In this document: in pieces, positions 1 to 64,000 of the stretch
How the letters are laid out: every line of letters begins with the position of its first letter
Position numbering within the stretch: the first letter of the stretch is position 1
NCBI RefSeq assembly: GCF_002844535.1
Contig: NZ_PJNH01000001.1
Span: 992,001-1,056,000, forward strand
From: Halalkalibacillus sediminis
Lineage (GTDB): Bacteria > Bacillota > Bacilli > Bacillales > Alkalibacillaceae
DNA: 64,000 nucleotides
Direction: 5' to 3'
Notes under the pieces: model-generated
Told to the model about the DNA's origin: nothing
The model's input: the letters and a program-made list of their open reading frames with translations, nothing else
Databases searched by the model: none
Program-made: the position numbers and the translations under genes

Positions 1-173
1 TCAGAACTATCCATGATACTTTTTCGGAGTCTGATCTCGAAATATAACTCCCCAGCAGAATCATAAGTATAAACGACAGGCGAATCATTCATCCTTTGAA
101 GAATTGCGTTATCAATTCGATCTAATTCTCCCAGTTCACCTGGTTCAAAGGGTCTTCCTGAAATTTGAATCAT
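1..173 (-). CDS. tgl: Protein-glutamine gamma-glutamyltransferase (spore coat), N-terminal part
   Basis: The first 57 residues of a protein cut by the window edge. The start (MIQISGRPFEPGELG) and the segment ending ELYFEIRLRKSIMDSS align by eye with the N-terminus of Bacillus Tgl (pattern M-I-x-V-S-G ... E-L-M-F-E-L-K-L-R). Tgl cross-links coat proteins on the maturing spore surface through epsilon-(gamma-glutamyl)lysine bonds. The ATG at 173 follows a GAGAGGGG ribosome-binding site. The catalytic cysteine would lie beyond the window, so activity cannot be judged. Its presence is one of the signs that the host makes endospores. Confidence 0.8.
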   Translation of the reverse strand, partial: MIQISGRPFEPGELGELDRIDNAILQRMNDSPVVYTYDSAGELYFEIRLRKSIMDSS

Positions 174-273
174 TCTGACAAACCCCTCTCCACATTTATT
201 GGAATTACGTTTATTACTAACGTATTCTTACCAAAAAAATATAGACGCTCCTGAAGAGAAACGTCCACATTGT

Positions 274-2451
274 CTATACTGGCTCAATCAATCCAAGTTC
301 AAGACACGTCGAAATTGACAATTCTTTTTGATATGTAGGAAATTGAACAGATATAATGTCATCATCAATAATCATGATTTCACCTGTTCCAAACACTCGA
401 TGTTTAATTTCCATCCCTGGACTAAGTTCGCCTATACTTTTGACGGCATTTGGATTTTTCGGTAATTTAGCTTTAGATTCCTCTGCAAATGAATATTTGT
501 CAGCTCTATCTTTTTCTTGTGGAGGGTTAACAATGCGCTTCACATCTTTGAAAAACTCTGAAGATAATACATGTAAACTGAATTTCCGATGATAGGAGAT
601 CAGTTCTAGCTTTCTTCTTGCGCGTGTCATTCCTACATAAAATAAGCGAACAGCTTCTTCTATCTGTTCTTTCTCACCCTTTTCTGACGCCTCTAAATCC
701 GATTCTGAGGGGATGATACCTCTAATCAAATCAATCATGAAGACATGCTCAAATTCCAACCCTTTTGAACTATGTAAGGTAGAAAGCGTCACGGCATCCA
801 GATGTTTATTATCTTTAGATTGTTTGACTAGCGATTCTAAATGGTTCAAACGTTTTGCAAATTCAACCATCGTACCGGATTGCTGAGCAATTACTTCTAG
901 AATTCGAATGATCTCCCTTAACCCATCGAAATTGAATCCAAGCTTTTTACTCAACTTTTTCAAAACCTCTTCATACCCCATATCTTCACGAATGGTCTTG
1001 ATAACTTCCCTCGGACTTTTATTATGGAAATTACGGAAATATTCTTGCTGCCTCTTCAATTTTTCTTGATGCTTCTGATCAATTCCTGAAAACTTCAGAA
1101 GAGAATCAATAACTGTATATTTCTTGTGGCTTCCTTTAATATGATCCAATTGTTGTCTTGAAATATATACGCCTAACTTGGAAAAAATACGCTCAAAAAT
1201 ATCGACTCGTGATAAGTCATAAGAAAAACGCATGAAATTCAAGATATCCCTGACCACCCAATGGCTGAAGAAGCGAAGATCAGAATCCTTGATATAAAAA
1301 GGGATGTCTGCCTTATCTAGAGCATCAATCAAGATAACTGAAGAGGCATTATTCCTGTACAAAATTGCAAAGTCACGGTATGTATGACCTGAGCTAATCG
1401 TTTGTACAACGTGGCATGTCTGTTCCCCGTAGTTGGCCATTTTATGTAATTGAACCGGTTCATGGGGTGGGTTCTCTGTAAACATATTTTTGTTGTAACG
1501 ATTTTTGTTTCTCTTAATGAATCGATTAGCAACTGTCACGATGTCCTTTGAGGAACGATAGTTTTGTTCCATAAACAAAGTTTTTGCCTGTGGATATACA
1601 TGCTGGAAATTTAACAAGTAAGAAGGTTCTGCCGCCCTCCAAGTGTAAATTGACTGGTCATCGTCAGCTACTACACACAGATTCTCATGCTTCGCTACGA
1701 GTTTCTCAATAATCTTATGCTGTACGAGAGATGTATCTTGGCTTTCGTCGGTCAGCACATAATCATACAGCCTTTGATACTTAGTTAGAATCTCGATATC
1801 TTGCGATAGGAGCTTATTTGCAAAAGTCAGCATGTCATCGTAATCAACAAGCAACTTATTCGAATACGTTCTCTTCTGCTCTTCATACTGCTCGAAAATT
1901 TGTAATGCTTCTGGCACATCACACTTGACGGTCGATCGATTGTCCTTAGGTATAAGTTTGTTTTTTAAGAAACTGACATAAATCATCAATTCTTCCAGTT
2001 GATCTTCAGTAATATTCTCATCATGAAAAGAATAATAAAGGTTTCTAAGGATTATTCTTTTATGTAAGCCCTGAGGTACATCATTCCCCTCAATCAATTG
2101 ATACGACTGATTATTTTTATAAAAATACTCACGAAAAATTTTAAAGGCTAAGCTATGTATTGTAGAAAAATCTACCGGTTCTAAATGAGGAAAGAAACTT
2201 GTATATCGCTCTTCCATATCTTTAGCAGAGGCACGACTAAATGTTACCGCTTTGATTCTGGCCGGACTTACGCGCTTCTGTTCGATCATGTAACCGATTC
2301 TCATGATGATCGTGGTCGTTTTACCAGAACCAGGTGAAGCTAAAAGAAGTAGTGGACCATCAGTCGAGAGAACCGCCTCTTTCTGAACCTCATTTAATTC
2401 TACGCCTAGTAGTTCTTTCTTTTGCTGAAAAAATTGTTCGGATGTTTGCAT
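274..2451 (-). CDS. UvrD/Rep-family superfamily 1 DNA helicase (YjcD-like)
   Basis: ATP-dependent 3'-5' DNA helicase of about 725 residues. Visible motifs in order: Walker A ASPGSGKTT near residue 40, motif II DESQD, motif III region DDDQSIYTWRA, and motif VI FYVGMTRARRKLEL near residue 610. A short C-terminal domain (residues about 660-725, MEIKHRVFGTGEI) resembles the small beta-barrel tail of PcrA/UvrD proteins. I chose the ATG at 2451 over the upstream TTG at 2484 because AAGGAG lies 8 bases before it. It is shorter than PcrA and matches the YjcD-type paralog better, which fits a repair or accessory role. It stands alone, divergent from the DUF817 gene. Confidence 0.85.
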   Translation of the reverse strand: MQTSEQFFQQKKELLGVELNEVQKEAVLSTDGPLLLLASPGSGKTTTIIMRIGYMIEQKRVSPARIKAVTFSRASAKDMEERYTSFFPHLEPVDFSTIHSLAFKIFREYFYKNNQSYQLIEGNDVPQGLHKRIILRNLYYSFHDENITEDQLEELMIYVSFLKNKLIPKDNRSTVKCDVPEALQIFEQYEEQKRTYSNKLLVDYDDMLTFANKLLSQDIEILTKYQRLYDYVLTDESQDTSLVQHKIIEKLVAKHENLCVVADDDQSIYTWRAAEPSYLLNFQHVYPQAKTLFMEQNYRSSKDIVTVANRFIKRNKNRYNKNMFTENPPHEPVQLHKMANYGEQTCHVVQTISSGHTYRDFAILYRNNASSVILIDALDKADIPFYIKDSDLRFFSHWVVRDILNFMRFSYDLSRVDIFERIFSKLGVYISRQQLDHIKGSHKKYTVIDSLLKFSGIDQKHQEKLKRQQEYFRNFHNKSPREVIKTIREDMGYEEVLKKLSKKLGFNFDGLREIIRILEVIAQQSGTMVEFAKRLNHLESLVKQSKDNKHLDAVTLSTLHSSKGLEFEHVFMIDLIRGIIPSESDLEASEKGEKEQIEEAVRLFYVGMTRARRKLELISYHRKFSLHVLSSEFFKDVKRIVNPPQEKDRADKYSFAEESKAKLPKNPNAVKSIGELSPGMEIKHRVFGTGEIMIIDDDIISVQFPTYQKELSISTCLELGLIEPV

Positions 2452-2609
2452 CAATGAAGCTCCTTCTTCATGTTGTTCTGCCAAAAGTATCTCACAAAAG
2501 TTGATGTTTGGTAAGAGAATTTAGATTGTCTTTTGGGTTTAAATTACGTAGATTGAATCATAGATTTGTATTATACTAACTATCAACTGGAAGTTTTTAT
2601 GGAACATGG

Positions 2610-3509
2610 ATGGACATGACTCATAATGGTGGCGAGGAAATGAAAGGATCTAAACCAAATACTATAACTAATTTTATGAAACCCTTACAGGCAGACACAA
2701 CAGCTTATATCCAAGAACTGGAACAAAAGAACAGATTGATGAGAGCTCTGATGCAGCTTGTTCGATTCGGACGAGAGCAAGCATTATCTTGCCTGTTTCC
2801 AGTAGTCATTTTTGCTTCATTAGGATTGACACAAATCATATCACTCCCATTTCTACTGCGATATGACTGGATTCTATTGATATGTATTCTGATGCAATGG
2901 TGGATGCTTCGTAGTGGGCTTGAAACTCGTGCAGAACTCCAGGTTATTACCTTGTTTCACTTGATCGGCCTCGCCCTTGAAATATATAAAGTGCATATGG
3001 GTTCCTGGGCGTATCCTGAAGAAGGTTATTCTAAGATTTTCGGGGTTCCCTTATACAGCGGCTTCATGTATGCCAGCGTTGCAAGCTATTTGTGCCAAGC
3101 TTGGAGGAGATTAAATGTCAATTTGATCAAGTGGCCACCTTTCCCTCTGGTTGTCGCTTTAGCAGCAGCAATCTATTTGAACTTCTTCACCCACCATTTT
3201 TGGATGGACGTAAGATGGTGGTTATCATTGTTTGTCATTATCCTCTTTTGGCGTTCATGGGTTTCTTATGAAGTGGGAGGTTTAACATATAAAATGCCGA
3301 TTGCACTCTCTTTTGTACTCATCGGCTTTTTCATATGGATAGCAGAAAATATCGCAACATTTTTCGGAGCATGGGAATATCCCAACCAAACCGAAGCTTG
3401 GAGTCTCGTTCACTTGGGTAAAGTAAGCTCGTGGTTGTTACTTGTAATCGTGAGTTTTTTAATCGTGGCTACGTTGAAGCAAATAAAAGATAAGACCCAG
3501 AAAGCCTGA
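2610..3509 (+). CDS. DUF817 integral membrane protein (YoaT-like)
   Basis: A 299-residue polytopic membrane protein with about eight hydrophobic segments between residues 65 and 290 and a charged cytosolic N-terminus. The conserved core VHMGSWAYPEEGYSKIFGVP and the later ENIATFFGAWEYPNQ are the repeated aromatic/proline motifs of DUF817 proteins, known as YoaT in Bacillus subtilis. The function is unknown. It is a single-gene unit between a minus-strand helicase and the uracil-DNA glycosylase. A second in-frame ATG at 2640, preceded by GGCGAGGAA, is an alternative start. Confidence 0.75.
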   Translation: MDMTHNGGEEMKGSKPNTITNFMKPLQADTTAYIQELEQKNRLMRALMQLVRFGREQALSCLFPVVIFASLGLTQIISLPFLLRYDWILLICILMQWWMLRSGLETRAELQVITLFHLIGLALEIYKVHMGSWAYPEEGYSKIFGVPLYSGFMYASVASYLCQAWRRLNVNLIKWPPFPLVVALAAAIYLNFFTHHFWMDVRWWLSLFVIILFWRSWVSYEVGGLTYKMPIALSFVLIGFFIWIAENIATFFGAWEYPNQTEAWSLVHLGKVSSWLLLVIVSFLIVATLKQIKDKTQKA

Positions 3510-3660
3510 TTTTTGTGTAGTTTGCATTTATAGAGGTAGGGGTTTTTACTCGTTCTTTTCAATGCGAATATTATGGATTAAAACTTAAATATGTTTATTT
3601 ATAATTTTAAGGGTATTGTACATTAAGTATCTTATATTGAACTTTTAAATCTAGTAAGGA

Positions 3661-4317
3661 ATGATTCCATTGTTCACAATTCCAGAGTCACTAGCAAATC
3701 AAGCTCAAGAACGCATCAAAAATTTTCCTGTCGAAGGTTTTGTTTATAATAAAGGACCAAGTAATCCTAAGATCATGCTTGTTGGAGAAGCACCTGGTGA
3801 GCAGGAAATCATTGATGGAATTCCTTTCATCGGCAGAGCTGGCCGAGAACTGATGGCTTCACTTGAGTCGATTGGTCTTAGTCGAGAGGATGTTTATATT
3901 ACAAGCGCTGTACGCAGCCGTCCTTATAAGTGGGGAAAGAAACGTAATCGCGATGGCACTGAGACTGAACGTAAATACAACCGACCACCAACGAAGAAAG
4001 AAATTTTCGCTCATGCGCCCCTTCTCGACTACGAAATTCAGAACCTTAACCCAAAATTGATCGTAACACTAGGTAACATTGGACTCCAGCGTTTACTTGG
4101 ACCAACCGCTAAAGTTACTCAAATGCACGGTGAGTTGATTGAACGTCCTATTCAATATATACCTGATTTAGATAAAAATGCATTCACTTTAACCGATAAG
4201 GCATATAGAATCGTTCCGACTTTTCATCCTGCTTCTGTCTTCTATCGTCCATCTCATCGAGAAAGTTTAGAAGCTGATTGGAGGAGAATTGGCGAGATAC
4301 TATCGAATGAGAGTTAA
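3661..4317 (+). CDS. Uracil-DNA glycosylase superfamily protein (family 4/5-like)
   Basis: A 218-residue UDG-fold protein. Motif A GEAPGEQE (residues about 42-49), the following GIPFIGRAGREL, and motif B FHPASVFYRP near the C-terminus are diagnostic of the family 4/5 group, which removes uracil from DNA at the start of base excision repair. No cysteine is visible in the protein, so it cannot hold the 4Fe-4S cluster of classical family 4 enzymes. The ATG at 3661 abuts its AAGGA motif; a TTG three codons later (3670) has better spacing and may be the true start. Confidence 0.75.
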   Translation: MIPLFTIPESLANQAQERIKNFPVEGFVYNKGPSNPKIMLVGEAPGEQEIIDGIPFIGRAGRELMASLESIGLSREDVYITSAVRSRPYKWGKKRNRDGTETERKYNRPPTKKEIFAHAPLLDYEIQNLNPKLIVTLGNIGLQRLLGPTAKVTQMHGELIERPIQYIPDLDKNAFTLTDKAYRIVPTFHPASVFYRPSHRESLEADWRRIGEILSNES

Positions 4318-4383
4318 GTGGATTAGAGAAGCACACAAGTTAGATGCACTGTATTCACTGACTTAAGTCTCTTTTCATATAAA

Positions 4384-4459
4384 ATCTAACAGTTAATTTA
4401 ATTAATCTAACACTTAAGTTGAATTATCTAACACTTATCAACGAAAATCTAACAGTTAA
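4384..4459. repeat. Four direct repeats of ATCTAACA[G/C]TTA at about 21 bp spacing
   Basis: Copies begin at 4384, 4404, 4426 and 4447, in the order G, C, C, G at the variable base. The 20-22 bp period equals two helical turns, so all copies face the same side of the helix. They lie between convergent genes (udg and engB). No function is known to me; a protein-binding array or a small intergenic repeat family are both possible. Confidence 0.6.
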
Positions 4460-4517
4460 TTCAGTTTATCCATCAAACAGCTCCGTTTACCTTTTTATGA
4501 GCTCTCACTAATACAAA

Positions 4518-4552
4518 AAGCTCCCGGCCTTTGGAATAAGGTCAGGAGCTTC
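4518..4552 (-). terminator. Rho-independent terminator of the lonA-engB unit
   Basis: Stem AAGCTCCTGACCTT / AAGGCCGGGAGCTT on the minus strand, followed by TTTTT. The plus-strand reading also has a T-rich side, so it may work in both directions between the convergent genes. Confidence 0.8.
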
Positions 4553-4558
4553 ATTATT

Positions 4559-5140
4559 TTACATCACACTTTTCAATACTTTCCAAGCTTGATCTTTGCC
4601 TTCGGCCGTTTCAGCAGAGAAGGCTACTAGTTCATCGCCTTCTTCAATATCTAAGGCTTCACGGATGATTTTCAAGTGTTTTTGACGCTGGGCTTTTTTG
4701 ACTTTGTCCAGCTTCGTTGCAACGATCATCACAGGAATTTCATAGTGTTTAAGAAAGTCATACATGATGATGTCATCTTCAGTTGGTGGGTGACGCATGT
4801 CAACGAGAAGTACTGTGAGTTTGAGTTCTTTTCTCGTCTGGAAGTATTCTTCCATCATACGACCCCATTTTTCTCGTTCCGTTTTGCTCACCTTAGCGTA
4901 ACCATAACCTGGTACATCAGTGAACATGAGTTGTTCATTGATCCGGTAAAAGTTCAGAGTTTGAGTTTTACCTGGCTTAGATGAAGTACGTGCTAAAGCT
5001 TTTCGCTGAATCATTTTGTTGATGAAAGATGATTTACCGACATTTGACCGACCCGCCAGTGCGACCTCCGGAAGATTCTCGCTCGGGTATTGACTCTGAC
5101 TGACGGCGCTGATGACGATTTCAGCTTGGTTCACTTTCAT
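4559..5140 (-). CDS. engB: Ribosome biogenesis GTPase EngB (YsxC)
   Basis: Essential TrmE-Era-EngA-EngB family GTPase that acts in assembly of the 50S subunit. It has G1 GRSNVGKSS (about residue 30), G3 DVPGYGYA, G4 TKLDK and G5 SAET in the expected order. Its 193 residues match the family length. It follows lonA with 6 bases between them, the conserved Bacillus order lonA-ysxC, and is probably translated from the same message. Confidence 0.95.
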
Positions 5141-5146
5141 TTCGAT

Positions 5147-7465
5147 CTACTCCTTCAACAGGGCGTGGTCTAAGACTTGATCTAAGTGATTCACTTTGAT
5201 GAATGTTAAACCTTCTCGAACACTTTCTGGAATATCTTCTAAATCTTTATCATTTTCTTCTGGAATCAAAATAGTTGTCAGGCCTGCTCGGTGTGCACTT
5301 AACGACTTTTCTTTCAAGCCACCGATCGGTAGGACGCGACCCCGCAATGTGATTTCACCGGTCATGCCGACCTCTTTTTTCACAGGACGGTTGGTCAATG
5401 CTGAAACTAATGCAGTTGCCATCGTAATTCCGGCAGATGGGCCGTCTTTTGGTGTTGCCCCTTCTGGTACGTGAATGTGGATGTCTAGTTTTTCGTAGAA
5501 GTCTTCATCGATGTTCAGTTCTTCTGTTCGAGAACGTACATAACTCAATGCGGCTTGTGCCGATTCCTTCATTACATCTCCAAGTTTACCTGTCAGGGTC
5601 AGTTTACCTGTCCCTTTGGATAATGAAACCTCAATCGATAAAGTATCTCCACCGGCTTGCGTATAAGCGAGTCCAGTAGCAGCTCCGATTTGGTTTTCGA
5701 CTTCTGCTTGTCCATAACGGAACTTCGGCTTACCGAGTAACTTTTCGATCTGGGCTTCAGTAATCACTACACGTTTTTTCTCGTTTGAAACAATCATCTT
5801 AGCAGATTTACGGCAAAGGGATGCAAATTGACGCTCTAAGTTACGTACACCAGCTTCCCTTGTGTACATACGGATCAGTTTCAAGATAGCTTCGTCTTTG
5901 AATTGCATTTTTCCTTTCGTCAGTCCGTTTTCTTTAATCTGTTTTGGAATTAAGTGTTCTTTTGAAATATGAAGCTTTTCCACTTCTGTATACCCTGCAA
6001 TCGAGATAACTTCCATACGATCAAGTAATGGACCTGGAATCGTCTGCAGATTGTTTGCTGTTGCTATAAACATCACTTTTGATAAGTCATAAGATTCTTC
6101 TATGAAATGGTCACTGAATGAATTATTCTGCTCAGGATCAAGCACCTCTAGCATTGCTGAGGATGGATCCCCACGAAAGTCGCTGGCCATTTTATCAATT
6201 TCATCAAGTAAAAATACAGGGTTAACCGTTCCTGCTTTATTCATACCTTGAATTATGCGCCCAGGCATCGCACCTACATACGTACGACGGTGGCCACGAA
6301 TCTCTGCTTCATCGCGCACTCCACCAAGAGATGATCGTACGAATTTACGATCGATTGCACGAGCTACAGATTTAGCAAGAGAGGTTTTTCCTACCCCGGG
6401 AGGTCCAACCAAACATAAGATCGGTCCCTTTAAAGATTGGGTCAATTGTTGAACGGATAAATATTCTAATACACGCTCTTTGACTTTCTCTAAACCGTAA
6501 TGATCTTCGTCCAAAATTTCCTCTGCGTGATGGATATCTAGGTTATCTTCCGTTTCCTTCGTCCAAGGAATAGCGACTAACCATTCAATATAATTACGAA
6601 TGACCGAGCTTTCGGCTGAGCTCTGAGGTACACGCTCATATCGGTCAAGCTCTTTATATGCTGTTTTTTCGATTCGCTCAGGCATTCCAGCCTCTTCAAT
6701 TTTTTCTTTCAATTGAGCGACTTCGCTGTTCTTACCGTCACGGTCGCCTAATTCTTTTTGAATGGCTTTCAACTGTTCACGTAAATAGTATTCTTTTTGG
6801 GTCCGTTCCATTGATTTCTTTACTCGCTGGCCAATCTTTTTTTCCATACCTAGAACTTCTTTTTCATTATGAATTAATTGAATCAAGTAATCCAAGCGAT
6901 CAGGAACGTATACTGTTTCAAGAATGTTCTGTTTCTGCTGAGTCTTTAAACTCAAGTGAGATGCAACAATATCAGCTAACCGGGAAGGCTCTTCGATATC
7001 TTTGATTGAATTATAAGTTTCTTTATTCAACTTTTTAGAGACCTTTGTGAATTCTTGGAACTGGCTATCAAGCATACGCATAAGAGCTTGCTCTTCAGTA
7101 TCTTCACCATGCTCATCATCAAGGATATCGTAGTTCACCATGAAATAAGGTTCTGTTTGTTCGACAGAGCTGACTTTTGCACGCTCTAAGCCTTCAACCA
7201 AAATACGGACTGTCCCATTAGGCAGTTTTACCATCTGTTTAATATACGCAATTGTACCTGTAGAAAAAATATCATCTTCACCAGGAGTATCTTTAGCAGC
7301 ATCACGCTGTGTAGCAAGTAATAATTTATTATCTTCTACCATTGATTTTTCTAAAGCTTTGACGGATTGGTCTCGTCCTACATCTAAATGCATGACCATT
7401 GAAGGATACACAATCACACCACGCAATGGTAGGAGGGGAATTTGTTTTTCGTTAGTATCTCCCAT
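5147..7465 (-). CDS. lonA: ATP-dependent Lon protease LonA
   Basis: A 772-residue AAA+ serine protease that degrades damaged and regulatory proteins in the cytosol. Order: N-terminal substrate domain ([12 protein letters not shown] at the start), Walker [14 protein letters not shown], Walker [10 protein letters not shown], then the proteolytic domain with catalytic Ser in [10 protein letters not shown] (about residue 675) and Lys in [15 protein letters not shown] chose the ATG at 7465 because GGAGGTG lies 5 bases upstream; the longer reading to 7519 has no such site. lonB, which sits between lonA and clpX in B. subtilis, is absent here: lonA follows clpX directly. Confidence 0.95.
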
Positions 7466-7557
7466 AGATACACCTCCACTATTGTCATGTCTATTGCTGG
7501 TTCTACCGTTAGTATACACTATTTCTCTTTAACTTTACGCTTATATGTAATAGAAAA

Positions 7558-7594
7558 GAGGGCACTCTCACTACGGAAAGAGGAGAGTACCCTC
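7558..7594 (-). terminator. Terminator after clpX
   Basis: Stem GAGGGTACTCTCC / GAGAGTGCCCTC read on the minus strand and followed by TTTTC. It lies between clpX and lonA, so the two genes are probably separate transcription units. Confidence 0.75.
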
Positions 7595-7628
7595 TTCATT
7601 CATTTATTATTCAATTAGAAAGTCTTAC

Positions 7629-8912
7629 TTATGCACTCTCTCTTGGTGATTCATCATCATTGTAATCAACGACCGATCCGTCTTTCAATACTAATTTTGG
7701 ACGACCATCATCATTCTCAACCGTTTCTTTTGTGATGATACATTTCTCAATATCTTCACGAGAAGGAAGGTCGAACATCAAATCTAATGTTACACCTTCT
7801 ATGATTGAACGAAGTCCACGAGCACCTGTTTTACGTTCGATTGCCTTATTAGAAATCGCACGAAGCGCTTCTTCTTCGAACTCAAGCTCGACATCATCGA
7901 TTTCAAATAACTTCTGGTACTGCTTAGTAAGAGCGTTTTTCGGCTGTGTAAGAATATCAACCAACGCGTCTTCATCTAGCGGCTCAAGTGCACCGATTAC
8001 TGGCAAACGGCCGATAAACTCTGGAATCAGGCCATAACGAAGTAAGTCTTCAGGAAGAACTTTTGAAATAAGTTCCGCTTGAGAAAGCTCAGACTGCTTC
8101 GCTTCAGAACCGAATCCGATCACACGTTCACCTAAACGGCGTTTGACAATCTGGTCGATTCCATCAAAAGCTCCACCGACGATGAATAAAATGTTCGTCG
8201 TGTCGATTTGGATGAATTCTTGATGAGGATGCTTGCGTCCACCTTGAGGAGGTACACTAGCTGTTGTACCTTCAAGTATTTTAAGAAGTGCTTGTTGTAC
8301 ACCTTCACCAGATACATCACGAGTGATTGAAGGATTCTCTGATTTCCGAGCAACCTTGTCGATCTCATCAATATAAATAATACCTTTTTCAGCTTTATCA
8401 ACATCATAGTCAGCAGCTTGGATCAATTTCAGTAAAATGTTTTCTACATCTTCACCTACATAACCAGCTTCTGTTAAAGAAGTTGCGTCAGCAATAGCGA
8501 ATGGAACATTCAAGATTCTCGCCATTGTTTGTGCAAGTAATGTTTTACCACTACCCGTTGGTCCCATTAGAACAATGTTACTTTTTGAAAGCTCTACATC
8601 GTCATCTTTGACATTATTTGAATTCACACGTTTGTAGTGGTTATATACAGCAACAGAAAGAGATCTTTTTGCTTTCTCTTGACCAATCACATAATCGTTC
8701 AATACGGAATGGATTTCTTTTGGCTTCGGAATTTCTGTCAATTCCTCTTGCTCAACAGAACCTAATTCTTCTTCTACGATCTCTGTGCAAAGATCGATAC
8801 ACTCATCACATATATATACACCAGGGCCTGCGACAAGCTTACGTACTTGGTCTTGATTTTTACCACAGAACGAACACTTTAGTTGCCCTTTTTCTTCACT
8901 AAATTTAAACAT
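7629..8912 (-). CDS. clpX: ClpX ATPase subunit of the ClpXP protease
   Basis: A 427-residue AAA+ unfoldase. The N-terminal zinc-binding domain has CSFCGK and CDECIDLC (C-x2-C ... C-x2-C). Walker [14 protein letters not shown] and Walker [10 protein letters not shown] follow. ClpX also carries the IGF loop that docks on Clp[10 protein letters not shown] is visible at about residue 270. The start at 8912 ([12 protein letters not shown]) has GGGGTGA upstream; the longer reading to 8975 lacks a site and does not match the family N-terminus. Confidence 0.96.
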
Positions 8913-9091
8913 ACTTTCACCCCATAAACCTATATTTATTACGAATTTCGTGATATGTTTTCTTGCTAAAATCATTTCGTAATTCTCATTATGTACTGCA
9001 AAGGAAAAATAGTCAAAAGAAAAACTTATGTGTTTAACTATATGTCAGAAAGGACTATTTTACCCCTTGTAATGTTTACCTAATTTTAAAA

Positions 9092-9120
9092 CAAGGCACG
9101 GGATTGACCGCCGCGCCTTG
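9092..9120 (-). terminator. Terminator after tig
   Basis: Stem CAAGGCGCGG / CCGTGCCTTG on the minus strand, followed by TTTTA. It ends the trigger factor message 12 bases after the stop codon. Confidence 0.8.
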
Positions 9121-9131
9121 CTAAAAACAAA

Positions 9132-10418
9132 TTATTTAGTTTGACTTTGCTCTACTAAGAAGTCAATTGCTTTTTTCATTTTTAGATCGTCTTTTAACAT
9201 ATCAGTGTTACCGCCAAGCATTTGCTTCAGCTGCTCCACATCTGTTTGATACATCTGAGACATTTCTTCTAGCTGACCTTGAATATCTTCTTCAGTTACT
9301 TCTAAGTTTTCAGCGTGAGAAATTGCCTCAAGAGTCAAGTTAGTTTCAACACGTTTCTTCGCATCATCTTTCATCTGGTCTTTTAGAGCTTGCTCGTCTT
9401 GACCAGAGAACTGGAAGTACATGTTCAAGTCCATGCCTTGCATTTGTAGGCGTTGTTCGAACTCTTGCATCATGCGGTCTAATTCAGAATCAACCATTGC
9501 TTCAGGAATGTCTACAGTTGCGTTTTCAGAAGCTTTTTCAACTAGAGTTTCACGCATTTGGTTATCTGCATCTTGTTGCTTCTGCTCTTCTAGACGTTCA
9601 CGAGTCTTTTTCTTCAATTCGTCTAATGATTCAACGTCATCATCAACGTCTTTAGCGAATTCGTCATCCATCTCTGGAAGTTCCTTAGTTTTTACATCAT
9701 GAATTTTAACTTTGAACGTTACAGGTTTACCAGCAAGTTCTTCAGCTTGGTAGTCTTCTGGGAAAGTAAGTTCAATTTCAGTTTCGTCTCCAGCTTTTTT
9801 ACCAACTAATTGCTCTTCAAAACCAGGGATGAACTGACCAGAACCGATTTCAAGTGTATGGTTCTCAGCAGATCCACCTTCAAAAGCTTCTCCGTCTTTG
9901 AAACCTTCGAAATCGATAACGACTGTATCGCCGTCTTCAACTTCTCCTTCTTCTTTTACAACTAGCTCAGCTTGTTTTTCTTGAAGAGACTTCAATTCTT
10001 CGTCTACTTCTTCATCTGTTACTGTAGTGTCTTCTTTTTCAACCTCAAGGCCTTTGTACTCGCCGAGTTCTACTTCAGGTTTAACAATTACGTTAGCAGT
10101 GAAAATCAAGTTCTTACCTTTTTCGATTTGCTCAACGTCTACGTCTGGCTTATCGACAGGTGTAATTCCTGTTTCTTCTACTGCTTTCATGTAAGCATCA
10201 GGTAATACGAAATCAATCGCATCTTGATAAAGAGCTTCTACACCGAAACGTTTTTCGAACATGTTACGAGGCATTTTCCCTTTACGGAAACCTGGTACCT
10301 GAACATCTTTCACTACTTTTTTGAAGGCTTGGTCTAATGCACGATCAAATTCTTCGGAATCTACTTCAATCGTTAGGACTCCCTCATTGCCTTCTTTCTT
10401 TTCCCATTTTGCTGACAT
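9132..10418 (-). CDS. tig: Trigger factor, ribosome-associated chaperone
   Basis: A 428-residue chaperone with peptidyl-prolyl isomerase domain that meets nascent chains at the ribosome exit tunnel. The ribosome-binding signature GFRKGKMPR is at residues about 44-52. The FKBP-type domain spans about 155-245 ([15 protein letters not shown]). The helical C-terminal domain is rich in acidic and Gln residues. The neighbours clpX and ysoA are as in B. subtilis. The strongly acidic composition is compatible with a salt-tolerant host, but that is only a hint. Confidence 0.96.
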
Positions 10419-10558
10419 AATTAATTCCCTCCAACATCAAAATCTATTATTCCATTCTTTTTTCGTTTATAAATGGATAAATACGTACTTGCAAAATTGC
10501 AACCATCTTATTATAACATAGAACGAACACGGTTCAACACTCATGTTTCGTTAAAAAA

Positions 10559-11521
10559 CTAATCGTCTATTTGTGAAAAATAAACCTTTTCCAAATGCTC
10601 GATTTCATCCATCTTTTCTTGATGAATCCTAGATGGTGCTTCTTGTTGTTCATTACTTTCATTCACTTGCAGATAATTCTTCGCTAAATAGAGAACGGAT
10701 TCAGCGACCAATTCTGCATCCTCCATGTCTGGAGTGTATGGAAATGTGATGTACAAATAGCGATACAAAATCTGTTTCGTAAATTGATACATCGTAGCAT
10801 CTGATTGCTCCACAGAATCCAAATGTCTCAAACTAGCTTTAGCGAAATCACTTTCTAATACATCCGGCAAAGTAGCCGGTGAAAACCAATCACGTTGATT
10901 GAATTTTTCTACTTGGAACCGGTCCGTCACATCTTCATCCATGCACCATTGGAGAATTCCCGTTTTGATTACAGGATTCAAATTGCTGTCGCTCAAATAT
11001 GGCACTAACTGTTTCAAATAAGGCTGTATGGCATGTTTTCTATGGAAGGATAACAACTTCCACTGTTCTTGGAAATTCCCATTCTCGAGTGAAGTAAAAA
11101 AGTGATTCATGTGATCTTCAGCATCTTTAACTGTGGCAGTCGTCTGGAATTGCTTACTCATGTCATAGATTTGCTGGAAAGGTTCTTGGTATTCTTCAGG
11201 TAACAATGACATGTCTTGAACCTCATCCAACATATCAATTACTTCACTATATTGACTAGTCTGGAATAAAATCGTCAAATAAATATGTAAGTACTTATAA
11301 TAATTCTCTTCGTCCTCTTTCATTAATTTACGGCATAAACTAATAGCCTGATCATAGCGTGATAATTCAATCAGGCAAATCACTTTTGCTGTCAGGATAT
11401 CGTTTGATGCGGCATCGTATGTTTCTAACTTTTTGATATGTAATAATGCTTCTTCATAATTTTGGAGTTTTACAGCTTCGAGACTCTTATCCTCTAACTC
11501 CTTCCTCCATCCAGGGAACAT
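10559..11521 (-). CDS. TPR-repeat protein (YsoA-like)
   Basis: About 320 residues. Tetratricopeptide-like helices are visible in the N-terminal 110 residues (ALLHIKKLETYDAASNDI, AKVICLIELSRYDQAISLCRKL). The C-terminal part is helical without known motifs. The position upstream of tig matches ysoA in B. subtilis. I prefer the ATG at 11521 (MFPGWRKELEDKS), which has GGGGA 7 bases upstream. A scaffold or protein-binding role is likely from the TPR fold; the partner is unknown. Confidence 0.75.
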   Translation of the reverse strand: MFPGWRKELEDKSLEAVKLQNYEEALLHIKKLETYDAASNDILTAKVICLIELSRYDQAISLCRKLMKEDEENYYKYLHIYLTILFQTSQYSEVIDMLDEVQDMSLLPEEYQEPFQQIYDMSKQFQTTATVKDAEDHMNHFFTSLENGNFQEQWKLLSFHRKHAIQPYLKQLVPYLSDSNLNPVIKTGILQWCMDEDVTDRFQVEKFNQRDWFSPATLPDVLESDFAKASLRHLDSVEQSDATMYQFTKQILYRYLYITFPYTPDMEDAELVAESVLYLAKNYLQVNESNEQQEAPSRIHQEKMDEIEHLEKVYFSQIDD

Positions 11522-11749
11522 GATCAGATCCCCATTTTCGAAATTCATTTCAATCATCCTATTCTGAATTAAGTTACCTTGTTAAACGTTACCCCTTTTC
11601 ACTTTTTTGAAACATGCCTTATTCACTACTATAACACAACATATTTTCGTATATGTACCTGTTGCAAAAGAAAATTTATAAGCTCGAGGGCAACAGGGTG
11701 TTGTTCGCTTTAGCCTAACTGCACGGTGTTGCGAAAATAGGAGAAATTT

Positions 11750-12613
11750 TTAAGCATACCTTTTCAATATCCTGTCCACTAAACCTCCATAAGATTCACC
11801 AAACATGTTCAAATGGACCAATGAGTAATACAGTTGATAAATTGGCTTCAATACCTCGTAATCAGAAGATATCGGATATATCTCGTTATATGCATTATAA
11901 AAATCTTGAGTGAACCCTCCAAACATTTCGGTAAATGCAAGGTCAAAGTGTCGGTCGCCGTATAAAAAAGATGGATCAATGACATATGGGGTACCTTTAG
12001 GCCCTGGCAACCAGTTTCCACTCCACAGGTCCCCGTGCAAATAACTTGGTGCAATGTCATGTGGAATGTATTTTTCAAGGTTGTCGATTAAATGAATTAA
12101 TTTCTCTTCCCGTTTATCTGCAATTCGATGGCGTTCTCGACCTAATTCAAGTTGGCGCTCCAAGCGAAAGGTACGATAATAATCGACCCATTCTCTACAT
12201 AGTTGATTAGGCTGTGGTAAGTCCCCTATGAATGTCTGTTGATCCAACCCATGATATTCAGCATGAGAAAGATGCATCTTTGCGATTCTCTCTCCCAATA
12301 ACGACTGAGTCTCTTGGGTCGACTCACCCGACATCCATTCCATGACCAGAAAGGACTGACCTGGTTTATCCTGATATGCTAGCACTTCTGGTGTATCGAT
12401 CGAATCAGTTGACCGGATATTTTCAAGACCTTTAGCCTCCGCTTCAAAAAAATGAGCTGGAGCTGTGGCATGATATTTTACAAAGTATTGATTTTGGTCC
12501 ATCTCGACATAGTAGCTTTCATTGATTGACCCGCCACTGACTGATTGGATATTGCGAGCTGTACTTGACTCACCTGCCTGCTTTAAAGCTTCATCGATTA
12601 TTTCATCGAGCAT
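11750..12613 (-). CDS. Fructosamine kinase / ketosamine-3-kinase family protein
   Basis: A 287-residue aminoglycoside phosphotransferase-like kinase. The N-terminal nucleotide loop is VSGGSINESYYVE. The catalytic loop YLHGDLWSGNWL (about residue 196) carries the Brenner-type HGDLWxGN motif, and the metal-binding IDPS (variant of DFG) follows. Family members phosphorylate ketoamines on glycated proteins so that the sugar is released. It is a single gene with GGTGG before the ATG. Confidence 0.85.
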   Translation of the reverse strand: MLDEIIDEALKQAGESSTARNIQSVSGGSINESYYVEMDQNQYFVKYHATAPAHFFEAEAKGLENIRSTDSIDTPEVLAYQDKPGQSFLVMEWMSGESTQETQSLLGERIAKMHLSHAEYHGLDQQTFIGDLPQPNQLCREWVDYYRTFRLERQLELGRERHRIADKREEKLIHLIDNLEKYIPHDIAPSYLHGDLWSGNWLPGPKGTPYVIDPSFLYGDRHFDLAFTEMFGGFTQDFYNAYNEIYPISSDYEVLKPIYQLYYSLVHLNMFGESYGGLVDRILKRYA

Positions 12614-12683
12614 ATTGCCACCGCCTAACTTTAATGGTTAACCCTATTGTAGCAAATTCAATCATTAATTTTAAAAACAAAAA

Positions 12684-12712
12684 GACTGACACCTTTTTAA
12701 TAGGTATCAGCC
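12684..12712 (-). terminator. Terminator after the CwlO-like gene
   Basis: Stem GGCTGATACC / GGTGTCAGTC on the minus strand followed by TTTTTG, 21 bases after the stop codon at 12733. Confidence 0.8.
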
Positions 12713-12732
12713 TTTTATTGTAAACGTCTAAA

Positions 12733-14007
12733 TTAGTTAACGCGGCGAACGTGTCCCGCGAATTTCTCAGCCCAGTAGCCGCTAGTCATATCAGCTACTG
12801 CTACGCCAGTACTGTTCTGTGCACCTAAGAATTTACCTCCACCAAGGTAGATTCCAATGTGTCCATTAGTCTTGTAAGTATTGAAAAATACTAAGTCGCC
12901 AGGTTGAGCGTTGCTATAAGATACTTTTGTGCCAACACTTTGTAATGCTGCAGTACTTGACGGAATAGACTTTCCAGCTTGAGCGAATGCCCATGATAGG
13001 AAACCAGAACAGTCAAAACCACTTGGAGTCTTACCGCCCCAAACATAAGGAGTACCCATTACTTGATAACCAGCTTGGATTGCTGAAGAATAACTTCCGC
13101 TAGTCTTTTTACCTGACTGACTGTTACCAATACTTGACGATTTGTCTTCACTAGTTTTTGAGCTCACAGTTACAATATTCCCATTAGAACTATTGTTAGT
13201 TTCGCTAGCAACCGCTCGAGCTTGAGCTCTTTGTTCTCGCTCTTTAGCCGCAATTTCTCCTCGGATGTTGCTTTCAAGTGATGCTAAGTCACTATCTTTC
13301 ATTTTTAGTTCTTCTTGGAGAGCAATAAGATCAGTTTGTTTATCTTTCATTTCTTCTTTTTTCGATTCAGCTTGTTCTTTTTGATCTGCAATCAAGGTAA
13401 TCATACCCTCTAACTCTACTTTCATTTCCTCTAGCTCTGAAAGTTTTGATTGCACTTTTGATTGCTTTTCCTCAACCTCTTGCTTATCTTCTTGATGGCT
13501 TTCCATCAAATGACGATCAGATTCCATAATTTTATTCACTGCAGCAGTACGGCTGATGAATTCACCAAAATTTTTGGAACCTAGTACAACTTCCATATAA
13601 TTAATGCTTCCACCCTGCTTTTGGTAGGAAGATAAACGTTCTTTTAAAATATCTAGTCGAAGTTCAATACGTTTTTCAATAATATCAATTTCTTCTTGTA
13701 GCTCATCTATATCTTCTTGAGTGATATCAATCTTAGCTTCTGTCTCGTCTAGTTGTTCTTGGTTTTTTTCAGATGCTTCTCTTAGTTGTTCAATTTCTTG
13801 ATTCAATTCTTCAAGCTCGATTAATAAATCTGCCATTTCACTTTCTGCTTCGGACAAATTGCTTTTGATCTCTTGGCGTTCATCAGCAATTTTGGACTTA
13901 CGATCTTCAAGGTCATCAATAGTTTCTGCGTGAATAGAGGTACCAATCAGTGCTCCTCCAATAAGAATTGATAAAAAGGTTGCACTCGTCATTTTTTTAA
14001 GCTTCAA
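12733..14007 (-). CDS. Secreted peptidoglycan DL-endopeptidase, CwlO/PcsB-like
   Basis: A cell-wall hydrolase of about 424 residues. A signal peptide (hydrophobic TFLSILIGGALIGTSIHA, likely cleaved before ETIDD) is followed by a long coiled coil (about 30-250) rich in Glu, Gln and Lys. A Ser/Gly/Asn linker comes next, then an NlpC/P60 domain (about 310-424) with catalytic Cys in FDCSGFLSWAF and His in NGHIGIYLG. The coiled coil is the type held inactive or recruited by FtsEX in CwlO. I chose the TTG at 14007, which sits after GTAGGG; a GTG at 14025 is the alternative. Confidence 0.85.
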   Translation of the reverse strand: MKLKKMTSATFLSILIGGALIGTSIHAETIDDLEDRKSKIADERQEIKSNLSEAESEMADLLIELEELNQEIEQLREASEKNQEQLDETEAKIDITQEDIDELQEEIDIIEKRIELRLDILKERLSSYQKQGGSINYMEVVLGSKNFGEFISRTAAVNKIMESDRHLMESHQEDKQEVEEKQSKVQSKLSELEEMKVELEGMITLIADQKEQAESKKEEMKDKQTDLIALQEELKMKDSDLASLESNIRGEIAAKEREQRAQARAVASETNNSSNGNIVTVSSKTSEDKSSSIGNSQSGKKTSGSYSSAIQAGYQVMGTPYVWGGKTPSGFDCSGFLSWAFAQAGKSIPSSTAALQSVGTKVSYSNAQPGDLVFFNTYKTNGHIGIYLGGGKFLGAQNSTGVAVADMTSGYWAEKFAGHVRRVN

Positions 14008-14218
14008 TTCAATCCCTACCTTCACTATGTATCTAATAATCTATAAAATACTTTTAATTCAGCCTAATTGCAAGTCTACCATCAATAAGTTTCACAAAGG
14101 TTATCATAATATTACAATTACATTTCAAGAGGAGGTTTTTTGCGACGAATTTCGACAATTCGATCTCAAATTACCAAATAGTTCATTTATAATGTAATTA
14201 CATGTCAGAAAACAAAAA

Positions 14219-14246
14219 AACTCAAAAGCACATTTGCTTTTGAGTT
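14219..14246 (-). terminator. Terminator at the left edge of the relic
   Basis: Perfect stem AACTCAAAAGCA / TGCTTTTGAGTT; on the minus strand it is followed by TTTTTTTG. It would stop minus-strand transcription leaving the relic element. Confidence 0.75.
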
Positions 14247-14264
14247 GGTAATTTAAATTTAATG

Positions 14265-14285
14265 GCGTCCCAGGAGCGATTCGAA
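14265..14285. other. Decayed attachment site (tRNA-Arg 3' end fragment)
   Basis: Twenty-one bases are identical to the first part of the attL and attR cores (the 3' end of tRNA-Arg). The match then breaks up but continues weakly: TTCAGGTTTG...AGTTGAG here against TTCAGATTTG...AGTTGAG just inside attL at 17661-17687. This reads as the attL of an older, related prophage. Confidence 0.6.
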
Positions 14286-14355
14286 AGCCTGACCTTTTAG
14301 GTCTAGCATTCAGGTTTGTGTAGTTGAGTCACATTCTTATAAACCACTTATACTT

Positions 14356-14553
14356 TTACTTACTCAAACGTTCACGGTTTTCTTTCCTGGTGAGTACGTT
14401 AAGAGCCCAGATTAGTATTAGTGATAGGTAAACGAAAACTTCAACTGCATGAAACCTTATTTGAAGTACATAATACAAAATTATGACTATCAAAAGATAT
14501 ATCAACAATTCTATTGTGTTTAAAGTGTAATCTCTCTTCTATTTGTTTGACAT
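14356..14553 (-). pseudogene. Small two-TM membrane protein gene with an in-frame TAG at codon 5
   Basis: The ATG at 14553 (site GGAAGGAC upstream) gives MSNK and then TAG at 14539-14541. The same frame continues open for 60 codons with two hydrophobic stretches (LLIYLLIVIILYYVLQ and VFVYLSLILIWALNV) and ends in a charged tail. A good sigma-A promoter lies 35 bases upstream. I read it as a gene broken by a nonsense mutation in the relic; restart at an internal TTG is possible. Confidence 0.45.
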
Positions 14554-14587
14554 TTCTTTATGTCCTTCCTTTGACGCTGTTACCATT

Positions 14588-14616
14588 ATTATACAATTAG
14601 AGAATTCAGTTTGCAA
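14588..14616 (-). promoter_or_regulatory. Sigma-A promoter, TTGCAA-17-TATAAT, homologous to the one at 18808
   Basis: The -35 TTGCAA is at 14611-14616 and the -10 TATAAT at 14588-14593, with 17 bases between. The spacer and flanks resemble those of the prophage lipoprotein promoter (18808-18836), which supports a common origin of the two left ends. Confidence 0.7.
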
Positions 14617-14699
14617 AACAACACGGATAGAATACTTCATATAAAAGTGTCTGTTTCTCCATAGACAAGCATAACAATAAATGAAAGTTTTAGATGCAT

Positions 14700-14732
14700 A
14701 GAAGAGCTCTCCAATTAAGGAGAGCTCTTCTC
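14700..14732. terminator. Long perfect hairpin with AGAGCTCTCC stem
   Basis: The stem AGAAGAGCTCTCC / GGAGAGCTCTTCT surrounds AATTA. No T-run follows on either strand. A near copy is at 19650-19678 in the prophage, where it forms the end of the 48-residue gene. It sits 27 bases after the methyltransferase stop. Confidence 0.5.
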
Positions 14733-14758
14733 ATACTATGACTTTGTAAATATAACTA

Positions 14759-15343
14759 CTATTTTAATTGCGCTTTGAAGAGCAATTCATTGTAAAACAG
14801 TCCTTTCGGAAATTTGTTAATGGATAACACATTAAATCCTGCTCTTTTGAAATAACCTAAGTAGGAATCCTCATGTTGAATGAACTCCCCTTTGTCGAGT
14901 TTTTTCATTACCCAATTTTTAAGACATTTTTTATTAAGTAAGCAAGGCTCTAAAACGATCACTTCACTGTTTTCATTTTTCAGCACCCGACGAAACTCGG
15001 TAATATAGTGATCAATCTTCTCAACTGGTATATGATGCAATACTGCCACAATCATAATGATGTCAACTGAATTATTAGGTAACGGAAGTTGATACCCATG
15101 TAATGGTTTGAATTGATATTGTGGATACTTCTTTCTGGAATAACCAATTCTATCTAGGTCCGTGTCTAATCCTATATAATTTATAGGGGAAACAAGTATA
15201 CAGTTCGCACCCGTTCCTGACCCGAAGTCTAAAACAGTCTTTTGTTTAAAATCACAGTGTTTTTTAATTTGCTGGTGGATATACCTTTCATTGAACCAAT
15301 TAGGTCTAATGACCAGGTCATAAATGTGAGGGGACAGCTGCAT
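14759..15343 (-). CDS. SAM-dependent class I methyltransferase, substrate unknown
   Basis: About 194 residues. Motif I VLDFGSGTGAN (about residue 40), an acidic end of strand 2 in YIGLDTD, and the later strand VDIIMIVAVLHHIPVEKI are the Methyltransf_11 pattern. Family members methylate small molecules, lipids or proteins; nothing here fixes the substrate. I chose the ATG at 15343 because AAGGAG lies 8 bases before it. It is the only complete minus-strand gene in the relic. Confidence 0.7.
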   Translation of the reverse strand: MQLSPHIYDLVIRPNWFNERYIHQQIKKHCDFKQKTVLDFGSGTGANCILVSPINYIGLDTDLDRIGYSRKKYPQYQFKPLHGYQLPLPNNSVDIIMIVAVLHHIPVEKIDHYITEFRRVLKNENSEVIVLEPCLLNKKCLKNWVMKKLDKGEFIQHEDSYLGYFKRAGFNVLSINKFPKGLFYNELLFKAQLK

Positions 15344-15643
15344 GGTCAATCTCCTTAAATATTTTAAAATATACACTCTTCTCTATCTTGAACTGACTTT
15401 TTATTTTTATTCCAGCATATTTAAGGAAAATAATGTTCATAATCTTTTAAGTCAAAGTTATCTTAATGAAAAAAAGAGTGCCTCCAATTAATGGCTTCTC
15501 TCTTTATATCATGATATTCAAACATTCATTTACCTTGATAGTTGTAATTAATTTATAACACCAATTTGTTCTTGATTTCTTCATTATTATTTAAATTGTA
15601 GTATTTAAACTACTGCTAATGTTCTACCAGAGCAATCTCGCTA

Positions 15644-15652
15644 TGATATAAT
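15644..15652 (+). promoter_or_regulatory. Extended -10 promoter for riboswitch-receiver gene (relic copy)
   Basis: TGATATAAT (TGn plus TATAAT at 15647-15652). The same CTATGATATAAT stands at the equivalent place before the prophage copy (46192-46200). No clear -35 is seen, as expected for an extended -10 promoter. Confidence 0.6.
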
Positions 15653-15699
15653 TAGTAAAAGCTGTACTTGCCAGGGGCCCTGCTCTTGGCTTTTTAAAA

Positions 15700-15780
15700 A
15701 CTTAAAGGGCAAACCTTACGAAAGTAAGAGACGCAAAGCCACGGACCTAAGGACTTCTATGGTAGCCGGGCTGCAATCAC
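15700..15780 (+). ncRNA. Cyclic di-GMP-I riboswitch (GEMM), relic copy
   Basis: The conserved aptamer elements appear in order: GGGCAAACC, a GAAA-capped hairpin (CTTACGAAAGTAAG), GACGCAAAGCCACGG, CCTAAGG as tetraloop receptor, and ATGGTAGCCGGGCTGC. This matches the c-di-GMP-I consensus closely. Downstream, AATCAC (15775-15780) can pair with GTGATT (15802-15807), which overlaps the ribosome-binding region of the receiver gene. This suggests translational control; the direction of the switch is not known. Confidence 0.92.
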
Positions 15781-15801
15781 TTGTCCCTTTCTTGATGGAA
15801 G

Positions 15802-16173
15802 GTGATTTCTATTTATACTGTTGTGTTGGTTGACGATTCATGGTTTATTCGCCAGTGGTTGAAACAAATCTTAGAACAAACGGATCGATATCAGGTCATT
15901 GCTGAATCCTCAAATGGCAGAGAGGCTCTTCCTATCTATAAAAAGCACCATCCGGATATAGTAATTATGGACCTCATTATGGATGATTTAGATGGATTTC
16001 AAACGTTGTCACTTATGAAAAGACTATTTCCAGATGCTAAAGTCATCATGTGTTCTTCTCTAGCCCAACCTCATATCATCCAGCGATGTTTGGATTTAGG
16101 AGCAAAAGACTTTATAGAAAAACCATACTTTGAAGACCTCACTCGAAAATTAGATAAAGTGTTGATCGACTAA
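15802..16173 (+). CDS. Stand-alone response-regulator receiver domain (CheY-like), relic copy
   Basis: A 123-residue protein that is one receiver domain with no output domain. Acid pocket D11-D12 (VLVDDSWF), phospho-acceptor D57 (VIMDLIM), S85 (IMCSSLAQ) and K107 (FIEKPYF) are all present, so it should be phosphorylated. It is about 81 percent identical by my count to the prophage copy at 46352. It is controlled by a c-di-GMP-I riboswitch. The start is unusual: GTG at 15802 lies inside the GGAAGGTGA ribosome-binding motif, and ATT at 15811 has better spacing. CheY, Spo0F or adaptor-like roles are possible. Confidence 0.85.
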   Translation: MISIYTVVLVDDSWFIRQWLKQILEQTDRYQVIAESSNGREALPIYKKHHPDIVIMDLIMDDLDGFQTLSLMKRLFPDAKVIMCSSLAQPHIIQRCLDLGAKDFIEKPYFEDLTRKLDKVLID

Positions 16174-16198
16174 GCCAGTAAAAATCTGGCTTTTATTT
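16173..16198 (+). terminator. Terminator after relic receiver gene
   Basis: AGCCAG, seven-base loop, CTGGCT, then TTTATTTTTT. Confidence 0.8.
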
Positions 16199-16275
16199 TT
16201 TGCTTTTTTAGTCATTCGCCCATACATCAAGAAATTAGGAACCTAAACTGACGTTAAAAACTCAGGAGGAATTTC

Positions 16276-16479
16276 ATGCGTTTAGATCAAAGAGCAAAAG
16301 ATTTATTGAGTGAAGCTAGTTTGTATGGATTACTAACAAAAAGGTATGAATATGTGGAACCTCAGAAACACATGAGCTATTACCAAAGACATTTTAATGC
16401 TGTAATGCGACTCGAACAATATTTGATGCAACAAGGCTATAACCCTGGTCACGAGATGTCATCTCATCATCAAATGTAG
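16276..16479 (+). CDS. Small hypothetical protein, 67 residues
   Basis: I do not recognise the family. It is charged, with Tyr and His, and no membrane segment (MRLDQRAKDLLSEASLYG at the start, GHEMSSHHQM at the end). An AGGAGG site 7 bases before the ATG supports expression. It lies 100 bases after the receiver gene, beyond a terminator, so it is probably a separate unit. Confidence 0.5.
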   Translation: MRLDQRAKDLLSEASLYGLLTKRYEYVEPQKHMSYYQRHFNAVMRLEQYLMQQGYNPGHEMSSHHQM

Positions 16480-16882
16480 CTATCATGTGTGTTTATTAAT
16501 TTTATAATTTTGAAGCTACTTACACAAAATATCCTTTGCTTACCTATTTGGACAGTTTCACGTTAACAAAGCTCAAGCCGGAGTTAAAACTTAAAAAAGT
16601 AAAGGATTGGATAGTATTTGAATATGTAAATTAATCGCCAGAGCTGAAGCTCTGGCGATTAATTTATCTTTACACTCCCCATTTTATAAACCACCTACTA
16701 GACTTCAAAGTTCGATGTTTTGGCAACATTCAAATGATTAACTTCTAATCTACATCGCATTATATCGTGATGTGCATTATTTAAATGATGACTATTTTTT
16801 CTCTATTTTATTGACGTTGAATGACCACCTATACAACATATTTCTCCCTACATACCTTGATAGTGTAAGGAGGTGAAAAATA
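16480..16882. other. Intergenic stretch with one perfect hairpin (16631-16662)
   Basis: No supported gene. The palindrome TTAATCGCCAGAGC-tgaa-GCTCTGGCGATTAA has a 14-bp stem and a TGAA loop with AT-rich flanks. It may serve as a bidirectional terminator. The last 20 bases hold the AAGGAGGTGA ribosome-binding site of the next gene. Confidence 0.5.
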
Positions 16883-17272
16883 ATGTCATCAAGTTGTGAT
16901 AGATTAGCTAGAATTATTGGTGGTACTCCTCAAGTTTCAGATGGAGTATGTGTTGTTTCTAGACTAAGAAACATAGAAGCATCAATCTTGAACAGAAGAA
17001 CAAGATCTCCATTAGCTTTACCATTTGCATTATCATTTGAAAATTCAGTAGGTGGGCGAACACTTAACTTGGGTGAAACAGTAATTCTCCAAGAAGAAAT
17101 TAATCCTTTTATTTCAGCTCTCCGGTGGAGAGGCATAATGGTTACAGCTCTCCATAACCATTGGCTATTTGATGAGCCAAGGTTAATGTATATACACTGG
17201 GAAAAAATTGATAATCCATTTGATTTTGCAAGAGATAGTTTTGATGCTGCAGTAGAAGCAGGTTTATTTTAG
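16883..17272 (+). CDS. DUF1259-like (LpqO/LppY-type) domain protein
   Basis: A 129-residue protein whose C-terminal half (MVTALHNHWLFDEPRLMYIHW) matches the conserved H-x-H ... P-R-x-x-x-x-H core of DUF1259 proteins. There is no signal peptide. A strong AAGGAGGTG site precedes the ATG. The biochemical function is unknown. It is the last gene of the relic before the attL core of the intact prophage. Confidence 0.6.
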   Translation: MSSSCDRLARIIGGTPQVSDGVCVVSRLRNIEASILNRRTRSPLALPFALSFENSVGGRTLNLGETVILQEEINPFISALRWRGIMVTALHNHWLFDEPRLMYIHWEKIDNPFDFARDSFDAAVEAGLF

Positions 17273-17281
17273 TATAGTCTT

Positions 17282-17311
17282 AGCTCTCATTTTGAGAGCT
17301 TTCTTTTTTTT
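17282..17311 (+). terminator. Terminator after DUF1259-like gene
   Basis: AGCTCTCA-tt-TTGAGAGCT followed by TTCTTTTTTTT. Confidence 0.85.
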
Positions 17312-17523
17312 AATAAGCAGTACCTTATTTCGTATTTATTTTCTCAGTCTTATATGTACTACAACTTCTGAAATAGAAGCCTGTATTGTGACCTTCTTTC
17401 TTCTTGTTCGTATGAAATTTGGGGCCATAACCGTTTCCTCCTTAAAAATTCGCTTAATTGAAGTTCAACAGCTTTCTATTCGGTTGTCCTGCGGCTTAAC
17501 GTCCAACAATCGACAGCAAAAAA

Positions 17524-17582
17524 AAATCCGCCAAGTAACCGTTTAATTGGACGATGCCTTTAACGGTTGATATGACGGATTT
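17524..17582. terminator. Long interrupted hairpin just outside attL
   Basis: Arms AAATCCGCCAAGTAACCGTT and AACGGTTGATATGACGGATTT pair with small bulges. A-run on one side and T-run on the other make it a bidirectional terminator candidate between relic and prophage. The stretch 17312-17523 holds no supported gene. Confidence 0.6.
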
Positions 17583-17603
17583 TTAAAACGTTATTTTTTT
17601 AAG

Positions 17604-17651
17604 AGCGTCCCAGGAGCGATTCGAACGCCCGACCGACAGCTTAGAAGGCTG
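17604..17651. other. attL core
   Basis: 48 bases identical to 59258-59305 (attR), containing the 3' half of tRNA-Arg up to the anticodon arm. Here the tRNA is truncated and not functional. Confidence 0.93.
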
Positions 17652-17765
17652 GTGTAACTTTCAGATTTGTTCAGACTAAGTTGAGTTTCTACCTATTATA
17701 TATGCGGTTAGACAAACTCTACTTATTTTTGTTCAGACCACTTCAGGACAAATTGTGCTGAAATT

Positions 17766-17785
17766 CTGCCCCATTCCTGCCCCAA
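17766..17785. other. Putative integrase arm-binding repeats, left side
   Basis: Two tandem CTGCCCCA units at 11-base spacing, 115 bases inside attL. The same pair occurs at 59145-59164, 94 bases inside attR. This is the layout of arm-type sites in tyrosine-recombinase attP regions. The rest of 17652-18006 shows no supported gene. Confidence 0.55.
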
Positions 17786-18006
17786 CTTGTTGGAAAGAGA
17801 ATATTACCGCTTGAATTTAAAATAGACCATCAAATATTGATAACTTCCAAGGGGTGTACTTGTGTACGGAACATGTTAAAGGTAAATCAACTCAATTCAA
17901 GTGCAGTCAAATAGCTGATATAACAGTGTTTTTAAAATAGGTACATCAATTCGAATAAAACAAATTCAACATGTGGGGGTGGATTGGGGGTGTAGTAAAA
18001 TAAAAG

Positions 18007-18029
18007 AAGGGAGCCTTATAAGCTCCCTT
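18007..18029 (-). terminator. Terminator after prophage lipoprotein
   Basis: AAGGGAGC-ttataag-GCTCCCTT on the minus strand followed by CTTTTATTTT. Confidence 0.85.
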
Positions 18030-18059
18030 CATATTGATGTTGCGTTCGAATTGTTTTGA

Positions 18060-18779
18060 TTAATCGAATTCAACTTTAAATTCAGTTTTTTCCTCAATGG
18101 TTTCATAAGAATTTAAATCTGTAACAGAATCAAAAACCACTCTCAAGCTATCTACAACCTCATCGTTCAATATATACCCAACTACATAATTATCTTCGGT
18201 ACCTGCGTAAACCTCAGGTCCCAAAACGTCTCCGATTATATCCTCCGTGTATGCATCTATTTGTTGTTCATCAGCCACAATAGTATCCATACCATACCAA
18301 TAAACGTCCTTATCTGAAGTATTTTTAACATTAAACATTATTTGAAGATAGTGAACAGTTTTTTGGTCCGTCCCTAATACTGGTTGAAGATAATTTAAAC
18401 TCTGTTGATCTAAATCGGTCCACTCCAATACCTTAGCGTTAACTATATCAATCTCTATTGGGCCATGTTCAATTACTTCATCTATTTTTTTGACGTTTAT
18501 TAGCTCACGTTTTCCAGTACGATCTTCAGCTGTTTCTCCAATCTCCTGCAAAGCCCCGTACCTTTCTTCATTTCGGTCTTGATTGATTTCATTTTCTTCT
18601 TCCGATTCATTTTCTGTTTCAGATTCTTCTTGATTGCTGTTATCTCCATTTTCTTCGTGATTAACCCGTTCTTCTTCAGCTTCATCAGCGCTCTCTTTAT
18701 TAGTATCACTTGCTTGATCATCACCACTACAACCTACTAGCAACATCGCTAAACCCATGAATAGGATAAACTTCTTCAT
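18060..18779 (-). CDS. Lipoprotein with DUF5067-like domain
   Basis: About 239 residues. The signal peptide has a lipobox LLVGC, so the Cys at about residue 17 is lipidated and the protein anchored outside the membrane. An acidic low-complexity linker (Glu/Asn-rich, about 22-75) leads to a folded beta-rich domain (about 95-239) like DUF5067 proteins of Firmicutes. It is transcribed from a strong promoter at 18808-18836 and ended by its own terminator, so it is probably expressed in the lysogen. A role in surface modification or superinfection exclusion is inference only. Confidence 0.7.
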   Translation of the reverse strand: MKKFILFMGLAMLLVGCSGDDQASDTNKESADEAEEERVNHEENGDNSNQEESETENESEEENEINQDRNEERYGALQEIGETAEDRTGKRELINVKKIDEVIEHGPIEIDIVNAKVLEWTDLDQQSLNYLQPVLGTDQKTVHYLQIMFNVKNTSDKDVYWYGMDTIVADEQQIDAYTEDIIGDVLGPEVYAGTEDNYVVGYILNDEVVDSLRVVFDSVTDLNSYETIEEKTEFKVEFD

Positions 18780-18807
18780 CAAATCCCCCTAGATATGTAT
18801 TACCATG

Positions 18808-18836
18808 ATTATACAACTAAGGAATTAGGTTTGCAA
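18808..18836 (-). promoter_or_regulatory. Sigma-A promoter of lipoprotein gene
   Basis: -35 TTGCAA (18831-18836), 17 bases, -10 TATAAT (18808-18813). Its sequence resembles the relic promoter at 14588-14616. Confidence 0.8.
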
Positions 18837-18893
18837 AATACCCTGGGCACCATAAATAGTTGAAGTGTTAGATAGCGATAACAGTTTAATCAC

Positions 18894-19316
18894 TTACCAT
18901 TCACCGTTTAACTTCTTCTTTACCATTTCCCAAGCAACCATTCCCCATTGAGATAGTTTCTGCATGTTCTCTGCATCTTTTACGATTTGACTTGTCCGTT
19001 GCATAAATTTTCGGTATTTTGAATCGGCTTCTTCTACAGTCCCCGACTGACTTATCTCAAATAAATCTTGGACCAAGCGCATCATCTCTTGATGGTCTTC
19101 TCTGCTATCCATCAGAACTTCAAAGATTGCTGGTAAAGAAGCTGTATTCTTTTCAATCCCTTTCAAAGTATCTAATACTTCTTGATCATATTCTGCTTTT
19201 CTTCTACTTGCTTCTTGAATTTTTCTTATATTTTCATTTTGTAAGCGAGAAATATTTCTGATGCTTTCAGGTATTCCGCTGTTCTTATTAGGTAGGCTAT
19301 CATTAAAATTTACCAA
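18894..19316 (-). CDS. Hypothetical helical protein, 140 residues
   Basis: I do not recognise it. It is predicted soluble and mostly helical, with a coiled-coil-like middle (IQEASRRKAEYDQEVLDTL, then RMRLV-type Leu spacing) and an amphipathic C-terminus ending KKKLNGEW. Similar short proteins occur near abortive or toxin-like loci, but no motif supports that here. Its start is preceded by GGGGAGGAGTG. It lies between the lipoprotein and the 48-residue plus-strand gene. Confidence 0.5.
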   Translation of the reverse strand: MVNFNDSLPNKNSGIPESIRNISRLQNENIRKIQEASRRKAEYDQEVLDTLKGIEKNTASLPAIFEVLMDSREDHQEMMRLVQDLFEISQSGTVEEADSKYRKFMQRTSQIVKDAENMQKLSQWGMVAWEMVKKKLNGEW

Positions 19317-19522
19317 CTCAAATCACTCCTCCCCTTTTGCAATTCGACATAGAAGTAAAAACCCCTTCCAAAATTTATTCATAATATCCAGTTTTCGAGT
19401 GAATTTTGTTCAAATTGGCTAAAAAGTAGTGTATTTAACCACAGAAAACACCCCCTTAAGTCATTTAGCGAATTTCCCATGTAATCATCTATGGGGTAAA
19501 GTTTCTTTGAGGAGGGATGATC

Positions 19523-19669
19523 ATGGAAAAAGATAAGAAAGAAAAAAGTGATTACAAAAAATACACTATAGGATGGGTGCTAAAAGAATGGTGTGGTTTC
19601 ACTGATGAACAAGTCGAAAAATACTTAGATGAAAATGTTAGATGTATTAAAAAAGAGCTCTCCAATTAA
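19523..19669 (+). CDS. Small hypothetical protein, 48 residues
   Basis: An ATG after GAGGAGGGATGA opens a 48-codon frame: Lys-rich N-terminus, then KKYTIGWVLKEWCGFTDEQ and a short C-terminus. No membrane segment is seen. The stop codon lies inside the loop of a GAGCTC hairpin (19654-19678) that may end the transcript. It is opposite in strand to its neighbours. I do not recognise the family. Confidence 0.5.
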   Translation: MEKDKKEKSDYKKYTIGWVLKEWCGFTDEQVEKYLDENVRCIKKELSN

Positions 19670-19688
19670 GGGGAGCTCAACGTTCTTT

Positions 19689-19784
19689 CTATAGGTCTAA
19701 ATTACGTAACTTTAAAACCAATATGATGATCGGAAGTAGAAATAAAACAGCATAGGGCAAGTAATCAATTAGAGCCTGAACCAT
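19689..19784 (-). CDS. Small single-TM peptide, 31 residues
   Basis: MVQALIDYLPYAVLFLLPIIIL and a basic tail: one hydrophobic segment of about 18 residues. The ribosome-binding site is weak. A stronger site (GAGGTG) further upstream starts a 14-codon frame that ends just inside this one, which could couple the two. It heads a run of tiny membrane-protein frames. Confidence 0.3.
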   Translation of the reverse strand: MVQALIDYLPYAVLFLLPIIILVLKLRNLDL

Positions 19785-19838
19785 TTGTTAGAATTTAAGT
19801 ATGGCATTACCATTTTTTCACCTCAAATTATTCAAAAT

Positions 19839-19979
19839 TTAACCACCGGATTTTGTATCCACCATTAGTCTATACGCAACCTGCTCAATAGCCTCAATCA
19901 TCTCTGCTATCTGAAAACACAGGACGATAAGGGAAATAGCAATAGTAAGTAAAATCAAAATTTTAAAACTCTCTTTCAT
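19839..19979 (-). CDS. Small single-TM protein, 46 residues
   Basis: N-terminal KESFK, a TM segment (ILILLTIAISLIVLCFQI) and an amphipathic helix with acidic residues. GGGAGTGG precedes the ATG. Layout matches the neighbour at 20009, so the two may be paralogs. Function unknown; its place beyond the lysis module suggests a phage membrane role. Confidence 0.45.
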   Translation of the reverse strand: MKESFKILILLTIAISLIVLCFQIAEMIEAIEQVAYRLMVDTKSGG

Positions 19980-20008
19980 ATAACAACCACTCCCTGACCC
20001 ATTTTCAG

Positions 20009-20158
20009 CTATTGTATATTGTAATTAATATACTCTAAGTTTTGTCGTATTTTTTCTAATTCATTTGCTTGTGCATTCATTTGGAGAACGATAAATATAA
20101 GGGTAATCAATATTCCAATTAATATAAAAGTTAAAAGCCTTTGATTGAATACTGTCAT
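20009..20158 (-). CDS. Small single-TM protein, 49 residues
   Basis: One TM segment (LLTFILIGILITLIFIVLQM) followed by a coiled-coil-like tail (ANELEKIRQNLEYIN). GGGGAT stands before the ATG. This topology (N-in, cytosolic or external short coil) recalls spanin-like or holin-modulator peptides, but no family is recognised. Confidence 0.45.
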   Translation of the reverse strand: MTVFNQRLLTFILIGILITLIFIVLQMNAQANELEKIRQNLEYINYNIQ

Positions 20159-20255
20159 CACTTAATCCCCTTTTTATAATTACCTTTAATACTTTTATTT
20201 TACATTTATTGGTTTATATTGCAATACCTTCTTTAATAATAAATTTCTTATATCT

Positions 20256-20474
20256 TTAAGATACCTCTTTCTTTGATCGATGTGGCAAAGCAGATAGGAC
20301 ATTCTCTTTCTTGAATGAGCGCACGGCTTTCTTATAGAAACAATAAGCCAGAATGGAGTTCTGGTCCACACGAACGACCCGAATAAAGCGTTGAGATAGT
20401 TGCCCGTCTTGGTCAACATAAATCAAATTTATCTTTTGCTTGTTTTCCAGTGCTCTTTCGAATATAGAATCCAT
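20256..20474 (-). CDS. Small WYL-like protein under LexA-type control
   Basis: A 72-residue protein with a compact SH3-like pattern: INLIYVDQDGQLSQRFIRVV, then AYCFYKKAVRSFKKENVLSA. This resembles the WYL fold seen alone in small SOS-controlled proteins of Bacillus and its phages. I chose the ATG at 20474 after GGGGTGAAG. Its promoter carries a perfect GAAC-N4-GTTC box, so expression on DNA damage is likely. Assignment to WYL is by pattern and moderate. Confidence 0.5.
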   Translation of the reverse strand: MDSIFERALENKQKINLIYVDQDGQLSQRFIRVVRVDQNSILAYCFYKKAVRSFKKENVLSALPHRSKKEVS

Positions 20475-20494
20475 GTACTTCACCCCACAATTAC

Positions 20495-20536
20495 GAACAT
20501 TTGTTCTTATTATAACATAAAAAAATGACCCTGCAA
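20495..20536 (-). promoter_or_regulatory. Promoter with LexA (DinR) box
   Basis: -35 TTGCAG (20531-20536), 16 bases, -10 TATAAT (20509-20514). The box GAACAAATGTTC (20495-20506) begins two bases after the -10, covering the transcription start. The -35 lies inside the terminator stem of the upstream operon. Confidence 0.75.
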
Positions 20537-20549
20537 GCGAGGTGCAGGG
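20529..20549 (-). terminator. Terminator of the phage late (lysis) operon
   Basis: CCCTGCA-cctcgct-TGCAGGG on the minus strand followed by TCATTTTTTT. The region 20550-20709 beyond it holds no supported gene. Confidence 0.8.
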
Positions 20550-20709
20550 TTACATAATTATGATTTATTGTTATAAATTTTTTATAAATTAACATACCCA
20601 GAAGGAGAATCATTAGATTTAGATGAATTTATAAATTTTGAGACACGAGAACCCTACTAGAGCTAAGAACTTTTATATAAATGCTCCACAGATCTTGGGG
20701 CATTATTCA

Positions 20710-21084
20710 TTATCCCCTAGGGATAGAGTGCTCCAGCTCTTCTTCTAACATTTTATAAATTTTTTCTTTTAATTGTTTAACTTTTTCATCTACTGCTTCA
20801 GCATGTTCGCTTTGACTATTAACTGCCTCACGATTTATTTCATCTTGTATAATTGGTTCAAAGTAGTCTATTAGATCTTGCCGTTGAGATGCAACATAAA
20901 TTACTAAGTCATTATGAACTTGTTTATTACGCATTTTGCTTTGTTCCTCGTAGAATTTCATCAGTTCATTTTTTATTTGATCTTCTTGATTACCTAATAA
21001 ATCTGCATAATAGTTGCTAGCAGCATAGGTTGTCCCACTTCCGAGTAATAATCCAACCAATAAAAAGGCTATTACTTTTTTCAA
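20710..21084 (-). CDS. Secreted small helical protein behind the holins
   Basis: About 124 residues when started at the TTG at 21084, which has AAGGAGG upstream. A signal peptide (VIAFLLVGLLLGSGTTYA, cleavage likely before ASNYY) is followed by a charged all-helical region to the end (KVKQLKEKIYKMLEEELEH). It is the last gene of the lysis operon. A spanin-like or wall-associated role is conceivable, but Gram-positive phages lack spanins, so the function is open. Confidence 0.5.
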   Translation of the reverse strand: MKKVIAFLLVGLLLGSGTTYAASNYYADLLGNQEDQIKNELMKFYEEQSKMRNKQVHNDLVIYVASQRQDLIDYFEPIIQDEINREAVNSQSEHAEAVDEKVKQLKEKIYKMLEEELEHSIPRG

Positions 21085-21146
21085 ATCTATTCTCCTCCTT
21101 AAACAACTCCATCTATTTAATCCTATTTTTATTTTTAATTTATTAT

Positions 21147-21407
21147 TCACAATTCACTAGAAATGTTTTTATTTTGCTTTACTAATTGATGCCCTAGCAC
21201 TGCAGCACCAGCAACTAAAATACCTTGAATCACCGCCTCTATACTCATACCAATTAAAAAGACCGCTAACACCACACTGATAAACAACAAAATCAGTGGA
21301 ATGTAACGGTCAAGTAGAAAGGGAAGTTCTTTCAGAAACTTACCTAAAATGATAAGCACTGGAATTAGTATTAACGCTTCTTCGATGATATATTCTCGAA
21401 ATTCCAA
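21147..21407 (-). CDS. Phage holin, Phage_holin_5_2-like
   Basis: An 86-residue protein with three to four hydrophobic segments (LILIPVLIILGKFL, IPLILLFISVVLAVFLIGM, AVIQGILVAGAAVLGHQL) and a short charged C-terminus. The pattern EALILIPVL ... AVIQGILVAGAAVL is typical of this holin family. It follows the lysin gene by 14 bases. With the other holin at 22223 the phage has two membrane-lesion candidates; one may act as antiholin. Confidence 0.75.
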   Translation of the reverse strand: MEFREYIIEEALILIPVLIILGKFLKELPFLLDRYIPLILLFISVVLAVFLIGMSIEAVIQGILVAGAAVLGHQLVKQNKNISSEL

Positions 21408-21421
21408 TTACGTTCACCTCC

Positions 21422-22216
21422 TTAATTTACTTCTGCGCCAGTACTTGGTGCGACATAGATATTTCCTTTTCCAAAGTCATTAGAATTGATGGTCACAACG
21501 TCTTTTTGAGGCTTGTCCAATACTTCATAAACTAGGCCACCGAATTTTTTCGGGTTCAGGAATGCCATCTCATTCCCTTTCACTGGTGCTACATTGGTTG
21601 GGTAAATTCTCCACGAGTCAGCTGTTACAGGCAGGTATACTTTCTCAACGTCATCGTATTTAATCTTCTGACCGACTTGGATCACATTTTCATTCTTGAT
21701 GTTGTTAATGCGTGCTAGCTCGTCAACCGAAGAACCGACTTTCTTCGCAATTACTGAAAGCGTATCTCCTGGTTGGACCGTATACTCACCACTACTGGAT
21801 TGAGGATATAAGTCTCTACCTAAATACTTCTCTGGATCAACCGCATTGGATTTGTCGTAATTCCATTTCCCTTTGTGCAACTCAAAGTGTAGGTGCTGAC
21901 CGAACGAACGACCAGTGTTACCCATCACACCAATAATTTGACCTTGTGAAACGGTTTGGCCAGGAAATACCTTCCGTGAGCCTTCAAGTAAATGAGCGTA
22001 TAAAGTCTGCCAAGTTTGACCATTGATTCTATGTTCAAGAATAATTGTCTCTCCATAGCTTGAAGACGAATAAGATTTCACAACGGTACCTGCAGCTGCA
22101 GCTTTAATCGATTGGTGGCCAGGCCGTGCAAAATCCGTTCCGTTATGATCAGGTCTTGAAGCTGTTCTAAACTTACTTGTCACTCTCTTAACTGTTGGAT
22201 AGATAAATGTCGTCAT
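21422..22216 (-). CDS. Endolysin: M23 metallopeptidase with LysM
   Basis: A 264-residue lysin. The M23 domain (about 5-130) has zinc ligands in HNGTDF and the HLHFE motif. A LysM domain follows ([19 protein letters not shown], about 140-190), then a C-terminal 65-residue module probably of beta type. M23 enzymes cut peptide cross-bridges of peptidoglycan; most Bacillus phages use amidases instead. There is no signal peptide, so release depends on the holins encoded on both sides. Confidence 0.88.
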
Positions 22217-22222
22217 TTCTCA

Positions 22223-22663
22223 TCAACCTTTCTTTTCATAAGATTTGTCTTTAAAAAATTCAATCGATCGTCTTAACAGCGGAGGAATAGGCACGTGTAA
22301 TCGCCCTAAATTCTCACTAATGCTGATAAATTCATTTACCAGGTAATAAATAATCGTGGCTGCCATAACACTTAACTTCATATCACCAATCACGATTGGA
22401 TCTCCTATTTGAAATAAATAAATTTGATCGATTACTTGTGCTATAGCCACTAGCCCAAAAATCATGATCTTCTTTGGAATGCCCCAAAAAGCAACGTCTG
22501 CTTTCAATTTCCCTTCATATCCTGCTGCAACAATACCCGTCAAGAAATCGAATGACACAAAAAAGATGAGCGCCCCCAACAAAATAGACCACTCACCAAA
22601 CAACCAACTGAACACAACTGCAGCTCCTGCTGTTAATATTTTTGCATTGTTTACCACATCCAC
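22223..22663 (-). CDS. Phage holin, phage_holin_4_1 / BhlA-like family
   Basis: About 146 residues from the GTG at 22663 (GAGGGGGG upstream). Hydrophobic segments at about 15-55 and 70-120; the conserved DFLTGIVAAGYEGKL ... SKGWGI-like region (ADVAFWGIPKKI) is typical of toxin-secretion/phage-lysis holins. It is followed directly by the lysin gene, which fits a late lysis cassette. Confidence 0.82.
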   Translation of the reverse strand: MDVVNNAKILTAGAAVVFSWLFGEWSILLGALIFFVSFDFLTGIVAAGYEGKLKADVAFWGIPKKIMIFGLVAIAQVIDQIYLFQIGDPIVIGDMKLSVMAATIIYYLVNEFISISENLGRLHVPIPPLLRRSIEFFKDKSYEKKG

Positions 22664-22699
22664 ATTTTGCCCCCCTCGTTCCGACATAAAAAATACGCC

Positions 22700-23125
22700 T
22701 TAATCGGCGCTTAATCCTTGCTCTTCGAATTGCTCACAGAGGTAGTCATAAGCTTCTGCTTCTTGCCCTTTCCACTCTTCTTCTGAGTTCAATAACACAT
22801 GGCCAATCGTCTTAAGTGGTTCCGTCATGTTCTCTCCTTCAAGTATATATTCTTCCTGGTGTAACTCGTTCATGTCTTTCGAAAAAATTTCTACGTCTTT
22901 CACATGATACCCTTTACCGTCAGACGTTCTCTTAGGATTTCCTTTGTCATCTTGATAACAGTGCTCTTTAATGAGCACGTGCTCTTGTTCCACGATCTCT
23001 TTCACTTGTTCATTCAGAGCCTTAATAACTTTTGAACGGTGCCGCGATGATCGTCCTTTTAAACTTAGATTTGATAATAGATTTATTGCCTGAGTCACCA
23101 TTCGGTTTGGTAATTTTAGTTGCAT
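22700..23125 (-). CDS. DUF1617-like phage protein
   Basis: About 141 residues from the ATG at 23125. N-terminus QLKLPNRMVTQAINLLSNL and the following basic patch match DUF1617 proteins found between tail fibre and holin genes of Firmicute phages. It is charged and helical, without membrane segment. The role is unknown. The start overlaps the tail spike stop region by translation coupling distance. Confidence 0.6.
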   Translation of the reverse strand: MQLKLPNRMVTQAINLLSNLSLKGRSSRHRSKVIKALNEQVKEIVEQEHVLIKEHCYQDDKGNPKRTSDGKGYHVKDVEIFSKDMNELHQEEYILEGENMTEPLKTIGHVLLNSEEEWKGQEAEAYDYLCEQFEEQGLSAD

Positions 23126-23138
23126 TATGCATTCCCCT

Positions 23139-25976
23139 TTACGCAATTTGATTTTCTAACGCTTCAACTCTTGTCGATAAATCTTGAATATGTTGATCAT
23201 GAGCATCATACAAAGTGTTTAACTCCTGGATTGCTTTTAGAGATAAGCTATTCATTAGATATTGCTCGACACCTTCGCCGGTTTCATCAATCACTTCCTC
23301 TGGGGTTGCGTACCCATCACCAATGACATAACCAAATCGAATTTTATCAATATCATTTTCGACATCTGAAATCAGGCGATATTTCTGTAATGTGGAGTTC
23401 ATAATGATATCTAAGGCAGAGCCTTCCCACGGTTCGATATCCTGTTTGTATTCCTCAAGAGATCCTGTGGGGAAACTTGAAGCTCTTGCCGGACGGTAAC
23501 TACCTGTGGTCCCTAGTGCAGTTACTCGAAGCTCTCCGCTGCTTGAAGGTCTGACATATATATTAGAAGCGCCTGTGTCTACAGCATCAGTAGTGATAAA
23601 TCCGTTTGTTAAAATGGCGCCCGTGACGATTCTTTGGGGGTTTCCGCTATGATCTTGGAACCTAATATCATATGGTGCTTTTAAATCAAGGTTTCCGCCT
23701 GACTTAATATACATATATCCAGCATTTTCAATATTTCCATCTAACCGTATATTTCCGGAAAACTCTGCACCGTTAGCATGAGTAACTTTGAACCTTGTAG
23801 AACTTCCCTCACTTTCAACACTAAAAATACTGGCCCCTATGTTAGGATTATCAATGGGTCTTACACCGATTCCAGTACTTTCATTTTGTGAAGAACCTAT
23901 TTCAAAGTTCCCAAAACTTATTCTATTTAAGAACGATATATTTGCGTCATTATGCGTAGAAACGGTGTCTATTTTAACCTGAGAATTAAACTCTACTACG
24001 TCCGGATATATTTCTACCTCAGCACCGCCTGGAAAGTTTACGCCGTTTTGTTCGCTGTAACTATCCCCTCTTACACCTAACTTCAACCCGTTATATGCGT
24101 GTAGTTTTCCATCACGATTGTCAAAATCATATGAAATGTTAACTGAGTTATTTAGTACGTTATTTACTAAGAAATTGTCTTTACCAACATATAGCAACGG
24201 GATATCTTCATACCACATGCCTACTTGCTTATAGTTACTGTCCGTAAGAGACAGGCCGTTATCCATGTTGGTGTATCGATAACTCGCATAGAATCCTCTA
24301 TTTCCAGTACTATTGTTGATTGCAAGTTGTGCTTGGCTGATGTCCAAAGTAGATCTATCGGTCCAATCACCTGCAGTACTGACGGTTTGTATATTATCCC
24401 CTTGAATTTCTACATAACCTTCATTTGTTTCACTATAAAACACAGCACCCTCGAACAGTGACCCTTCGAAGGTTCCTCCTGTAAAGGTCTTCCCTACGAA
24501 ACTTCCACTAACCATTTGCTCGGCAACCACCAGACCGGTGTATACCCCGTTCTCATCAATATAGGTACCTTGGGCGTTCCAAGTACCCGCACTTTGAATT
24601 TGACTATCCGTTAATTGCCCTGCAAGCCAGTCGACATTCAAGGTACCATCGGCATTGAACACACCCGCTTTATTCCAGGTATCGATGTTGGTATTGACCG
24701 TGCTCTTTGTCGGCTCATATTGGTTATAGGCATAATTTTCAGCATTGTCTTGTGCTGCCTGTGCTTCTTGAAAGGCATATGATTTCCCATCAGCGAGAAT
24801 GGCTCCATCTTTATCATCTATCTGCGTCTTGTCATATGTGTAATTTGCCAGTTCCTCTTGACCGATTTTAAAAGCTACCTGTTTTCGCAAGTTCCGCCAG
24901 ATTGATAGAACTTCTTGCTCGGTGAATTCAATATAATCGCCTAAAACGATTTTCAATTGAGCATCTTGCTTAATGCTCCCTTCAAACGTATGAACACGCG
25001 CTTGAAGATATAAAGCCGGATTAAATTTTTTATCTTTCACACGAACCGTATCACCCACGAATACCTCTTGTCCCAACTTATTCGATAATGTAGCGATATC
25101 CGTCGAATATTCGACCGTGGCATTCACGCGTTTTTCTAGTTCGTTTTCAGTTAACGTGTCTAAACGTTCTTGCGTCATTTCAGAGTCGGTTGATTCGGGA
25201 TAGTAGACATCATATAGGTGCTGAAGGTTTCCGTTTACATCTGGAACCCCCCACCGTTTTAAAGCCTCATCATTTTCGATTAATGCCGTTTTAACATTAC
25301 CCTCGGTATCTGGTGGACTCACCCCTAGTAAAGCTGTGATGATCTTCGTTGACTTACTTTTACGCTCAATGCCTAGTAAATTGCGTCCAAACGTCACTTC
25401 AAAACCACGCCACCTGCCCACACGCTCGATCATATCGACATAGCGAAAGATGTAACCATTCTCAATAGCAATTCTGAATTGGAGCTCAAGATTAAACTCA
25501 CTGGCCAACCGTTTTAAGAAGCTATACGGATTGGTGTGCTCTTCAATGTTGAAGGATCGTAAAGTCGTATGGGCAATTTGACCCGTTATCCATCCTGTGC
25601 CTTGCAGAATTGAGTCGACATGATAAGAAGCTGTTTCTGTACTCGTTTGTTGAGGATTGATAATTTTAGCTTTTTTGAGACGTAAATAGCTACCTGAAGA
25701 CCACACTTGAATCGCATGGCTTCCATCACGTTTTAGCTTTTGCTTATGCTCATCAATCAAAAATTCAGCATAGCCAGTCTTAGGGTCCGGAATGATCAGA
25801 CGGTTCTGATCTTGAATGTACTTCGAAAAACCTTTATCCGCTGAAGTGGTGAAATCAAACGTATCACGGTGATTGTTTAGCTGAATCTTGCGATAGTCTT
25901 GCCAGTAGTTAGATTCCGTAATATAATCTAAAATCTTGCCTGTTTGTTTATCCGCTATATGAATCAATGACTGCAA
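23139..25976 (-). CDS. Tail spike / tail-associated protein with C-terminal S74 chaperone domain
   Basis: A 945-residue tail-tip protein. The N-terminal third (about 1-370) is the prophage-tail endopeptidase-like baseplate hub (Tal, gp27-like). A repeat-rich linker follows, with GTWNAQGTYIDENGVYTG and ...GGTFEGSLFEGAVF. Then comes a beta-rich receptor-binding region. Residues about 835-945 look like an intramolecular chaperone of peptidase S74 type: GSLEEYKQDIEPW with Ser followed by Lys five residues later, then RFGYVIGD and a C-terminal coiled coil. Such domains trimerise the fibre and then cut themselves off. Confidence 0.82.
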   Translation of the reverse strand: MQSLIHIADKQTGKILDYITESNYWQDYRKIQLNNHRDTFDFTTSADKGFSKYIQDQNRLIIPDPKTGYAEFLIDEHKQKLKRDGSHAIQVWSSGSYLRLKKAKIINPQQTSTETASYHVDSILQGTGWITGQIAHTTLRSFNIEEHTNPYSFLKRLASEFNLELQFRIAIENGYIFRYVDMIERVGRWRGFEVTFGRNLLGIERKSKSTKIITALLGVSPPDTEGNVKTALIENDEALKRWGVPDVNGNLQHLYDVYYPESTDSEMTQERLDTLTENELEKRVNATVEYSTDIATLSNKLGQEVFVGDTVRVKDKKFNPALYLQARVHTFEGSIKQDAQLKIVLGDYIEFTEQEVLSIWRNLRKQVAFKIGQEELANYTYDKTQIDDKDGAILADGKSYAFQEAQAAQDNAENYAYNQYEPTKSTVNTNIDTWNKAGVFNADGTLNVDWLAGQLTDSQIQSAGTWNAQGTYIDENGVYTGLVVAEQMVSGSFVGKTFTGGTFEGSLFEGAVFYSETNEGYVEIQGDNIQTVSTAGDWTDRSTLDISQAQLAINNSTGNRGFYASYRYTNMDNGLSLTDSNYKQVGMWYEDIPLLYVGKDNFLVNNVLNNSVNISYDFDNRDGKLHAYNGLKLGVRGDSYSEQNGVNFPGGAEVEIYPDVVEFNSQVKIDTVSTHNDANISFLNRISFGNFEIGSSQNESTGIGVRPIDNPNIGASIFSVESEGSSTRFKVTHANGAEFSGNIRLDGNIENAGYMYIKSGGNLDLKAPYDIRFQDHSGNPQRIVTGAILTNGFITTDAVDTGASNIYVRPSSSGELRVTALGTTGSYRPARASSFPTGSLEEYKQDIEPWEGSALDIIMNSTLQKYRLISDVENDIDKIRFGYVIGDGYATPEEVIDETGEGVEQYLMNSLSLKAIQELNTLYDAHDQHIQDLSTRVEALENQIA

Positions 25977-25989
25977 TAGTGTTCACCTC

Positions 25990-27429
25990 CTATTGATCTC
26001 TCGGTCGATATCGGACCACGCCTTGAACATCTCCATCCGGTAATGCGGTCAACGTTCGTTCACCTGGCTTTAACTTAAATGGTGTAGCTCCAAAGTCTTT
26101 CAAGTCGTTTCGCAACTCACCATTGATACGTATTTCAGGATCATGCTCATTATCATCTCGGTGATCGAAGATAATTTCATCACCCGCTTGGGCAATATAG
26201 GGAACGCCTTGTACATCATTTAATTGATAGCAACGCATGAGAAGAACTTTCATATCTTCTTCATTCGTATCGTAAAATTTTTGAAAAGATAATTGAATCT
26301 GTGAAATTTCTTGAGTTGATTGGTCCGACTCAATCGTTCGTCTCCATTCTTTCTCCACAATACGACCGACGCCAGTTCTCAAATGCTGCATAATGAGTGT
26401 CCATTGGTTTCCTTCACGAATGACTTTCATTCTTCCGTATACATCCTTTAAGGTTTTCGGTAACGTCAAATAGTCCGTGACTGCGCCACCTTCCAACTCT
26501 AATTGCACCCCAAAGTGGTCTTGACCAATCCACTTATCTTCGATAAACGCACGAAAGACGATATTATTGTTACTATCCAGTCCATACATTTCGATTCGTC
26601 CGACATTTCCACCTATATTTTCCGCAAAAAAACGAAAGCCCATATCGGCTTTAAAGTTCTGGACCGCAGAGGACAAACTGTGTTTAAGCGCAGGCCCGTG
26701 CCACTCTTGCACGTCAGGATTGGGGGCGTCAAACACAGGCGAAAAACCTGTTGAATCAAACTCCATCGAACCGTTGATATAACCTTCAGCCACCATATCG
26801 GTTGATACCCAGCCAACCATCGATTCCATTCCGTGATAGAAGACTTCGGTTTCGGATTCCTCTGGTGTTTGGCTGACGTCTATTGGTTGACCAATCATCA
26901 TGTATTCATCACCGTTTGAGACGAGCGCGAACGTAATCGGTGCCAAAACCCCCAGTTCGAAAATCGGTTCGGTTTCGTCTGTGCCCTTTACCGTGAACAC
27001 TTCACTCGTAATATTTTCCGTTTTTTCGGGTTTTATTTTATAAGGCAAACATAAAAACGTCAGCGTCCCTTGCCTGAGCGTCGGGGCAGGTCGTGCATAA
27101 TTTGATATCTCGCCTGTCACTCTTCCTACATACGTTTTCCCTGGGACATTATCAAACTCGATTTCTACGTCTTCTTCTGTCAGAATCCAAGTTTTTAATT
27201 CATCAAGCAGCTGCTGTTCATGTTCCTCGCCTTTCACTGTGAAACCAATCGGTTGATCGACACGAATTAGATTAAACGTAGTGGAAACAATGCGAGCCCC
27301 CTTCATGCCTGGGGTTTGTAACAACTCATGGTCCCGTGGAGCGAATGGAGATTCCTTACGACCTCTCAGTAAATACAACCATTCTTTTCTAGTGCCATTT
27401 AAGGTTAAACTATCCGGCAAATTGTTCAC
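25990..27429 (-). CDS. Distal tail protein (Dit) with large insertion
   Basis: 479 residues, about twice the size of a minimal Dit. The N-terminal Sipho_tail part (about 1-140) and the C-terminal galectin-like part (about 390-479, EIRINGELRNDLKDFG) flank an inserted region of about 220 residues (about 180-395) that reads as a beta-sandwich (FEVFYHGMES ... FRFFAENIGGNVGRIEMYGL). Enlarged Dit proteins carry carbohydrate-binding modules that help host recognition. It overlaps the tape-measure end by 20 bases, a coupled start. Confidence 0.8.
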   Translation of the reverse strand: MNNLPDSLTLNGTRKEWLYLLRGRKESPFAPRDHELLQTPGMKGARIVSTTFNLIRVDQPIGFTVKGEEHEQQLLDELKTWILTEEDVEIEFDNVPGKTYVGRVTGEISNYARPAPTLRQGTLTFLCLPYKIKPEKTENITSEVFTVKGTDETEPIFELGVLAPITFALVSNGDEYMMIGQPIDVSQTPEESETEVFYHGMESMVGWVSTDMVAEGYINGSMEFDSTGFSPVFDAPNPDVQEWHGPALKHSLSSAVQNFKADMGFRFFAENIGGNVGRIEMYGLDSNNNIVFRAFIEDKWIGQDHFGVQLELEGGAVTDYLTLPKTLKDVYGRMKVIREGNQWTLIMQHLRTGVGRIVEKEWRRTIESDQSTQEISQIQLSFQKFYDTNEEDMKVLLMRCYQLNDVQGVPYIAQAGDEIIFDHRDDNEHDPEIRINGELRNDLKDFGATPFKLKPGERTLTALPDGDVQGVVRYRPRDQ

Positions 27430-30400
27430 CTCTTTCTTGATCCCGTTCGATAAACTCAGCGGTGGTTTTATACGTTCGTCGGCTCAATTCTTCCCCGTCC
27501 ATCTCGTTCACAACATTAACAAAGACGGTGGCTTCACCTTGCAGCTGCTGACCAGTAATATTATTCATCACTCGATTGAGGTCAGTATCTGTTCTGGCCC
27601 CTGTAGCATAGCCAGGGATATTGTTGATCGCGCTTAAAATTTTCATGGATTCATCATGAGGGAACACTTTATAGCCTGCTGGACGATTATAAATACCAAG
27701 ACCTAACAACTCTGCTTTATTACCCATCATGCCGATTTCAATACCTTTTTCACCAGCTAAAAATTCACCGCCAGGGTGGAAACTCGTTCCTTCAGCATAA
27801 GCAAGTCTTTGGTAGCCAGGGTCCGGAGCGTTATAACTAAGATTCACGCGTTTGGTAACGTCAGCAGCAATTTCACGGTTTATGGATGAAATGCTCGGGT
27901 GCGTTCGAAAATAAAGGTCCTTTTCGTAAGTTGTTTCTGCAGCTAATCGATTAATTTCTTGGAGTTCACCTTTCGCATCTCTTAACCGTGAACGCTGTTT
28001 CGAGATTTCATCTTTTCCTTCTCGGTATTGCTGGTTTGTAAGTTGTCCGGTTCGAAGATGTTCCTCTAACTTCTGCTCCTTTTTATCTAAAGCGAGCAAC
28101 TCTCTATTGACCGCGATGATCCCTTGCCCTTTCTCAGCATTCAAATCAAGTTCGGAGAGGATTAAAGCTTCGTATTTATATTTTAGATTATCCATTTTTT
28201 TGAGTTGCGAATTCGTTTTTTGGAGTTCGTCTTCTTTTCCATCCACTAATGATTTTTGATCACTTAACTTTTCTTCGGCCTGTTCAAGTTCTTTTTCGTT
28301 GGCTAAAATATTATCCTTAGTTCTGGCAATTTCCTTGACCTTTTCCTGCACAATTTTACTCTGTTTGTCGTACCCTTGATTCAATAAACTTTGAAGCTCT
28401 TGATTCAACGTATTTTCTCTGTTTTGGTACTCTGTACTCTTGGTTAATAAACCATTGTACTTTTCTTGAAACGTGCCTCGTTTTTGTTTCGCAATTGTTA
28501 ATTCATTTTCTAACTCTGTTTGGGCTTCCAATAATGCTTTTTCATTTCGAAGACCTTCTAACAATTCAGTTTCAGCTTCGGCTAACATCTCTTTCCGTTT
28601 TTCAGCATTTAATTCTTTTAACGCCTTTAAGTTGTCTGCATATGCATTACCTTCTTCGCTGATTGCCTTAGCTGTATTAGGTGCTTTCTCTATGATCTTG
28701 TCATTTAACCCTAGAAACTCCTCCATCTCACCATTGGTCATCTCAGATTTTTTCAAAAGACGTTGTTGTTCATCTTTCAAATCTTTCACTTTATCCGGTG
28801 CAGACGTACTAGACAGGTCATCTAAGACGTCCATATAGCGAAGCATTTCATCTTTGGTTAACTTGTTCTTCTCTTCTAATTCTTCAAATTGGGCAATTAA
28901 ATTGTCCGTTTTATTGATCTCTTTTTGCATCTTTTCAACGGTCTCTAAACTGACTTCATTCAGCTTTTCTTTATCTTTGGTGAGGTAGCCGACAGTAGCA
29001 CCTAATGCACCCAAGCCAGCGATTCCCCAACCAACAGGTCCACTCAGCCCAAGTCCAGCAATTCGTCCTAATAAGCCAACTCCACGTGCCTTTCCAAGTA
29101 AAGAGAATAACCCTTTTCCTGCGCCAATGAGCGTCGTCGCCCCTTTGGCAACACCAACTAACGCAAAGCCGGCAGGTCCGGCAACTGCAACAAGACCACC
29201 TATTTTCACAATATTTTCTTGTGTTTCAGAAGATAAATCGGCAAAAGCTTCGGTTAAATCCGTTACTGAATCCGCAATGCTCGGCAGTATATCTTCACCA
29301 AGATCAAGTAAAATTTCCCCTGCAGGTTCTAAGTCATCCTGAAAATCTCTCCACATCGCAGTAGCGTGTGTGCCAAAATTATCGTATAAGGCGTCACCAG
29401 CTTTTTCAGTGGCTCCTTCAACTTCTCCAAGCATATCCGTTGCGGGGTCCAGTGAGAGAATAACTTTTTCTCGAACGTCTTCCCACATGGTACCGAATAA
29501 AGCAACTCCAGCTTGGTTTCGTTCCACTTCATCTTCCATATTGGCTAAAGCCGAGACCGTGACTGCAAAAGCGTCCTGAGCTGAATCGCCACCTTTAGCC
29601 ATTTTTTTAGCCATATCATCAGCCTCAAGACCAATCGCTTCGAATCCTTCAGCTGTAGCATCGGTACCATCAGTCGCTCGAACTTGGAATTCTTTAACCG
29701 CATCGCCGACTTTGTCTAAATTAAAGGCCCCGTTCTGAGCACCTTGAATTAATGTATTGAACATCCCATCAATGGAAAAACCAGCATCCGAGAATTGAAC
29801 GCTGTACTCACTAATGGTGTCCAGTAAATCTTGGGCAAAGTCGCCACCTTCTTGCGCTGCTCGTGTAAGATAATCAAAAGCCTTGGTGCCATCGACCCCG
29901 AAGTTTTCAATAAGCGACCGTGCTGCACGAACACTTTCATTGAAATCGTACTGAAAGGTGTCACGTAAGATAAAGGCTTGTTTCGTCACCGTTTTCAGTT
30001 CGACATCAGACAAATCTTGCATATTCTGAGCGATCAAAGAAAGAGTCTCAGAAACTTCGTTCATGTCCTGCCCAAAGGCATCGACCCATAATTCCTCAGC
30101 CACATCATTTAACTCTTCAGCCCGTTCTGCTGTTACTCCAAGGCGAGCTTCAATTCGGCCAGCCGATCGATCAAAGTCATCGGCAAGATTCCCCATGAAT
30201 AACCCTGCACCGGATAATGGAAGGGTGATTCCGGTTGAAAGTGCTTTTCCGGCATTCATGAATCCGTCGGCGGTTTTATCGACTCTTTTTTCCAATTTGG
30301 CTAAAGAGGAATTCGCCCGTTCTTGTTCTTGACGCATTTGGTGAAGCTCATCAGTCGCATTATTCACGTATCGGTCGAGGTTGTTTAAAGCCGCAGCTTG

Positions 30401-30706
30401 ATGATTATATTCTCGCATCGCTTTTTCAGCTTCTTTAGAACCCTTCCCATTCGCTTCGACCATACGATCATACTCTTTTCGTGCCTCACTGGTTACACGT
30501 TCTTGCGCCTGTAATTTCTTATTCAACCCCTGCAGGCGCTTTTCATACTTCTCTATGGTTCGGTCGCCTCGATCAAACGCTGACATATTGGACTTCATTT
30601 CGCTATTAACCGTCTTTAATTGGTCTTTAGCACCTTTTAACCCACGGTTTAATCCAGCAGTATTTAAATCCAAATCAATGGAAAGGCCTTCTACTCGTTG
30701 TACCAA
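27410..30706 (-). CDS. Tail tape measure protein
   Basis: 1098 residues; sets tail length and is ejected with DNA. Long coiled coils at about 20-150 and 600-950, a hydrophobic Gly/Ala-rich stretch at about 510-600 (VGLLGRIAGLGLSGPVGWG), and a C-terminal region with FHPGGEFLAGEKGIE, a phrase common in siphovirus tape measures. The TTG start at 30706 follows GGAGGGAG. The gene sits directly after the frameshifted chaperone, as in lambda-like phages. At about 0.15 nm per residue, a tail of roughly 165 nm is expected. Confidence 0.92.
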   Translation of the reverse strand: MVQRVEGLSIDLDLNTAGLNRGLKGAKDQLKTVNSEMKSNMSAFDRGDRTIEKYEKRLQGLNKKLQAQERVTSEARKEYDRMVEANGKGSKEAEKAMREYNHQAAALNNLDRYVNNATDELHQMRQEQERANSSLAKLEKRVDKTADGFMNAGKALSTGITLPLSGAGLFMGNLADDFDRSAGRIEARLGVTAERAEELNDVAEELWVDAFGQDMNEVSETLSLIAQNMQDLSDVELKTVTKQAFILRDTFQYDFNESVRAARSLIENFGVDGTKAFDYLTRAAQEGGDFAQDLLDTISEYSVQFSDAGFSIDGMFNTLIQGAQNGAFNLDKVGDAVKEFQVRATDGTDATAEGFEAIGLEADDMAKKMAKGGDSAQDAFAVTVSALANMEDEVERNQAGVALFGTMWEDVREKVILSLDPATDMLGEVEGATEKAGDALYDNFGTHATAMWRDFQDDLEPAGEILLDLGEDILPSIADSVTDLTEAFADLSSETQENIVKIGGLVAVAGPAGFALVGVAKGATTLIGAGKGLFSLLGKARGVGLLGRIAGLGLSGPVGWGIAGLGALGATVGYLTKDKEKLNEVSLETVEKMQKEINKTDNLIAQFEELEEKNKLTKDEMLRYMDVLDDLSSTSAPDKVKDLKDEQQRLLKKSEMTNGEMEEFLGLNDKIIEKAPNTAKAISEEGNAYADNLKALKELNAEKRKEMLAEAETELLEGLRNEKALLEAQTELENELTIAKQKRGTFQEKYNGLLTKSTEYQNRENTLNQELQSLLNQGYDKQSKIVQEKVKEIARTKDNILANEKELEQAEEKLSDQKSLVDGKEDELQKTNSQLKKMDNLKYKYEALILSELDLNAEKGQGIIAVNRELLALDKKEQKLEEHLRTGQLTNQQYREGKDEISKQRSRLRDAKGELQEINRLAAETTYEKDLYFRTHPSISSINREIAADVTKRVNLSYNAPDPGYQRLAYAEGTSFHPGGEFLAGEKGIEIGMMGNKAELLGLGIYNRPAGYKVFPHDESMKILSAINNIPGYATGARTDTDLNRVMNNITGQQLQGEATVFVNVVNEMDGEELSRRTYKTTAEFIERDQERGEQFAG

Positions 30707-30721
30707 CGTTCTCCCTCCTTC

Positions 30722-31257
30722 CTATCCTCCGAATGCAGCAATGAGAGATGTTTTCTCATCTGGTTTTTCATCCTCACCTAATAAATTAATTACGAAATAA
30801 TAGGGCATGTTCAAAACTTCATTAATGTCTTTGCCGTTTTTCATCCACTTTAGGATCCAGCGATCCATATCCTCTTTTTGTTGTTTGAAGGTGTAGATAT
30901 CACCTACTTCTTCGTCTCCAGATACTTTTTTGTATCATCGTCCTGGATGCCTCGAGCAGCAAAAATGATTTGTTCTTGTAACTTCCGAGTCGCGTCTGGA
31001 CCGTGTAGACCGTTAAACAATTCCTCTTTGGTGAATTGTTGGTCATATAAATCAACCACGAAGATTAAGAGGTTATCAATCAACTCTCGTTCTGATTTAG
31101 CGGTACCAGCTGAAGAGTTGATTTTCTCTAATGTATCAACAGCTTCGTAAACTTTTTTCATCGGAATAAAGAGTGGTGTTAAGTATTTTTCAGTGACAAG
31201 CTCACCTTGCTTCACATCTTTGACAAGCTCAATCATATTGCGTTTTAAATCTGCCAT
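30722..31257 (-). CDS. Tail assembly chaperone, long form by -1 frameshift (gpGT)
   Basis: The first 110 codons are those of the short form. A -1 shift on A-AAA-AAG (30925-30931) moves reading into a frame open for 67 more codons (VSGDEEVGDIYTFKQQ ... SLIAAFGG), which ends at TAG 30722-30724, 16 bases before the tape-measure start. The long form binds the tape measure and recruits tail tube subunits. This shift is conserved across tailed phages. Short and long forms occupy the region between major tail protein and tape measure. Confidence 0.85.
30904..31257 (-). CDS. Tail assembly chaperone, short form (gpG)
   Basis: 117 residues, soluble, helical (ADLKRNMIELVKDVKQGEL). I chose the ATG at 31257 because GAGGAGG lies 8 bases before it. 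It ends at TAG 30904, eight codons past the slippery site. Together with the long form it coats the tape measure during tail building and leaves before completion. Confidence 0.85.
   Translation of the reverse strand: MADLKRNMIELVKDVKQGELVTEKYLTPLFIPMKKVYEAVDTLEKINSSAGTAKSERELIDNLLIFVVDLYDQQFTKEELFNGLHGPDATRKLQEQIIFAARGIQDDDTKKYLETKK
30925..30931 (-). promoter_or_regulatory. Programmed -1 ribosomal frameshift site AAAAAAG
   Basis: Zero-frame codons are ACA AAA AAG, giving the heptamer A-AAA-AAG of the dnaX/IS type. The -1 frame is open both over the overlap and for 60 codons beyond the zero-frame stop. Confidence 0.85.
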
Positions 31258-31282
31258 TTCAAAATGCCTCCTCATATTAATA

Positions 31283-31306
31283 AAGAGTAGGGAATCCCCT
31301 ACTCTT
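31283..31306 (-). terminator. Hairpin over the end of the glycosyltransferase-like gene
   Basis: AAGAGTAGGG-gatt-CCCTACTCTT, with TATTAAT after it. The stop codon TAG of the gene at 31299 lies in the first arm. It may partly end transcription, which would leave head genes, major tail gene and glycosyltransferase gene in one strongly expressed segment. Confidence 0.6.
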
Positions 31307-32378
31307 CCACTTTTCTAATCATTGGGCGTCCAGCTTTGTTTTGGTCCGATAACAGTTCATCAATACGCTCTTGGCTGACTTTCTTGTTTACTGGCCGTGG
31401 CCATGGCTTATCCTTTTCATATTCTTTTTCGTCATCTAAATCACGCCAATTTTCATTTGACAAATACTTTGACTTTGCACTCTTTGCCATATTTTTAGTC
31501 TCCTTTATAGCTTTTACATATTCGTATGATGCTTTATTTTGGTCTACATGACTTAAATCATCTTCAAATGGTGTTCTACTTACATATTTACCTTTAAAAA
31601 ATAGTTTCTGATGATCATCCATCACCCCTGCATTATGAAAAATGTTCGTTTCATCATATTTTTCAACAGGATCCATCGGCCAACAGAATTCTAGCTCTTT
31701 CGGAGTCTCCACTTGTTTTCCGAAATGATAAACGTTCCACAGCTGCGCCCACATTTCTGCGGTCCATTTTTGGATGGGCACGTAATTGGAATCATTTTTT
31801 CGAACATATTCAGGTTCCACCGAAAGAAGGAATTGATAGAGTTTATTCGAATCTTCGTAAACCTTTTTCCAATATTGATATGTCGGGTGCTTAATGACCC
31901 ACTGGGCTCCCCCAATCGGATGTTGATCACGAATAAGGGATGGTTCAATGTTAATCACATCACACATACGGTCTAATAGATCTGTACCTTTACTATCAAT
32001 GTAATGCACACTAAGATAACTTTCACAATCGGATGCATACCAAGTATCTTTTTTCGGCTTAACCTTGGGCACATCTCGAAACAGTACATCGCTGTCTAAA
32101 TAAAAATAAGTTTTCTTTTCTCTCGTAGGGTCCTCTTCTAAATACTTCATCCAAAGGTATGGTTTCACGGATGGGATATAGCTCTTATCCATTCGCTCAT
32201 CTGCATAAACATGCGCTTCAACATCGTAATGCTCTTCTAAATAAACAGGCACCCGTTCATCCTGCTGCGTAAACAGCAGAATGATATCACGGATGCCTAA
32301 TTGATGTAGCCTGGTAATACAAACTTCAAGTTCCCACTCGAAACGTTTAATCGCTGGTTGGCATAGAATGTACTTCAT
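31299..32378 (-). CDS. Putative glycosyltransferase of GT-A type acting on virion proteins
   Basis: 359 residues. N-terminal strand-helix pattern (KYILCQPAI ... IRDIILLFT) fits a nucleotide-sugar fold. The DxD metal motif is YLDSDVLF (D95, D97). It is followed by GGAQWVIKHP (156-165), an aromatic acceptor-side patch KWTAEMWAQLW, and IFHNAG (246-251), whose His could be the third metal ligand as in GT8-like enzymes. The tail after residue 290 is charged. The gene starts 6 bases after the major tail stop without a clear ribosome-binding site, so it is coupled to it. Three virion proteins nearby end in poly-Thr. O-glycosylation of these tails is my inference; donor sugar unknown. Confidence 0.68.
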   Translation of the reverse strand: MKYILCQPAIKRFEWELEVCITRLHQLGIRDIILLFTQQDERVPVYLEEHYDVEAHVYADERMDKSYIPSVKPYLWMKYLEEDPTREKKTYFYLDSDVLFRDVPKVKPKKDTWYASDCESYLSVHYIDSKGTDLLDRMCDVINIEPSLIRDQHPIGGAQWVIKHPTYQYWKKVYEDSNKLYQFLLSVEPEYVRKNDSNYVPIQKWTAEMWAQLWNVYHFGKQVETPKELEFCWPMDPVEKYDETNIFHNAGVMDDHQKLFFKGKYVSRTPFEDDLSHVDQNKASYEYVKAIKETKNMAKSAKSKYLSNENWRDLDDEKEYEKDKPWPRPVNKKVSQERIDELLSDQNKAGRPMIRKVEE

Positions 32379-32384
32379 AAGCGA

Positions 32385-33059
32385 TTACGCGCTTGTGGTA
32401 GTCGTGGTTGTACTAGAAGTTGTGGTTGTTGTGTTCGGATAAGCTACACCGAATATTTTTTGGAATAGTTTATCACGATTGGCGCTTTCACCTGATTCAT
32501 CATAACCAAATACAACCGTCTTTTCTTTTTCAAATCCGTCAACTGGTCGTTCCATGAATTGTCCGGAAATCTCATCAGGGCTAAACTGAACACTTTCATT
32601 TTTCGTTTGAGCATTGATGTTCGGACGCATGAAAAGACCTTTTGTCAAACCAACCCACTCTTTAGAACCGTCCTCGTGTGTTTTCGCAAAGACACATGCT
32701 ACATATGGTGGATTGTCACCAGCTCCATAAGAGGATAAACCGTCCACGGTTTCAAGACCAAGCAACGTTTGTCTCACCTCTACTGGCAACTTGTGAAAGG
32801 CGCCACTGACACTCACATTGCCGTTGGCTACAGCGATCTCTGCCGTTTTGTCACTCCCGTAAGCTCTTACAGCTTCTTGAGGCATTTCTACTGTAATGGT
32901 TTGAACAAAGTCTACTAAATCCACATCACCTGTGATGATGCCTGCACCACTCTCGTCTAGAACCGCGTAATAAAGCTGATCCACACCCGTGGATGCTCTA
33001 TAATTTTTTTCTTCTGCAAAGTGCTGTAAATCTAGCTTTAGCAAATTACCTTGTTTCAT
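32385..33059 (-). CDS. Major tail (tube) protein with poly-Thr/Ser C-terminus
   Basis: 224 residues. N-terminus KLDLQHFAE and the phrase GVDQLYYAVLDESGAGI are typical of Firmicute siphovirus tail tube proteins (phi13/TP901 group). The last 16 residues are N-T5-S2-T6-S-A. This tail replaces the Ig-like domain many tail proteins carry at the same end. The same peptide ends the major capsid protein. I chose the ATG at 33059 after GAGGAAG. The gene lies between the tail-completion gene and the glycosyltransferase-like gene. Confidence 0.85.
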   Translation of the reverse strand: MKQGNLLKLDLQHFAEEKNYRASTGVDQLYYAVLDESGAGIITGDVDLVDFVQTITVEMPQEAVRAYGSDKTAEIAVANGNVSVSGAFHKLPVEVRQTLLGLETVDGLSSYGAGDNPPYVACVFAKTHEDGSKEWVGLTKGLFMRPNINAQTKNESVQFSPDEISGQFMERPVDGFEKEKTVVFGYDESGESANRDKLFQKIFGVAYPNTTTTTSSTTTTTTSA

Positions 33060-33074
33060 AATCTTCCTCCTCAT

Positions 33075-33446
33075 TTAAATTACATATTTCTTTCCGCGAT
33101 ACCGTCGAGCATCACGGAAAATTTTATAATCTCTATCGTACTCGTCTAATCCACCACCGCTATTCCCAAAATTCAATGTCCACATGATGGACTGGATGCG
33201 CTTGGAGACGACATCACGATCCGTTTTATTTTTGGACCAAACTTCTATTTGAAAAATAAAATCTTCCATCAACCATTGATTACTGGCGTAATCACTTGGC
33301 TTAGGAGGATCAAGAGGGTCAATGATGATGTGAGTATCTGTTAAACTACTAGTCTCTGGATACTCATAGAATTTGATTTGTCCTGCACACTTTTCATTGA
33401 TCAATTCATCAGCAATAAGTGCCTCATTGATTTCATCTAACATCAA
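33075..33446 (-). CDS. Tail terminator / DUF806-like phage protein
   Basis: 123 residues with the expected place between the HK97 gp10-like gene and the major tail gene. The middle (FIFQIEVWSKNKTDRDVVSKRI) is the alternating strand-helix of tail terminator proteins, which cap the tube where it joins the head. Start overlaps the upstream stop (ATGATG after GGGGGA). Assignment by position plus pattern. Confidence 0.65.
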   Translation of the reverse strand: MMLDEINEALIADELINEKCAGQIKFYEYPETSSLTDTHIIIDPLDPPKPSDYASNQWLMEDFIFQIEVWSKNKTDRDVVSKRIQSIMWTLNFGNSGGGLDEYDRDYKIFRDARRYRGKKYVI

Positions 33447-33835
33447 ATCCCCCTTTCCACCACTCGACGAATAGTATTGTGATAGGCTTTTTCTGAGTTT
33501 CGTAAAGCACGGGCAATCGCCCCTTTACCCGCTGGATTCGGGTTTTTCACTGTGCCGAATTCATTTAAGTGAATCACACGATACCGTTCATCCGGGCCTT
33601 TCCAATGAACCTTTATGGTCCTAGCCCCTTGCTCTGAATACGGCTTGGATAACGTAATCTCTCGAATGGAAGCTCCCGTATCACGAAACGATTGAAACTG
33701 TTGTTTTAACTCATGAACGAATACATCCGCTGCCTCTTCCAACGCTCGATCACTGATACGTTGCATTTCCTTTTCTCCAAAACGATTCTCCAAATCATTG
33801 AGAAGTCGATCCAACCCACTTACTTTTACACTCAT
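33443..33835 (-). CDS. HK97 gp10-like head-tail joining protein
   Basis: 130 residues. N-terminus VKVSGLDRLLNDLENRF and the later GPDERYRVIHLNEFGTVKNP are hallmark of the HK97 gp10 family, which acts at head-tail joining. Overlaps both neighbours by 4 bases, so it is translated in a chain. Confidence 0.85.
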   Translation of the reverse strand: MSVKVSGLDRLLNDLENRFGEKEMQRISDRALEEAADVFVHELKQQFQSFRDTGASIREITLSKPYSEQGARTIKVHWKGPDERYRVIHLNEFGTVKNPNPAGKGAIARALRNSEKAYHNTIRRVVERGI

Positions 33836-34203
33836 GATCTCAACTCCGCAATCACGTTAATAAAGTCCTTATGCTGCATATCTGGTTGAGCTTGTTTCAC
33901 ATTAAAAAGTTGCCCCTTATACTCGGGGGCATCAATCTCAACGTAATGCTTATTCGATGGAATAAAGTCAGCTAATGGATCTCGGATGATCACGGTCACG
34001 TCTGAAAGGGTACCATTGGATTTAGCCAATTCGACATCTCGTAACCATACCTCATCAATTTCGGCCCAGGCTTCATATATAGGGTCCTGCTGAATATTAC
34101 TCCCTGGCAACGGCCCTTCATTTGGTTCAGCTTCGTAAAACTTCACAGGTGTTCTTAGCTCACCTGAATGGACACGAGGCGGTTTATATTCAAACTTTCT
34201 CAT
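33832..34203 (-). CDS. Phage head closure protein
   Basis: 123 residues. HSGELRTPVKFYEAE near the start and VWLRDVELAKSNGTLSDVTVIIRD match the SPP1 gp16-like head closure family. I chose the ATG at 34203, not the GTG at 34212, because GGAGGT lies 7 bases upstream. That site is made by the Gly codons at the end of the preceding gene. Confidence 0.82.
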   Translation of the reverse strand: MRKFEYKPPRVHSGELRTPVKFYEAEPNEGPLPGSNIQQDPIYEAWAEIDEVWLRDVELAKSNGTLSDVTVIIRDPLADFIPSNKHYVEIDAPEYKGQLFNVKQAQPDMQHKDFINVIAELRS

Positions 34204-34204
34204 C

Positions 34205-34525
34205 CTATCCACCTCCAGATGTCGTGGTGGTTGTAGTTGTAGTCTCCGGAATCAAAGCAATGCCCAGGCTCGTCAAATCGCTCAAGAAGTTATCCTCAAA
34301 AAATTCAACAGCATCGTTATACGCATAGCGAGATCTCTCAAACACTAATTCGGTGGCTAGCTTATCGGTTTCTTTTTCACCGTCAATCGTAAAATCACCA
34401 CAACGGTTTTTAATGACAGCAACAGAAAAGGATAACAACCGTTTGAGATTGTTATCCTCGACACTGTGTGAAATGTGCATGCGACTTTTGAATTGGCTTA
34501 ATACACTATCCGTGATTTCTTCCAA
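34205..34525 (-). CDS. Head-tail connector protein (gp6-like) with poly-Thr tail
   Basis: 106 residues, small helical adaptor of the HK97 gp6 / SPP1 gp15 type, built as a ring under the portal (QFKSRMHISHSVEDNNLKRLL). It ends in P-E-T8-S-G3. It is the third virion protein in this operon with a poly-Thr end. The TAG lies two bases before the ATG of the next gene. Confidence 0.8.
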   Translation of the reverse strand: MEEITDSVLSQFKSRMHISHSVEDNNLKRLLSFSVAVIKNRCGDFTIDGEKETDKLATELVFERSRYAYNDAVEFFEDNFLSDLTSLGIALIPETTTTTTTTSGGG

Positions 34526-34538
34526 TCACATCACCTCA

Positions 34539-35711
34539 TTACGCGCTTGTAGTGGTTGTCGTAGTGCTAGAAGTCGTTGTTGTCGTAGTAGCACCATGAA
34601 TGTTCAAATCATACACTTGAGCTGAGTATTTATCTTTTGGTTTACCAGTAGCAAATTGCTTTTGGATATACAACGTTGCATCATCCAACGCCATCGTCTG
34701 ATCGAACTTTTTAATAGGTTCTGAGCCACCCGTAGCTGCAATGTACTCACCCTCGACGAAAAAGAGAACTTTTCCTTCTGGAACGAAGATAGATTCTTCA
34801 TGATCAGGGTTAAATGGTAGATTCGTCACATAAGCGCCATTTGCATTTTGAACAGTCGCATTGGCTTGGATATCAATCGTGTTAAACGGATTAGTAACCA
34901 TTACAACTTTACCCGCAACTTTTTTAGGTTCGTCAGCGTCAGACCCATCGCCATTCACTTTCTTAGCAAGAAGTTTGACCACATCACGCATCTCATTAAT
35001 CAATGTGCGACCTGGTTCAAAAGTTAATGTTCCTGCAGATTGCTTCTGTGCTACTGCTCCATCTTGTTGTTTAACATACAACAAACCAATAGGCATGTTG
35101 TTTCCATTACCTGTTACAAAACCTTTTTCCAGTCCAACAGCCATTGCTTCTTTGATCATTGTACGAACATAACGTTCTACCCAAACCGGACCAAGTTTTA
35201 ACATGTCGTTTGCTAGTGGAATGAAGGCTGTAAGCTTTAACTGAGTAAGGGTTTCCTTGCGAAACGCTGCATTAAGTTGCCCCTTAATTTTGTCAAATAG
35301 CGGTCCCCATACGGCTGCACCTTCTGGATCAGAATAAATGAACTCAGTAACTGCACCATAGTTTTCTAGACCAAGCTTATCTAACAGGGGATGCTCTTTT
35401 CGAAGCTCCTCAAACACACGCTCCTGGGTTGTCTTAGGAAGTGTTTCAGTTTCTTTGAAATCTCCATCTTCAACCACAGCATTAAAAAATTGCATTTCCT
35501 CACTCGTAAGCACGTTTTGACCACGAGACTGGATAATCGCGTTATCAGCTGATTGAGTGTGTACTTGGTTCAAGATATCACCCTGAACATCATTAGCAAG
35601 TGCTTCAAGCATTTCATTTAACGCTTCTGATTGTTCCTTTTCCGTACCTTCCTGTGTTGCTTTTGCAAACGCCTGTTTCTTTTTTTCGAAATTATTAAAT
35701 TTAATCGGCAT
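34539..35711 (-). CDS. Major capsid protein, HK97 fold, with poly-Thr/Ser C-terminus
   Basis: 390 residues. N-terminal helical delta-like region (about 1-75, rich in Lys, Gln, Glu) is followed by the HK97 core: GAVTEFIYSDPEGAAVWGPL, then VERYVRTMIKEAMAVGLEKGF with FVTGNGNNMPIGLL. The last 16 residues are T6-S2-T6-S-A. HK97 capsid proteins have their C-terminus at the outer capsid face in several phages, so the tail may be exposed. The protease gene lies 27 bases upstream. Confidence 0.92.
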   Translation of the reverse strand: MPIKFNNFEKKKQAFAKATQEGTEKEQSEALNEMLEALANDVQGDILNQVHTQSADNAIIQSRGQNVLTSEEMQFFNAVVEDGDFKETETLPKTTQERVFEELRKEHPLLDKLGLENYGAVTEFIYSDPEGAAVWGPLFDKIKGQLNAAFRKETLTQLKLTAFIPLANDMLKLGPVWVERYVRTMIKEAMAVGLEKGFVTGNGNNMPIGLLYVKQQDGAVAQKQSAGTLTFEPGRTLINEMRDVVKLLAKKVNGDGSDADEPKKVAGKVVMVTNPFNTIDIQANATVQNANGAYVTNLPFNPDHEESIFVPEGKVLFFVEGEYIAATGGSEPIKKFDQTMALDDATLYIQKQFATGKPKDKYSAQVYDLNIHGATTTTTTSSTTTTTTSA

Positions 35712-35738
35712 TTCTCATTCCTCCAATTTTAATTTTGT

Positions 35739-36503
35739 TTATAAATTTAAAAAGAGCTTACTCACATTGTTTTGAGTAGGCTCTTCTTCAGGTGGTTCTT
35801 GGTTATTTGGTTTTGGTGTTGCCTGAGCTGCATATTTCGCAACCAATCGATCTTTGAAGTTTTCGTATTCTTCCTCATCTTCCTGATCATCTTCTGGATC
35901 TTCGAGGTCTTGAATCTCGATTTCTTCTCCTACTATATCGGCCAATCCAAACGCAACTGCTTCCTCAGCTGTTAGGAATGTCTCATCATCTAGCAATTGA
36001 TCAAGCTCTTCTTGGGTACCGACAAATCGTTTTTTGTAAGACGCAGCCAAAGACTGATCAATTTTGCGTAAATCGGATGCGGTCTTTTCAAACACTGCAG
36101 CGTTCCCAAAGTCAATCGTTGAGGCACGGTGAATCATCATCATTGTATTTTCAGGCATGATAATTTTGTCTCCTGCCATGGCGATTACGGAGGCTGCACT
36201 AGCTGCCCAACCGTCCACATGAATAATAACCTCAGCCTTATGCTTTTTGAGTAAATTGCTAATGGCCACTCCATCAAAAGCAGAACCTCCTGGCGAGTTA
36301 ATATGCACGTTGATTTTCTTTGCTTCGGTTTCAGCCAGTTTTCGACGAACACTTTCCGCATTCGTACCAAAGAAAAAACCACCGATTGGACCGTAAATAA
36401 ACAAATCGTATTCTTTAGATTCTTCATTTCTAGCTGCAAAACGAATATCGGTTTTCTTCCCCATCATACTGATGACTTGCTTTTTCATTTCCTCTGACAT
36501 CAA
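35739..36503 (-). CDS. ClpP-type prohead protease
   Basis: 254 residues. Catalytic Ser in GWAASAASVIAMAG (the Ser of the second ASAAS), His in MMMIHRAS, and the N-terminal INSPGGSAFDGVAI motif are those of Clp-like phage head proteases. The enzyme cuts capsid and scaffold during maturation. The C-terminal 60 residues are acidic and low in complexity, and may act as internal scaffold. It overlaps the portal stop by 4 bases. Confidence 0.9.
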   Translation of the reverse strand: MMSEEMKKQVISMMGKKTDIRFAARNEESKEYDLFIYGPIGGFFFGTNAESVRRKLAETEAKKINVHINSPGGSAFDGVAISNLLKKHKAEVIIHVDGWAASAASVIAMAGDKIIMPENTMMMIHRASTIDFGNAAVFEKTASDLRKIDQSLAASYKKRFVGTQEELDQLLDDETFLTAEEAVAFGLADIVGEEIEIQDLEDPEDDQEDEEEYENFKDRLVAKYAAQATPKPNNQEPPEEEPTQNNVSKLFLNL

Positions 36504-37633
36504 TTCTCACCCCCTTCAATAGATTCACTGTAGTTTTTAGTGATAACATACTCTTTCAAAATAGGATCATCCACCCTTTCATCACCAAGTTTTTCTCGTA
36601 GTTCGTTTCCGTTGTAAATACCAGCTGAGCGTAACTTATCAACTGCACTTGCTAAATCGAACAAGTCCCGATAAGAAATGCTTCTTATATCCATGCGTTC
36701 ACCTTTTAGATAATCCCGCTTGTCAATGAACTTTCCGCTGAATTCATCCTTTACTTTCTTTAAGAGTGGATCAATGCAGAATGTCATATAGTTTCGAGTG
36801 CTCTTCTCAACATCTGCCATTTCGCCTCGAACTAATGCCGGAGGAATACCGAGTGCCCGAGCGGTGTGATCTAAAAATCCATTAGTCACCTTGTTGATTT
36901 CGTCCACACTGCCCGAGGTCCTAGATGCTCTTTCAGATTGCTCCTGGTACACAAACCCTTTTTGCTGCGGGACAATGGCGAAAGTTCTTTTCTTAATAGC
37001 CCCATACATGTTGTCTATAAAATTCTGCATCCTCGTTTGTTTTTCAGGATCTTTTGGGTTTACATTTTCTGTATCAACTGTTGCTCGAATTTGGTTGTTG
37101 TGCTTCTGGAACTCCAACATGCGCCCAAACAGTTCCCCATAATCCGAGTAGAGACTATCGAGTAACCGCGATAAGTCCTCATTGCTGTGTTTGATATAGA
37201 TCACATCACTAGCTACAAACGTACGTTGATACGTAAAATCTTTGATGGTGACATCTCGAAACACGTCATCCATTAAGGCGTATTCTGTGCGAGAAAAATC
37301 ATCCGCCACTAACAAATCATCACTGTCTGTCTTGATTATTAAGACTTCATTATCGTGAATGAGCTTGTACACAAAAGTCTCCCAAAACTCACTGGCAGAC
37401 TGGTTCTTATTCGGTTTCACATTCAACCGATAATAAAATTCATCATGCTGCACTTCTCCTTTTTTCTTCATCATAAATTCCGATTGACTAATCGTTCTCG
37501 CAATTAAATTAACGCATGTGGCAATCGCAAGTTTTTTGTAATAGATGCGGTCGGACGTGTCTTCTAAAAGATCAATGTCATACAAAAAATCCATTTCATC
37601 GTAATTCTTTGTAAAGATGTCTAGTAGCCCCAA
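36500..37633 (-). CDS. Portal protein
   Basis: 377 residues of the Phage_portal (HK97) family: KLAIATCVNLIARTISQSEF near the start, VIYIKHSN in the middle, and GFLDHTARALGIPPALVRGE near residue 265. It forms the dodecameric DNA gate at one capsid vertex and docks the terminase. The next gene, the prohead protease, overlaps it by 4 bases. GGGGTGA stands before the ATG. Confidence 0.93.
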   Translation of the reverse strand: MGLLDIFTKNYDEMDFLYDIDLLEDTSDRIYYKKLAIATCVNLIARTISQSEFMMKKKGEVQHDEFYYRLNVKPNKNQSASEFWETFVYKLIHDNEVLIIKTDSDDLLVADDFSRTEYALMDDVFRDVTIKDFTYQRTFVASDVIYIKHSNEDLSRLLDSLYSDYGELFGRMLEFQKHNNQIRATVDTENVNPKDPEKQTRMQNFIDNMYGAIKKRTFAIVPQQKGFVYQEQSERASRTSGSVDEINKVTNGFLDHTARALGIPPALVRGEMADVEKSTRNYMTFCIDPLLKKVKDEFSGKFIDKRDYLKGERMDIRSISYRDLFDLASAVDKLRSAGIYNGNELREKLGDERVDDPILKEYVITKNYSESIEGGEN

Positions 37634-37639
37634 ATAATA

Positions 37640-38410
37640 TCACCCCCTTACAATATCAATCGATGGCAGCTCCATTTTTGATCTATTTTCATTTATTCTA
37701 TTTAACCCTTGCTCACAATACTCTCGATTTAATTCAAAGCCTATCCAATTGCGGTTCGAATTATCACAAGCGATAGCAGTTGTAAAACCGCCCATGCAAT
37801 TATCTAGTACAGTCTCACCCTCATTGGTATAAGTCCGAACAATGTACTCAAATAATTCTTCAGGCTTTTGAGTAGGGTGGAAAGTGTTTTTGTTTCTTGA
37901 AAACGATACGACGGATTTGGGAAAGTTCTTATATCTCACAACATGGTATCTACTCAAGGACTGATTGTTCTTTCCTAAAGCTTGCATACTCTTATTTCTT
38001 TTAACTGTTTTTGGTTTAATTTTCATTAATCCTTGTGGATTATATGTCGGTAGCTTCTTATAAAACACGCATATATTTTCATGATTCTTTAATGGCATTC
38101 GATTGGCATTTTGAAATCCTGTGACGTGGTTTTCTTTCTTCCAAATCCACTCGTAGCGAAACCATTTGAAATTCGACTCAATGAGCTTGGTTGTAAAGGG
38201 CTGACTGGCTGTAAGAACAATAGCTCCATTCTCTTTAATGATTCTTTTATACTGCTCCCACAACTCTTGAAAAGGAATAATGCTATCCCAAGAACAATGG
38301 GTGGTACCGTAAGGAAGATCGCACAATATTAGATCAATACTTCCATCTGGAATATGCTTCATACCCTCCAAACAGTCCATGTTATATACGGTATTCTTAT
38401 TAATCTTCAT
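37640..38410 (-). CDS. DNA N4/N6 methyltransferase (beta-class)
   Basis: 256 residues. Catalytic motif IV is DLPYGTTHC (DPPY variant) near residue 31 and the SAM motif I comes after it: TVLDNCMGGFTTAIACD near 208, the order of beta-class DNA methyltransferases. The protein lacks a nuclease partner, so it probably protects phage DNA from host restriction. Its place between terminase and portal is common in Firmicute phages. Confidence 0.87.
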   Translation of the reverse strand: MKINKNTVYNMDCLEGMKHIPDGSIDLILCDLPYGTTHCSWDSIIPFQELWEQYKRIIKENGAIVLTASQPFTTKLIESNFKWFRYEWIWKKENHVTGFQNANRMPLKNHENICVFYKKLPTYNPQGLMKIKPKTVKRNKSMQALGKNNQSLSRYHVVRYKNFPKSVVSFSRNKNTFHPTQKPEELFEYIVRTYTNEGETVLDNCMGGFTTAIACDNSNRNWIGFELNREYCEQGLNRINENRSKMELPSIDIVRG

Positions 38411-38499
38411 ACTTTTCCCCTCTCAATATGTTAGTATTAAAAAGGGGAACTAATGTTCTCTTTTGTCTATTTGAGGCCTGTTACATCAGGTCTCTTTTT

Positions 38500-40146
38500 T
38501 TAAAATGAAATCTCGTCCAGATAGAAATCTTCCTCTTCTTCGAGGACATTGTCTGCTTCAAACAACGCATGGATGAATGCTTGAAACCCGTCTGTTTTTC
38601 TTCTTACTTCATCCTTTTTTAGATATTCTTTATTTCCATCTTTCTTGATTTTGACGTACACATTATTCGTATACCAACGCATTAATGGGTTATCGTCAAA
38701 AATAATATTGTGATTAGCAAAAATCGTTTCTACTCTCGGCGCTAATTTACTATGAATGGCTTTTGGATTCCGGATATAGATGAGTTCGAATCCTTCAGCT
38801 TCTAAAGCAGTCTTCACTAAGTCCAAACGGAATGTATCGGCTACAATGCGATTTACACCATATAACTCCCTCATTTCAATAAACCAATCAACAATATGTT
38901 TGATATTGATGACTGGCTCGTCAACTATTGTTAGGAAACCTTCTTTTTCCCAATCATATATAGGTGGTTTCATTTCTACATTGTCTAAAAATCCTTTTCG
39001 AATAAACGAATGAGTCTTCCACACATAATCATCACCTACCTTAAAAAGTAACCCCACAGCTGCAAAGTCTCTTATGGATGCGAAGTCTAGACCTCCTACA
39101 GCAGTGCGATGCGTTAGTTTTGGGAACGGACGAATTGTTGCTTTAATTTCATCCCAAGTTGCAACTGAAGCAGTCAAGTCAGTAGCAGGTGTATTCATTC
39201 GCTTCGTCATAAACCGGACTTTAGCTGATGGTTTGGAGTTAGTTAAAGCAATGTATTGAGTTTTAACTTTCCGGAATAACTCTTTAGCATACTCACTCAT
39301 TGGTTCATGGAACATTGGATTAGCTTTTTGCCAGTTTGTTTCATCATCTAATTCGTTTTCATCATCCAATGTCGCCATGAACACAAATAAATGATCCTCT
39401 AATGCTTCCCCATTTAATACACGAATTGCTCGCTCTTTTAGATCATCAAGATAGCCCCCTCGAACAAAACCATCCGTAGTGATAAAAAACTCTCTTGAGT
39501 GCTTAACCTTTCCAAGACCAGATGAAAAGACATCAACGATCGCCGAGTCTTCATATTCGTGTACCTCATCGTATACTACACATCCATCTCGCAAACTATC
39601 TTTGGTTTTTGCATTGGATGTATGGTATTTTAAAACACTCTTATTGGTCCTACTATTAATCTCTGACTTCGTATGATGGAAAAGGGATTGAAGTACTCCG
39701 CCCTTACCATCTAGATCAATTACATTATAGACTTCGTTGAACGACGTTTTCGCCTGCTCCTCACTGTTAGCCACAATCGATACATTATAGTTGTCGATGC
39801 CGTGAAGATCGCTAATAAAAAAATTCGTTAGTGACGAGATTAATCCGTTCTTTCCAGCTCCACGAGCTTTATACAAAAAGAATTGTTCAAAGAATGGATA
39901 GTCTCCTGTTTTGTAATACAAAAATACGAAAGCCGTAATGAATTTCTGGAACGGCATAAGTTCAAAATAGTTCTTTTCAGTAAATTTGATATAACGTTCG
40001 TGAGTGACTTCATCGAAATAAAGATCGGTTCGATTAAGGACATGTTTTTTTAGATAAGAAAATAAAAGAACCAGATACTTACTGACTTTGATTTGGCCAG
40101 CTTCGTATTGGTTCATATAATAAGTAACGTGTTTATTAATTTTCAT
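38500..40146 (-). CDS. Terminase large subunit
   Basis: 548 residues. The ATPase half has a Walker A-like KARGAGKNGLISSL near residue 90 and Walker B VVYDEVHEYED near 178. The nuclease half starts with GGLDFASIRDFAAVG near 345 with its metal-binding Asp and has ADTFRLDL further on. Pumps and cuts phage DNA. Start follows the small subunit stop directly. The 90 bases after the stop hold a hairpin with T-run on the opposite strand only. Confidence 0.94.
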   Translation of the reverse strand: MKINKHVTYYMNQYEAGQIKVSKYLVLLFSYLKKHVLNRTDLYFDEVTHERYIKFTEKNYFELMPFQKFITAFVFLYYKTGDYPFFEQFFLYKARGAGKNGLISSLTNFFISDLHGIDNYNVSIVANSEEQAKTSFNEVYNVIDLDGKGGVLQSLFHHTKSEINSRTNKSVLKYHTSNAKTKDSLRDGCVVYDEVHEYEDSAIVDVFSSGLGKVKHSREFFITTDGFVRGGYLDDLKERAIRVLNGEALEDHLFVFMATLDDENELDDETNWQKANPMFHEPMSEYAKELFRKVKTQYIALTNSKPSAKVRFMTKRMNTPATDLTASVATWDEIKATIRPFPKLTHRTAVGGLDFASIRDFAAVGLLFKVGDDYVWKTHSFIRKGFLDNVEMKPPIYDWEKEGFLTIVDEPVINIKHIVDWFIEMRELYGVNRIVADTFRLDLVKTALEAEGFELIYIRNPKAIHSKLAPRVETIFANHNIIFDDNPLMRWYTNNVYVKIKKDGNKEYLKKDEVRRKTDGFQAFIHALFEADNVLEEEEDFYLDEISF

Positions 40147-40476
40147 CTACATCAAATCTTTTGCGGTATAGTTTTTATTATCACCTTCGTTATCATCAAT
40201 GAATTGAAAAGTCCGCTCTATGTTAATAATCGCAGAATTCACCTTATTCATTTCATTGAGTAGAGGATGGGATTTCACAAATGTCTGACTAGCGTTTTTT
40301 ATAGTTACAGAAACGCCATCTTGCTTGATTGTTCGTTCCATTCTTCGATACATCTCCAAATGCTTCAAGTACCTACCGACTTTTTCGACTTCAACTGGGC
40401 TACTTGTATCAACCCTCGACATCAGGTAATCCTTGATCTTATCAATACCTACGTCGGTTCTTAGTGTGCTTTTCAC
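40147..40476 (-). CDS. Terminase small subunit (P27 family)
   Basis: About 109 residues from the GTG at 40476, which has GGGGGGTGGG upstream. The core ERTIKQDGVSVTIKNASQTF and SHPLLNEMNKVNSAI match the P27 group, which goes with HNH nucleases and cos packaging. The longer open frame to 40605 has an N-terminus rich in Gly and Arg that does not match the family, so I leave it out as the probable cos region. Confidence 0.82.
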   Translation of the reverse strand: MKSTLRTDVGIDKIKDYLMSRVDTSSPVEVEKVGRYLKHLEMYRRMERTIKQDGVSVTIKNASQTFVKSHPLLNEMNKVNSAIINIERTFQFIDDNEGDNKNYTAKDLM

Positions 40477-40585
40477 ATTATCCCACCCCCCTAACGTGTG
40501 AATATGGTTATAAATATGGGAAGTCGACCCCCCTGCACCGTTTCCCCTAAATCGAAAAATGGCCAAATTATTTAGGCGGGGGGAT
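40477..40585. other. Probable cos region
   Basis: The gap between the HNH gene and the terminase small subunit has G-runs on the minus strand (AGGGGGGTCGACTTCCC, TTAGGGGGGTGGG) unlike the AT-rich surroundings. In HK97-like cos phages with HNH-TerS-TerL order the packaging site lies here. Exact nick positions cannot be read. Confidence 0.45.
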
Positions 40586-40915
40586 CTACCACCATTCATC
40601 ACCATCCCATTTATTGGGCTTGCGCTTAAATCGACTTACATACCTTCCATGCTTTCGGTTGTGACAACGAATGCAAAGCGTCTCTAAGTTATCTGGTTCC
40701 ATCGCTAAGTCTGGACGATCAGGCAACTCTTCAATGTGATCGACATCTAAATTTTTATGTTTGTCTGTATTATGACTGCTGGTGAACACTCGTCCTTGCC
40801 TCTTACATTCCTGGCATTCATAATTATCTCGCTCCAAAACAAAAAGCCTCAGCTTTCGCCAAGACTTGCTTTTGTAGAATTTCATGCGTTGTTCTCTGGT
40901 TTGGTATTGCTGCAT
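40586..40915 (-). CDS. HNH endonuclease next to terminase
   Basis: About 109 residues. Zinc and catalytic residues in CQECKRQGR, DVDHIEEL and LETLCIRCHNRKHG give the HNH order. In phages such as HK97 the adjacent HNH protein is needed with the terminase for cos cleavage. I chose the ATG at 40915; a GTG at 40927 is possible. It opens the packaging/head operon, just after a terminator. Confidence 0.88.
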   Translation of the reverse strand: MQQYQTREQRMKFYKSKSWRKLRLFVLERDNYECQECKRQGRVFTSSHNTDKHKNLDVDHIEELPDRPDLAMEPDNLETLCIRCHNRKHGRYVSRFKRKPNKWDGDEWW

Positions 40916-40931
40916 CTTTATCACCACATTA

Positions 40932-40955
40932 AAAAGACACCTCGTAGTGAGATGT
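40932..40955 (-). terminator. Terminator between early and late regions
   Basis: GACATCTC-actac-GAGGTGTC followed by TTTTTAA on the minus strand. Confidence 0.75.
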
Positions 40956-40997
40956 CAATATTCGTTACATTGAACATTCAATTAATGAATTGAATGT

Positions 40998-41408
40998 TTA
41001 TCCCCTGAAAATTATAACTTTCCTCAGTGCTTCAAAAATTTCATCAAAGGTTTCTTCCTCTATTTTTACGTTATCAATAAGAATTTCTCTTCCAGAATCT
41101 AATGATATAGCTATTTTATTAATGCGAGTAACTTTCTTTATAAACATTGATAAAAATCCAATAATAAATAAAATTATACCGATTAAAAGAGTCAATTCTT
41201 CACCTGTTTGACCATTATAAATTATAGCTAATCCACCTAAAGCAAACAAACCTGTAGGTGGTTCAATTTCTTCTTTGTCCACATAAATTGAGCTAATTGA
41301 TTTTGTTGGAATAATATGATCATCATATTCAACTATTGTCGAAGTAATTTTGATCTGTTCATCTTCGAAAAATAAGTGTTCTTCTAAATCATCCAAGCCT
41401 TCATTCAA
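40998..41408 (-). CDS. DUF6232-like membrane-associated protein
   Basis: 136 residues. An N-terminal beta segment (QIKITSTIVEYDDHIIPTKSI) precedes two TM helices (about 63-100) and a C-terminal beta-helix part (AISLDSGREILIDNVKIEE). This is the layout of DUF6232 proteins, PH-like sheets split by a TM hairpin. Function unknown. It lies in the delayed-early part downstream of the late regulator. Confidence 0.5.
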   Translation of the reverse strand: MNEGLDDLEEHLFFEDEQIKITSTIVEYDDHIIPTKSISSIYVDKEEIEPPTGLFALGGLAIIYNGQTGEELTLLIGIILFIIGFLSMFIKKVTRINKIAISLDSGREILIDNVKIEEETFDEIFEALRKVIIFRG

Positions 41409-41485
41409 TTTATAAACCTCCCTATTGATTCACAGATTCGACAAAAGGAGAGTTTTTCCTGCCAGCAACAACCAACTCAGCTCAG

Positions 41486-41701
41486 TTAATTATAATCAAA
41501 GTTCATATTCATAAACATTAGATAAACACCTACAAGCATAGTTATTGCCGCAATAAACTGAACAATTCCCGCGGGTAGTTTTAACTTTTTAAGTAAAAAA
41601 ACAATAATCAATGCAATTAAGAATGGAGCACCTAATATTATTAATAAGTCCAAAGCCATTTCATTCATAGTTGACTCCATTGGACTAAGGTCTATATCCA
41701 T
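41486..41701 (-). CDS. Small two-TM hypothetical protein, 71 residues
   Basis: Two hydrophobic helices (ALDLLIILGAPFLIALIIVFLL and IVQFIAAITMLVGVYLMFM) joined by KKLKLP. GGAGGTGAC precedes the ATG. It is not similar to known holins by eye, and it is far from the lysis genes. Function unknown. Confidence 0.5.
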   Translation of the reverse strand: MDIDLSPMESTMNEMALDLLIILGAPFLIALIIVFLLKKLKLPAGIVQFIAAITMLVGVYLMFMNMNFDYN

Positions 41702-41791
41702 AATGTCACCTCCAATACCATTATCGGAGGTTGAGAAAAATAATTAATATTAAAGAGACATGTTATTTAACCGCCTTGCCTCCCTCACAGT

Positions 41792-42256
41792 TTACCCTGT
41801 CAACTTTTCCTCCGTCAAAAAGTGTATTATTTGGCTTTTTTGGTCTTTTTGGTACAAAGTGTTCAAAATGGTCTCTTTTTCTCGATAGAACTTTCCTCTA
41901 GAGATTCCAAGGTGTTTTCCTGTGGCTCGATAGCTCATTCCCTCCATCATGCAATCATAAATGGTCTTATGAAGATCTTCTTTTAATAGCTCCTGGTCAT
42001 GCTCTACAGCCCTTGTCATAGAATCATAGCGTTGAAGCTTTTTATAGATTTTCTTTTCTCGTCGATCCATCGCATTTAGTTCCGGTTGACTCTTTCCTGG
42101 TGAACCTTTCGGCATGACAGCTGCTAATCCATATTGAGCTACACCTTCACTTTTTTTACTGCCAATAGAACCCCAAAGCGCTTGTTGCAATCGATCTACT
42201 TCCCGACTCATCCAGTGATAATCACTAATGACGTTTTCAATTTCTCTTAGTTTCAT
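41792..42256 (-). CDS. Late-gene regulator, ArpU/Xpf-like sigma-fold protein
   Basis: About 154 residues. The C-terminal part (DCMMEGMSYRATGKHLGISRGKFY) is a helix-turn-helix of the sigma region 4 type. The N-terminal part is helical (IENVISDYHWMSREVDRLQ). Its place at the end of the early region, before terminase, is where ArpU-type late activators sit. I chose the ATG at 42256 (AAGG upstream), which overlaps the previous 50-residue gene. Confidence 0.65.
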   Translation of the reverse strand: MKLREIENVISDYHWMSREVDRLQQALWGSIGSKKSEGVAQYGLAAVMPKGSPGKSQPELNAMDRREKKIYKKLQRYDSMTRAVEHDQELLKEDLHKTIYDCMMEGMSYRATGKHLGISRGKFYREKETILNTLYQKDQKSQIIHFLTEEKLTG

Positions 42257-42389
42257 TTTCATCATCCTTCCATCCTGCTGGATTTTTGAATAACTGTTTG
42301 GCATACTCTGACGTTTCTATCGGATTGGTAGCTCCGGTTCGACGATCTTGTCTGTATTCGTTCACGATCCACCTAAAATTATGACTCAT
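42237..42389 (-). CDS. Small hypothetical protein, 50 residues
   Basis: The ATG at 42389 follows GGAGGAAAATCT. The sequence (SHNFRWIVNEYRQDRRTG ... FKNPAGWKDDENE) is charged and soluble. It overlaps the start of the regulator gene, which suggests coupled translation. I do not recognise the family. Confidence 0.55.
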   Translation of the reverse strand: MSHNFRWIVNEYRQDRRTGATNPIETSEYAKQLFKNPAGWKDDENETKRN

Positions 42390-42417
42390 AGATTTTCCTC
42401 CTTATTAATAAATAAAA

Positions 42418-42468
42418 AAGGACACCAATCAAGCAGCTGCGTGTAGCAACTTACTTAATCAGTGTCCT
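42418..42468 (-). terminator. Terminator closing the accessory cassette
   Basis: GGACACTGATTAAG, long loop, CTTGATTGGTGTCC, then TTTTTT on the minus strand. Confidence 0.75.
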
Positions 42469-42494
42469 CCAGTTGGCTGGTAGAACAATATATT

Positions 42495-43229
42495 TTATTC
42501 TTTAAAAACAGTTTCATATAATAAATCTTCTTTTAATATTTTCTTAAACTTTTTACAATTTGCATCATACTTATCATCACCTAACAATATCTCTTGTTTA
42601 CTTATTGGGTGTAAGATATACCATATTTCTTCATTATCTGGACCACTCTTAATATAGACAGCAGCTTCTTTATCACTCCAACTTAAAAACTTATCCAGAG
42701 GGCTAATAAATATTGTTATTATAACCGAGTACAAATAGGAACCTATGAAAAAAGCGGACATATAAGCAATTTTTTCATTAATATTATCTCCTATTTCAAC
42801 ATCGTGAATGCCTCCTATTATAGAACTGAAAATAACTAATAATAACACCAAATAAGTAAAGGTTAAAATAAGTTTCCAAATCAATACTGTGACTTTTCTA
42901 CTTGACCTATCTCCTTTTTTATAAGCCTCAGCTTTATAGGCTAAAAAAGCAAATATTATAAAGACTATTATAATATATCCTATTATTAGATTATCATTAA
43001 TATCTTTTGTATACTCACTCAATGCCATTAAAAATATACTAATTATAATGCTTTGTAAAATAAAATTGATAAATTTTATGCTAAATCTTCTTTCCTTTGT
43101 ATATAGCTTCTTTTCAAATTGATTAGCAGTAAATGTTGTTACTGGACTAAATTTTAAAACTAAATATATCAATGATATAAAAGGTAATATGTAACTATAT
43201 GGTTCTAAATTATCCAAGCTACCTCTCAC
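42495..43229 (-). CDS. Polytopic membrane protein of the accessory cassette
   Basis: 244 residues with about five TM helices in the first 175 (YILPFISLIYLVLKF, FILQSIIISIFLMAL, IIGYIIIVFIIFAFLAY, LILTFTYLVLLLVIFSSII, AFFIGSYLYSVIITIFI). A cytosolic C-terminal domain of about 60 residues follows (VYIKSGPDNEEIWYILH). The AT content is high and unlike that of the phage core. GTG start after GGGAGGG. It could be the membrane effector of a defence pair with the HNH gene upstream, but no family is recognised. Confidence 0.6.
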   Translation of the reverse strand: MRGSLDNLEPYSYILPFISLIYLVLKFSPVTTFTANQFEKKLYTKERRFSIKFINFILQSIIISIFLMALSEYTKDINDNLIIGYIIIVFIIFAFLAYKAEAYKKGDRSSRKVTVLIWKLILTFTYLVLLLVIFSSIIGGIHDVEIGDNINEKIAYMSAFFIGSYLYSVIITIFISPLDKFLSWSDKEAAVYIKSGPDNEEIWYILHPISKQEILLGDDKYDANCKKFKKILKEDLLYETVFKE

Positions 43230-43290
43230 CCTCCCATTTCCAGTTCAATTTCAGAGTAACTAAATCAAATTTCTAAATCACCCGTTGTTC

Positions 43291-44379
43291 TTATTTATAG
43301 TACTTAATTAGCTCATTATTTGATAGACCAATTCCAAATGAAGATAGTTTACTATTTTTTTGAGTGAATAAATAATTTAGCATCTCTTTTTTGTCTTCCT
43401 TATTGCCATGGTGTATACGCCGGTGGCAGTTTGGGCATAAAGAAACTATATTTCCCGGCACATCTAAACTGTATTTAAAATCTTCTTGAGCTCCCATAGG
43501 TATAAGATGATGTGCTTCCACAAAATTTTCTCCTGTTCTGGGAGAAACAAAAGTTTTGTGAGAGCTGTCAAATTCACATTTATAATTAGCTAGCTTTAAA
43601 GCCTCCTTAGCCTTGCCAGGATTCCTGGAATAGGACTCTCTATTTCCCCCTTTTTTTGGAGGGGCAGTTTGCGGCTGTTCCGTCGTCTTTGTGGGCTCTG
43701 AAATATAAATGTCCTCTTGAAATTTAGTATCGCTAATTTCATCTTGGTAAACTATGTTATTAATAACTTCTTCTAACTCTCTTCTTGCAATAAACCTTTT
43801 TATATTATCTAATCCAACTAATAATTCTCTCAAGTCCCTTAGCAAATCACTTTCACTAAAATTATTAAATTCATAAAATTTTGCGCAAATATTCGCTGCC
43901 TTATAGTACCTAGCATTATTCGTATGTGACTGCAAATCTATATTTACTAGGGGAAATTTATTTAAGGGTAGATCTATATCATTCCTCATGAAGCTGGAGA
44001 TATAGGTCATTTTTTCTTTTGGATTGTTATTTTTAAACTTGTTATCTAAATAGGAAGTTCCTTGATTTAAAGAAAGATAAAAACCATCCATTTCTTTACG
44101 GAATAGAAAAACTATATAAAAGCCATTTTGAGCACTCTCTGAAATATCTCGGTCTAAAATAGCGATCCAAGGTGTCAAAGTTAAGTTACCTGAACCATAT
44201 GATCCATATATTTTGAAATGTTTATTATCTAAGCTTAAGTCTTCATATAAATTTTGGGGGATCTTTTTTGTTATTAGATCCCCTATATAATGCTTGCTGG
44301 GTTCTCTAGATGATAAATAGAACTCACCATAATCACTCATTACTTTACTTAATGAACTACTTAATATATTTCTAGCCAT
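43291..44379 (-). CDS. MrcB-N domain plus HNH nuclease (type IV restriction-like)
   Basis: About 362 residues. The N-terminal half (about 1-185) matches the MrcB N-terminal DUF3578 domain: FYLSSREPSKHYIGDLI, then IYGSYGSGNLTLTPWIAIL and FYLSLNQGTSYL. The C-terminal HNH has CEFDSSHKTF, VEAHHLIPM and SLCPNCHRRIHHG. Such fusions recognise DNA, often modified, and cut it. As a prophage gene it would act on rival phages. The ATG at 44379 follows GGGGAGAG. AT-rich like the other cassette genes. Confidence 0.82.
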   Translation of the reverse strand: MARNILSSSLSKVMSDYGEFYLSSREPSKHYIGDLITKKIPQNLYEDLSLDNKHFKIYGSYGSGNLTLTPWIAILDRDISESAQNGFYIVFLFRKEMDGFYLSLNQGTSYLDNKFKNNNPKEKMTYISSFMRNDIDLPLNKFPLVNIDLQSHTNNARYYKAANICAKFYEFNNFSESDLLRDLRELLVGLDNIKRFIARRELEEVINNIVYQDEISDTKFQEDIYISEPTKTTEQPQTAPPKKGGNRESYSRNPGKAKEALKLANYKCEFDSSHKTFVSPRTGENFVEAHHLIPMGAQEDFKYSLDVPGNIVSLCPNCHRRIHHGNKEDKKEMLNYLFTQKNSKLSSFGIGLSNNELIKYYK

Positions 44380-44465
44380 ATGTAAAACTCTCCCCAAACA
44401 TAATTTTTTGACTAAACTTCAACATAACAACGCTCATTGGTTGGCTGGGAGGAAGTAATTTAATT

Positions 44466-45296
44466 CTATAATTTGTTATAACTTTCACGATGAAGCTTCA
44501 AGCAAGTTCTATCTCCTTCCAGTAGGCCATCAATATGATCTTCAAAAAAACTCTTACCTTGTAATAAATCTCCGAACTCTTTCCCTTTAGAGGAGAAATT
44601 AACATTATAAAATAGAAAATAGATTTCATCACTAGATAATTGAGCTCTAAATATACCTCTATAATTATTTTTTTCAACTTCTTTTAAATCGCTTTCTTCG
44701 ATAAATTTTATTATTCTATACATATTCCTAAAATAGTGGCCCAATAGTGGTTCGTATAATATGTAAAATTCATCAAATATAGCTATTAATTTTTCCTTGT
44801 CATTAAAGTTTATTTTATATTCTGGAAAATCATATTTTGTACCATTTATCTCCCCTGCTTGGCTACGATAAACTTTTGAAACTTCAGAATTAGTTTTACC
44901 TTCAAATGCTCTCCACATTTTACTTAATGCTTGTCTGGAAGTATTGTCACCTATTCTAATATTCTCAACTATACTATTGTGTAACTCAATCATATTAAAA
45001 AATGTCGTGTCAAATTGTTGTTTTTTTAGCGCATCGTTAGTGTTTTGTAATTCTTCTTTTTGAGTTTGATAAGTTAAAAATAATAAGATTACGCTTCCAA
45101 GCGTAAATATAGGTACAGTCACCCCTGATATCCAATTACTTACTGAGGAAAAGTATTCAGCATAATTATTAACTTCATTAAATCCATATTTCAATGATGC
45201 TTTTTCAGAAAGAAATTTTGTTAATACAGGAAATATTATCGACAATATAAGACACAATAGGCAAAAAAACATAAATGCCCTAATTTGTTTGCTCAA
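44466..45296 (-). CDS. Putative phage abortive infection protein (AbiC-like)
   Basis: 276 residues. Two N-terminal TM helices (FMFFCLLCLILSIIFPVL and WISGVTVPIFTLGSVILLFL), then a cytosolic helical domain with the family phrases DTTFFNMIELHNSIVENI and LGHYFRNMYRIIKFI, and YRGIFRAQLSSDEIYFLFY. These fit the putative phage abortive infection family (putAbiC). The TTG start lies in the duplicated xtrA 3' end, which provides GAGGGGGAGGAG as ribosome-binding site. Likely a defence gene carried by the prophage. Confidence 0.78.
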   Translation of the reverse strand: MSKQIRAFMFFCLLCLILSIIFPVLTKFLSEKASLKYGFNEVNNYAEYFSSVSNWISGVTVPIFTLGSVILLFLTYQTQKEELQNTNDALKKQQFDTTFFNMIELHNSIVENIRIGDNTSRQALSKMWRAFEGKTNSEVSKVYRSQAGEINGTKYDFPEYKINFNDKEKLIAIFDEFYILYEPLLGHYFRNMYRIIKFIEESDLKEVEKNNYRGIFRAQLSSDEIYFLFYNVNFSSKGKEFGDLLQGKSFFEDHIDGLLEGDRTCLKLHRESYNKL

Positions 45297-45315
45297 AACT
45301 CCTCCCCCTCATCGA
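45293..45315. repeat. Duplicated xtrA 3' end (copy in front of the AbiC-like gene)
   Basis: 22 bases identical to 45979-46000, the last codons of xtrA (D-E-G-E-E-F-stop); in frame it would read K-F-D-E-G-E-E-F. It supplies the ribosome-binding site and the TTG start overlap for the AbiC-like gene. Confidence 0.75.
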
Positions 45316-45358
45316 ACTTTATAAACTACGTTTTCTCTTCAAATTTTCAACCACAGTA

Positions 45359-45982
45359 CTAATTTAGTTTTTTAATAGAAGTCTTTGCGTCATGTTTATG
45401 CCCTACTAACTTCTTGTAAATGAGATCTTCTTTCACGCGTAATATTGTTGATTCACTTTTTTTCATAGTTGCCCTATATTTTTGTCCTGATAAAGATGAA
45501 TAAGTAATTGTCATTATTTCGTCATCTCGAGTTTCATCTGCATTCGTTTCATTTCTAGTCGGAACCAAAACTATTTCTTTTCCCTTTAAGATTTTACGTC
45601 TATATTTATATTCAGTTCTTGCCCCATTCTTCCAAAATTTGTGAAATACTTCTAAATTCAACACCGGATTATTTGTAATATTTTCAACTACAACTGCTTC
45701 TGAAATTTTATCAACTTTTAAAAAAATTTCTTTATTATTGAACAAATTTATGACTTCATGTGTTCTTTCTTTAAAATTAATTATATTACTGGTTTGAAAG
45801 AGGTCTACAATTGCCCTATATTCATAATCTCTGTCTCTCTTTTCCTTTCTTAAACTAAAAAAAATCGTGATCAATACTACAATTATTGGAATTGAAATAC
45901 TTAAAGCATTCCAATCTATCCATGACGCACTATTAGCTGGATTTGAGTTTACTTCAGTTTGAGCTAAATTTAGAAAAATCAA
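45359..45982 (-). CDS. Single-TM accessory protein, 207 residues
   Basis: One N-terminal TM helix (WNALSISIPIIVVLITIFF) and a cytosolic domain with FFSLRKEKRDRDYEYRAI after it. The remaining 150 residues look beta-rich (EAVVVENITNNPVLNLEVF). Not recognised. The TTG start overlaps the xtrA stop in the same way as the AbiC-like gene overlaps the duplicated xtrA end. Low GC. Membership in the defence cassette is inferred from place. Confidence 0.6.
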   Translation of the reverse strand: MIFLNLAQTEVNSNPANSASWIDWNALSISIPIIVVLITIFFSLRKEKRDRDYEYRAIVDLFQTSNIINFKERTHEVINLFNNKEIFLKVDKISEAVVVENITNNPVLNLEVFHKFWKNGARTEYKYRRKILKGKEIVLVPTRNETNADETRDDEIMTITYSSLSGQKYRATMKKSESTILRVKEDLIYKKLVGHKHDAKTSIKKLN

Positions 45983-46176
45983 AACTCCTCCCCCTCATCG
46001 TACTTCACTCGTTTCACCTTGCCTTGATGTGTTATTACTCTCGTCTCTCCATGATCGGGCAAAGGTGTGATTTTCGCTTTCCCATTACAGTATACGATAC
46101 AAAACGGGGAATCTCCTTCAAAATTTACCGAAATTTGTCGTTTTTTCATATCTACTGGTATTTCATGTCCTCGCAA
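45979..46176 (-). CDS. xtrA: XtrA/YqaO-like phage protein
   Basis: 65 residues. The C-terminal half (GKAKITPLPDHGET, HQGKVKRVKYDEGEEF) is the conserved core of XtrA from PBSX and YqaO from skin. Function unknown; found at the border of early and late genes. The TTG start at 46176 has AGGGGG 8 bases upstream. Confidence 0.8.
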   Translation of the reverse strand: MRGHEIPVDMKKRQISVNFEGDSPFCIVYCNGKAKITPLPDHGETRVITHQGKVKRVKYDEGEEF

Positions 46177-46191
46177 TGAGCAGGCCCCCTA

Positions 46192-46200
46192 TGATATAAT
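46192..46200 (+). promoter_or_regulatory. Extended -10 promoter before prophage riboswitch
   Basis: TGATATAAT, identical in form to 15644-15652. It is divergent from xtrA. Confidence 0.6.
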
Positions 46201-46253
46201 AAGTTTCCCGATACTTAGCTGAGGGCACTTGCTCTTGGCTTTTTTTAAAATAA

Positions 46254-46335
46254 AAGGGCAAACCTTACGAAAGTAAGAGACGCAAAGCCACGGGCCTAAG
46301 GAATTTCTATGGTAGCCGGGTTGCAATCACTTGTC
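46254..46335 (+). ncRNA. Cyclic di-GMP-I riboswitch (GEMM), prophage copy
   Basis: AAAGGGCAAACC, CTTACGAAAGTAAG, GACGCAAAGCCACGGG, CCTAAGG and ATGGTAGCCGGGTTGC in order. It differs from the relic copy at few aptamer positions. The downstream leader (AATCAC pairing with GTGATT over the ribosome-binding region) is conserved as well. A c-di-GMP riboswitch within a prophage is uncommon. Confidence 0.92.
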
Positions 46336-46351
46336 CCTTTCCTGATGGAAG

Positions 46352-46723
46352 GTGATTTCTATTTATAATGTTTTATTAGTTGATGATTCATGGTTTATTC
46401 GACAGTGGTTAAAACACATCTTAGCACAAACCGGTCGTTATCACGTCATTGCTGAAACCTCAACTGGTAGAGAGGCTTTACCTTTATATAATGAGCACCA
46501 ACCAGATATAGTAATTTTGGACGTCATAATGGATGGCTTAGATGGCTTTCAAACCTTGTCGCTTATGAAAAGGCTTTTTCCAAGTGCTAAAGTCATCATG
46601 TGTTCTTCTTTAGCCCAAAAACATGTCATCCAGCGATGTTTGGACTTGGGTGCTAAGGATTTTATTGAAAAGCCTTATTTTGATGACCTTATTCAAAAAT
46701 TAGATAACGTTTTAGTAGATTAA
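46352..46723 (+). CDS. Stand-alone response-regulator receiver domain (CheY-like), prophage copy
   Basis: 123 residues, single receiver. D11-D12 (LLVDDSWF), phospho-acceptor D57 (VILDVIM), Ser85 and K107 (FIEKPYF) are kept. It is the only plus-strand gene in the middle of the minus-strand lytic region, with its own promoter, riboswitch and terminator, so it is probably active in the lysogen. Like its relic relative it has GTG inside the ribosome-binding motif or ATT at 46361 as start. It may act on host motility, biofilm or sporulation phosphorelay; this is inference. Confidence 0.85.
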   Translation: MISIYNVLLVDDSWFIRQWLKHILAQTGRYHVIAETSTGREALPLYNEHQPDIVILDVIMDGLDGFQTLSLMKRLFPSAKVIMCSSLAQKHVIQRCLDLGAKDFIEKPYFDDLIQKLDNVLVD

Positions 46724-46745
46724 GCTAGGAATTCTAGCTTTTTTC
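46722..46745 (+). terminator. Terminator after prophage receiver gene
   Basis: AAGCTAG-gaatt-CTAGCTT then TTTTC. Confidence 0.8.
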
Positions 46746-46759
46746 TTTCCACCTTGTTA

Positions 46760-46930
46760 TTAAAAATATGGGCTTTCTTTCACATTTTTAATTCGTTCAA
46801 TTGATAACTGATTTTTTACCTGTGAGTATGTTGCTTTCTCCAGTTGCTTTCTGTTATAACCGAAATCATTTTCTAACTCATCGATCATGTTCTTTTTGAT
46901 AACCTTCACTTGCCTAGACAACATAGCCAT
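46760..46930 (-). CDS. Small hypothetical protein, 56 residues
   Basis: Basic, helical (MLSRQVKVIKKNMIDELEN ... QLSIERIKNVKES). The ATG follows the stop of the LexA-like gene with no gap (TAG-ATG), so translation is coupled. No family recognised; the basic charge suits nucleic acid binding. Confidence 0.55.
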   Translation of the reverse strand: MAMLSRQVKVIKKNMIDELENDFGYNRKQLEKATYSQVKNQLSIERIKNVKESPYF

Positions 46931-47152
46931 CTACTCACCCACTTTCACAACTTGCAGTGCCCTTGGGCTACCTTTAATTTTTTTCACGTAACCTTTACTC
47001 ACTAGTTGTTGAACATGCGCATGTGCCGTTGATCCAGAATTAAGCTTCACTCCCTCAGCAATTTCCCTTACAGTTGGCGCATAACCATTTCTCAAGGTTT
47101 GCTGCTTAATATATTCAAGGACTTCTTCCTGTCTTTTAGTCAGAGGGTGCAT
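46931..47152 (-). CDS. LexA-type DNA-binding domain protein without protease domain
   Basis: 73 residues that match the winged-helix N-terminal domain of LexA over their full length: LTKRQEEVLEYIKQQT, NGYAPTVREIAEGV, STAHAHVQQLVSKGYVKK. The S24 peptidase half of LexA (cleavage site, Ser and Lys) is absent, so RecA cannot trigger its removal. It may bind LexA boxes on phage or host DNA and compete with LexA. It overlaps the stop of the upstream gene by one base. Confidence 0.75.
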   Translation of the reverse strand: MHPLTKRQEEVLEYIKQQTLRNGYAPTVREIAEGVKLNSGSTAHAHVQQLVSKGYVKKIKGSPRALQVVKVGE

Positions 47153-47790
47153 TAGGCAGCACCCTCGTCTGATTCATTATCATCATTTCCCTGATCGTTG
47201 TTATCGTTTTTGCCTTCACCTGGTTTTTGTTCCTGCTTCCATTCCCACCATTTCTCAGCTAAAGGAGCTATTTGTTTAAAGTATTCATCAATCACTTTTG
47301 CTATTTTTCCTGAATTCATGTTTAAATCGCTGGCTATTTTTGAATAGGATTCTCCTTCTAATTTTCGTTTCACAATTCTAGTAATGTTTTCTGGAAAGTC
47401 GTCTAAATCTGGGGCCATGTCATTTAAGACAAATTGTTCTAATGCTTCTTTATCGACTTCTAGTTCTTTCTCCTCCGTCTTCCGCTCTTCTTTTGGAATG
47501 CCAGGTAATTCTAATTGCTCTGGATCCTTAACTTCTTGAACAATGCCTCTCTTGTCAACTTTATACTCTTTAAGTGGCTTATGAGATTGGGCGTCCACTG
47601 TCACGTTATACCGTACAATCGTTGATTCGATATCAATGTAAGCCTGGGTATCAATCATGTTTGCTAAATTTTCGAGTTGCCCTCTTGTTTCTGCATCAGA
47701 AACCTCCAGGACAACTTCTTGAATACCCTTGGGTTTTAAGTTCACTTTTTTAACAAGCGCTTTAAAGTTCGTATATGTCATTTGTGTCAC
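47152..47790 (-). CDS. Hypothetical phage protein with HTH-like segment, 212 residues
   Basis: I do not recognise it. The first 90 residues look alpha/beta (VVLEVSDAETRGQLENLAN). Residues about 135-170 form a helix-turn-helix-like unit (RKLEGESYSKIASDLNMNSG). The C-terminus is Asn/Asp/Gln-rich and disordered. It lies between RusA and the LexA-like gene. Confidence 0.5.
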   Translation of the reverse strand: MTQMTYTNFKALVKKVNLKPKGIQEVVLEVSDAETRGQLENLANMIDTQAYIDIESTIVRYNVTVDAQSHKPLKEYKVDKRGIVQEVKDPEQLELPGIPKEERKTEEKELEVDKEALEQFVLNDMAPDLDDFPENITRIVKRKLEGESYSKIASDLNMNSGKIAKVIDEYFKQIAPLAEKWWEWKQEQKPGEGKNDNNDQGNDDNESDEGAA

Positions 47791-47793
47791 TCC

Positions 47794-48264
47794 TTAATTT
47801 TTTAATAGCTGTTGTTGCTCGTTCAATTCGAGGCTTTCAACTTTCACTTTTACCCGAGGAATATCTGAATACCATTTGCGAACCTGTAAATCGACTATCT
47901 GCCGATCATCTTCCCAGATAACGTTTGATAGACCATCTTTGATTCCTTTGACATAATTGTCTACATCAGGTTTTGTAACAGGTCTTAGATCTCCGTTTTG
48001 AATCCATGCCCGCTTGTACTTCGGCATGCTCTTAGGAATTGGTCGATAGATATCAATCTCGACAGCTAACGGCCCGTTTAGCAGTTCCTTGGGCCGGTGT
48101 TGTGTTGCTGATAACTTGATATAGTGCTTATAGTCTCGCGATTTAACAGGATCATAAACTCTCGTATGACCGTTAATGGTCGTTGCTCTCGGTCTCCCTT
48201 GAGCGACTGGCTCACCGAATATCTCAAATTCAATCACGTTCCTCTGGCTTTCTAGCGTTTCCAA
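47794..48264 (-). CDS. RusA-family Holliday junction resolvase
   Basis: About 156 residues from the TTG at 48264 (AAAGGGTG upstream). EIFGEPVAQGRPRAT near the start and PVTKPDVDNYVKGIKDGL then WEDDRQIVDLQVRK contain the RusA signature with its catalytic Asp residues. It resolves branched DNA made during phage recombination and clears junctions before packaging. It fits with RecT and YqaJ upstream. Confidence 0.88.
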   Translation of the reverse strand: METLESQRNVIEFEIFGEPVAQGRPRATTINGHTRVYDPVKSRDYKHYIKLSATQHRPKELLNGPLAVEIDIYRPIPKSMPKYKRAWIQNGDLRPVTKPDVDNYVKGIKDGLSNVIWEDDRQIVDLQVRKWYSDIPRVKVKVESLELNEQQQLLKN

Positions 48265-48283
48265 ACAATTCACCCTTTCAACT

Positions 48284-49201
48284 TCAGTTATAATTGCTTC
48301 TTGGTCCGTTGCTTTCCTTAGCTCTCCCTTTGAAAAAATGCTCAAGGTCCTTCATTTCTTCGTCAGAAACTTTTGGCGGAGTTTGGGGCCGTTCTGGTTG
48401 TTGTTTTTTCTGTTGTTGCTCTTGGTACCACTTAGGTAATACTGCTTTGGGTTGTTTAGGCTTTCTGAAAGATTGATAGTTTGCTTGTTGATTCTCAAAC
48501 TCTACTTCTTCCGCTTTGGCCTGTTCCATGGTTTTAATGCCTTTGCTAAACCAATCTTTTAAAATCTTCTCAGCATATCCCCATGATTTTTTATTTCGCT
48601 TAACTGCTCGGTCCATGGCTTCAATTACAAGATCATCCCCCATGTCGTCAATCCAGCTCAGCATGAGTTCAGCAATTCTCGGTGAGACGCCTCCGAAATT
48701 TTCTTGATAAAATTTGGTCGCGTCTGTAGTAGTAGATATATTCTTTTCATTCTTCTCTTTCTTTAATTCTTCTTCTGGTTCCAGCTTCGTTCCAGGTTCG
48801 TTCGGACTTCGTTCCAAGTTGGTGTCACGTTCTGTTCCATGTTCTTTTTTGGAATCGCCTTCAAACCCTTGATACTTCTGATAATTCAAGATAGTAAATA
48901 GTGTTCCAAGTTCTGTTTCACGTATCTCAACTATGTTGTTTTGAATGAGTTTCGAAACGGAACGCTTAATTGTACTTTTCGCTACCTTCTTGTATCCACG
49001 ACCCTCGCGATATTCCAAATCCTCTTGTAATTTGGAATAAGATCTAATGTATTGTCCACGTTTCAATTCCATATTACGGACTTTCATACCGTCCTTGTGT
49101 GCTGCTTTTAGTAAAAGAAGGGTTAATAACCTAAACGTTGTCGGGTCATTCCAGAGATCATTATCCAGTATTTTTCGATGCAGTTTAATCCAACCGTCCA
49201 A
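48284..49201 (-). CDS. DnaD-domain replication initiation protein
   Basis: 305 residues. The N-terminal winged helix (about 1-110: WIKLHRKILDNDLWND, YIRSYSKLQEDLEYR) is followed by the DnaD_2 domain (about 160-225: FYQENFGGVSPRIAEL, KSWGYAEKILKDWFSKG) and a Gln/Pro-rich tail. Such proteins bind the phage origin and bring in helicase. No separate DnaC/DnaI-type loader is visible next to it, so the phage may use host DnaI. Confidence 0.85.
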   Translation of the reverse strand: MDGWIKLHRKILDNDLWNDPTTFRLLTLLLLKAAHKDGMKVRNMELKRGQYIRSYSKLQEDLEYREGRGYKKVAKSTIKRSVSKLIQNNIVEIRETELGTLFTILNYQKYQGFEGDSKKEHGTERDTNLERSPNEPGTKLEPEEELKKEKNEKNISTTTDATKFYQENFGGVSPRIAELMLSWIDDMGDDLVIEAMDRAVKRNKKSWGYAEKILKDWFSKGIKTMEQAKAEEVEFENQQANYQSFRKPKQPKAVLPKWYQEQQQKKQQPERPQTPPKVSDEEMKDLEHFFKGRAKESNGPRSNYN

Positions 49202-49213
49202 ACCATAACCCTC

Positions 49214-49387
49214 CTACTGATCTATTTTTTCAATGACAGCTATCTTTTTATTTATTCTCTTTAGACTCCATCCTGGGCAGTTACGGCGCACATACGCCGC
49301 AACATACCTTTTATACAATTGACCAGGATTCTTCGACTGCTTGGCCATCCACACGTAATCATGAGGAATGACAATCTCTCTAAGCAT
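49214..49387 (-). CDS. Small basic hypothetical protein, 57 residues
   Basis: From the ATG at 49387, overlapping the recT end by 8 bases. Basic and aromatic (IPHDYVWMAKQSKNPGQLY, GWSLKRINKKI). Found between recT and the DnaD gene; function unknown. Confidence 0.5.
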   Translation of the reverse strand: MLREIVIPHDYVWMAKQSKNPGQLYKRYVAAYVRRNCPGWSLKRINKKIAVIEKIDQ

Positions 49388-50249
49388 TTTTAGTTGCTTT
49401 CTCCTCTTCTGGACGTTCATTTTCGCCCTCTGTAGGCTCTTTCTCTTCTATCGACTCTTGATAGACCATTTCGATATACTCATCGTCATAAACGCTTTTC
49501 GCTTCATCTGTGATATCTTTACGAACAGTTTCATCTTGTGCTCCATGTTGCTGAAGCTCCACGCTAATCGGCAGGTACTTCCACATATGCCGGATAACCG
49601 TTTTCTTAGCCATCTCTTCATAATCAGTAGACCAAGGGCTGTATTTGGAACCAGCGGCTTTTGAGCGCTTTTTTCGTTTCTCTATTTCGGCCTTGGGCAT
49701 GAATTCAAATTGATATCCACCATCTTTGAAATGAGCGACCGCATAAGCGCCAATGAAACCTCCCTTATTGCTATCCATTATGGGTTTATGATCGAGCTTG
49801 GGCTCTAGCCCTAACTCGTAATCAAATTCATCATTTTCATAAACTGAATGGGCATAGATGTTTTGAATTTGTCCCGAGCGCCTGGCTAAGTCGATCATTC
49901 CTTTATATCCGATAATGAATTGAACCTCGGTGATACCTTTTTTATTATTCTTGAATGGGAGAAGGTAACAGTGTCCGATCAATCCTGGTTCTAAGCCTAG
50001 CTGGGCTGCTTGCATGACCGCCCCTAACAAACTACCAACATCCGCTTTTTTTAAATCGGGGTTGGTTCGAATCGTGGTGGTGGCTAATCGCATGAGCCGA
50101 TCAATATCCATGTGTTTCGGGAGCGCTTGCTCCATAGCTGGGGCCATTTTCTTAAGGTAATCTTCAATCGTTTTTGGTTTATTCGTTTCTTGCGGTTCCC
50201 CGTTTTTCTTCTGACTTAATTCGTTCTTTACAGCTTCATTCGTTGCCAT
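49380..50249 (-). CDS. RecT single-strand annealing protein
   Basis: 289 residues. Core phrases EQALPKHMDIDRLMRLA, DVGSLLGAVMQAAQLGLEP and VQFIIGYKGMIDLARRSG are typical of the RecT/RedBeta family. It anneals single strands produced by the neighbouring exonuclease. An acidic C-terminal tail (EEKEPTEGENERPEEE) probably contacts host SSB or ribosome. The start overlaps the exonuclease stop by one base. Confidence 0.93.
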   Translation of the reverse strand: MATNEAVKNELSQKKNGEPQETNKPKTIEDYLKKMAPAMEQALPKHMDIDRLMRLATTTIRTNPDLKKADVGSLLGAVMQAAQLGLEPGLIGHCYLLPFKNNKKGITEVQFIIGYKGMIDLARRSGQIQNIYAHSVYENDEFDYELGLEPKLDHKPIMDSNKGGFIGAYAVAHFKDGGYQFEFMPKAEIEKRKKRSKAAGSKYSPWSTDYEEMAKKTVIRHMWKYLPISVELQQHGAQDETVRKDITDEAKSVYDDEYIEMVYQESIEEKEPTEGENERPEEEKATKNA

Positions 50250-51196
50250 TAGTTAGCCTCCTTAATAGTGAACCTTCGATAACTTGAAGGTTTAGCATAT
50301 TTTTTAAACAAGTCTGGATGATCTTTTTTAAATGATTTGGAATCAAAGCGATTGGTTTGAATAGATTTCCATGAAACGATATGTCGTGAACTATAGGCTT
50401 TCTCAGCTTCACCAATCATTTGCTTCACCTTATTTTCGTACTCTTTCTTACGAGTCTCTAAATCTTTCATTTCAGTTTTAATAACCTCAATAGCATCAAA
50501 ATAAGAATCCATGGCATCGGGTAACTCGACTTCATGTCCAGGTTCCGACTCTGGATACATGGAGGATAAAAACGATTCTGATGCTTCTGTTCCATCAATT
50601 TCAGGAGGTTCATCTTTTAACACATGCTGCTCCCAGAATTCCATTTCAATTTCTATTAAGTTATTAATTAATTCCTGATCTCTTTCAATACGTTTGTAGA
50701 TAAATTTGTTTCCGCCTACTAAAACAGCTATCCACCAAACTTCATAACCTGTAACCGCCATGTAATGCTGACACTGTAGCAAATAGGCAGTCGGAATCTC
50801 TTCCCCTTCCCAGTCTTGTTTGGCATATTCGTTAGCCGTCTTACACTCAAGTCCTTCTTTTTTGCCGACAATCAGTCGGTCTACGTTCGCCAGCATCCAA
50901 CCATATTCAGGATGCTTCAAAATGGCGTTGCGTTTTCGAACTTTCATTCCTGTCCGTTCTGTGAACTCTTTAGCTACTACGTCTTCCATCACGTTTCCCC
51001 AGTACATGGCTTCCTGATTGCGTATTTCTTCCTGTGGGGCTTTGTCCACTTTCTCCATAAATACTTGGAAAGGAGACTTCCAACGATTGAGTCCAGCAAC
51101 AGCTGCCGCATCCGAACCGCCTATTCCTTTTTGTCTCGCTTTTAACCATTCCTCACGTGATAATTGTTCTGTTACAGTCAGTACTTCTGCGCTCAT
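50249..51196 (-). CDS. YqaJ-type recombination exonuclease
   Basis: 315 residues. KGIGGSDAAAVAGLNRWKSP near the N-terminus, the metal site with Asp and E-x-K in LECKTANEY, and QCQHYMAVTG form the YqaJ/lambda-exonuclease core. It resects double-strand ends 5' to 3' for RecT. A C-terminal helical segment (about 225-285) is longer than in lambda exonuclease. Confidence 0.92.
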   Translation of the reverse strand: MSAEVLTVTEQLSREEWLKARQKGIGGSDAAAVAGLNRWKSPFQVFMEKVDKAPQEEIRNQEAMYWGNVMEDVVAKEFTERTGMKVRKRNAILKHPEYGWMLANVDRLIVGKKEGLECKTANEYAKQDWEGEEIPTAYLLQCQHYMAVTGYEVWWIAVLVGGNKFIYKRIERDQELINNLIEIEMEFWEQHVLKDEPPEIDGTEASESFLSSMYPESEPGHEVELPDAMDSYFDAIEVIKTEMKDLETRKKEYENKVKQMIGEAEKAYSSRHIVSWKSIQTNRFDSKSFKKDHPDLFKKYAKPSSYRRFTIKEAN

Positions 51197-51393
51197 AGCG
51201 TGACCTCCTCATAAGTAGCATTTTCGAGCAAGTGGTTTTTCAGGCACTCTTCATCACAAAAGTATTCGCCTTCATGTAGTTTTACATCTTCATATCCTGA
51301 ATAAAGCGTTTCATGACAAGACTCACACTCTTTTTCAGAATTAGGCATGTTGACTCGATCCATATTAGTTACCAATGGATTTTCTAACCCCAT
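51193..51393 (-). CDS. Small zinc-ribbon-like protein, 66 residues
   Basis: Two Cys pairs are visible, ECESCHETL and FCDEECLKNH, suggesting one zinc site. The ATG at 51393 follows GAGGTAGATCTC. Overlaps the exonuclease start by 4 bases. Function unknown; YqaI-like by place only. Confidence 0.55.
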   Translation of the reverse strand: MGLENPLVTNMDRVNMPNSEKECESCHETLYSGYEDVKLHEGEYFCDEECLKNHLLENATYEEVTL

Positions 51394-51487
51394 GAGATCT
51401 ACCTCCTCTTGTTTTTACCGATAAACCATGGTTAAATAGAAGTATCAAAATAATTTCTTTTCGTTCCACTCATTTGCCGATGAGTGG

Positions 51488-51760
51488 TTATTTTTTTGTG
51501 ATAAAAACCATGTGATGAAATGGAACTTCACTCATCATCGCTTTTCTAGTCATCTCGTATATTCGATCTTCCTCTGTCTTTTCTTCTCTCATTTTCTTTA
51601 ATGCTTCTAATGATCGGTTCAAATCCTTCTGACGTTCTAATGCTGTCTCATAATCCCCTTGGTCAATCAACCGATCAATTCTAATAACTAACAACCTTGA
51701 ACACTGAACTTCCATTTTCGCTTGTGGTAAGTCGCATATTCTAAAGTGACTGAAATTCAT
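51488..51760 (-). CDS. Hypothetical early phage protein, 90 residues
   Basis: Helical, charged (VIRIDRLIDQGDYETALERQ, SLEALKKMREEKTEEDRIY). The ATG touches the stop of the upstream gene, so the two are coupled. Not recognised. Confidence 0.5.
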   Translation of the reverse strand: MNFSHFRICDLPQAKMEVQCSRLLVIRIDRLIDQGDYETALERQKDLNRSLEALKKMREEKTEEDRIYEMTRKAMMSEVPFHHMVFITKK

Positions 51761-51976
51761 TTATGCTACCTCCAGAATCGACATTTCTAATTGAATGGCT
51801 TGGTGCAATTTCGATAGTTCTCGATTACTAGGATCCTTTAAATCAAATGCCTCTCGCATGTCCGAACAAATTAAATCCATAGCCCTCATAGGTTGATTGC
51901 TTTTAAGGGCTCTCTTAAATCGATCTACATACACTTCCAATGCTTTATTTAACGTTACAAACTCCCCGTGAGTCAT
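51761..51976 (-). CDS. Hypothetical early phage protein, 71 residues
   Basis: Helical (FVTLNKALEVYVDRFKRAL, LSKLHQAIQLEMSIL) and soluble. GAGGAGGAAAATG before the start. It pairs with the next gene in a coupled arrangement. Not recognised. Confidence 0.5.
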   Translation of the reverse strand: MTHGEFVTLNKALEVYVDRFKRALKSNQPMRAMDLICSDMREAFDLKDPSNRELSKLHQAIQLEMSILEVA

Positions 51977-51992
51977 TTTTCATTTTCCTCCT

Positions 51993-52511
51993 CTAGCTGA
52001 GTACGTATTTTCTAGCAACTAACTTATTGGTATGGCGATTCCAAACCTCAGTGACTGGTAGGTTATACTCGTCACAAACAACCGCGACAAAATTATGAAC
52101 TGCTGTTACGACGTCAATACATTCTTGCAATGCTTTATCGATGTTTTGAATTTCGTGTGGTTCAACAAACTTGGGAGCCCTTGTTACATCCGTTTTACTT
52201 AGCTGATCTAATGCTTCCTGCAGCTCTTCTTTCGTTTTTAGATAAGTAGTTGTCCGATTTAAATCAACTGCTAACCCATCTAGTTTCATTGCGCCGAATG
52301 CTTTCGCATATTCTCCCGCTCGTTCGAGCGCTACAAATGGATCCTCAATTCTTTCTGTAACTTCTGGGCCTATTTTTCTTTCTCCTCGCTCCATCTTGGT
52401 GATTAATTCTCTGGATGAAAAAAGGTCGAAAGATAATTGTTGCTGTGTTTTTCCTTTTTTGAGTCGGTAAGCTCTTAATGCTTTTCCGGCTCTGCTTGTA
52501 CCTTCTTTCAT
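51993..52511 (-). CDS. XRE-family regulator with C-terminal helical domain
   Basis: 172 residues. The helix-turn-helix of XRE type spans about 10-65 (LRAYRLKKGKTQQQLSFDLF, SRELITKMERGERK). A helical second domain (about 85-165) has IQNIDKALQECIDVVTAVHN. It is an early regulator downstream of Xis-like and Cro-like genes; target unknown. Confidence 0.7.
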   Translation of the reverse strand: MKEGTSRAGKALRAYRLKKGKTQQQLSFDLFSSRELITKMERGERKIGPEVTERIEDPFVALERAGEYAKAFGAMKLDGLAVDLNRTTTYLKTKEELQEALDQLSKTDVTRAPKFVEPHEIQNIDKALQECIDVVTAVHNFVAVVCDEYNLPVTEVWNRHTNKLVARKYVLS

Positions 52512-52553
52512 AATGTTCTCCTCTCTACGTACCGTAATAGTAAATATTGAGTG

Positions 52554-52745
52554 CTAGAATGAACTTACCGATTGATTTTGTTGTTGCTGATCTTTAATCC
52601 ATTCATCGATCGTCGATTGTGAAAAGAAAATACGAGTTCGAATTTTATAATGTGGTATCTCTTTACGTCGCACCATGCGATAGATGGTATCTAGATGAAC
52701 CCCAAGATATTCAGCTGTCTGTTTTGCTGTCATTTGACCTTGCAT
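52554..52745 (-). CDS. Excisionase-like DNA-binding protein (HTH_17)
   Basis: 63 residues, nearly all a winged helix of MerR/Xis type: MTAKQTAEYLGVHLDTIYRM and KIRTRIFFSQSTIDEWI. Such proteins bend attachment DNA for excision or act as regulators. It is expressed from the lytic promoter, which fits an Xis role. Confidence 0.7.
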   Translation of the reverse strand: MQGQMTAKQTAEYLGVHLDTIYRMVRRKEIPHYKIRTRIFFSQSTIDEWIKDQQQQNQSVSSF

Positions 52746-52758
52746 GTTCTCACCTCCT

Positions 52759-53016
52759 TCAGATAATTTCTAAAATTGAAGACACCTCCTGTTCTTCCTG
52801 TCCCTTGGACGAAACGTCCAGATTTTGGTCAAAAAAAAGTTCGTCTACTGTATGATCCAAGGCATCAGCAATCTTTTTAGCTAAATCAATGCTTGGAGTT
52901 CTTTTTCCTTGTTCTATTTTGTAATAGTAAGATGCTGATATACCAATATTTGCCGCAAGTTTGTCCACTTCCTTATACCCTTGCTTCATTCGAATGTTTC
53001 GTAGGTTCATTCGCAT
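52759..53016 (-). CDS. Cro-like XRE regulator
   Basis: 85 residues. Helix-turn-helix LAANIGISASYYYKIEQGKR with typical XRE spacing; a short acidic tail. First gene of the lytic operon, divergent from the repressor, with GGAGGTG before the ATG. A copy of the operator palindrome lies inside the gene at 52807-52819. Confidence 0.8.
   Translation of the reverse strand: MRMNLRNIRMKQGYKEVDKLAANIGISASYYYKIEQGKRTPSIDLAKKIADALDHTVDELFFDQNLDVSSKGQEEQEVSSILEII
52807..52819. promoter_or_regulatory. Operator-like palindrome GGACGAAACGTCC within cro-like gene
   Basis: A perfect inverted repeat of the same type as the two at the lytic promoter, about 230 bases downstream. Confidence 0.6.
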
Positions 53017-53036
53017 TTTTACACCTCCAATTTCTT

Positions 53037-53089
53037 GGACATTTTGTCCTGTTAATGTCTACTATAATGGACATTTCGTCCAAAGTCAA
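53037..53089 (-). promoter_or_regulatory. Lytic promoter with two repressor operators
   Basis: -35 TTGACT (53084-53089), 17 bases, -10 TATAGT (53061-53066). Operator 1 GGACGAAATGTCC (53069-53081) fills the spacer. Operator 2 GGACAAAATGTCC (53037-53049) lies just past the start of transcription. The operators are 32 bases apart, three helical turns. Confidence 0.82.
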
Positions 53090-53105
53090 CACTTAATTAC
53101 CCGTT

Positions 53106-53145
53106 TTGTCCAAAAATATTTTATTAGTTGGACAAATAGTATAAT
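53106..53145 (+). promoter_or_regulatory. Repressor promoter region with half operators
   Basis: -10 TATAAT at 53140-53145 without a good -35. TTTGTCCAA (53105-53113) and TTGGACAAA (53128-53136) form a widely spaced inverted repeat of operator half sites, which suggests autoregulation. Confidence 0.55.
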
Positions 53146-53169
53146 ATAAGTCTATATGGAGGCTTGAAC

Positions 53170-53568
53170 ATGAATAAATTTAGCAATAGATTAAGAAAGC
53201 TGAGAGAGAGAGAAAAATTTTCTAGAGAGCAATTAGCTAATAAATTAGGTGTTTCCTATTCAACTATCGCTAAATACGAAAGTGGAGCTAGAGAACCTGA
53301 TTTCAATACCCTCGAGAAACTTGCTATTTTATTTGATGTATCCATAGATTATCTTCTCGGGAAAGTTGATAAAGAAAAAGAGTCAGACTTCGAGGCCATG
53401 GCCGAACACAACCGCCTTCTCGAAAAGTACGGCATTGAAGACTCAGGTTTCTTCGACATAGAGAAATGGAAACAGATGGGTCCAGAGGAATTAAGGCAGC
53501 TTGAAGAATACTTTCAGTTCATAACAGAAAAAGCTAAAAAGAGAAATCAAGATACAGATAGCGAATAA
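53170..53568 (+). CDS. CI-like lysogeny repressor (XRE family)
   Basis: About 132 residues from the ATG at 53170 (GGAGG 7 bases upstream). HTH FSREQLANKLGVSYSTIAKY and the dimer segment FDVSIDYLLGKVDKEK are typical of short Firmicute repressors. There is no S24 protease domain, so RecA cannot cleave it; removal by the ImmA-type protease at 57447 is likely, as in ICEBs1 and phi105. C-terminal helix (QLEEYFQFITEKAKKR). Confidence 0.85.
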   Translation: MNKFSNRLRKLREREKFSREQLANKLGVSYSTIAKYESGAREPDFNTLEKLAILFDVSIDYLLGKVDKEKESDFEAMAEHNRLLEKYGIEDSGFFDIEKWKQMGPEELRQLEEYFQFITEKAKKRNQDTDSE

Positions 53569-53584
53569 ATACACATCATGATTG

Positions 53585-53608
53585 AGGCACACTAGGAATA
53601 GTGTGTCT
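53585..53608 (+). terminator. Terminator after repressor
   Basis: AGGCACACTA-ggaa-TAGTGTGTCT then TTATTT. A related hairpin ends the nuclease gene (55573). Confidence 0.75.
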
Positions 53609-53641
53609 TTATTTGTAACTACTTTTACCAGGAGGTTGAAA

Positions 53642-54295
53642 ATGTCCAGATTAAATAAGATGTTCAGTAAGGCCAAAGAAGGATGGCAAAAGGCCAAAGA
53701 AGAAACTGATAAGAAAGAACAGCAAAGAAAAGAGAGAAAGTCTATTAAAAACAAAGAGAAAAATGCTTCATACCTAATATGGTTTGGTGGCAAACCGAGC
53801 TTCTCTGAAAAGCTCACATATAGTACTCACAAAGCTTCATTTAAATATGGAGAGCAATATGTACTTAATGATGAGAACCCATTGTATGTTGTAGATTGTA
53901 AATACAAAAACAAGAAATCAACTGGTATTCTAATTGCACTTGAAGATCATCTATATTTTATTCATGGGGCTGGAGAGGCCCAAAATGTAGAATGTTTTAC
54001 ATATGACAAAGTTTCAAATTTCAAATTTCAAACTAAGAAAAATTCAAAAATCGAAGTTGTTATTAAATACAAGGGGCGAAATCATACTTTCGAAAATTTA
54101 ATGGCTGGAAAAGAAACAGACAAAATGATAAACATCCTCAGGTCTAAATTAGGAAATACGGTTCCAAGTAACCCCCAAACCACTTCTCAAAGCAATGATA
54201 AATATAACCAACTAGAAAAATTGGGTGATTTAAAAGAAAAAGGAATACTTTCTGAAGAAGAATTTAATAAGGAAAAAGAAAAATTGTTGAAATAA
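53642..54295 (+). CDS. PH-like domain protein with C-terminal SHOCT
   Basis: 217 residues from the ATG at 53642 (AGGAGG upstream). Lys/Glu-rich N-terminal helix, a bacterial PH-like beta domain (about 70-165; STGILIALEDHLYFIHG), and a SHOCT helix pair at the end (LEKLGDLKEKGILSEEEFNKE). Cytosolic. SHOCT proteins are frequent in phage and defence loci, but roles are poorly known. It is followed by the membrane nuclease gene 18 bases later, so the two may work together. Confidence 0.7.
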   Translation: MSRLNKMFSKAKEGWQKAKEETDKKEQQRKERKSIKNKEKNASYLIWFGGKPSFSEKLTYSTHKASFKYGEQYVLNDENPLYVVDCKYKNKKSTGILIALEDHLYFIHGAGEAQNVECFTYDKVSNFKFQTKKNSKIEVVIKYKGRNHTFENLMAGKETDKMINILRSKLGNTVPSNPQTTSQSNDKYNQLEKLGDLKEKGILSEEEFNKEKEKLLK

Positions 54296-54313
54296 CAGAC
54301 AGGAGGAAAACAG

Positions 54314-55564
54314 ATGGATATTATTGCATTTATATTTTTTGTTTTATTCATTGGATCTTTGTTCGCATTATTTAGAGGCCACCTAAATCTATTTAAGGTC
54401 ATACCTATTCCAAATCGGAAAATCGCATCAATTCTAACAATCGTATTCTTCGTAGCATTTTTCATAGCGGTACCTGCCCCTACTGAAGACCCAAATGCTC
54501 AAGCAAATAATGAATCGGACCCCGAGACCAATTTAGAGAATGAAACAAGTGATATTGAGGAAGATGAATCGAAAGACAATACAGAAGAACAATCAGAGGA
54601 ACAGGAATCTCAAGACGATAACAATTCTGCTAAGCAATCTGAAGATAGTAATCGTAATTCAAGTGATGATGATAAAGAAAAAGAAGATAAACAAGATGAT
54701 GAAAATAATTCTAGTGATAGTAATGAGCCATCTAACAACTCTAGTAACGATAAAGAAAAAGAGGATTCTTCCAAAGAAGATTCGTCTAAGTCAGAGGACT
54801 CTTCATCCTCAAACGATAATAAAGCTAACTCTTCAACAAAAGAGAAAAATAAATCTAAAGATGATGGAAACAATTCCAACTTAGATACTGCTACTGTTAC
54901 TCGAATTGTGGATGGTGACACCATTGAAATTAACCTTAATGGCACTGTTGAGAGCGTAAGACTTCTGCTAGTAGATACACCTGAAACGAAGCATCCTTCT
55001 AAGCCAGTTCAGCCATTCGGTCCAGAAGCAAGTAAATTTGCAACAAATGTATTATCTGGTAAAGAAGTTAAAGTCGAATATGATGGACCTAAACGAGATC
55101 ACTATGGGAGATTACTAGCTTACCTGTGGGTAGATGGAAAAAACTTTAATAAAATGCTTCTTGAAGAAGGATTTGCACGTTTAGCTTACGTTTATGACCC
55201 ACCTTATACTCATATGGATTCATTTACAAAAGCACAAACAAGAGCAATGAATGCTGGTAAAAACATTTGGAGTATTAAGGGGTATGTTCAATCAGACGGT
55301 TTCAATTACGAAGAGTCAACTACGAAAAACAATAAAGAGGATAAACAAGAAACAAAAGAAAAAGAAAAAAGTGATACATCTGATACTGCTTCTTCTGGTT
55401 ATGATGGTCCTTATGATCCAAATGGTCCAGATCGTAATTGTGGAGACTTTGATACACATGCAGAAGCCCAAGCCTTCTACGAAGCAGCTGGTGGGCCTGA
55501 GAGCGATCCACACGGGCTAGACGGCAACGATAAGGATGGATTAGCTTGTGAGAGTTTACCTTAG
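54314..55564 (+). CDS. Membrane-anchored thermonuclease with Excalibur domain
   Basis: 416 residues. Two N-terminal hydrophobic segments (about 3-20 and 38-54), then a long Ser/Asp/Glu/Asn/Lys low-complexity stalk (about 60-195). The SNase domain (about 197-325) has [13 protein letters not shown] with catalytic Arg and Glu and the later [16 protein letters not shown] calcium-binding Excalibur domain is at the end ([25 protein letters not shown]). The nuclease would stand outside the cell on a stalk. It could degrade incoming phage DNA or extracellular DNA. Confidence 0.85.
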
Positions 55565-55572
55565 GATATAAA

Positions 55573-55600
55573 GGCACACTAGGGAATGTGCCTTTTATTT
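55573..55600 (+). terminator. Terminator after nuclease gene
   Basis: GGCACA-ctagggaa-TGTGCC then TTTTATTTTT. The 140 bases up to the next gene include its promoter region. Confidence 0.8.
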
Positions 55601-55734
55601 TTACCATTGTGGCAAAATTTGTTGAGTTTTGCTGATTAATCAAACAGTTAATTCGGGGATTCGATGATAAAAAGTTCTCAATATTTATTAATCAAGAACT
55701 GAGAGAATAATTTAAAATGTAAAGGGGTATATAA

Positions 55735-56757
55735 TTGACTACTACTTTGAATTTCTATAATTATTATTTTACTTATAATGGTGAGCTTACAAACTACAAA
55801 ATTAGTGACTTTTTTAAATCTTTTATGAGGATCGATGAAACAAAAAGATTAAGAAATTTACCAAAATATGGTGAATTCACACTCTTTGGTGATTATATAC
55901 CTACGAAAAGAGCTGACTTAAAAGCTGATGGTTTTGCGCATAAATTCAGTAACTTCGATAGATTAGTTTATTTAGGTCAATATCGTGATGATAAACCATA
56001 TACTGGAACTAAAGGCAAAGATATTGCGAATGAAATAAAACAAGATGTATTGGAAATTACTCATTGTGCATTCTTTCCAAATTCTCAATTGTTAGTATTA
56101 CCATACAAACATTTTGGAGCAAAAGCAGTTCATTTAGAGAGATATATAAATAGATTTTTACCCTACAATGAGGAAAATGGAGGGTGGCAGTTTTTTTTAT
56201 ACCAAATTGAAGACGGAAAAGGTCTGAGTACTATATTAAGATCAAATGAAATACGGTCAATTGATCTCAAAATAGATGTAACTGGTGATTCGAAGATTGA
56301 AGATTATCTTCCCAAGGACAAATTGTTTAAGGAATTCTTCACTAATTTTTTCAATACCCAAAAAAAAGTTGGATCAAATGTTGGAAGTGTTAATTTTAGT
56401 ACAGGAAGGAAGACTTCTCAACCAATGGACACTAAAAAAATAATATATTTTTTAAGCGAGTCAAAATTAAGTGGTACTATGTTCGAAAGCGCAAAAGTAA
56501 GGTATGTAGATCCGGATACTAAAGAATTGGTTACGACAGATCTAAAACACGAGGGTCAGCTAAGAACTGAGTTAGAACTTAAAGATGGGGAAAACGGAAA
56601 AGAATTCATAGCTAAAAAGATATTAGAAAAATATATAGAAAGTGATAAAATGGGAAGTAATAAATACAAAGAACACAAAGATATAAAAAGGGATTATAAT
56701 AAAGATGAAATTACAACTCACATCACAAAAAATTTTTTAGATAAAAAGAAGGGATAA
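55735..56757 (+). CDS. Cytosolic component of a putative two-gene module, 340 residues
   Basis: TTG start with AAAGGGG 7 bases upstream. The protein is soluble; the N-terminal 140 residues look beta-rich (TLNFYNYYFTYNGELTNYK) with a phrase DVLEITHCAFFPNSQLLVLP that recalls DUF6731 phage proteins; the rest is alpha/beta with a basic C-terminus. I cannot name the family with confidence. It is AT-rich and translated together with the membrane gene that begins one base after its stop. Placement between repressor and integrase is typical of lysogenic conversion or exclusion genes. Confidence 0.55.
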   Translation: MTTTLNFYNYYFTYNGELTNYKISDFFKSFMRIDETKRLRNLPKYGEFTLFGDYIPTKRADLKADGFAHKFSNFDRLVYLGQYRDDKPYTGTKGKDIANEIKQDVLEITHCAFFPNSQLLVLPYKHFGAKAVHLERYINRFLPYNEENGGWQFFLYQIEDGKGLSTILRSNEIRSIDLKIDVTGDSKIEDYLPKDKLFKEFFTNFFNTQKKVGSNVGSVNFSTGRKTSQPMDTKKIIYFLSESKLSGTMFESAKVRYVDPDTKELVTTDLKHEGQLRTELELKDGENGKEFIAKKILEKYIESDKMGSNKYKEHKDIKRDYNKDEITTHITKNFLDKKKG

Positions 56758-56758
56758 A

Positions 56759-57367
56759 ATGACCTTTTTTGAAGACTGGTTTCCTAGTACAACTGTTGTA
56801 CTGTATTACATTTTCACTATATTTTTATCTATAGGTGTATTCCTTACTAACTTAATATCCATAGAATTTTGGAGAACTTTTATCATTCAAATTAACAATT
56901 TTTTTATAGACAATAGTAGTATCTTGTTAACGATAAGCTCTATATTAATTGGTATTTTCTTCACAGTATTTTCAATTCTAGGGAGCCTCAACGTAAACAG
57001 CACTTTTGCTATGATTAGTAGAGAAAATTTTATTAAGCTTATAAGGTTCATTTTATACTCATTCTCCTCTTCAATCTTGTTCCTTTTTATTATAATGCTT
57101 GCTCTTAATTTACCGATTAATATACAGATGTATTTAAATACTTTTATTTTACTTCCGTTGCTGATATATATTTTCTGTTCTTCTTTTAGACTAGGTTTTT
57201 ATTTATTCCTTTTATACAGAAGAGAAATCGGCAATCTGCATAAAAAATTAGAGGACGAAAAGAAGAAAAATAACCATTTTGATGATATACTGCATAGATT
57301 AGATAATTATCTTAGTGATTATGAGGAAAATAAAGAGAAAGAATATTTGGATAAAAATAATGAATAA
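56759..57367 (+). CDS. Four-TM membrane partner of the two-gene module, 202 residues
   Basis: Hydrophobic helices at about 12-32, 50-75, 95-118 and 122-148 (VVLYYIFTIFLSIGVFL, SILLTISSILIGIFFTVFSI, FILYSFSSSILFLFIIMLAL, LLPLLIYIFCSSF). A C-terminal cytosolic coiled coil follows (NLHKKLEDEKKKNNHFDDIL). The ATG overlaps the previous gene's end region. Architecture (soluble sensor plus TM effector) resembles two-gene anti-phage systems, but no known family is recognised. Confidence 0.55.
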   Translation: MTFFEDWFPSTTVVLYYIFTIFLSIGVFLTNLISIEFWRTFIIQINNFFIDNSSILLTISSILIGIFFTVFSILGSLNVNSTFAMISRENFIKLIRFILYSFSSSILFLFIIMLALNLPINIQMYLNTFILLPLLIYIFCSSFRLGFYLFLLYRREIGNLHKKLEDEKKKNNHFDDILHRLDNYLSDYEENKEKEYLDKNNE

Positions 57368-57396
57368 CCTCTCCTTTCAACGGAGAGGATTTTTTT
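57368..57396 (+). terminator. Terminator after membrane gene
   Basis: CCTCTCC-tttcaac-GGAGAGG then ATTTTTTT. It ends where the next promoter begins. Confidence 0.85.
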
Positions 57397-57397
57397 G

Positions 57398-57426
57398 TTG
57401 CCAAAACGAACATTTGTTCGTATAAT
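57398..57426 (+). promoter_or_regulatory. immA-int promoter with LexA box in the spacer
   Basis: -35 TTGCCA (57398-57403), 17 bases, -10 TATAAT (57421-57426). The spacer carries CGAACATTTGTTCG (57407-57420), a perfect Bacillus-type LexA/DinR box. Confidence 0.88.
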
Positions 57427-57446
57427 GACACCAATGAGGTGATTCA

Positions 57447-57947
57447 ATGTTCGAACATTACACAACTGCTTTAGAAGATTGGGTATCACATTTCTATAAA
57501 AAACAAAAAATGTATTCTGTACAAGATCTAAGTATTCGGAAGATTGCTAGATACTATCACATCTTTGTACATCAAAAACCAGTGCCCGCACGCCATGACA
57601 TTGTGCATAGATACCGAGGAATTATTGTAGACAGCAGAGATCCCATTGAGCACCAGCGGGAACAATTTTTCCATGAGCTTTGCCACATCCTTAGACATTG
57701 TGGTCATCAATCGATGATGCCTGAGGCATTTCGTGAGCTTCAAGAATGGGACGCACGACATTTCACCCTCTATGCAGCTCTCCCCTATCATATGCTGCGA
57801 TTCTATGATTTCAGTGACGATTTAATTATAGGTACAATCGCTGAAGACTTTAAAGTAACGAAAGAGCTTGTCTCAGAACGCCTGAATAGAATCTATCGCA
57901 ATCAGAAGTGTACCAACACAACTGCTGATGGCACGCTATGGTATTAG
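57447..57947 (+). CDS. immA: ImmA/IrrE-type metalloprotease (anti-repressor)
   Basis: 166 residues. HExxH zinc motif in FFHELCHILRHCG near residue 74, followed by the second acidic site in the LQEWDARHFTLYA helix. ImmA proteins cut CI-like repressors without S24 domain in ICEBs1 and related elements. In those it is next to the repressor; here it lies upstream of int under a LexA-box promoter. GAGGTGA before the ATG. Confidence 0.87.
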   Translation: MFEHYTTALEDWVSHFYKKQKMYSVQDLSIRKIARYYHIFVHQKPVPARHDIVHRYRGIIVDSRDPIEHQREQFFHELCHILRHCGHQSMMPEAFRELQEWDARHFTLYAALPYHMLRFYDFSDDLIIGTIAEDFKVTKELVSERLNRIYRNQKCTNTTADGTLWY

Positions 57948-57963
57948 TGAGGAGGTGTGAAGA

Positions 57964-59139
57964 ATGGGAAGTGTTGAAAAAAGAGGGAAAAATAAATTTA
58001 GACTGTCTATTGTAACCGGCTATAATGAACGCGGCAATCCAGTCAGGATCAGAAAAACGATAACGGCAAAAAACAAAACTGAAGCTAGAAAAATACTATC
58101 ACAGCTGGAGTCAGATTATCTGACTGATCAATTAATTGAAACCACAGATATGCGCTTAACAGACTTTTACCCCCTATGGCTTGAAAAACACGCACAAGAA
58201 GCTTATTCACCTGGTACGAGAGGTGACTATATCAATATCATTAATAAGCGTATCTTACCTAAATATGGCCACATCAAACTAAAAGACTTTAAAACCATTC
58301 ACATCGTAGACTTTGTAGACGATCTAAAGAAGCCAGGAAGGCGTTTAAATGACGAAGAAGGGTATTTATCCGCATCTACCATAAGAAACTGTTATAAGGC
58401 ATTTAACAGTCTTCTTAAACATGCGCATAAATGGGGATTAATAAAAGCAAATCCTGCAGAAGGGGTTGCCCTTCCCTCAGCTAAGCAGAAACATGACGTA
58501 GATTATTCTTCTGAGATTATATGGAAGATGATTGAACGCATCAGTCACGAAGACATTGAAAAGCAATTGATTTTCTGGACAGCCTTTATTACAGGTTGTA
58601 GACAAGGAGAATTAGCAGCAATCGAAGATCGGCATGTTGTTTTAAAGGATGGAAAGTACGCCATATATATCGAGCAATCTTTAACGGAGGAAAAAGGTAA
58701 AGGATTAGTTCTTAAAAGCATCAAAAATAATGTAGCTGGATACGTAGCCATTCCGGAGCCGTTAGCCGACATGTTGAACAAACAAATTCTTAAGAAACGT
58801 AGAGACAAACTCTTATTGCAAAATCAGTGGGCCTACCCAGGTAAAGTATTTATTTTCTCCAATGAAGTTGGCAAACCCTATCGACCCGATTCCATCAGTC
58901 AATGGTGGATTCGATTTAGAAAAAGAAACGATTTAGGAAATGTCCGCTTTCATGACTTACGGCATTTGTCAGTAACCTATCTCATTCATAAAGGTTTACC
59001 GATTAAAACCATTAGCGATCGTGCGAGACATACAAATATCGGAACCACGATGAATTTATATGGCCATAACATTGTAGAAATTGATCAAGTAGCTGCAGAC
59101 CATTTTGGAGAGTTTTTCACCACGAAAGAAGTAAAATAA
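57964..59139 (+). CDS. int: Tyrosine recombinase, phage integrase
   Basis: 391 residues. N-terminal arm-binding AP2-like domain (about 1-55), core-binding SAM-like domain (about 65-165), and catalytic domain with Arg in TGCRQGE, HDLRH and ARHTNIGTTMNLYGHN giving R, H-x-x-R, H and the nucleophile Tyr. It integrates at the tRNA-Arg 3' end located 120 bases downstream. Starts 16 bases after immA with GGAGGTG. Confidence 0.95.
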   Translation: MGSVEKRGKNKFRLSIVTGYNERGNPVRIRKTITAKNKTEARKILSQLESDYLTDQLIETTDMRLTDFYPLWLEKHAQEAYSPGTRGDYINIINKRILPKYGHIKLKDFKTIHIVDFVDDLKKPGRRLNDEEGYLSASTIRNCYKAFNSLLKHAHKWGLIKANPAEGVALPSAKQKHDVDYSSEIIWKMIERISHEDIEKQLIFWTAFITGCRQGELAAIEDRHVVLKDGKYAIYIEQSLTEEKGKGLVLKSIKNNVAGYVAIPEPLADMLNKQILKKRRDKLLLQNQWAYPGKVFIFSNEVGKPYRPDSISQWWIRFRKRNDLGNVRFHDLRHLSVTYLIHKGLPIKTISDRARHTNIGTTMNLYGHNIVEIDQVAADHFGEFFTTKEVK

Positions 59140-59144
59140 AAATC

Positions 59145-59164
59145 CTGCCCCAATTCTGCCCCAA
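59145..59164. other. Putative integrase arm-binding repeats, right side
   Basis: Two CTGCCCCA units at 11-base spacing, directly after int, as at 17766-17785. Confidence 0.55.
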
Positions 59165-59257
59165 AATCGCATTTACTTTAGTCGGATAAAGTGAAAGAAT
59201 AACAAAAAGAAAACGCTCAATTCCTTTTATATCAAGGAGTTGAGCGTTTCTTTATTT

Positions 59258-59305
59258 AGCGTCCCAGGAGCGATTCGAACGCCCGACCGACAGCTTAGAA
59301 GGCTG
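59258..59305. other. attR core
   Basis: 48 bases identical to attL, here as part of the intact tRNA-Arg gene. Confidence 0.93.
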
Positions 59306-59333
59306 TTGCTCTATCCTGCTGAGCTACTGGGAC
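59260..59333 (-). tRNA. tRNA-Arg (anticodon TCT)
   Basis: Full cloverleaf: acceptor GTCCCAG/CTGGGAC, anticodon loop CTTCTAA, T-loop TTCGAAT. CCA is not encoded. It is the integration site; the prophage restores the 3' end. Confidence 0.95.
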
Positions 59334-59347
59334 ATTTTTGCATAAAA

Positions 59348-59421
59348 TGGAGCGGGTGAAGGGAATCGAACCCTCATCATCAGCTTGGAAGGCTGAGGTT
59401 TTACCACTAAACTACACCCGC
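59348..59421 (-). tRNA. tRNA-Gly (anticodon TCC)
   Basis: Acceptor GCGGGTG/CACCCGC, anticodon loop CTTCCAA, T-loop TTCGATT, encoded CCA at the 3' end. Confidence 0.95.
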
Positions 59422-59668
59422 ACATTGAAATATTATATTAATTAACTTGCTTCCTATCGTTTCGGACAAGATTCATTATATAAAACTGTCCGTGCTACTG
59501 TCAACACTTCATGTAATATTTTTATAAAGTTTTCCTAGATCAATTGTGCTTTATAAATAATTAACGTGCTTTCATCCAATTGATGTATAAATAACTCTAT
59601 TTGTTTAACTCTTAATGAAGGAATTAATCAATTAAGTTACTCTTCACTGAATCATAAAATCAAAAAGG

Positions 59669-59692
59669 AAAGATGCGCCTTCGCGCATCTTT
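59669..59692 (-). terminator. Terminator after rdgB
   Basis: AAAGATGCGC-gaag-GCGCATCTTT followed by CCTTTTTG on the minus strand. The 59422-59668 stretch holds no supported gene; ysnB, which often follows rdgB, is not here. Confidence 0.85.
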
Positions 59693-59697
59693 TCACC

Positions 59698-60288
59698 TTA
59701 TAGTAATGGTTTGATTTGATCAATCATGGAATCAATAGCACGTTTACGGTGACTGATCTTATTCTTTTCATCTGGACCTATCTGGGCCATTGTTTCATTA
59801 TAGCCTGCTGGGACAAAAATCGGATCGTATCCGAATCCACCCTCGCCTTGAGGTTTTTCACTTATGTGGCCATCACATGTGCCATCAGAGATAACCGTTT
59901 CCATGCTTGGTCTGGCGAAAGCCATTACACACTTGAATGAAGCACCACGATCTTCCTTACCTTCTAATTTCTCTAAAACTTTATTCAAGTTCTCCTGATC
60001 ATTTTTCTCTTCACCAGCGTAACGAGCTGAATAGACACCAGGTTCTCCGCCTAAAGCATGGACTTCTAAGCCAGAATCATCAGCTAAAACCGGTATTTTA
60101 TAAATTTCAGCAATCGTCTCTGCTTTTAATCGTGCATTTTCTTCGAAAGTTACTCCTGTTTCTTCAACATCTTCAACGTCGTCGAACTTATCAAATACAC
60201 TGACAACATCCATTTTAATTTTAGAAAAAATCTCACGTAATTCTCTCAATTTACCTTGATTAGTAGTTGCTACATAAATGGTTTTCAT
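59698..60288 (-). CDS. rdgB: Non-canonical purine NTP pyrophosphatase (ITPase)
   Basis: 196 residues of the HAM1/RdgB family that removes dITP and XTP from the nucleotide pool. TTNQGKLRELRE at the N-terminus, VLADDSGLEVHALGGEPGVYSARYAG in the middle (quoted in parts: DSGLEV, PGVYSARYAG), and GGFGYDPIFVP are family motifs. ATG at 60288 after GAGGTG. It follows rph by 12 bases as in B. subtilis (ysnA). Confidence 0.93.
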   Translation of the reverse strand: MKTIYVATTNQGKLRELREIFSKIKMDVVSVFDKFDDVEDVEETGVTFEENARLKAETIAEIYKIPVLADDSGLEVHALGGEPGVYSARYAGEEKNDQENLNKVLEKLEGKEDRGASFKCVMAFARPSMETVISDGTCDGHISEKPQGEGGFGYDPIFVPAGYNETMAQIGPDEKNKISHRKRAIDSMIDQIKPLL

Positions 60289-60300
60289 CGATATCACCTC

Positions 60301-61041
60301 TTAGGATTGAATTTGTTCTGCAATATCGCCTAAACTTTCTTTTTGAATGGAAAATAACTCTTGGATGCCTTTTGTGGCGAGTTCGATCATCTCACTCAAT
60401 TGAGCTGGTGAAAATGTCGCTTCCTCACCTGTACCTTGTAACTCAACGAATTCTTGTTCATCTGTCATTACAATATTCATATCCACAGCAGCTGTCGAGT
60501 CTTCTTCGTAACAAAGATCCAAAATGGATTCTCCTTGTTCGGTAACTCCAACTGATGTTGCTGCCAGATAGTGTTTGATCGGCATTTCTTCAATCAATTC
60601 GTCTTGAAGTAATTTCCCACATGCAAGAGCAACTGCAATAAATGCACCTGTAATCGAAGCCGTACGCGTTCCGCCATCTGCTTGTATGACATCACAATCT
60701 ACCCAAATTGTCCGTTCGCCAATTTTATTCAAATCAATAACTGAGCGAAGTGAACGGCCAATCAACCTTTGGATTTCCATTGTACGACCCGATACTTTAC
60801 CTTTTGAGGATTCACGGATGTTCCGCTGATCAGTCGCCCTTGGCAACATTGCATATTCTGCTGTAATCCACCCTTTTCCTTCTCCTCGCATGAAAGGTGG
60901 TACTTTTTTCTCCACGCTTGCGTTACAAATCACTTTGGTATCACCAACAGTGATTAAAACAGAGCCCTCTGGGTGTTTAGTGAATTCAGTTACTACCTGA
61001 ATATCTCTTAATTGATCGTTTAAACGACCATCTACTCTCAT
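60301..61041 (-). CDS. rph: Ribonuclease PH
   Basis: 246 residues; phosphorolytic 3' exoribonuclease that trims tRNA precursors. [29 protein letters not shown] and the [10 protein letters not shown] helix are family hallmarks. In B. subtilis gerM lies upstream in the same operon; it is missing here. Confidence 0.95.
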
Positions 61042-61361
61042 TTGATAACCTCCAATAAGAACTATTAAACATAATTACATATCATTTTTGACAACGATTA
61101 GTATAACATAATGAGAAAAACTTGGCTTACCGCCAAGTCCTAATGGCGAAAGCCTTTGTTTTTCACATACTTTGATCCTTTAACAAAGGTAAACATTTTT
61201 AAAGTAGAACAAGTGAGACACTTATACTTATATCCTCGTGAATACTCAATTCAGTCACACAAGCTTCTTGCAAACATCCTAGCTTACCATCTGTAACATC
61301 TTAATATTTACCCACATAAAAAAACTTATACCAATCATCTAAAGAAGGTATAAGTTCAATA
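61042..61361. other. Intergenic region where gerM would be expected
   Basis: No open frame for GerM. It holds a short hairpin CTTGGC/GCCAAG near 61120 and the racE terminator (61324-61355: ACTTATACC / GGTATAAGT followed by TTTTTTT on the minus strand). Confidence 0.6.
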
Positions 61362-62168
61362 TTAAGTCAACGTAATATGAGCCATCTGAGCACTTTTGAA
61401 TTGAAAAAGTTCTTCTTTTATTTGATGGAACGTATGCAAACTTCCTGTGGTCAATATAATTGGATCTTGACGATCAATGTTATCGTCTGTTGCTTGCATA
61501 CTGTGATAAGTCAAAACAGAACTTACTTCAAATCCAGTTTCTAGCGCTGACGACAAAACGGTAATCTGGCCCCCTACAACTTCCTCGATGATCGATTGGA
61601 TAATTGGATAATGAGTACAACCTAATATCAAAGTATCAATCGTTGGAAATTCCTTCAGTTCTATTAAGCTATCTTCAACGATATGGTATGCATCGTATCT
61701 GTCGAACGTACCACCCTCTATTAATGGTACAAACTTTGGACATGCTACACCATATGTCTCTAGGTCTGGCTTGATAGATAATAATTCTTTTTCATAAGCT
61801 TGGCTATCGATCGTATTTTGGGTACCGATAATCGCTACATGATTAGTTTGAGTAGCCTTGATTGCAGCCCTAGCACCAGGTGCAATGACCCCAATTACCG
61901 GTATAGGTAGCGTTTGTTTCAATTGCTCAAGAACAATTGCGGTGGCTGTATTGCATGCAATCACTAACATTTTAATATCGAACTTTAGTAAGTAATGGAC
62001 AATATCCCAAGTAAACTGTTCCACTTCTTCTTTTTCTTTCGATCCATATGGGCAACGTAATGTATCTCCCAGATAAACAAAGCGTTCTTTCGGTAGCTGA
62101 CGCTTTAGCTCATGGAGTACGGTTAGTCCACCTACACCTGAATCGATTACTCCGATTGGCTGATTCAA
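61362..62168 (-). CDS. racE: Glutamate racemase
   Basis: 268 residues; makes D-glutamate for peptidoglycan. DSGVGGLTV at the N-terminus and the two catalytic Cys in VIACNTATA and ILGCTHYPI are visible. Between the MarR gene (14 bases upstream) and rph, as in Bacillus. Confidence 0.95.
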   Translation of the reverse strand: MNQPIGVIDSGVGGLTVLHELKRQLPKERFVYLGDTLRCPYGSKEKEEVEQFTWDIVHYLLKFDIKMLVIACNTATAIVLEQLKQTLPIPVIGVIAPGARAAIKATQTNHVAIIGTQNTIDSQAYEKELLSIKPDLETYGVACPKFVPLIEGGTFDRYDAYHIVEDSLIELKEFPTIDTLILGCTHYPIIQSIIEEVVGGQITVLSSALETGFEVSSVLTYHSMQATDDNIDRQDPIILTTGSLHTFHQIKEELFQFKSAQMAHITLT

Positions 62169-62182
62169 GATGACTATCCCCT

Positions 62183-62641
62183 TTATTGCTGTTCTTCTTC
62201 GTGTGTTTTCATCTCTTCGAATAGCTGGGTTAAAGAACTTCTTAAGTCATTGACTTCATCTGTAGAAAATTCTTGTAGTATTTCTTTTAAGTACAATTGA
62301 CGCTTTTCAATAACTTCAGCAATAATCTCTTTCCCTTTTTCTAATAGATGTATTCGTACAACACGACGATCTTTTGGATCACGAACACGTTCTATCAGTT
62401 CATTCTTCTCCATTCGATCGACTAAGTCGGTTGTCGTACTGAATGCTAAATACATCTTTTTAGACAACTCGCCAATTGTGAGGTCGCCTGAATCTGAAAG
62501 CCACTGTAAAGCCACGAATTGTGGGGGTGTAATCGGGTAATGATCAAGGATTTCACGTCCTCGTTGTTTCACGATGTGATTTATGTAACGAATATTCTTT
62601 TCGAGTTCTGCTATCACTTGCAAATCCATAGTTGAGTGCAC
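62183..62641 (-). CDS. MarR-family transcriptional regulator (YsmB-like)
   Basis: 152 residues. Winged helix with LTIGELSKKMYLAFSTTTDL and the wing RVRDPKDRRVVRIHL, typical of MarR. GTG start after GGAGGAAG. It likely controls itself and may affect racE; in B. subtilis ysmB stands in the same place. Confidence 0.88.
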   Translation of the reverse strand: MHSTMDLQVIAELEKNIRYINHIVKQRGREILDHYPITPPQFVALQWLSDSGDLTIGELSKKMYLAFSTTTDLVDRMEKNELIERVRDPKDRRVVRIHLLEKGKEIIAEVIEKRQLYLKEILQEFSTDEVNDLRSSLTQLFEEMKTHEEEQQ

Positions 62642-62824
62642 AAAACTTCCTCCTTAGAAACGCTTCATAACTTCTATTCTCGTGGTTTTTTAAGAAAAAT
62701 TCAAGTATATCGACTAAAAATGCAGAAAATCATCGTTTTTTCGCTTTAAATAATCATGAAATTTGGGCGATTGGGCTTTCAGGCAAGCATTAATAGCTTG
62801 CCGAAAATCCCCGCATCCAATTCA

Positions 62825-63049
62825 TTACAATTGAATTTCGCCCAGCCGAATGAGTTCGACTACGGCTTGCGATCGCCCCTTGACTTGCAGTTTCTGAATT
62901 GTATTGGATATATGATTTCGAACGGTTTTTTCGGAGATGTATAGCGCATCTGCGATTTCCTTCGTCGTTTTATCCTGCACCAACAATTCAAAAACTTCTC
63001 TTTCCCTTTTTGTTAGGATGTTGCTCGGTCGATATTTGTCGTTACTCAA
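62825..63049 (-). CDS. gerE: Spore-coat gene regulator GerE
   Basis: 74 residues, a free LuxR-type HTH: LTKREREVFELLVQDKTTKE and KTVRNHISNTIQKL. GerE controls late sigma-K coat genes. TTG start after GAGGGG. The gene order sdhB-ysmA-gerE-ysmB-racE is as in B. subtilis. Confidence 0.94.
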   Translation of the reverse strand: MSNDKYRPSNILTKREREVFELLVQDKTTKEIADALYISEKTVRNHISNTIQKLQVKGRSQAVVELIRLGEIQL

Positions 63050-63167
63050 GCTGTAACCCCTCCTCTGTCTAGAAGTGAGCTACTTGACCATTTGAGGAAA
63101 AGTGTGTTCATGATAATTTATGAAATAATCGGCTTTACCGTTCGAGATAAATGACCTGTATTTTAGA

Positions 63168-63614
63168 TTATTCATTTACTCCGAGTTTTTTCCTTTGTAC
63201 ATCATCGAAAGGAGTAGGTGTCCCAGTCTGGGAATCAATTTGAACGACTCGCCCACGCCCAACAATACACAACTCCTCTTTTTGGTTCAAAGCCATGTAA
63301 TGAATGTCTAAGGAGCTTTTCCCTACATTATCGGTTTTTACATACATCTTTAATTGGTCTCCAAAATACATTTGTTTTAAATAGTTACATTGTAAATCTG
63401 CAACGACGGGGACCTTTTTTGTTTCTTGGGACATCGGGCCGAATAAGTCGACTTCATTCATGTAAGCAATCCTTGCCTCTTCAAAATAAATGAATGGCGA
63501 AACATTATTAACATGCCCAAACATGTCCGTTTCAGAAAAACGTACATTAACTGGAATATAAAAAGAAAACTCTTGTTGCCATGTTTGAAAGTCTTCTATG
63601 TAAGCGATATTCAT
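63168..63614 (-). CDS. Acyl-CoA thioesterase, 4HBT hotdog fold (YsmA-like)
   Basis: 148 residues. VRFSETDMFGHVNNVSPFIYFEEAR (catalytic Asp region, in part DMFGHVNN) is the 4HBT signature. ATG at 63614. It hydrolyses acyl-CoA or related thioesters; substrate unknown. Confidence 0.85.
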   Translation of the reverse strand: MNIAYIEDFQTWQQEFSFYIPVNVRFSETDMFGHVNNVSPFIYFEEARIAYMNEVDLFGPMSQETKKVPVVADLQCNYLKQMYFGDQLKMYVKTDNVGKSSLDIHYMALNQKEELCIVGRGRVVQIDSQTGTPTPFDDVQRKKLGVNE

Positions 63615-63652
63615 TAGTATCATCTCTCTTTCTATAAATCTTTGGAATTAAA

Positions 63653-63682
63653 AATAGGGCTGACATCGAAGTCAGCCCTATT
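63653..63682 (-). terminator. Terminator of the sdh operon
   Basis: AATAGGGCTGAC-ttcgat-GTCAGCCCTATT followed by TTTAATT on the minus strand. Confidence 0.85.
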
Positions 63683-63704
63683 CGTGTTGTTGATCCAATT
63701 AGTT

Positions 63705-64000
63705 TTAGTAGTCACTGCCAAAGAAACTCTTGAATGAGTGTGCAGTAGCATCTCTGTTAAGAGCAGCAATTGAAGTTGTCAAAGGAATCCCTTTTGGACA
63801 AACTTGCACACAGTTTTGAGAGTTCCCACAGTCTTGAAGACCACCCTCACCAGTTACTGCATCTAAGCGTTCGCCCTTATGCATTGCACCAGTTGGATGA
63901 GAATTGTGTAGACGGACTTGTGATAGTGCAGCTGGACCAATAAAGTCCGAATTGCTGTTCACGTTCGGGCAAGCTTCTAGACAAACCCCACAAGTCATAC
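63705..64000 (-). CDS. sdhB: Succinate dehydrogenase iron-sulfur subunit, C-terminal part
   Basis: The last 98 residues or so; the rest is beyond the window edge. The cysteine cluster C-M-T-C-G-V-C-LEACPN (ligand for the 4Fe-4S) and NCVQVCPKGIPL (3Fe-4S and 4Fe-4S) are visible. SdhB carries electrons from SdhA flavin to menaquinone at the membrane. Confidence 0.94.
   Translation of the reverse strand, partial: MTCGVCLEACPNVNSNSDFIGPAALSQVRLHNSHPTGAMHKGERLDAVTGEGGLQDCGNSQNCVQVCPKGIPLTTSIAALNRDATAHSFKSFFGSDY

Follow-up and report, generated by a model that had tools for sequence, protein, structure and literature searches.

A probable virion glycosylation system in Bacillota phages, pairing one transferase family with a portable C-terminal poly-Thr/Ser tag

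The window, i.e., the whole 64,000-nucleotide stretch of Halalkalibacillus sediminis DNA that was analysed (contig NZ_PJNH01000001.1, positions 992,001 to 1,056,000), contains a prophage in which a candidate gene of 359 codons (31299-32378, minus strand) lies between the genes for the major tail protein (MTP) and the tail assembly chaperone. This placement had been noted in the original prediction, and it agrees with the coordinates and with the identification of the chaperone by PF23857. The insertion point is exact, the gene being flanked by the major tail gene and a 60-residue gene with which it is fused in frame. The features of the locus, in window coordinates, are the following:

30904-31275, minus strand: tail assembly chaperone (PF23857), the first downstream gene, which marks the insertion point
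31283-31306, no strand assigned: perfect 10-bp hairpin spanning the fused gene's stop codon (pattern match only), a possible terminator or attenuator
31299-31490, minus strand: C-terminal extension of 63 residues (phrog_3673); an in-frame ATG of its own lies at 31490, preceded by an AAGGAG Shine-Dalgarno sequence at 31505-31500
31494-32378, minus strand: predicted GT-A glycosyltransferase domain, residues 1-295 (phrog_4417), with DxD (D95/D97), HNAG (248-251) and K262
32385-33074, minus strand: MTP, the major tail (tube) protein (TIGR01603/phrog_88), candidate acceptor
32388-32432, minus strand: poly-Thr/Ser tail of the MTP, TTTTTSSTTTTTTSA
34205-34525, minus strand: connector-type head-tail protein (phrog_749; PF05135 below cut-off), candidate acceptor
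34208-34243, minus strand: poly-Thr tail of the connector-type protein, TTTTTTTTSGGG
34539-35711, minus strand: major capsid protein (MCP), HK97-fold (PF05065, phrog_10), candidate acceptor
34542-34589, minus strand: poly-Thr/Ser tail of the MCP, TTTTTTSSTTTTTTSA

The C-termini of the MCP, MTP and connector are exactly as first described, and the claim that such tails are confined to these three virion proteins now extends to the entire 2.86 Mb genome, where no run of six ACN codons occurs elsewhere. The pattern of five consecutive ACN codons was found 11 times in the window, every time at one of the three 3′ ends, where shuffled sequences lead one to expect 0.06 matches. Genome-wide, the six-codon pattern gave 6 matches, all inside the three tails, and the control pattern written backwards also gave 6 across the 2.86 Mb. 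The threonine codons are a mixture of ACA, ACC, ACT and ACG, so the run is maintained at the level of the protein and is no DNA microsatellite. Together, the shuffles, the genome-wide ACN counts and the mixed codons rule out an origin of the tails by chance or from a microsatellite. A literature search on poly-Thr phage tails returned nothing relevant.

The transferase part of the candidate protein matches the family PHROG 4417 over its full length (E 5.7e-116, residues 1-295 over 292 of 293 positions), a family also listed as “prophage pi2 protein 34” and left unassigned in function by PHROGs, Pfam and NCBIfam. The enzyme has no match to PF01501 (Glyco_transf_8) or any other Pfam entry, searches of PDB sequences by protein and by profile gave nothing useful, and profile alignment with 13 GT8 proteins recovered the DxD region only (P = 0.024). 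The original prediction of a GT-A glycosyltransferase was borne out by modelling: the AlphaFold (AF2) model of the 359-residue protein (pLDDT 92.6, pTM 0.86) gave 259 Foldseek matches in the PDB at E<=1e-3 (best E 8e-8), and among the matches listed the top ones were nearly all nucleotide-sugar glycosyltransferases (WbbM, UGGT, GTA/GTB, LgtC). VIA Z values over 217-231 residues were 15.7 for glycogenin, 15.2 for LgtC, 14.4 for GlyE and 14.1 for LARGE1, and comparison with a viral library produced the same pattern. As modelled, residues 1-295 have a GT-A fold that lies nearest to those of GT8-type enzymes. The predicted motifs, DSD 95-97 (within YLDSD, the metal/nucleotide DxD, which follows a hydrophobic strand), GGAQW 156-160 and HNAG 248-251, are all present at the places given; the assignment of all 359 residues to the transferase did not stand, since only the first 295 belong to it. 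Residues D95, D97, H248, N249, A250, G251 and K262 are invariant among 35 diverse members, and remote members (E about 1e-45) still keep the DxD, the HNAG and the lysine. The invariant H248-N-A-G and the later F-F-K262 follow one another in the order of the late GT8 HxxGxxKPW-type motif, whose His is the third metal ligand in that family; the likeness is one of order.

The remaining residues, from about 297 to 359, are a separate small protein, phrog_3673, joined in frame to the transferase. This fusion is peculiar to the lineage of the window; in relatives without the transferase, phrog_3673 is an independent gene in this position, directly after the major tail gene. With its own ATG and Shine-Dalgarno sequence, this part is probably also produced as a separate small protein. 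The label “Arc-like repressor” was inherited from PHROGs, and the stand-alone position behind the major tail gene points away from it and argues for a tail-module protein.

The relationship between enzyme and tail was followed across phages and prophages, and the co-occurrence is nearly perfect. Each of the 108 gene-positive loci that were fetched encodes one or more T/S-tailed proteins. In a comparison of 124 loci with homologous MTPs, the tail was present in 12/12 with the gene and in 0/112 without it, contrary to what would be seen if tails were equally frequent in both; within the subset of these loci from genomes sampled regardless of tail, the counts were 4/4 and 0/87. The gene was gained or lost at least 19 times on the MTP tree, and the tail changed at least 18 times; among 8 pairs that are independent and well supported, the tail went in the same direction as the gene 6.3 times and in the opposite direction 0 times (median p 0.03). 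In the reverse direction, from tag to enzyme, 5 of 120 viral loci with seven consecutive ACN codons encode the family, against 0/119 for GCN, and 2 further cases in whole records bring this to 7/120, only some records having been searched whole. The scan is only moderately strong because most of its matches are inner repeats of unrelated proteins.

The tailed proteins belong to several unrelated structural families: capsid (phrog_10/840/29/3270), tail tube (phrog_88/238/6686), connector (phrog_749) and Ig-like (phrog_341/14018). This strengthens the earlier idea of a portable acceptor tag, with the acceptor role itself a matter of interpretation. It also bears on whether the enzyme has some other acceptor, either the phage DNA or, as a means of superinfection exclusion, cell-wall teichoic acid or polysaccharide, with the Thr tails travelling along with the structural cassette in another role. 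Phage glycosyltransferases that modify DNA or the surface glycans of the host are well known (cited in PMC12619734), and the gene does sit among the late structural genes of temperate phages. Such a late position is, however, ill-suited to lysogenic conversion, which cannot pay in phages generally described as lytic (VPE25, 1706, Sextaecvirus), where the gene is also found. Nor does travel with a cassette predict that the same enzyme should accompany tails on at least four capsid and at least three tail-tube PHROG families, or that the tail should appear and disappear with the gene on homologous MTPs. The diversity of families means that there is no hitch-hiking with one module; with the MTP-tree test, it rules this out, and another acceptor appears quite unlikely.

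Several exceptions count against a strict pairing. A connector tail of ten threonines (T10) occurs in one phage, L208, with the enzyme gene absent from its 39 kb contig; the lineages L206/G016 and L235 retain the tails beside frameshifted genes; the Chryseobacterium phage MA9V-3 has the gene and no obvious adjoining poly-Thr tail; and crAss-like and other contigs carry poly-Thr tails without this family, so that the tag may also work with other enzymes or for other purposes. Among 51 ORFs adjoining poly-Thr tails in such contigs, no Pfam glycosyltransferase was found, a weak test given that the contigs are short. The tailed contigs that lack an intact gene would fit tails that are unmodified low-complexity sequence (a spacer, an adhesive or a solubilising element) next to an inactive or unrelated enzyme. 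This is most improbable: the catalytic motifs are invariant, none of the 112 MTP loci without the gene has a tail, and where the enzyme has diverged (LP65, SAC12B) the adjoining tails have diverged too and are still Thr-rich. In LP65 (26% identity), two genes lying immediately upstream of the enzyme gene have TTTETQTQTQ-type repeats at their ends; for one of the two, the annotation gives a structural protein detected by 2-D gel and MS.

Because tailed capsid, tail and surface proteins are encoded near the enzyme gene across phages, the tails very probably serve as portable tags that bear sugar. The phage-specific GT-A enzyme would take a nucleotide sugar provided by the host cell, presumably a UDP-sugar bound and used in the manner of GT8-type enzymes, and place it on the Thr/Ser hydroxyls, through an expected linkage to oxygen, of flexible C-terminal tails. 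These would have been grafted onto the most abundant proteins of the virion surface, i.e., capsid, tail tube and connector, and in other phages Ig-like decoration proteins, so that, the tags being portable, a single enzyme could coat a particle built from unrelated proteins. That PHROG 4417 enzymes glycosylate virion proteins at such tags is held with high confidence. A refinement, which we regard as a possible but minority case, has the tails as acceptors and the enzyme priming or extending one step of a longer glycan, most of whose sugar comes from host or further phage transferases; LP65 and SAC12B each encode a further annotated sugar transferase at a different site, and mycobacteriophage Che8 has three consecutive glycosyltransferase genes, whereas a non-exhaustive look near the structural genes revealed no apparent second transferase in the prophage of the window or in most of the small siphophages. 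As to the effect of the sugar coat, one may speculate that it alters adsorption, stability or recognition.

To our knowledge, virion glycosylation has been demonstrated in few phages only, chiefly mycobacterial. Direct glycosylation of the tags, if true, would amount to a second and unrelated route, present in phages of lactic acid bacteria, enterococci, staphylococci, bacilli and clostridia, and would give a function to PHROG 4417, a family of unknown function. This is probably a widespread and previously unnamed system that belongs to Bacillota phages and has distant relatives elsewhere; in it, one transferase family is gained and lost together with a poly-Thr/Ser tag that has repeatedly been added to capsid, tail-tube, connector and decoration proteins of unrelated kinds. 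Sequence is enough to recognise it, the acceptor being a visible tag and the enzyme a single gene. The well-studied phages bIL285, 1706, VPE25, phiFL1A, PLE3 and LP65 are among its putative carriers; in Lactococcus lactis phage 1706 and the bIL285 prophage of IL1403, the tails read T9HHD or T9RHD and the gene is orf14/orf45. The natural pairs with and without the system bear on the purpose of sugar on phage particles.

Compared with known systems, the closest solved folds are those of GT8-type enzymes (glycogenin, LgtC, GlyE, LARGE1), which share the DxD and a late His/Lys motif in the same order but differ in sequence (about 10% identity, no PF01501 match). In mucin-type acceptors and Ser/Thr-rich adhesins, clustered Thr/Ser repeats accept many sugars, and GlyE acts on a pneumococcal serine-rich adhesin; the repeat in the window is similarly clustered, but forms a short tag at the C-terminus of assembled virion subunits whose folds are unrelated. 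Mycobacteriophages offer a functional parallel: phage-encoded transferases O-glycosylate the C-termini of capsid and tail-tube proteins (Freeman et al. 2023, Cell Host Microbe, as cited in PMC12619734 and PMC10877033). The likeness lies in phage-encoded transferases and in capsid and tail-tube targets and C-termini, which in the present phages are predicted: the transferase fold and its co-occurrence with tailed capsid and tail-tube proteins link the enzyme to the proposed modification by genomic and not biochemical means. Unlike the present phages, Che8 has no poly-Thr tail (its MCP ends in NKTGS and its MTP in QYSDGS), and its gp108-110 are encoded far from the structural genes and are unrelated to PHROG 4417 (profile alignments P 0.14-0.78). 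The mycobacteriophage system is found in hosts of the Actinomycetota, whereas the phages with PHROG 4417 infect mainly Bacillota.

The original prediction had described three virion proteins with C-terminal Thr/Ser tails (major capsid, major tail and connector-type protein) and an intervening gene that follows the major tail gene; all of these are present in the window sequence exactly as it stated. The module runs from the capsid protease, the tailed capsid protein and the tailed connector-type protein through three neck/terminator genes to the tailed major tail protein, the candidate transferase gene, the tail chaperone and the tape measure. All 11 matches in the window to five consecutive Thr codons (ACNx5), where 0.06 were expected, lie at the 3′ ends of the three tailed genes, and in the whole 2.86 Mb genome runs of six (ACNx6) occur only in these virion-protein tails. 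The Thr codons within the tails are mixed, so selection is at the protein level. Features of the region are as follows.

31299-32378, minus strand: candidate transferase gene, 359 residues
31299-31490, minus strand: phrog_3673 extension, 63 residues, with an ATG (31490) in frame inside the transferase gene
31283-31306: perfect 10-bp hairpin, AAGAGTAGGG/CCCTACTCTT, spanning the transferase-gene stop codon just ahead of the tail chaperone
37640-38410, minus strand: DNA methyltransferase-like gene, assigned from translation alone, flanked by the portal and terminase genes, which is an uncommon location for it within the packaging module

Residues 1-295 of the candidate transferase match PHROG 4417, a family of listed unknown function (E 6e-116), and none of the Pfam and NCBIfam profiles matched the protein significantly. 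In an alignment of 35 diverse family members D95, D97, H248-N-A-G251 and K262 are among the invariant residues, and the DxD, HNAG and K are still kept in very distant members. The AlphaFold2 model built from this alignment (mean pLDDT 92.6) matched 259 PDB structures with E<=1e-3, and among the top matches listed nearly all were nucleotide-sugar glycosyltransferases. VIA-align superimposed the model on glycogenin with a Z of 15.7 (rmsd 3.5 over 224 residues), followed by LgtC (15.2), GlyE (14.4) and LARGE1 (14.1), and in a viral structure library its own family (an uncultured phage, LP65 Orf49) ranked first, ahead of viral glycosyltransferases. Together these matches identify the modelled protein as a GT-A enzyme with a GT8-like architecture; GT8 membership was not found by sequence, where a profile alignment to 13 GT8 proteins spans the DxD stretch only (P 0.024).

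The last 63 residues do not belong to the enzyme. They match phrog_3673 and start at the internal ATG, which is in frame and has an AAGGAG ribosome site (Shine-Dalgarno) nine bases upstream. Of the fused-form relatives inspected, most have a start codon (ATG, GTG or TTG) at the same point, usually preceded by a GAG-rich, ribosome-site-like stretch. In relatives without the transferase the phrog_3673 protein has a gene of its own that immediately follows the major tail gene (e.g., L209, L222, L424 and L436 among the fetched loci), so the transferase was inserted precisely between these two genes and fused to the smaller one. The 63-residue tail-module protein is probably still made separately besides the fusion. 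The hairpin over the stop codon could reduce readthrough from the tail gene, which is strongly expressed.

Co-occurrence of enzyme and tails was found at every locus carrying the gene: each of the 108 gene-positive loci, fetched from viral contigs and genomes with some phages in both sets, encodes one or more T/S-tailed ORFs on the same strand, and 87 have two or three. By the same rule, loci without the gene scored in 1/87, 2/26 and 1/119 cases in three sets, the first being an inner Thr run caught by the rule. In 124 loci encoding a major tail protein of the TIGR01603 type, this protein is tailed in 12/12 with the gene versus 0/112 without. In the 91 of these taken without regard to tails (an order-level sample of 397 genomes and one family-level genome), the counts were 4/4 versus 0/87 (Fisher p ~4e-7, nominal only, as the loci are related). 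Because of this relatedness a tree was made of 138 major tail proteins after removal of the tail columns; the minimum number of changes on it is 19 for the gene and 18 for the tail. In 8 independent well-supported pairs differing in the gene, the tail followed the gene in an average of 6.3 and never went in the opposite direction (sign test, median p 0.03). Of the four cases that look like misses, three (L034, L050, L252) lack a tail on the major tail protein and have another tailed ORF at the locus, and the fourth (L076) has a tail, TTTTTTEEETTTTTTGV, missed by the threshold. Starting from the tag, 5/120 viral loci with an ACNx7 run encode PHROG 4417 in the fetched stretch, versus 0/119 with a GCNx7 run, and 2 more of 16 ACNx7 records searched whole encode it elsewhere; the association is weaker in this direction because most ACNx7 matches are inner repeats.

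The tag is found on unrelated protein families: capsid proteins (phrog_10, 840, 29, 3270), tail tubes (phrog_88, 238, 6686), the connector phrog_749 and Ig-like proteins (phrog_341/14018). Capsid and tail are tailed in phiFL1A, these and the Ig-like proteins in iLp84, orf10 and orf13 (annotated capsid/protease and major structural protein) in phage 1706, orf50 in bIL285, and the major tail protein in VPE25, PMBT8 and vB-SscS-F1. In vB-SscS-F1, a Staphylococcus phage, the small protein before the transferase is tailed as well, and the assembly protease (L561:13047-14162) carries four TTTTTT(T) runs close to the C-terminus. A putative holin of Lactococcus phage 1706 (orf3, L517:964-1368) also ends in EVTTTTTTTVKEPE, and the tag of this phage may therefore extend beyond virion proteins. 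In LP65 (Herelleviridae), whose enzyme is 26% identical to that of the window, the two genes just upstream of it have TTTETQTQTQ-type repeats at their ends, and one of them carries the annotation 'structural protein 2-D,MS'. In SAC12B (32% identity) the gene immediately upstream encodes an Ig-domain protein with PTTVAPTTVKP repeats at its end. The Thr-rich tail seems to diverge along with the enzyme.

Several exceptions were found. L208 has a T10 tail on its connector (4489-4806), an untailed major tail protein and no transferase gene on its 39 kb contig, and this tail is perhaps a remnant after gene loss. The transferase gene is frameshifted and the virion tails are intact in L206, L235 and the sampled genome G016 (L514, G016:C11:27283-28164), the last having the same major tail protein end as L206; these broken genes are either pseudogenes, and hence natural knock-outs, or possibly the result of sequencing errors. 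In Chryseobacterium phage MA9V-3 the gene is present and no poly-Thr neighbour was evident in the 41 kb inspected. Poly-Thr tails also occur without the PHROG 4417 family in crAss-like and other contigs, with runs of up to 17 Thr at protein ends in L087 (crAss-like), L128 and L139, where the tail may have another partner enzyme or serve another use.

The fold, the conserved active-site motifs, the strong association with the tails and their joint gain and loss support the glycosylation-tag interpretation of the original prediction, and we infer the acceptor, the linkage, the donor and the benefit. In the best supported mechanism the enzyme, encoded beside its substrates, would act during late expression and move a sugar from a host UDP-sugar onto Thr/Ser in the flexible tails, either before assembly or after it, presumably resulting in a sugar coat over the head and tail tube. 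The proposed system is widespread in Bacillota phages. Virion glycosylation was reported for mycobacteriophages in a 2023 study (Freeman et al.), as cited in PMC12619734 and PMC10877033. Unlike in the window prophage, the capsid and tail proteins of mycobacteriophage Che8 end in NKTGS and QYSDGS, with no poly-Thr tags, and its three transferases are unrelated to the window enzyme by profile comparison. Phage virion glycosylation was already known; new in this variant are the family of the enzyme and a tag that is visible and portable.

Follow-up and report, generated by a model that had tools for sequence, protein, structure and literature searches.

Threonine-rich C-terminal tails of capsid, connector and tail-tube proteins accompany a predicted glycosyltransferase gene in a Halalkalibacillus prophage

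In Listeria phages of the PSA type, programmed frameshifting reportedly gives the capsid and tail-tube proteins shared Ig/Fn3-like C-terminal extensions. Some GT8-type enzymes glycosylate proteins, and DXD and HxxG are the metal and donor motifs expected of enzymes of this type. Virions of the mycobacteriophages Che8, Corndog and Myrna are glycosylated by phage-encoded glycosyltransferases (Freeman et al. 2023, Cell Host Microbe 31:1216, as described in PMC12363180, PMC12619734, PMC11256854 and PMC11600133), and the targets reported in PMC12619734, PMC12363180 and PMC11256854 are the C-termini of the capsid and tail-tube proteins. No earlier description of poly-threonine phage tails was found in the literature searched, most of which lay outside subscription journals.

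The window analysed here is a stretch of 64,000 nt of the Halalkalibacillus sediminis genome and contains a prophage of a halophilic, Bacillaceae-type host at about 18894-59139; these limits were converted from the matching IMG/VR record behind loci L006 and L118. The late genes of the prophage lie on the minus strand in the order portal, protease, major capsid protein (MCP), four connector or tail-completion genes, major tail-tube protein (TTP), the gene at 31299-32378, tail chaperone and tape measure. The genes and tails concerned are as follows.

57964-59139: integrase.
34539-35711, minus strand: MCP, 390 aa, with a C-terminal tail (Phage_capsid PF05065, E 1.8e-13; phrog_10, major head protein).
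34542-34589, minus strand: MCP tail TTTTTTSSTTTTTTSA, 16 codons, the last 15 common to the TTP tail (codon alignment).
34205-34525, minus strand: connector-like protein, 106 aa, the third carrier of a poly-Thr tail (phrog_749).
34208-34243, minus strand: connector tail TTTTTTTTSGGG.
32385-33074, minus strand: TTP, 229 aa, with a C-terminal tail (Phage_TTP_1 PF04630, E 3.1e-10; phrog_88, major tail protein).
32388-32432, minus strand: TTP tail TTTTTSSTTTTTTSA, 15 codons (codon alignment).

The peptides end in T6-S2-T6-SA in the MCP, T5-S2-T6-SA in the TTP and T8-SGGG in the connector-like protein. The 3' end of the TTP gene reads ACA ACA ACC ACA ACT TCT AGT ACA ACC ACG ACT ACC ACA AGC GCG TAA, and that of the MCP gene reads ACT, then ACG ACA ACA ACG ACT TCT AGC ACT ACG ACA ACC ACT ACA AGC GCG TAA. 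Nine of the 15 common codons differ, and every change is a synonymous one at the third position. Among the six unchanged codons are TCT for the first Ser and the closing ACA AGC GCG; at the second Ser the two genes differ but stay within the AGY box. A sequence-only reading of this DNA had reported the same tail peptide on MCP and TTP with nine of 15 codons differing synonymously, which proved exact on codon comparison. Its formula T5-S2-T6-S-A is right for the 15 shared codons, while the first block of the MCP is T6 and not T5; the connector tail and the neighbouring glycosyltransferase-fold gene were absent from it. Across the 2.86 Mb genome, the pattern T5-[ST]2-T4 was found only at the ends of MCP and TTP, and the match between the two tails is therefore not due to chance. 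No C-terminal tract like the three tails was found in any further frame of the window. The GGG codons of the connector cap SGGG (34205-34243) overlap a Shine-Dalgarno-like GGAGG serving the next gene, so that translation signals rather than the peptide may set this cap.

The gene directly after TTP encodes a protein of 359 aa with the following parts.

31299-32378, minus strand: predicted virion-tail O-glycosyltransferase (phrog_4417; GT-A/GT8-like fold; co-occurrence with tails).
31479-32378, minus strand: glycosyltransferase domain, residues 1-300 (AlphaFold2 pLDDT 93.5; glycogenin Z 16.0).
32088-32096, minus strand: DXD motif D95-S-D97, with D95 and D97 invariant in an alignment of 45 homologues.
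31626-31637, minus strand: HxxG motif H248-N-A-G251 (HNAG), invariant in the same 45 homologues.
31302-31478, minus strand: fused C-terminal domain, residues 301-359 (tblastn and hmmsearch matches in 41 enzyme-less loci; phrog_3673).

The product matched phrog_4417 at E 5.7e-116 over profile positions 1-292 of 293. This family is represented in at least 74 phage records and is annotated in PHROG as of unknown function; the named hosts with the closest enzymes are Paraliobacillus, Piscibacillus and Gracilibacillus. The protein had no match in Pfam at E 0.001 or in NCBIfam, and four of its homologues matched no GT family even at E 1. Sequence searches against solved structures gave nothing significant, and the profile of the GT8 family was likewise not matched in these family searches. 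An AlphaFold2 model built from the 45-sequence alignment had a mean pLDDT of 93.5, and its top Foldseek matches were GT-A glycosyltransferases. After realignment the best match was glycogenin (Z 16.0, rmsd 3.1, 219 residues; model residues 1-303), with LgtC, UGGT, GlyE and LARGE1 close behind, and identity with the GT8-type enzymes in the structure alignment was about 10%. On the strength of this model, we are confident that the predicted fold is of the GT-A type and closest to the GT8 enzymes glycogenin and LgtC. A common fold alone proves neither the activity nor the substrate of the predicted glycosyltransferase.

In 41 relatives without the enzyme, TTP is followed by a separate small gene (about 60 aa) that residues 301-359 matched; in L121 the homologue of these 59 aa lies at 11203-11385. 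The simplest reading is that a glycosyltransferase gene entered between TTP and the small gene and became fused to the latter, and a possible alternative is an ancestral fusion that was split later. That the fused part directs the enzyme toward virion proteins is a guess. The PHROG label for the homologue of this domain is 'Arc-like repressor', which is doubtful because the gene sits in the tail operon.

The locus resembles the glycosylated mycobacteriophage virions in two respects: a phage-encoded glycosyltransferase, represented here by a predicted fold, and the C-termini of capsid and tail-tube proteins. However, Che8 gp108-110 are of the GT2/GT25-type families. Neither hmmsearch nor blastp matched the present enzyme to gp108-110, and homology to the Che8 enzymes was rejected. 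The Che8 MCP and TTP carry no poly-Thr tail, and the genes of the Che8 enzymes stand at the genome's far end, whereas the present enzyme lies inside the virion block. Since the Che8 enzymes are unrelated in sequence and the MCP and TTP of Che8 lack poly-Thr, the present case would act like virion glycosylation but outside the Che8 enzyme family. The GT8-type enzymes glycogenin, LgtC and GlyE share with the model the GT-A fold and the DXD and HxxG motifs; unlike them, the present enzyme bears a C-terminal phage domain and shows no significant sequence match. As in the PSA-type phages, the same C-terminal module is found on non-homologous MCP and TTP, but here it is a short, low-complexity, acceptor-like peptide read in the normal frame and paired with an enzyme. 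The best explanation by analogy is a counterpart of the glycosylated mycobacteriophage virions that uses an enzyme of another, unrelated family and one acceptor tag common to the virion proteins.

The pairing was followed in two sets of loci. In the enzyme-first set, each of the 112 loci encoding relatives of the enzyme had one or more genes ending in a Thr/Ser run, and in 107 loci such a run ended the gene that directly precedes the enzyme. The set contains redundancy, with about 45 loci distinct by a k-mer filter. The TTP-first set consisted of 71 distinct TTP loci with sufficient downstream sequence, picked regardless of the enzyme. Both TTP tail and enzyme were present in 17 and both were missing in 54, with no locus having only one of the two (Fisher 1e-16). 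Poly-Thr tails occurred in two of the 54 enzyme-less loci, on the connector only. On the best tree, nine state changes were counted, three of them forced by strongly supported branches, with tail and enzyme always in step; a sign test on the three independent strongly supported pairs gave p 0.25. Because the TTP tail adjoins the enzyme, linkage inflates their association. For the MCP tails, about 2 kb away, 54 of 55 genomes agreed with the enzyme state; in the one that did not, L200, the MCP frame is interrupted and its last piece ends in a tail. L121 forms a minimal pair with the present prophage: its MCP is 75% identical and ends in NIPGA, its TTP ends in AVLGA, and it has neither tails nor enzyme.

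The coupling of the connector tail was looser, as several enzyme-positive genomes had no connector tail. In L212, from the same phage as L129, the connector ends in a T10 tail, the enzyme is missing, and MCP and TTP both end in TPTV; this tail is possibly a remnant of a system since lost. Both L200 and L228 have the enzyme frame in pieces and keep their poly-Thr tails, and both were scored as enzyme-positive. The enzyme frame is likewise in pieces in L003-L005 (genome G013). These broken frames are either draft sequence errors or recent decay.

We consider it likely that the tails and the enzyme form a virion O-glycosylation system, its chemistry being predicted. The Thr/Ser tails would be the acceptor tags, and the GT8-like enzyme encoded at 31299-32378 would add sugars to the hydroxyl groups of the numerous Thr (and Ser) residues in the disordered ends of MCP, TTP and, in the present phage, the connector. 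The tails would face outwards and the particle would bear a dense O-glycan coat; in short, the phage probably coats its own particle with sugars. The benefit may lie in host-surface binding, in shielding or in hydration in a halophile. The co-occurring glycosyltransferase-fold gene next door would thus give the reason why the tail peptide is kept.

The tails could instead act unmodified, as flexible hydrophilic brushes serving solubility, spacing, weak surface adhesion or adaptation to a halophile, with the enzyme acting on other targets such as host wall polymers. Low complexity and variable length of the tails would suit such a role, and phage glycosyltransferases that modify host surfaces are known (cited in PMC12619734). 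Brushes alone, however, leave unexplained the perfect agreement between tails and enzyme, which extends to the MCP tails 2 kb off and to phages of unrelated types, as well as the placement of the enzyme inside the virion gene block. We regard this alternative as improbable.

Another alternative is that recombination or gene conversion spread tail DNA among MCP, TTP and connector, and that this DNA, of little function itself, hitch-hiked with the enzyme gene. The codons bear on this in both directions. At aligned MCP/TTP tail positions in 24 genomes, 59 of 177 Thr codons were identical (0.333 vs 0.325 in shuffles), yet the peptide stays. Differences within the Ser/Thr runs of MCP/TTP pairs numbered 18, 16 and 144 at codon positions 1, 2 and 3 in 211 codons; these counts were used in place of dN/dS, which is meaningless on low-complexity tracts of varying length. 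Neighbouring Thr codons were not repeated in excess (0.274 vs 0.284 in shuffles). Some traces do point to copying: the stretch ACT ACG ACG AGC GCT TAA is identical in the MCP and TTP genes of L008, L007 likewise has identical codon stretches, and the present prophage keeps its Ser codon boxes (TCT-AGY) and the terminal four codons. The cap residues past the run also agreed between MCP and TTP of one genome in 14 of 24 cases, against 3.6 expected. Older or occasional copying between genes is therefore possible, and the scrambled codons exclude a recent copy only. Copying may account for the origin of the tails, but it does not explain their retention, and as the whole explanation it seems to us even less probable than unmodified brushes.

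The position counts show that the peptide is conserved while the codons scramble in the MCP and TTP tails. Since the peptide persists although the DNA matches no better than at random, the point raised for this prophage generalises beyond it, and selection for the peptide in two non-homologous virion proteins is supported by both the chance-level identity and the position counts. The sequence-only reading had set such selection against tails of random length and composition in related phages. Length did vary, from 5 to 21 residues; composition was constantly Thr/Ser, and MCP and TTP tail lengths covaried (rho 0.63). Avoidance of repeated codons was also considered and rejected, as there was no surplus alternation (p 0.2). 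Expansion of an ACN microsatellite close to the stop codons, which would fit the differing tail lengths among relatives, is very unlikely to have made the poly-Thr tracts: codons are mixed with no surplus neighbour identity, tails stand on three separate genes of one prophage and are absent from 54 related enzyme-less TTPs, and a slippage or codon-repeat origin was rejected by the shuffle tests.

The enzyme-tail pairing was also found in other phage types, namely Enterococcus phiFL1A, Lactococcus bIL285, Enterococcus VPE25 and the Herelleviridae phage Bacchae, in which the neighbour of the enzyme is a mucin-like Thr repeat of 120 aa. Prophage PLE3 of Lactobacillus casei BL23 likewise has the pair. 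With somewhat less assurance than for the prophage itself, we propose that phrog_4417 and its distant relatives are probably phage O-glycosyltransferases that have so far gone unrecognised as a family. Their poly-Thr acceptor tag would be portable, standing on non-homologous virion proteins in many unrelated phages of Gram-positive bacteria and taking the form of mucin-like Thr-repeat proteins adjoining the enzyme in uncultured viruses. If so, the unannotated phrog_4417 family would gain a function, and virion glycosylation would reach beyond actinobacteriophages to common phages of Gram-positive bacteria (Lactobacillus, Enterococcus, Lactococcus, Staphylococcus). Poly-Thr C-termini together with a phrog_4417 gene would then be a simple genome signature predicting sugar-coated phages, and the role of phage surface glycans would become testable in laboratory phages.

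Mucin-like Thr-repeat proteins of 84-171 aa adjoin enzyme homologues in L161 (11634-11996), L243, L268, L286 and L316. Some of these neighbours come from uncultured viruses and accompany distant enzymes (E from about 1e-42 to 1e-50). Contigs of uncultured viruses widely encode proteins with poly-Thr C-termini. In a tail-first search of viral contigs (L240-L319), an open-frame tail was present in 58 of 80 loci and the enzyme in nine of these 58; many of the stretches are short or cut, and they come from distinct viral groups. Among 15 tail-first records, possibly fragments, GT2 domains were found in six and phrog_4417-like enzymes in two, making seven of 15 in all, and enzyme families besides phrog_4417 may therefore serve poly-Thr tags.

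In relatives without enzyme or poly-Thr, the ends of MCP and TTP still matched, with a common suffix of 2.69 residues vs 1.01 in permutations; examples are TPTEPEGA/TPTEPEGA in L146 and GGGVEG/GGGVEG in L193. Part of the matching therefore has another cause. Part of the match at the TTP end reads as an in-frame Shine-Dalgarno sequence (GAA GGA GYN); in L146 and L164, by contrast, the MCP gene encodes PEGA with GGC codons, and a Shine-Dalgarno site of its own lies past the stop. These phages thus tend more widely to give MCP and TTP matching ends, the poly-Thr form being the one that accompanies the enzyme. Short peptides common to MCP and TTP and written with different codons were also seen without the enzyme (EPEGA, GGVEG, DPTV and TTEGA, in L146, L193, L222, L225 and others). 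In the distant relative L206, the MCP and TTP genes both end in CCC TAA, and the +1 frame opens Fn3-like PKQPENLEA and PKTPVNVDA, respectively, which suggests putative programmed frameshift tags on both proteins. A similar +1 reading was seen in the TTP of L178.

Follow-up and report, generated by a model that had tools for sequence, protein, structure and literature searches.

A predicted c-di-GMP-gated receiver cassette in a prophage of Halalkalibacillus sediminis, with counterparts in host-family chromosomes

The window analysed here is a stretch of 64,000 nucleotides of the H. sediminis genome (contig NZ_PJNH01000001.1, positions 992,001 to 1,056,000), and all coordinates below are positions within it. 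Between about 17.6 and 59.3 kb the window holds an apparently complete prophage, with integrase, RecT, a DnaD-like loader and terminase recognised by PHROGs and a LexA-type HTH protein and a lysin recognised by Pfam. In the middle of this prophage, and not at its end, a short unit lies on the + strand amid phage genes of the − strand. The parts of the unit, its left neighbour and the integrase are:

45979–46176, − strand: xtrA-type phage gene (PBSX_XtrA; PF17356, 76.6 bits), left neighbour of the unit
46192–46200, + strand: extended −10 promoter element TGATATAAT, without a good −35; read from the sequence and identical in the copy at 15.7 kb
46217–46240, + strand: hairpin followed by a T-run in the 5′ leader, before the aptamer (terminator-like scan, 10 pairs)
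46247–46328, + strand: c-di-GMP-I (GEMM-I) riboswitch aptamer (RF01051, 77 bits)
46325–46330, + strand: proposed anti-Shine-Dalgarno strand AATCAC, partner GTGATT (helix length 6)
46331–46336, + strand: proposed weak anti-aptamer TTGTCC, partner GGGCAA of the aptamer (free minimum-energy fold of the full leader; p = 0.31 alone)
46347–46356, + strand: Shine-Dalgarno region GGAAGGTGAT, read from the sequence
46361–46723, + strand: stand-alone CheY-like receiver gene (PF00072), with a probable AUU start
46722–46745, + strand: intrinsic terminator, with hairpin and T-run at 46722–46740 (terminator-like scan)
57964–59139, + strand: prophage integrase (phrog_1, 209.5 bits; PF00589)

By covariance-model search of the window, the 46-kb aptamer matched RF01051 over the full model (1–87), its score standing against a gathering threshold of 35 (E = 2.2e-13). 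The frame behind it, given by ORF calling as 46352–46723 with a GTG start and 123 aa, matched Response_reg (PF00072) at 89.5 bits against a cut-off of 30.2 (residues 7–116 of 123). No second domain was found in the protein, which ends with the receiver domain and shows no C-terminal extension. In the alignment its phosphorylation site is complete (acidic pair DD, phospho-Asp, Ser and Lys), and by Pfam match and site residues it is a single-domain, CheY-like response regulator. A sequence-only reading of this DNA had proposed just such an arrangement, namely a c-di-GMP-I aptamer before a stand-alone receiver with all phosphorylation residues kept, forming an independent unit on the strand opposite to its phage surroundings, and was borne out on each of these points. 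The same reading had given the unit a promoter; the extended −10 element agrees with this, whereas a scan requiring both TTGACA and TATAAT reported nothing for the 46-kb unit. The data support the view that the aptamer would control the receiver gene as an independent unit inside the prophage.

The unit lies at the junction of the early and late regions, near an ArpU-like gene and xtrA (PHROGs, Pfam). No kinase or target gene adjoins it. The genome has 13 GGDEF matches, one match to a CheA-type kinase dimerisation domain and a full Spo0A, so that the signal and possible partners are present in the host. Also beside the unit, at 43291–45296 on the − strand, an AbiC/AbiP-like protein is encoded together with a protein that has MrcB_N and HNH domains and weakly matches type IV restriction; judged by these matches, this stretch is a cargo region of the prophage. 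Adjoining the integrase (55735–57367, + strand), two genes match the candidate phage-defence pair PDC-M67A/B at 172.8 and 74 bits.

A second copy of the unit lies about 30 kb away, outside the prophage on its attachment side:

15630–16200, + strand: second copy of the unit (limits by homology)
15698–15778, + strand: its aptamer (RF01051, 74.2 bits)
15811–16173 (ATT start) or 15802–16173 (GTG start), + strand: its receiver gene (ORF and homology)
17598–17650, − strand: att copy, the repeated 3′ part of tRNA-Arg (end approximate)
59259–59333, − strand: tRNA-Arg(TCT), the intact gene on the att side (tRNA scan)

The two copies are alike over 574 bp at 83% identity (46178–46748 against 15630–16200), from the −10 region through the terminator, which defines a unit of about 570 bp. 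In the 5′ leader hairpin of the 15.7-kb copy the 5′ arm is changed and, by eye, pairing is still possible. The two receivers share 81% of their residues, and their genes give a dN/dS of 0.14 at a dS of 0.72, indicating that the divergence is old and that both proteins are under purifying selection. A chance aptamer at 46 kb is ruled out by its RF01051 score, the score of the second copy and the dN/dS of the receivers. Fragments resembling tRNA-Arg flank the 15.7-kb copy (14258–14294 and 17598–17634), which suggests stacked integrations at tRNA-Arg around it. This position between tRNA-like fragments led us to reject the view that the 15.7-kb copy is no more than the original host locus; in G009 and G010, by contrast, tRNA-Arg(CCT) and tRNA-Arg(TCT) enclose the unit. 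The 15.7-kb copy may therefore be part of what is left of an older element. The genome carries six c-di-GMP-I aptamers in all, two of them in the window. By reading of the sequence, with no family search, a set of Flp-pilus-type genes, a gene for a repeat-rich secreted protein and one for a short lipoprotein lie behind one each of the other four, and the fourth has no clear gene behind it.

The idea of a singular phage regulator finds no support: the unit is common across host-family chromosomes and present twice in the window. Covariance-model search gave c-di-GMP-I matches in 21 of 22 host-family genomes, 124 in total. When aptamer positions were crossed with receiver matches, 13 of these aptamers had a same-strand receiver immediately behind them; they come from 11 of the 22 genomes (two units each in G000 and G002, one each in G003, G004, G006, G009, G010, G015, G016, G017 and G021). 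Twelve of the 13 units were confirmed in sequence; that of G017 was counted from coordinates and left out of the trees. For the G015 and G010 aptamers the variant RF03167 was the best model, and RF01051 was also passed. Attachment-side chromosomal copies are found in G000, G002 and G006. tRNA-Arg genes adjoin the unit in G009, G010 and G021, and a 3′ fragment of tRNA-Arg adjoins it in G002 and G006. Behind the unit in G003 and G004 is a protein resembling half of the flagellar-region protein YvyF (44.8 bits in G004, under the cut-off of 124; the G003 copy was judged by eye). At order level the receiver search, at 1e-36, hit 139 of 150 genomes, for the most part with CheY-like proteins. An aptamer was looked for at 30 of the best loci (28 from outside the host family); it stood in front of the receiver at six, four of these outside the family. 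A scan of genome contigs gave two distant receivers (30% and 34%); the genus-level search covers one genome only.

We also scanned IMG/VR with aptamer patterns, which gave 82 aptamer-like sites in 81 loci. An Rfam check of 21 of the 81 loci (20 plus L090) was positive for 17; L259 was scanned with our own model R1, and the remainder are covered by the pattern only. A receiver follows the site in six of the 82 cases, including the window's own phage; the others are on contigs 2824469054_000002, whose receiver is the same as that of the G002 prophage, 2636415473_000001, 2728368993_000001, 2508501029_000001 and 3300042934_001015. All six viral contigs (the sixth by eye) carry the unit in antisense, with the early region on one side and the ArpU-like or terminase region on the other; XtrA adjoins it in four of the six. 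The unit recurs, then, at one phage site. It is missing from five of six phages with an xtrA match, and of 80 viral loci that share a related terminase all but that of the window's own phage lack the aptamer; since many loci in both sets are partial these absences are weak evidence, and the single aptamer among the 80 points to rare carriage. Among 50,697 phage records a DNA search with the unit returned no match and a protein search returned only receivers below 60% identity, and for the receiver PHROGs gave only families of unknown function.

Some of these viral loci carry further genes or aptamers of interest. On contig 2636415473_000001 (L268:13166-15472) genes for Mn-catalase (PF05067), DUF378 and DUF3231, families common in spore-formers, lie beside the unit. 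Contig 2728368993_000001 (L204) has a second aptamer, behind which is a 66-aa gene with cysteine pairs; in L202 a relative of this gene is found upstream of the aptamer. Rfam confirmed the c-di-GMP-I aptamer in all five contigs of a different phage group (L189, L193, L197, L205 and L207), and in the last four of these it stands about 10 bases before a 139-aa gene adjoining lysis-type genes.

The prophage of G002, a genome of another genus, sits at the same tRNA as that of the window and is closely related to it (TerL 82%, integrase 77%, RecT 83% and XtrA 75% identical). The receivers of the two prophages are only 45% identical, each being 80–81% identical to the attachment-side copy of its own genome. 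In the tree the phage copy joins the copy of its own genome at 100/97 (G000) and 100/100 (G002/G006 group), and the pairs stay joined at 99/92 and 100/99 when the viral rows are added. Close phage backbones with host-matched receivers imply that the cassette, and not the phage, follows the host, on a small sample of two genera. Similarity between phage and attachment-side copies stops at the limits of the unit both in the window and in G002 (521 bp, 83%), and the simplest reading is that the host-matched phage copies would have arisen by exchange with the attachment-side copy. The dS values of 0.7 (window) and 1.3 (G002) place such exchanges in no recent past.

This kinship also bears on a different account, in which the phage would have picked up a neighbouring host gene at the attachment site and would carry it as a passenger of no use to itself. 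The attachment-side copies in three genomes and the resemblance of the phage copy to the attachment-side copy in two genera are what such an account would predict. Strong purifying selection at synonymous divergences of 0.7–1.3 (dN/dS is 0.09 for the G002 pair) speaks against it, as do the one phage site common to several phages and the mid-prophage position, away from the end where imprecise excision would leave a captured gene. On balance we regard a mere passenger as improbable.

The receivers linked to the riboswitch differ from those of chemotaxis. All 16 riboswitch-linked rows carry DDS, and after the conserved Lys all 16 read KP[YNH]F, against KPF[QDT] in 17 of 17 CheY-clade rows. The 46-kb receiver (KPYF) falls outside this 17-row clade and is thus not a chemotaxis CheY. 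The stretch after the conserved Lys is part of the surface with which CheY contacts its targets, so the riboswitch-linked receivers may differ from CheY in output. Two further receiver rows, from G013 and G018, in which no aptamer was detected, are placed near the riboswitch-linked group.

The relatives begin with ATG or TTG. At that position both window copies read ATT (46361 and 15811), eight bases after AAGG, and two viral contigs, 2636415473_000001 and 2728368993_000001, offer ATT only, with no ATG, GTG or TTG between the upstream stop and the domain. Of 14 units without a terminator behind the aptamer, eight start with ATG, two with TTG and four with ATT (two window, two phage). AUU initiation is rare; infC is a known case. 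The occurrence of ATT where relatives have ATG or TTG makes initiation at AUU likely in the window copies and these two phage copies. The GTG given by ORF calling lies nine bases upstream of the ATT and overlaps the Shine-Dalgarno region; it is a possible start in the window copies. The four ATT cases would allow AUU initiation to be tested beyond the handful of genes known for it.

How ligand binding would be passed on to the gene seems to vary within the family. In six family units (G003, G004, G009, G010, G016 and G021) a T-run 36–47 bases behind the aptamer is consistent with a terminator. By eye, no terminator hairpin was found behind the aptamer in the window copies and phage relatives. 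Downstream sequence complementary to the GGCAAA core of the aptamer is significant in shuffling tests (p < 0.05) in nine of the 14 leaders without a terminator, the pooled p-values coming from related sequences; the longest complement has nine bases (AAATTTGCC). A possible anti-Shine-Dalgarno strand lies 5′ of the anti-aptamer in all nine of these significant leaders. This arrangement suggests that the ligand-bound RNA hides the Shine-Dalgarno sequence, and we think it rather probable that c-di-GMP closes the gene through a translational switch. For the window copies, whose own anti-aptamers give p values of 0.31 and 0.36, the proposal draws mainly on homology. With ligand bound, the aptamer would fold and the sequence just 3′ of it would pair with the Shine-Dalgarno; in the ligand-free RNA the loop sequence would pair with the GGCAAA core and free the ribosome site.

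The same cassette could also work with the opposite sign, c-di-GMP opening translation. Here the bound-state P1 (AAAGG with CCTTT) would take the CTTTCC strand off the GGAAGG of the Shine-Dalgarno. When the aptamer and P1 are enforced together, Shine-Dalgarno accessibility rises from 0.22 to 0.39 in one window copy and from 0.09 to 0.44 in the other, but this P1 was chosen by us, and with the aptamer enforced without it there is no change (0.07 and 0.07; 0.06 and 0.07), so that the two folding set-ups disagree on the sign of the switch. Moreover, the nine other units without a terminator that have a significant anti-aptamer, with an anti-Shine-Dalgarno strand 5′ of it, fit closing. We therefore hold an opening switch to be possible and distinctly less probable than a closing one. 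A very improbable variant has 3′,3′-cGAMP as the ligand: variants of this RNA read either ligand, but within its clan RF01051 gives the best match to the 46-kb aptamer, all 16 aligned aptamers keep the G before CAAA that confers selectivity for c-di-GMP, and the host has its 13 GGDEF matches.

With a closing switch as the preferred mechanism, our best explanation of the unit, which we consider probable, is a lysogenic-conversion cassette ('moron') gated by c-di-GMP, whose receiver works with a host kinase. The unit has the sequence traits of a phage moron, that is, its own promoter and terminator, a host-type gene, an orientation antisense to the phage genes around it and absence from relatives. 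A complete host-type transcription unit would have entered next to xtrA, where the early and late regions meet, in antisense orientation; with its own −10, leader, gene and terminator it should be expressible from a silent prophage. Its aptamer would read host c-di-GMP, and the receiver would then be made at a low level, given the AUU start, and mainly in motile-type cells low in c-di-GMP. Phosphate would reach it from a host kinase, CheA or some other, and it would serve either as an extra CheY with altered output or as a phosphate sink.

Alternatively, the unit could serve the phage's own decision, c-di-GMP informing lysis or lysogeny through the receiver. Its location where the early and late regions meet, close to xtrA and the ArpU-like gene, would suit such a role, as would the fact that lytic transcripts would run antisense through it. 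Yet the receiver has no output domain, the unit has its own terminator, and aptamer-receiver units serve many chromosomes with no phage, so we judge a decision regulator unlikely.

The lysogenic-conversion reading can be extended to a broader and tentative proposal, to which we give well under even weight: that temperate phages of spore-formers hold a host-renewed, c-di-GMP-gated receiver beside xtrA, with AUU as a second, initiation-factor-dependent brake, and thereby set the lysogen's choice between motile, sessile and sporulating life. If so, a phage-encoded replacement part would set the host's lifestyle choice, the phage holding its own version of a host component, and phages would act in c-di-GMP signalling by RNA rather than enzymes. 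A phage copy and a host copy in one genome make natural pairs for testing how phages use a host signalling part.

The unit can be set against several known systems. Like the host-family chromosomal units, the window copies share the aptamer family, the receiver subfamily and the order of parts, but several of the chromosomal units have a terminator behind the aptamer and ATG starts and the window copies have neither. Like CheY, the protein has a single receiver domain and a complete phosphorylation site, and its nearest solved structure is Thermotoga maritima CheY (1tmy, E = 1.1e-22); unlike CheY, it has KP[YNH]F in place of KPF[QDT], lies outside the family's CheY clade (100/99) and has no chemotaxis operon around it. 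A link between c-di-GMP and a CheY-like protein is also made by the Cle proteins, which themselves bind c-di-GMP, whereas here the mRNA would bind it and the receiver is without a C-terminal extension. PMC6200980 names the Cle proteins and mentions two response regulators in operons directly controlled by c-di-GMP riboswitches. A c-di-GMP-related response-regulator system, cmrRST, is found in C. difficile (PMC6837544, PMC12548384); as far as the available text of these papers goes, it is multi-gene and chromosomal with OmpR-family regulators, in contrast to a stand-alone receiver.

The sequence-only reading knew of no described phage regulator of this kind. Phage-borne c-di-GMP-I riboswitches are in fact known already: the C. 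difficile 630 prophages phiCD630-1 and phiCD630-2 carry them (PMC3649979, PMC11477304), and PMC11477304 describes control of a type I antitoxin RNA by them. In these prophages too, host c-di-GMP acts on a phage-borne RNA through a c-di-GMP-I aptamer in a prophage. According to the available parts of these sources the C. difficile aptamers precede prophage genes of the lysis-module region and the antitoxin RNA, whereas that of the window precedes a receiver at the xtrA junction and belongs to a unit found in several phages, with chromosomal counterparts. We found no description of a c-di-GMP-I riboswitch before a stand-alone receiver, phage- or chromosome-borne, in the open-access literature; what appears new is the receiver as gene partner, the site at the xtrA junction and the recurrence in phages.

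Finally, we considered Spo0A boxes as a feature of the units, a reading rejected because TGTCGAA is absent before both window copies. In G002a, G002b, G006 and G015 (L076–L079) the distance from this Spo0A-box-like motif to the aptamer behind it is exactly 38 bases, and Spo0A-box-like sites number six in 20 units against 0.83 expected by shuffling.
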